DNA of 10,375 nt from Solirubrobacterales bacterium (lineage in GTDB: Bacteria; Actinomycetota; Thermoleophilia; Solirubrobacterales; Solirubrobacteraceae), in NCBI GenBank assembly GCA_015655225.1, contig JAATFK010000344.1, forward strand, positions 1 to 10,375, written 5' to 3'. Position numbers and translations under genes: made by a program. The notes beneath the pieces are model-generated. The model saw only the letters and a list, made by a program, of their open reading frames with translations, was not told where the DNA came from and made no database searches. Shown here piece by piece: positions 1-10,375 of the stretch (positions are counted from its first letter, which is position 1; every line of letters begins with the position of its first letter).

Positions 1-531
1 CGCACGCCGGTGCGCGAGGCGTTCCTGCGGCTCGAGTCCGAGGGTTTGCTGCGGCTCTACCCCAAGCTCGGAGCGCTCGTCGTGCCGGTGTCGGTCGGCG
101 AGGTCGAGAGCGTGATGGAGACGCGGCTGCTGGTCGAGCGCCACGCGCTGGAGAAGGTGATCCGCCAGCGGGTTCCGCTCGAACAGGAGCTGACCGAGGC
201 GCTGGCCCGCCAGCAGGAGCTGGCCGACGCGGGCCGCGCCGGGGACTTCGTCGAGGCCGACCGCGAGTTCCACCGGCTGTTCGTCGCGGGCGCCAGCAAC
301 CCGATCCTGCTCTCCCTGCACGACTCGCTGCGCGACCGCCAGCGCCGCATGGGCCTCGTCGCCCTCGCGCGCGACGCCGACCGCACCCGTGCGATCCTCG
401 CCGAGCACCGCGAGCTGACGGCGGCCGTCCTCGACGGCGCGCCCGAGCGGGCGAGCGCGCTGATCGGCCGCCACCTGCACGCGACCGTCGCGCTGCTGCT
501 GCCGCATCCGCCCCGTCCCGACAACCCGTAG
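1..531 (+). CDS. GntR-family transcriptional regulator with FCD domain (5' end outside window)
   Basis: Frame 1 is open from the first base to a TAG at 529-531, giving 176 visible residues. The first residues (RTPVREAFLRLESEGL) are the recognition-helix end of a GntR winged helix; the rest of that domain lies upstream. The remainder is an all-helical FCD ligand-binding domain. Its usual Asp/His metal-site positions are visible: Asp87 and His91 in ADREFH, His136 in AEHREL, and His158 or His160 in RHLH. Such proteins are usually cytoplasmic repressors that respond to small organic acids. The stop codon overlaps the Shine-Dalgarno of the next gene, so the two are probably co-transcribed, and that enzyme or its pathway is the natural regulatory target. 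The ligand cannot be read from sequence. Family call is firm; target is inference. Confidence 0.93.
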   Translation, partial: RTPVREAFLRLESEGLLRLYPKLGALVVPVSVGEVESVMETRLLVERHALEKVIRQRVPLEQELTEALARQQELADAGRAGDFVEADREFHRLFVAGASNPILLSLHDSLRDRQRRMGLVALARDADRTRAILAEHRELTAAVLDGAPERASALIGRHLHATVALLLPHPPRPDNP

Positions 532-544
532 GAGCCCACCTCAG

Positions 545-1234
545 ATGACCACCGAAGACCGCCGGATCGTCGCCGGCCTCGCGGCCCAGGAGCGCCTGCG
601 CACCGCCGTCCTCTCCGGCGACGCGCGCCGGATCGGCTGGAAGGCCGGCCTCGGGACCGCGGCCGCGATGGAGAGACAGGGCACGAGCGCGCCGGTCTCC
701 GGCTTCCTGACCGACCAGACGCTCGAGCCCGACGGCGCGACGATCTCGATCGACGGCTGGGCGGACGCGGCGCTGGAGCCCGAGATCGCGGTCCGGCTCG
801 GCGCCGACCTCGCGCCCGGCGCGAGCCGCGAGGAGGCGCTCGCCGCGATCGCCGAGGCCGGCCCGGCGATCGAGCTGGTCGACCTCGACCCGTCGCTCGA
901 CCTGGAGGCGATCCTCGCCGGCAACGTCTTCCACCGCCACGTCCTGCTGGGCGAGCTGCGGCCACTCGCCGGCGCGGACCTGGCCGCGGCGCGGCTGGAG
1001 CTGCGGATCGACGGTCAGGAGCCGCGACTCGGCCTCGACCCGAGCGAGCCGCTCGGCGACCTCGCCGACGTGGTGCGCGCGCTCGCCGACCAGCTGCCGG
1101 CGACCGGCGACGTGATGCTCGCGGGCGACGTGATCATCACCGGCTCGGCCGTGCCGGCGCTCCCGCTGCGCGGCGGCGAGCGGATCACGGTGACGCTCGC
1201 CGACGGCCCCAGCGTGTCGGTCGCGATCGCCTGA
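545..1234 (+). CDS. MhpD/HpcG-like 2-keto-4-pentenoate hydratase family protein (FAH superfamily)
   Basis: ATG at 545 follows an AGGAG (530-534) with a 10-nt spacer; the AGGAG overlaps the regulator's stop. The 229-residue product shows family landmarks in order: GWKAGLGT (31-38), the metal-ligand pair Glu78 and Glu80 in LEPEIAVRLG, a third acidic ligand Glu110 in AIELVDLD, a NVFHRHVLLG segment (127-136), and a C-terminal GDVMLAGDVIITG stretch. Family members use Mg or Mn to hydrate 2-hydroxypenta-2,4-dienoate-type substrates in meta-cleavage pathways, or act as related oxalocrotonate decarboxylases. At 229 residues it is a little shorter than the usual 255-265. No dioxygenase, aldolase or acylating aldehyde dehydrogenase of a meta-cleavage route is visible, so the substrate is open. 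Its 3' end converges on the Mct gene with 24 bp between them. Confidence 0.85.
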   Translation: MTTEDRRIVAGLAAQERLRTAVLSGDARRIGWKAGLGTAAAMERQGTSAPVSGFLTDQTLEPDGATISIDGWADAALEPEIAVRLGADLAPGASREEALAAIAEAGPAIELVDLDPSLDLEAILAGNVFHRHVLLGELRPLAGADLAAARLELRIDGQEPRLGLDPSEPLGDLADVVRALADQLPATGDVMLAGDVIITGSAVPALPLRGGERITVTLADGPSVSVAIA

Positions 1235-1258
1235 GCGCGCGCGGCGCGAGCGCGGGCG

Positions 1259-2497
1259 CTAGGCGGTCGCCGGCTCGGCGCTTGCGACGACGCCCGCGTC
1301 GTGCAGCCGCCCGATCTCGCCGGGCGCCAGCCCGAGGACGTCCGCCAGGACCTCCTCGGTGTGCTCGCCGAGCCGCGGCGCGCGGCGCGCCGGCAGGCGC
1401 TCGAGCGCGTCGAAGTCGAGCGGCGAGGAGGGCATCAGGTAGGTCCCGATCCCCGGCTGCTCGACCGGCTCGAACATCGGGTTCTCGACGGAGACGCGCG
1501 GGTCCTCGGTGACGAGCTGGCGGAACGTCTGGTACGGGCCCCACGAGACGCTCGTGCGCTCGAACGCCTCGCGTATCTCGCCGAGGTCGCGGGCCGCGAA
1601 CCACGGCCGCAGCATCGCCGTGATCAGGTCGCGGGCGCCGAAGCGGCCGGCCTCGGTCGAGAGGTCGTGCCCGGTCGCCTGCTCGATGCTCGCGCAGGCG
1701 GGACCGATCCCGGTCACCTCCTGCAGCGCGGTCCACTGGCGCGGCGTGAGCGCGACGACCATCACGCGACGGCCGTCGCGGGTCGAGAAGTCGTGCCCGA
1801 ACGCGCCGTAGAGGTAGTTGCCGTCCTTCGGCTGGTCCTGGGCGCCGAGCTGGGCCTCCGCGATCCGGCCGAGGTTGCCGACCATCGCGAACGCGACGTC
1901 GGAGAGCGCGAGCCGCACGAGCGTGCCCTCGCCGGTCAGCCGGCGGCGCCGCTCGGCCGCCAGCAGGCCGGTCGTCGCGAGCGTCCCCATCGCCACGTCC
2001 CATGCCGGCAGGACGCTGTTGAGCGGCTCCGCGAGGTTGCGCGGGCCGGTCGCCCAGGGGAAGCCGGTCGCCGGGTTGACGGTGTAGTCGACCTCGCTGG
2101 AGCCGTCGCGGTTGCCGGTCAGCGCGACCATCACGATGTCCTCGCGGAGCGCTCTCATCGCCTCGTAGGAGAGCCAGCCGCGGGCCGGGAAGTTCGTCAG
2201 GAAGAGGCCGGCGTCCTCGCCCGGCGCGCCCACGAGCGCCTGCACCAGCTCGCGTCCCTCGGCATGGTGGAGGTCGACCTGGATCGAGCGCTTGCCCTTG
2301 TTCAAGCCGGCCCAGAAGAGGCTCACGCCGCTCTCCGACAGCGGCCAGCGGTCGCGGTCGAGGCCGCCGCCGATCTGGTCGAAGCGGATCACGTCGGCGC
2401 CCAGCTGGGCGAGCGTCATGCCGCCGAGCGGCGCCGCCACGAACGCGGAGCCCTCGACCACGCGCAGGCCCGCGAGGATCCCGCCCTGGCCGCTCAC
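1259..2497 (-). CDS. mct: Mct-like 2-methylfumaryl-CoA isomerase (mesaconyl-CoA C1-C4 CoA transferase), CaiB/BaiF family III
   Basis: This 412-residue cytoplasmic enzyme has the family III CoA-transferase fold. From memory it matches Chloroflexus Mct along its whole length, including LRVVEGSAFVAAPLGGMTLA near the N-terminus, SLFWAGLNKGKRSI (59-72), TNFPARGWLSY (101-111), SEVDYTVNP (134-142), GNYLYGAFG, EQPGIGTYLMPSSPLDF and RLGEHTEEVL. The catalytic Asp is Asp167 in LPAWDVAMG, which aligns with Asp165 of the Chloroflexus enzyme. Mct moves CoA intramolecularly, converting mesaconyl-C1-CoA to mesaconyl-C4-CoA, in the 3-hydroxypropionate bi-cycle. The GTG start overlaps the hydratase stop as GTGA (2494-2497), so translation is probably coupled. 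General CaiB proteins use other acids, but the similarity here is much closer than to formyl- or carnitine-CoA transferases. Activity in this organism is inferred. Confidence 0.88.
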   Translation of the reverse strand: MSGQGGILAGLRVVEGSAFVAAPLGGMTLAQLGADVIRFDQIGGGLDRDRWPLSESGVSLFWAGLNKGKRSIQVDLHHAEGRELVQALVGAPGEDAGLFLTNFPARGWLSYEAMRALREDIVMVALTGNRDGSSEVDYTVNPATGFPWATGPRNLAEPLNSVLPAWDVAMGTLATTGLLAAERRRRLTGEGTLVRLALSDVAFAMVGNLGRIAEAQLGAQDQPKDGNYLYGAFGHDFSTRDGRRVMVVALTPRQWTALQEVTGIGPACASIEQATGHDLSTEAGRFGARDLITAMLRPWFAARDLGEIREAFERTSVSWGPYQTFRQLVTEDPRVSVENPMFEPVEQPGIGTYLMPSSPLDFDALERLPARRAPRLGEHTEEVLADVLGLAPGEIGRLHDAGVVASAEPATA

Positions 2498-3528
2498 GCG
2501 ACCACCCCCACGAGGCGCCAGTCGAGCACGTCGACCGGCTCGTCGCCGGCGTCGGCGTCGGCTCGCACCGCCGCGACGCGCGAGCGCAGATGCACGAGGC
2601 CGCCGCCGCCCGGCAGCGGCTCACGCCGCTCCAGCTCGATCCGGCTGTGCAGCGTGTCGCCCTCGAAGACCGGCGCCAGGTGGTCGCAGCCGTGCCAGGC
2701 GACGATCGTCGCGAGGCTCGGCAGCGCGCGCGAGAGCTGGCCCGCGGCGACGCCGATCGTGTGGCCGCCGTAGACGAGCCGCTGGCCGCCCTGGCCGGCG
2801 GCGCGGTCGTGGTGGGCCATCGCGACGTTGAGGCTGAGGCGCGCCAGCTCCGGCGCACTGGAGACGACGTCGCCGCCGGCGACGTCCCACGTCGCGCCCT
2901 CCTCCAGCTCCTCGAACGTCTCCCCGGGGACCGCGGCGCGCAGCGCGTCGAGGTCCCAGCCGTCGAGCGGCGCGGCGAGCGTCGCCGCGTCGAACGGCTC
3001 CGCCTCGCCGCCGACCTCGTCGGCGTGGCCGGTCGCGCGCTCGGCGTCCCGCAACGGCAGCATCGCGCAGCGTTCGAAGTCGAGCACTGGACGTCCCTCC
3101 TGGTCGACGGTCACGATCCGCAGGACGGCGAGGCCGGTCGCGGCGCGGTCCGGGCGCACCCGGTTCTGCTTCAGCGCGACGACCGTCGTCGTCGTGTGCA
3201 GCGTGTCGCCGATCGACGGCGCACGGCGCAGCACGAGCCCGCGGTAGAAGAGGTTGGCGATCACCCGCCGCGTCAGCAGCGTCGACTGGCCGATCGCGAC
3301 GTCGCAGACGAGCGCGGGGTGCGCGAGCGCGGCGTCGCGGCCGAGCACGCGCCGCGCGAGCGTCGCGTCGAGCGCGAGCGGGAGGCGCGTTCCGAGGATC
3401 GCCTGGTGCAGCGCGGCGTGACCCTCGGTCAGCGTCATCGCGGGGGCGCGATCCTCGACGGCGCCGCGCTCGAGATCGTCGAAGTACGGGGCCGTCGGGG
3501 GCCGTGTGGGCGTGGTGGGCTCGGTCAT
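2494..3528 (-). CDS. mch: Tandem hot-dog MaoC-type hydratase, Mch/Mcd-like (mesaconyl-C1-CoA hydratase / beta-methylmalyl-CoA dehydratase)
   Basis: The 344-residue product has two hot-dog halves. I chose ATG 3528, giving MTEPTTPTRPPTAPYFDDLE, because the 50 codons upstream are low-complexity and Arg-rich. From memory it lines up with Rhodobacter Mcd over the full length: YFDDLERG at 15-22, TLTEGHAAL, RRVIANLFYRG at 87-97, GDTLHTTTTVVALKQN (108-122 region), VLDFERC, and in the C-half N234-x4-H239, LVYGGH (251-256) and FEGDTL. Length matches Mcd (about 343) better than single-hot-dog MaoC proteins. The family interconverts beta-methylmalyl-CoA and mesaconyl-C1-CoA, whose C1 form is the Mct substrate. 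It is the first gene of a two-gene operon. No clear Shine-Dalgarno precedes the ATG. Exact substrate is inferred from similarity and the neighbouring Mct. Confidence 0.8.
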   Translation of the reverse strand: MTEPTTPTRPPTAPYFDDLERGAVEDRAPAMTLTEGHAALHQAILGTRLPLALDATLARRVLGRDAALAHPALVCDVAIGQSTLLTRRVIANLFYRGLVLRRAPSIGDTLHTTTTVVALKQNRVRPDRAATGLAVLRIVTVDQEGRPVLDFERCAMLPLRDAERATGHADEVGGEAEPFDAATLAAPLDGWDLDALRAAVPGETFEELEEGATWDVAGGDVVSSAPELARLSLNVAMAHHDRAAGQGGQRLVYGGHTIGVAAGQLSRALPSLATIVAWHGCDHLAPVFEGDTLHSRIELERREPLPGGGGLVHLRSRVAAVRADADAGDEPVDVLDWRLVGVVA

Positions 3529-3552
3529 CGAACGCGCAAGATTGACACGCGC

Positions 3553-3586
3553 GGGATTCCGGCGCGAGAAATCGGGCGCGAATCCC
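3553..3586. repeat. Imperfect inverted repeat upstream of the hydratase gene (possible operator)
   Basis: GGGATTC (3553-3559) and GAATCCC (3580-3586) are perfect inverted arms. Inside them, GCGC at 3562-3565 and 3576-3579 can extend the pairing, leaving a 2-nt bulge and the 10-nt centre GAGAAATCGG. The element lies 25-58 bp upstream of the hydratase ATG, in the 144-bp spacer shared with the divergent lipoprotein gene. It could be a regulator-binding site or fold in the leader RNA. The seven-base arms contain ATTC/GAAT, so this is less likely to be chance GC repetition. Function is inference. Confidence 0.35.
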
Positions 3587-3672
3587 CGTGCCCGCTGTTC
3601 GCACCCTTTTCGAGGACGATGCGCGCGCCTGGGCCGACGCCTGCCGACCGGCGGATCGGGTAGCAATGCGGG

Positions 3673-4025
3673 ATGCACGCGCGGCCTTCGTCCCTCCTCC
3701 GCCGCGCGCTCGCCGGCTGCGCCGCGCTCGCGCTGCTCGCCGGCTGCGGGGCGGCGGCGCGACGACCGTGACGACGACGCGGACGATCGTGACGGTCGCC
3801 GCCGGCTCGGTCTGGAACGGCGGGATCAGAGCGCACGGATCACGCGAGCTGCGCCCGACGCTCTGCGGCAGGCTCGCGAACGTCAGAGGCGTCGTCGTGC
3901 GCACGACGGCGGGACGTCCCGCGTCGGCGAGAGCGACGAACGCGGTCGTCCTCGACGCGGTCGGCCACGTGATCCGCAACAGAGGCAGCACGCCCGTGCA
4001 CGCGTACCTCTACTGCCACGCCTGA
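3673..4025 (+). pseudogene. Small lipoprotein of unknown function, interrupted by a -1 frameshift
   Basis: ATG 3673 opens a lipoprotein signal peptide: two Arg (10-11), a hydrophobic stretch, then the lipobox LLAGC with Cys25 (codon 3745-3747). That frame stops at TGA 3769-3771. The other frame, starting with Gly-rich codons at 3750, continues to TGA 4023-4025 and encodes a plausible secreted domain: GGGATTVTTTRTIVTV, then about 75 residues with two Cys (in RPTLCGRL and AYLYCHA) that could form a disulfide. Adding one G to the GGGG run at 3748-3751 would join the halves as LLAGCGGGGATTV. It may therefore be a real frameshift, a homopolymer read error, or slippage. I do not recognise the domain. 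The stop is 4 bp from the convergent MFS stop. Confidence 0.6.
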
Positions 4026-4029
4026 GCGC

Positions 4030-5631
4030 CTAGGGCGTCTGGACCGACGGCTCCGACGCCGCGCCCGCGGTCGCGACGTCTCTCGCGTACGTGTGGCGCG
4101 CCTTCAGCAGGATCACCCCGGCGGCGCCGAGGGCGATCAGCATCAGCAGGAAGCTGTACTCGAGCCCGCGCGCGGAGGCCTTCGAGACGCCGTCGCTGTG
4201 CGTGCCGGGGACCGCCTGGTGCGGCGAGATGCCCACGACGAGGTCCGCGATCGCGCCGAACAGCAGCGGGGCGATCGCCTGGCCGACGGTCCGCAGCGCC
4301 GTCCGCACGCTCTCGGCCCGCCCCCAGAGGCCGGCCGGCATGATGTCGAGGCGCGCCGCGTCGAGCGGCGGGTTGGCCGCCGAGAGCGCCGCCGAGCCGC
4401 CCATGAAGAACCACACCGCGGGCCCCAGCGACGGCGTCACGATCCCGATCACGAGCAGCACGGCCGCCACCAGGTAGGCGATCGTCGGCACCCAGATGCG
4501 CGCGTTCAGGACGCCGCGGCGCAGCAGCCCGTCGGTGATCGGCCCACTCACGAGCGTGCCGAGCAGCGCGGCGAGCACGACGAGGCCGAGGACCCCGGTC
4601 GCCTCCGTCTGGCTCGCGCCGTAGTGGCCGCGCACGAAGACGATCGCGAACGTCTGCAGGCCGGTGAGGAAGAAGTAGCCGAGCGCCGACGCGACGATCA
4701 GCACGGTGTTGGTCGGGATGCTGAGGATGTAGCGGACGGCGCGCGGAAGCGACATGTTGTTCGCGTCCTCGCGCAGGACGCGGCGCCAGTCCGGCCGCAC
4801 GCCGTGGGCGCGGACCGCCTCCTCGGCGAGGTTGTCGTCGCGGATCGGCACCGCGTCCCCGTCCTCGGCGAGCGGCGCCTCGCCGCGCGCGGCGCGCTCG
4901 AGGTCCTCGGCGCCCCGTTCGAGGCGGCTCGTGCCGCCCCGCTGGGGCTCCGGCAGCGTTCTCCAGAGCGTGCGGGCGAGGAAGAAGCCGGGGATGCCGA
5001 GCACGAAGAACGCGGCGCGCCAGGAGATCGCGCCCGAGATCGAGCCGCTGATGATGAAGCCGACCGCGGTGCCGCCGATCTCCCCCGCGAGGATGTAGCC
5101 GTAGACGCGCACGCGCTCGCGGACGGGGAAGTAGTCGCCGGTCAGCGAGGCGATCGCCGGGCCCGCGATCGCGGTGACGGCGCCGAGCGCGAGGCGCGTC
5201 AGCAGCAGCGTCGAGTAGGAGCCCGCGAAGCCGCTCGCGAACGACGCGATGCTCCACAGCACGATCGACGCCGCCAGCACTCTGACGCGCGGCAGCCGGT
5301 CGACGAAGATGCCGGCCGGGATCGCGAAGATCGCGCCGACGATCAGCGAGACGGAGCTGAGCAGGCCGACCTGCGTGTTGCCGATGTGCAGCGACGGCTC
5401 CAGCTGGGCGGCGACGGCGCCGACGGTCGAGGCGTCGGCGGTATTGAGCGCGAGCACCGCGCCGAGCAGGAGGATCACGCGCGCCCGCGCGGGACCGCCG
5501 ACCGCGTCGACGACTCTCGCCTCGACGCGACCGCGCGCCCAGCGCAGCAGCGACACCGTCCCGGTCGCCGCGCGCGAGGCTCCGCGACCGAACGTTCCCC
5601 CGGTCCCCCCGCCTGCTCCGTCGCTCGCCAT
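4030..5631 (-). CDS. MFS transporter with long N-terminal tail and large central cytoplasmic loop
   Basis: I chose ATG 5631, giving 533 residues (MASDGAGGGT); the open frame upstream lacks membrane segments and is proline/arginine-rich. A cytoplasmic tail of about 50 residues precedes TM1 (VILLLGAVLAL, 52-62). The first half carries six helices and the MFS motif-A loop GIFVDRLPRVRVL (107-119). A hydrophilic charged loop at about 222-303 separates the halves. The second half runs from IPTNTVLIVASALGYF (305-320) to LLMLIALGAAGVILL (495-509). The N-half (LNTADASTVGAVAAQL, about 62-77) recalls spinster-like or organic-anion MFS carriers, but the substrate cannot be assigned. It is an inner-membrane secondary transporter, single-gene and divergent from the GAP-family gene. 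No strong Shine-Dalgarno precedes the start. Confidence 0.9.
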   Translation of the reverse strand: MASDGAGGGTGGTFGRGASRAATGTVSLLRWARGRVEARVVDAVGGPARARVILLLGAVLALNTADASTVGAVAAQLEPSLHIGNTQVGLLSSVSLIVGAIFAIPAGIFVDRLPRVRVLAASIVLWSIASFASGFAGSYSTLLLTRLALGAVTAIAGPAIASLTGDYFPVRERVRVYGYILAGEIGGTAVGFIISGSISGAISWRAAFFVLGIPGFFLARTLWRTLPEPQRGGTSRLERGAEDLERAARGEAPLAEDGDAVPIRDDNLAEEAVRAHGVRPDWRRVLREDANNMSLPRAVRYILSIPTNTVLIVASALGYFFLTGLQTFAIVFVRGHYGASQTEATGVLGLVVLAALLGTLVSGPITDGLLRRGVLNARIWVPTIAYLVAAVLLVIGIVTPSLGPAVWFFMGGSAALSAANPPLDAARLDIMPAGLWGRAESVRTALRTVGQAIAPLLFGAIADLVVGISPHQAVPGTHSDGVSKASARGLEYSFLLMLIALGAAGVILLKARHTYARDVATAGAASEPSVQTP

Positions 5632-5679
5632 CCGCACAGGGTGACGGGGATTGCCGGACGAGGCGTTGCCGGGGTGCGC

Positions 5680-5697
5680 GTTCACACGGGTGTTGAC
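5680..5697. promoter_or_regulatory. Imperfect 18-bp palindrome upstream of the MFS gene (candidate operator)
   Basis: GTTCACAC (5680-5687), a GG centre, and GTGTTGAC (5690-5697) form inverted arms with six of eight positions matching. A second GTTCAC occurs at 5703-5708, 23 bp from the first, about two helical turns. The element sits 49-66 bp upstream of the MFS ATG, in the 259-bp spacer shared with the divergent GAP gene. It is locally more AT-rich than its surroundings. It looks like a binding site for a dimeric repressor, but no adjacent regulator gene is visible. Confidence 0.3.
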
Positions 5698-5830
5698 GGT
5701 CTGTTCACCAATCAGGGGTCGCCGTGGGACAGACTCGACGGGCGACGCTGCCGCGCCGCGGTCTCGGGGGATGGGGGCCGCACCGAGAAAGGGGGCACCG
5801 CGGCGCGGCGCTCGCCCGGGCCCGGTGCGA

Positions 5831-5870
5831 GGCGGCCGGAGACGGTCCGGGGGGACGACGTCCGGCCGCC
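5831..5870 (+). promoter_or_regulatory. Nested hairpin in the leader of the GAP-family gene
   Basis: GGCGGCCGGA (5831-5840) and TCCGGCCGCC (5861-5870) are a perfect 10-bp inverted repeat. Between them GTCC (5845-5848) and GGAC (5853-5856) form a second stem with a GGGG loop, separated from the outer stem by symmetrical GACG/GACG internal loops. The 40-nt element ends 20 bp before the GTG start at 5891. It could be an mRNA leader structure affecting ribosome access or stability, or a DNA site. There is no U-rich tail, so it is not a classical terminator. Structure is seen; role is inferred. Confidence 0.4.
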
Positions 5871-5890
5871 CCTCCCGGCATGCTGCGCGG

Positions 5891-6556
5891 GTGCTCGCGC
5901 TGATCCTGCTGGTGCTGTCGATCGGGCTCGCGGACGCGGTCAATCCCTCGACCGTCGCGCCGGCACTCGTCCTCGTCACCGGCCCGGGCGGCGCGCAGCG
6001 GCTCGGGCGCTTCACGCTCGGCGTCTTCGTCGTCTCGCTCGTCGGCGGGATCGCGCTGCTGCTCGGCCCCGGGCAGCTCCTGCTCGACGCGCTGCCGCAC
6101 CCGAGCGCCCACGCGAAGCACCTCGGCGAGGCGTTCGGCGGCGTCGTGCTGCTGGCGCTGGCGGTGGCGCTCTGGATCGGCCGCCACCGGGTCGCCGCGA
6201 GCATGGCCGCCGCGGGCGACTCCGACCGGCTCGAACGGGGCGCGTTCGCGCTCGGAGCGGGGATCATGGCGGTCGAGCTGCCGACCGCGCTGCCGTACTT
6301 CGCGGCGATCGCGGCGGTGATCGCGGCGGACGTGCCGCTGCTCGTGCGCATCGCGCTCGTCGCGCTCTACAACGTCGCGTTCGTCGCGCCGCTGCTGGCG
6401 CTGCTGGTCGCGCGCGAGCGGCTCGGCGAGCGCGGCACGGCGCGGCTCGACGCGCTCGGCGCGCGCCTGCGCGAGCGCGGGCCGGCGCTGCTCGCGGGGC
6501 TGCTGGCGGTGCTCGGCGTGGCGGTCGGGCTGGTCGGGGTGATCGGGCTCAGCTGA
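5891..6556 (+). CDS. GAP/Sap-family (sulfolipid-1-addressing-protein-like) six-helix membrane protein
   Basis: I start it at GTG 5891, giving 221 residues that begin directly in TM1 (MLALILLVLSIGLADAVNPS). The upstream open frame is Arg/Pro/Gly-rich and non-hydrophobic; an in-frame GTG at 5825 is a less likely alternative. Features of the LysE-superfamily GAP/Sap group are ADAVNPST in TM1 (14-21), a TM2 GVFVVSLVGGIALLLG (44-59), a central TM after GEAFGG, the conserved ELPTALPYFAAI motif (129-140), and two C-terminal helices. Known members are implicated in moving glycolipids or small molecules across the actinobacterial membrane, though most are uncharacterised. It is divergent from the MFS gene, whose substrate might be related. 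The 3' end converges on the kinase gene. Substrate unknown. Confidence 0.82.
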   Translation: MLALILLVLSIGLADAVNPSTVAPALVLVTGPGGAQRLGRFTLGVFVVSLVGGIALLLGPGQLLLDALPHPSAHAKHLGEAFGGVVLLALAVALWIGRHRVAASMAAAGDSDRLERGAFALGAGIMAVELPTALPYFAAIAAVIAADVPLLVRIALVALYNVAFVAPLLALLVARERLGERGTARLDALGARLRERGPALLAGLLAVLGVAVGLVGVIGLS

Positions 6557-6571
6557 GGGGGGGCGGGGCGT

Positions 6572-6585
6572 CGCCCGGACGGGCG
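6572..6585. terminator. Weak candidate bidirectional terminator between converging genes
   Basis: CGCCCG (6572-6577), GA, and CGGGCG (6580-6585) form a perfect short palindrome in the 31-bp gap between the GAP-family stop (6556) and the kinase stop (6588). A realistic stem is five pairs with a four-base loop. There is no T run on either strand, so intrinsic termination would be inefficient. Its position at a convergent junction is the main argument for it. Confidence 0.22.
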
Positions 6586-6587
6586 CG

Positions 6588-7634
6588 TTACCAGGCCATC
6601 AGCTCGGCGAGGTCCTGGCGCAGGCCGGGGAGCGTGAAGCGGATCCAGACGCGGCGCATGTCGCTGGTCTCGCCGTCGACGTAGCGGCGCATCCCGGTGA
6701 ACGCGAGCGAGATCAGGGCGACCGCGCCGAGCACGGAGAAGGTGCGGACGGCGTCGCGGTCGACCGGGGCGCCGGTCAGCTCCTCGTAGGTGGTGAGGAA
6801 CCACTCCGGGTCGGCGACGCCGCCGAGCAGCGTCGTCTTCGGTCGCAGGTGCTTGCCGGCGGTGTAGGCGAGCGCGAGGTAGCCGAGGTCGAAGCGCACG
6901 TCGCCGTGGTGGGCCAGCTCCCAATCGAGGATCCCGCTGACGCGCCCGTCCTGGAGCAGCAGGTTGCCGAGCCGGAAGTCGCCGTGGACGAGGCCGCCGC
7001 GCTCCTGCGGCGGCTCGTGGGCGGCGAGCCAGTGGAACGCCTCGCGGGTGATCGGGTCGCGCGTGAGGCCGGCGCGCTCGTGCACGTCGCGCCAGCGGGC
7101 GACCTGGTCGGCGAACGTCAGGCGGGGGACGACGCCGGCGAGCGGCGCGACGTCGAGCGTGTGGATCCGCGCGAGGTTCGTGACGACGTCGCGGGCGATC
7201 CCGCGGGGTCCCTCCCAGTCGGCTCTGAGTGCGGTGTGCTCCTGTGCGCGCCAGAGGTTCGGGGCGTCGCCCGGCAGGTGGTCCATCGCGAAGAAGGGGC
7301 CGCCGAAGGGGGAGTCGGTGTCATCGTCGTCGGCGTGGAAGCCGAAGACGCGCGGCGTGCGCACGTCGTGCGCGGTGAGCGCGTCGAAGATCCGGTACTC
7401 CGCCTGGAGGTCGGTGTCGAACAGCCCGTGCGGGACCTTCACGCGGACGACGTAGGAGCGCTCGCCGCCGCCGCCGCTCGCGAGGGTCGCGGCCGCGAGG
7501 TAGGTGTGACGCGAGTAGCCGCCGGCGAGCTGCCGGACGGCGGTGACGCGGTCGCCGGCGCCCAGCTCGCCGTCGCGCCGGAGGACGGCGGTCAGCAGCT
7601 CGCGCTGGGCGGCGGTCGGATCGTCGTCGCTCAC
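6588..7634 (-). CDS. APH-fold phosphotransferase, ACAD10/11- or LvaA-like (candidate hydroxyacyl-CoA kinase)
   Basis: GTG 7634 overlaps the previous stop as GTGA, and a GGAGGG (7641-7646 on the minus strand) lies just upstream, which fixes the start. The 348-residue protein has the kinase landmarks in order: a glycine loop AGGYSRHTYLA (37-47), a strand YVVRVKV with Lys66, a substrate-lid region PFFAMDHLPGD (113-123), the Brenner catalytic motif LVHGDFRLGN with Asp219 and Asn224, and the metal motif ILDWELA with Asp237. This subgroup is found with acyl-CoA genes rather than in antibiotic resistance; relatives include the kinase domain of ACAD10/11 and LvaA, which phosphorylate 4-hydroxyacyl-CoAs. 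Its operon with a crotonase and a small helical protein fits that role. Fold is certain; substrate is inferred. Confidence 0.88.
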   Translation of the reverse strand: MSDDDPTAAQRELLTAVLRRDGELGAGDRVTAVRQLAGGYSRHTYLAAATLASGGGGERSYVVRVKVPHGLFDTDLQAEYRIFDALTAHDVRTPRVFGFHADDDDTDSPFGGPFFAMDHLPGDAPNLWRAQEHTALRADWEGPRGIARDVVTNLARIHTLDVAPLAGVVPRLTFADQVARWRDVHERAGLTRDPITREAFHWLAAHEPPQERGGLVHGDFRLGNLLLQDGRVSGILDWELAHHGDVRFDLGYLALAYTAGKHLRPKTTLLGGVADPEWFLTTYEELTGAPVDRDAVRTFSVLGAVALISLAFTGMRRYVDGETSDMRRVWIRFTLPGLRQDLAELMAW

Positions 7635-8065
7635 GCGGCCCCCTCCAGCTCGGCCGCCAGGAGCGCGACCTCGGCGTCGGCGAGGCGGCGCAGGGCGGCG
7701 TGGACCTCCCCCGCGAACACCGTCGCGGCGGGTGACGCGTCCGCACGGAGCGCGTCGAGCAGGTCGCAGACGACCTCGCCGGCCACACGCGCGTCGCGGG
7801 CCTCCCCGAGGCGGTCGACGAGGTCGGCGCGCTCCCACGCCGTCAAGGCCGCCACGTCTTCCAACGGGAGCACGACCTCGGCGACGAACGCCTCCAGCAG
7901 CGGTCCGTACCCCGCCAGCTCCACCGTCAAGTGGCGCGACGCGCTCGCCGCCGACAGCAGCTGCCCGCGCGCGAACTCGCCGGAGGGGTCGGTGGCGCGC
8001 GCGGCCTCCCGGGCGGTCGCACCGATCGCGGCGACGACCTCGGCGGGCGTCAGGGGGCTGAACAC
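7631..8065 (-). CDS. Small all-helical protein preceding the kinase; possibly DUF6285/LvaB-like
   Basis: The gene begins with GTG at 8065, one base after the crotonase stop, and its TGA overlaps the kinase GTG by 4 bp. The 144-residue product has no Cys, signal peptide or membrane segment. It is rich in Ala, Leu, Glu and Asp and reads as a bundle of amphipathic helices (for example residues 31-52 FARGQLLSAASASRHLTVEL, and the C-terminal ALRRLADAEVALLAAELEG). I do not recognise it confidently. Small DUF6285-type proteins such as LvaB are encoded beside APH-type kinases and are needed for kinase activity; this gene has the size, helical character and coupling expected for such a partner. Sequence similarity to that family is only faint by eye. 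Confidence 0.75.
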   Translation of the reverse strand: MFSPLTPAEVVAAIGATAREAARATDPSGEFARGQLLSAASASRHLTVELAGYGPLLEAFVAEVVLPLEDVAALTAWERADLVDRLGEARDARVAGEVVCDLLDALRADASPAATVFAGEVHAALRRLADAEVALLAAELEGAA

Positions 8066-8066
8066 C

Positions 8067-8957
8067 TCAGCGGCGCCGGCGGTCGAACGGCGGCTCCGCG
8101 TACGGCGGGAAGCCGGTCGGGAGGTCGTCGCTGACGGTCGCCGCGAACGCCGGCGGGCGCTTCTCCAGGAACGACTGCGCGCCCTCGGCCGCGTCGACCG
8201 AGGCGGCGCGCTGCTCGATGTAGATCGACTCCATCCGGTGGGCGTCCATCGGGTGGGCGGCGCCGGCCATCTGCCACAGCAGCTGGCGGTTGAGCGCGAC
8301 CGAGACGGGCGCGCTGCTCGCCACCAGCTCGCGGGCGATCGCGTAGGCGGCGGGGAGCAGCTCCTCGGGCGGGTGGACCGAGCGCACGAGGCCGGCGTCG
8401 AGCGCCTCGGCGGCGTCGAAGATCCGCCCGCTGTAGGCCCATTCGAGCGCCTTGCTCATCCCCACGACGCGCGGCAGGAACCAGCTCGACGCCGCGTCCA
8501 TGCACATCCCGCGCCGGCTGAAGACGTAGCCGAAGCGCGCGGTCTCGGACGCCAGCCGGATGTCCATCGGCAGCGAGAAGGTCGCGCCGAAGCCGACGCC
8601 GGCGCCGTTGATCGCCGCGACGATCGGCTTCAGGCAGCGGAAGATCCGCAGCGAGACGAGGCCGCCGCTGTCGCGGATCACGTCGCCGGGCAGGATCTCC
8701 TCGGTGCCGCGCATTCTCGCGCGCTCGACCACGTCGAAGCCGCCGGCGCCCTCCGAGAGGTCGTAGCCGGCGCAGAACGCGCGGCCACGGCCGGTGACGA
8801 CGACGGCCCGCACGTCGTCGTCCTCGTCAACGAGATCCCACACCTCCACGAGCTCGCGCTCCATCGTCGAGTTCAGTGCGTTGAGTCTGTCGGGACGGTC
8901 CAGGGTGATCGTCGCAACGCCGTCGTCGACGTCGTAGCTGATGGTCGTGAAGGGCAT
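8067..8957 (-). CDS. Atypical enoyl-CoA hydratase/isomerase (crotonase) family protein
   Basis: ATG 8957 has AGGAG (8966-8970) eight bases upstream; the open frame continues further but without family similarity. The 296-residue product shows the crotonase fold: ATITLDRPDRLNALN (15-29), the first oxyanion-hole segment AFCAGYDLS (60-68) and the second, INGAGVGFGATFSLPMDIRLAS (about 116-137). Both glutamates of classical enoyl-CoA hydratase are absent: Thr126 and Phe146 occupy those places. Asp154 in GMCMDAASSWFLPRVVG sits where dienoyl-CoA isomerase and 4-chlorobenzoyl-CoA dehalogenase carry a catalytic Asp. A simple hydratase is therefore doubtful, and an isomerase, dehydratase or hydrolase is possible. 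It heads a tight three-gene unit with the small protein and the kinase, 107 bp after the aldehyde dehydrogenase. Confidence 0.88.
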   Translation of the reverse strand: MPFTTISYDVDDGVATITLDRPDRLNALNSTMERELVEVWDLVDEDDDVRAVVVTGRGRAFCAGYDLSEGAGGFDVVERARMRGTEEILPGDVIRDSGGLVSLRIFRCLKPIVAAINGAGVGFGATFSLPMDIRLASETARFGYVFSRRGMCMDAASSWFLPRVVGMSKALEWAYSGRIFDAAEALDAGLVRSVHPPEELLPAAYAIARELVASSAPVSVALNRQLLWQMAGAAHPMDAHRMESIYIEQRAASVDAAEGAQSFLEKRPPAFAATVSDDLPTGFPPYAEPPFDRRRR

Positions 8958-8965
8958 CGTCGCGT

Positions 8966-8970
8966 CTCCT
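8966..8970 (-). promoter_or_regulatory. Ribosome binding site of the crotonase gene
   Basis: The minus strand reads AGGAG here, eight bases before ATG 8957. It is among the strongest Shine-Dalgarno sequences in the window and decides the start against longer in-frame alternatives. It comes after the hairpin and tandem repeat in the same spacer. Confidence 0.8.
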
Positions 8971-8977
8971 GCCGGGG

Positions 8978-8995
8978 GTCTCGACCAGTCTCGAC
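8978..8995. repeat. Tandem GTCTCGAC repeat with 10-bp period
   Basis: GTCTCGAC occurs at 8978-8985 and again at 8988-8995, so the copies lie on the same face of the helix. They are just upstream of the crotonase Shine-Dalgarno and downstream of the intergenic hairpin on the transcribed strand. They may be activator or repressor half-sites, or chance. Confidence 0.3.
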
Positions 8996-9005
8996 GGCCC
9001 GCCCG

Positions 9006-9041
9006 GGCGGCGGAACTGGACGTTTCGCCAGTCCCGCCGCC
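9006..9041 (-). promoter_or_regulatory. Intergenic 14-bp-stem hairpin between mmsA and the crotonase gene
   Basis: The arms 9006-9019 (GGCGGCGGAACTGG) and 9028-9041 (CCAGTCCCGCCGCC) pair at 13 of 14 positions around an 8-nt loop. On the minus strand, which is the transcribed direction, the one mismatch becomes a U-G wobble, so the RNA stem is continuous. It begins 23 nt after the mmsA stop. No U tract follows, so it is more likely a partial terminator, an RNA-stability element or a processing site than a full intrinsic terminator. It would let mmsA and the downstream unit be expressed at different levels. Confidence 0.5.
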
Positions 9042-9064
9042 GTAGCGACGCGCCGCGACGCGGT

Positions 9065-10375
9065 TCACGCCCAGCGCGTCGTGACGACCTTCGTGCGCGT
9101 GTAGAAGCTGAAGGCATCGTCGCCGTTGGCGTGGAGGTCGCCGTCGATCGAGTCCTTCCAACCGGAGAACGGGAACCAGGCGATCGGCGCGGCGACGCCG
9201 ACGTTGACGCCGACCATCCCGGCCTCGACGGAGTAGCGGTACTCGCGCGCGGCGCCGCACGAGGCGGTGAAGATCACCGAGGCGTTGCCGTAGCGGCTGG
9301 AGTTGACGAACGCGATCGCCGCGTCGAGATCAGGCACGCGAACTAGCGCGAGCAACGGCCCGAACAGCTCCTCGGTCAGGACGCGGTGGCCGGCGGGGAT
9401 CTGGTCGAGGATCGTCGGGCCGAGCTGCGCGCCGCCGGGGCCGGCGTCGTCGGCGCGACCGTCGAGCGCGACCTCGACGCCGTCGTCCTGCGCCCGCGCG
9501 ATCTCGCCGACGAGCCGCTCGCGGGCGTCGGGGCCGACGAGCGGGCAGACGTCGGTGCGGGGGTCGTCGCCGGGGCCGGTGCGCAGCGCGGCGGCGGCCG
9601 CGACGATCCGCTCGCGGGAACGATCCTGCTCCTCCGGCGTGCCGACGAGAACCGCGATCGAGCCGGCGAGGCAACGCTGGCCAGCGGCACCGAACGCCGA
9701 GCCGCTGACACCGGCCGCGAGCAGCGCGGGATCAGCGTCGGGCATCACGACAAGCGAATTCTTCGCGCCACCAAGCGCCTGAACGCGCTTGCCGCGCTCC
9801 GCGCCACGCGCATTGACATAGCGAGCGGTCGCGGCCGAGCCGACGAACGAGACCGCGTCGATCCCGGGATGGTCAAGCAGCGCGTTGACCGCATCGCGCC
9901 CGCCGTGAACGAGGTTGACAAGACCACGCGGCAGCTCCTCGACCCCCTCGATCAGCTCGAGATAGCGCTCCGCGGTCAGCGGATCACGCTCAGAAGGCTT
10001 CAAGACGAAGGCGTTGCCGGTCGCCAGCGCGTAGGGCAGGAACCAGAGCGGAATCATCGCGGGGAAATTGAACGGCGTGATCGCCGCCACGACACCAACC
10101 GGCTGGCGCACCAGCTCGACATCGACACCGGTCGCGATCCCCTCGGGATTGCGGCCTCTGAGGAGATGCGGCGCGGCCATCGCCGCCTCGACCGACTCGA
10201 TCCCACGACCGACCTCGGCGCGGGCGTCGTCGAGCGTCTTGCCCATGTCACGCGTCACGAGCGCCGCCAGCTCGTCCTGGTGGGCGGCGAGCACGTCCCG
10301 CAGGCGGTAGAGGGCGCGAGCGCGGACCTGCGGCGGGGTCGCGCGCCAGGCCGGCTGAGCGGCACGAGCGGCCGC
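9065..10375 (-). CDS. mmsA: CoA-acylating methylmalonate-semialdehyde dehydrogenase (5' end outside window)
   Basis: The frame is open from the right edge of the window to TGA at 9065-9067: 436 visible residues of a family usually about 490-500 long, so roughly 60 N-terminal residues are missing. The aldehyde dehydrogenase landmarks are TPFNFP with the oxyanion Asn (visible residue 103), NAFVLKPSERDP, FVGSAATARYV, and the nucleophile Cys235 in GQRCLAG (codon 9671-9673). The general-base Glu of ordinary aldehyde dehydrogenases is replaced in QALGGAKNSLVVMPDAD, a hallmark of the CoA-acylating MmsA group. It oxidises methylmalonate semialdehyde to propionyl-CoA and CO2, or malonate semialdehyde to acetyl-CoA, with NAD and CoA, in valine, inositol or beta-alanine catabolism. 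The GTG at 10294 is internal, since the family alignment continues beyond it. Confidence 0.93.
   Translation of the reverse strand, partial: AAARAAQPAWRATPPQVRARALYRLRDVLAAHQDELAALVTRDMGKTLDDARAEVGRGIESVEAAMAAPHLLRGRNPEGIATGVDVELVRQPVGVVAAITPFNFPAMIPLWFLPYALATGNAFVLKPSERDPLTAERYLELIEGVEELPRGLVNLVHGGRDAVNALLDHPGIDAVSFVGSAATARYVNARGAERGKRVQALGGAKNSLVVMPDADPALLAAGVSGSAFGAAGQRCLAGSIAVLVGTPEEQDRSRERIVAAAAALRTGPGDDPRTDVCPLVGPDARERLVGEIARAQDDGVEVALDGRADDAGPGGAQLGPTILDQIPAGHRVLTEELFGPLLALVRVPDLDAAIAFVNSSRYGNASVIFTASCGAAREYRYSVEAGMVGVNVGVAAPIAWFPFSGWKDSIDGDLHANGDDAFSFYTRTKVVTTRWA

Follow-up and report, generated by a model that had tools for sequence, protein, structure and literature searches.

The two genes at positions 1259–3528 raise the question of which steps of mesaconyl-CoA metabolism, and in which order, are carried out by a CoA transferase and a hydratase that are encoded together in a Solirubrobacterales genome. 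Both lie on the minus strand of the window (the whole stretch of DNA analysed, 10,375 nucleotides, which is contig C642 of a 3.9 Mb assembly, G000, of 729 contigs and an estimated 77% completeness). A 344-amino-acid tandem hot-dog hydratase of the Rv0216/MeaC type (2494–3528, ATG start) is followed by a 412-amino-acid, Mct-like family III CoA transferase (1259–2497, GTG start), and the two reading frames share a 4 bp stop/start overlap (GTGA, 2494–2497) from which translational coupling would be predicted. The initial annotation, whose two-gene cassette was confirmed in its overlap and coordinates, had read the pair as an Mch step (beta-methylmalyl-CoA to mesaconyl-C1-CoA) followed by the Mct step, outside the ethylmalonyl-CoA pathway. 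Here we propose a different order, in which the pair probably isomerises mesaconyl-CoA and then hydrates the product, most likely as a pyruvate route beside acetate assimilation.

The transferase had one strong NCBIfam match, TIGR04253 (2-methylfumaryl-CoA isomerase; 575.9 bits, E = 4.6e-173), at a score below the curated cut-off of 725 bits, which was reached in none of the 151 genomes of the order. Compared by phmmer to solved Mct structures, it scored 570 bits with the Roseiflexus enzyme (7xkg) and 552 bits with that of Chloroflexus (8apq), and it is 61% identical to Chloroflexus Mct. The substrate-binding and site-sealing residues named in the paper on the Chloroflexus structure (PMC9813914) were compared by aligning 99 rows of the family with 19 other family III enzymes. 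As had been proposed, the catalytic Asp was retained, with Asp167 aligned to Asp165 of both solved enzymes. Equivalents of L43, R47, N100, F101, R104, S132, E133, D135, Y136 and D165 were all present, including R47 and Y136, to which the mesaconyl carboxylate binds, and N100, D135 and Y136, which distinguish the Mct family from other family III enzymes; departures from solved Mct were seen at I74 (Leu), R75 (His) and R314 (Ser). A quick maximum-likelihood tree, built from 101 rows (SH-aLRT support, no bootstrap), placed the window protein within a 27-row, mainly Solirubrobacterales clade (SH-aLRT 100), its named close relatives being Conexibacter and other Solirubrobacterales, and the two verified Mct grouped with Accumulibacter in a separate 31-row clade (SH-aLRT 99). 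The description of a close Mct homologue therefore held for identity and pocket residues but not for the family cut-off, and the expected position within the verified Mct clade was not borne out. Because of the sub-cut-off score and the separate clade, we describe the transferase as one that, judged from its sequence, probably works like Mct and has the main features of the intramolecular enzyme, and do not assign it to TIGR04253.

The hydratase has the tandem hot-dog fold and the catalytic Asn226/His231 of Mch, Mcd and MeaC, six of the eight residues of the MeaC malate site, and conserved N92, R153, N234, H239, Y253 and G254. Its matches to solved structures were to Rv0216 of Mycobacterium tuberculosis (2BI0, 302 bits), MeaC (8HGN, 94 bits) and the Chloroflexus protein (4E3E, 88 bits), which makes it nearest to Rv0216 and not an Mch orthologue. 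The label "Mcd/Mch-type" was accordingly apt for fold and catalytic residues but not for the subfamily: compared to MeaC/Mcd/Mch (8HGN, 4E3E) the hydratase is 26–27% identical, belongs to a separate subfamily and has a genomic pattern that points to the C4 isomer. Rv0216 itself was deposited as a hypothetical protein, whereas its window homologue is paired with Mct. Identity to Chloroploca Mch was 32% (89.4 bits), against 511–607 bits for six other strong Mch matches. Even so, the hydratase is closer by homology to Mch (C1) than to Meh, with which it showed no sequence homology (a profile comparison gave 10% probability over 31 columns).

Across the order (151 genomes; Mct at E ≤ 1e-100, hydratase at E ≤ 1e-50), Mct was present in 27 genomes (28 loci), the hydratase in 27, and both in 24. 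The hydratase accompanied Mct in 24 of 27 genomes compared to 3 of 124 without such an Mct (Fisher p 1.7e-21, which overstates the association because the genomes are related), leaving three genomes with Mct but no hydratase and three with the reverse. At 21 of the 28 Mct loci (one cut by a contig end) the two genes were neighbours; adjacency was counted from search coordinates, and the relatives' gene calls came from a simple codon-usage script that was unusable at, for example, G129 and G141. The pairing of Mct and hydratase is not chance. Moreover, a CitE-family lyase gene (E ≤ 1e-35) directly adjoined the hydratase gene at 17 of 28 hydratase loci, an 18th carried a lyase fragment at the contig start (by sight), and by coordinates lyase, hydratase and Mct were contiguous in 12 genomes of the order. 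Among the best 80 of at least 565 named relatives, ranked against the Chloroflexus sequence so that distant relatives are under-sampled, the pair was found in Solirubrobacterales and Pseudomonadota, in a Pseudonocardiales-like group and in a myxococcal MAG, where a distant lyase is encoded upstream of it. Distances for hydratase and Mct were correlated (r 0.83) over 33 loci, including one non-adjacent pair and one duplicate genome. The Conexibacter woesei counterparts of the two window proteins show 77% and 85% identity to them. The Mct sequences at L045 (survey genome G084) and L151 (Patulibacter medicamentivorans I11 contig44) were identical, evidently from one genome.

The nearest genes in the window were considered as partners and set aside. 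The FAA-hydrolase-like gene (545–1234, convergent), the GntR-type gene (10–531) and the upstream MFS gene did not cluster, at the thresholds of the script, with any gene in the loci of 27 relatives; in C. woesei (G090) a GntR-like gene, recognised by sight, follows Mct and did not cluster with the window's GntR-type gene. A minus-strand run at 6588–10294 encodes an APH-like kinase, a 144-amino-acid protein with no family match, and two enzymes that scored over their cut-offs, an enoyl-CoA hydratase (PRK08260) and a methylmalonate-semialdehyde-dehydrogenase-type enzyme (TIGR01722). In a gammaproteobacterial MAG (L147, 7798–8973), a gene for a BhcC-like 3-hydroxy-D-aspartate aldolase (300.6 bits, cut-off 690) lies directly upstream of the hydratase–Mct pair, a further hint of glyoxylate metabolism. 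Other Mct-family members lie in catabolic-looking clusters (L056 of G042, 4354–16258; L124, L126, L128, L132, L135 and L136), with thiolase, HMG-CoA-synthase-like and enoyl-CoA hydratase genes at L056 and Rieske-oxygenase-like genes, by sight, in such clusters. Since these surroundings are unrelated, substrates may vary, which suggests that part of the family acts on other substrates.

We searched for Meh with the Chloroploca protein at the meh position, which matches Pseudomonas itaconyl-CoA hydratase at 228 bits. This query matched 3 of the 151 genomes of the order and none of the 27 with Mct, and the Meh homologue looked for in the window genome gave no match at E ≤ 1e-5 in a MAG that is 77% complete. 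In a second set of 30 genomes chosen by operon type, a Meh/Ich-type match was found in 0 of 15 genomes with the pair and in 15 of 15 without it. Of these positives, 11 were bound to match, the gene being in the chosen locus; the remaining four matched well (L124, L119 and L142) or weakly (L132). Among the 15 pair-bearing negatives, L151 is G084 again and L134, L140 and L143 come from the same order, and the informative counts are 0 of 27 and 0 of 14 new genomes, weakened as claims of absence by the fact that most surveyed genomes are incomplete MAGs. Mch matches above 500 bits were found in 7 of the 30 genomes, every one in the Meh-bearing set. A clustered Mch as in Chloroflexus was discounted for the order, where one genome of the 151 (G121) had a strong Mch match, at 400 bits, and is not among the Mct genomes. 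The distribution of the hydratase is complementary to that of Meh, which suggests that the hydratase takes the place of Meh; it is therefore more likely to act after Mct than before it, contrary to the order first proposed.

The Mcl sought for this pathway was found outside the window. Contig C312 of the window genome is predicted to encode a Chloroflexus-type malyl/methylmalyl/citramalyl-CoA lyase (467–472 bits to the Chloroflexus and Roseiflexus lyases, and in the same clade), and a second lyase is of the Rhodobacter type (229 bits); a lyase of the pair-linked kind was not found in this 77% complete genome. Five lyases from ethylmalonyl-CoA-type loci of the order, that of the window genome included, grouped with Chloroflexus-type Mcl (support 100), and the order's pair-linked lyases formed a clade of their own (99) in a tree that warned of long branches. 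The pair-linked lyases scored best with RipC/Ccl in NCBIfam (182–187 bits, cut-off 375) and best with Mcl among solved structures (157 bits); as different comparisons favour different classes, lyase class was not taken as proof of substrate. In two genomes of the window's genus (L211 of G090, 11116–16965; L209 of G042, 4793–8424), Mcl has as neighbours a GTP-type PEP carboxykinase and a single hot-dog hydratase that resembles RipB/Ich (scores of 118 and 134 bits), with a succinyl-CoA-ligase-like gene also beside Mcl in G090; in a third genome (L212) a single hot-dog hydratase lies a few genes from Mcl. These single hot-dog proteins score highest with RipB/Ich (118–136 bits, below the cut-off), which makes them arguable candidates for the C4 step; none was found in the window genome.

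Contrary to the view that Mct stands apart from the ethylmalonyl-CoA pathway, Ccr was present in all 27 Mct genomes of the order (129 of 151 overall) and isocitrate lyase in none of the 27 (9 of 151 overall), although neither is a strong enrichment; an anticorrelation of isocitrate lyase with Mct was dropped as uninformative (0 of 27 vs 9 of 124, Fisher p 0.36). The Ccr of the window genome (contig C623) scored 438.8 bits, over the cut-off of 378.55, in a gene cut by the contig end. Ccr was found in 7 of 8 pair-bearing actinobacteria and, at that cut-off, in 0 of 7 non-actinobacterial pair-bearing genomes (one reached 290 bits); the ethylmalonyl-CoA link thus belongs to the actinobacterial users and not to the pair as such.

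We consider the chances about even that the pair catalyses two consecutive steps on mesaconyl-CoA, with the hydratase mainly in the C4 (Meh) role. The Mct-like enzyme would shift CoA from C1 to C4 within a single mesaconyl-CoA molecule. By analogy with the mechanism demonstrated for Chloroflexus Mct, Asp167 would attack the thioester, the acid would rotate in the CoA-sealed pocket, and CoA would be returned at C4. The hydratase would then add water to mesaconyl-C4-CoA, giving (S)-citramalyl-CoA, which is the place of Meh in the 3-hydroxypropionate bi-cycle, and a CitE-family lyase (elsewhere in the window genome, beside the pair in relatives) would yield acetyl-CoA and pyruvate. Mesaconyl-C1-CoA could come from the ethylmalonyl-CoA pathway, or from propionyl-CoA and glyoxylate via that pathway's reversible lyase and hydratase. 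A C4 role is reasonable for the hot-dog fold, since itaconyl-CoA hydratase is reported to hydrate mesaconyl-C4-CoA (PMC12290011) and Haloarcula Mch hydrates both mesaconyl-CoA isomers, preferring C1 over C4 only about 3.5-fold (PMC5592240). Non-autotrophic use of the pair is a sensible reading. What stands of the initial annotation as a whole is a high-GC actinomycete in which an Mct-like transferase is tightly coupled to a protein resembling mesaconyl-CoA hydratase, with lyases of the right family elsewhere in the genome; the step assigned to the hydratase, the part given to Meh and the separation from the ethylmalonyl-CoA pathway are revised or lack support.

The order first proposed, with the hydratase forming mesaconyl-C1-CoA ahead of Mct and a distant or unrelated enzyme hydrating the C4-CoA, would account for a fold, profile and active site that are those of Mch/MeaC, and the C4 step could then fall to one of the RipB/Ich-like single hot-dog proteins encoded near Mcl. 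The hydratase is also the only Mch-like protein found (E ≤ 1e-8) in three of four pair-bearing Pseudonocardiales-like genomes (the fourth has two copies) and so could be the C1 hydratase there. We nevertheless regard this order as unlikely, given that no Meh/Ich-type protein was found in the 15 pair-bearing or the 27 Mct genomes and that in 102 of the order's 151 genomes Ccr is present but this hydratase is not (all 27 hydratase genomes are among the 129 with Ccr). Another C1 hydratase must therefore exist in those 102, and the single hot-dog protein is the candidate. The presence of that candidate in the order also argues against a bifunctional hydratase acting on both sides of Mct, which together with a promiscuous lyase would convert glyoxylate and propionyl-CoA to acetyl-CoA and pyruvate with three enzymes. 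This scheme, to which we likewise give a low probability, is favoured by the slight C1 preference of Haloarcula Mch (PMC5592240), by the three activities of Chloroflexus Mcl (PMC3832036) and by the 12 genomes in which lyase, hydratase and Mct are contiguous.

We give a lower probability still to a role for the pair in some catabolic pathway with another 2-substituted C4/C5 dicarboxylyl-CoA as substrate. The transferase keeps the carboxylate-binding R47 and Y136 and most of the pocket, and the hydratase keeps most of the MeaC malate site. In favour of another acid are the thiolase, enoyl-CoA hydratase and Rieske-oxygenase-like genes seen beside family members of the L056 and L124 type, the TIGR04253 score below cut-off, and the larger acids taken by other intramolecular CoA transferases (PMC11659651).

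Compared to known systems, the preferred reading, isomerisation followed by C4 hydration, combines familiar steps with a different hydratase. The window transferase shares with Chloroflexus Mct the catalytic Asp, R47, Y136 and most CoA-sealing residues, and differs in its clade, its sub-cut-off score, the three substitutions listed above and its gene neighbours. The glyoxylate half of the bi-cycle (meh, smtAB, mct, mcl, mch) has in common the Mct step, the lyase family and a Chloroflexus-type Mcl in the window genome, but here no Meh was found, SmtAB and Mch are not clustered, and the hydratase is swapped. Among the best 80 of at least 565 relatives, the fullest loci of Chloroflexi, Accumulibacter, Gemmatimonadota and Methylibium have genes for Meh, for two family III transferases and for Mct, Mcl and Mch, an arrangement that matches the one published for Chloroflexus (PMC3150298), and nine loci of the Competibacteraceae type carry Meh, lyase and Mct. 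This last cluster likewise has the three functions next to one another, and Ccr was found in three of four such genomes tested, but it uses a Meh/Ich-type rather than an Rv0216-type hydratase; the ethylmalonyl-CoA pathway of Candidatus Contendobacter is already in print (PMC8956781). The itaconate cluster (Ict, Ich, Ccl) likewise joins a mesaconyl-C4-CoA hydratase to a citramalyl-CoA lyase to give acetyl-CoA and pyruvate (PMC12290011), and the pair-linked lyases score best with its RipC/Ccl family; in our pair, the hydratase comes from another family and a CoA isomerase replaces the itaconate CoA transferase.

Mct in Actinobacteriota is already published: a 2022 survey that used TIGR04253 as its marker reports bi-cycle key enzymes in 27 Actinobacteriota MAGs, where the pathway was on average 68.6% complete, and suggests a role in organic-acid assimilation (PMC9802188), and partial bi-cycles outside Chloroflexi are known (PMC6593406). 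In the portions of the literature searched, we found no description of the hydratase swap or of an actinobacterial Mct branch of the ethylmalonyl-CoA pathway, and the sections consulted of a review (PMC8307300) describe neither, so that, as far as this literature goes, both are new. Tentatively, and at somewhat less than even chances, we propose that the ethylmalonyl-CoA pathway of soil actinobacteria has a previously undescribed branch, leading from mesaconyl-C1-CoA to acetyl-CoA and pyruvate by way of Mct, an Rv0216-type C4 hydratase that has replaced the sequence-unrelated Meh, and a CitE-type lyase. If this is true, members of this soil actinobacterial order would convert an intermediate of the ethylmalonyl-CoA pathway to pyruvate in three steps, with acetyl-CoA plus CO2 to pyruvate as the net reaction, and the Rv0216 subfamily would gain its first functional assignment together with a testable reaction. 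Genome surveys that infer the 3-hydroxypropionate bi-cycle from TIGR04253 would then have to be checked against the hydratase partner, and a CoA-isomerising step known as the mark of a CO2-fixation cycle would gain a heterotrophic setting with a hydratase of its own.
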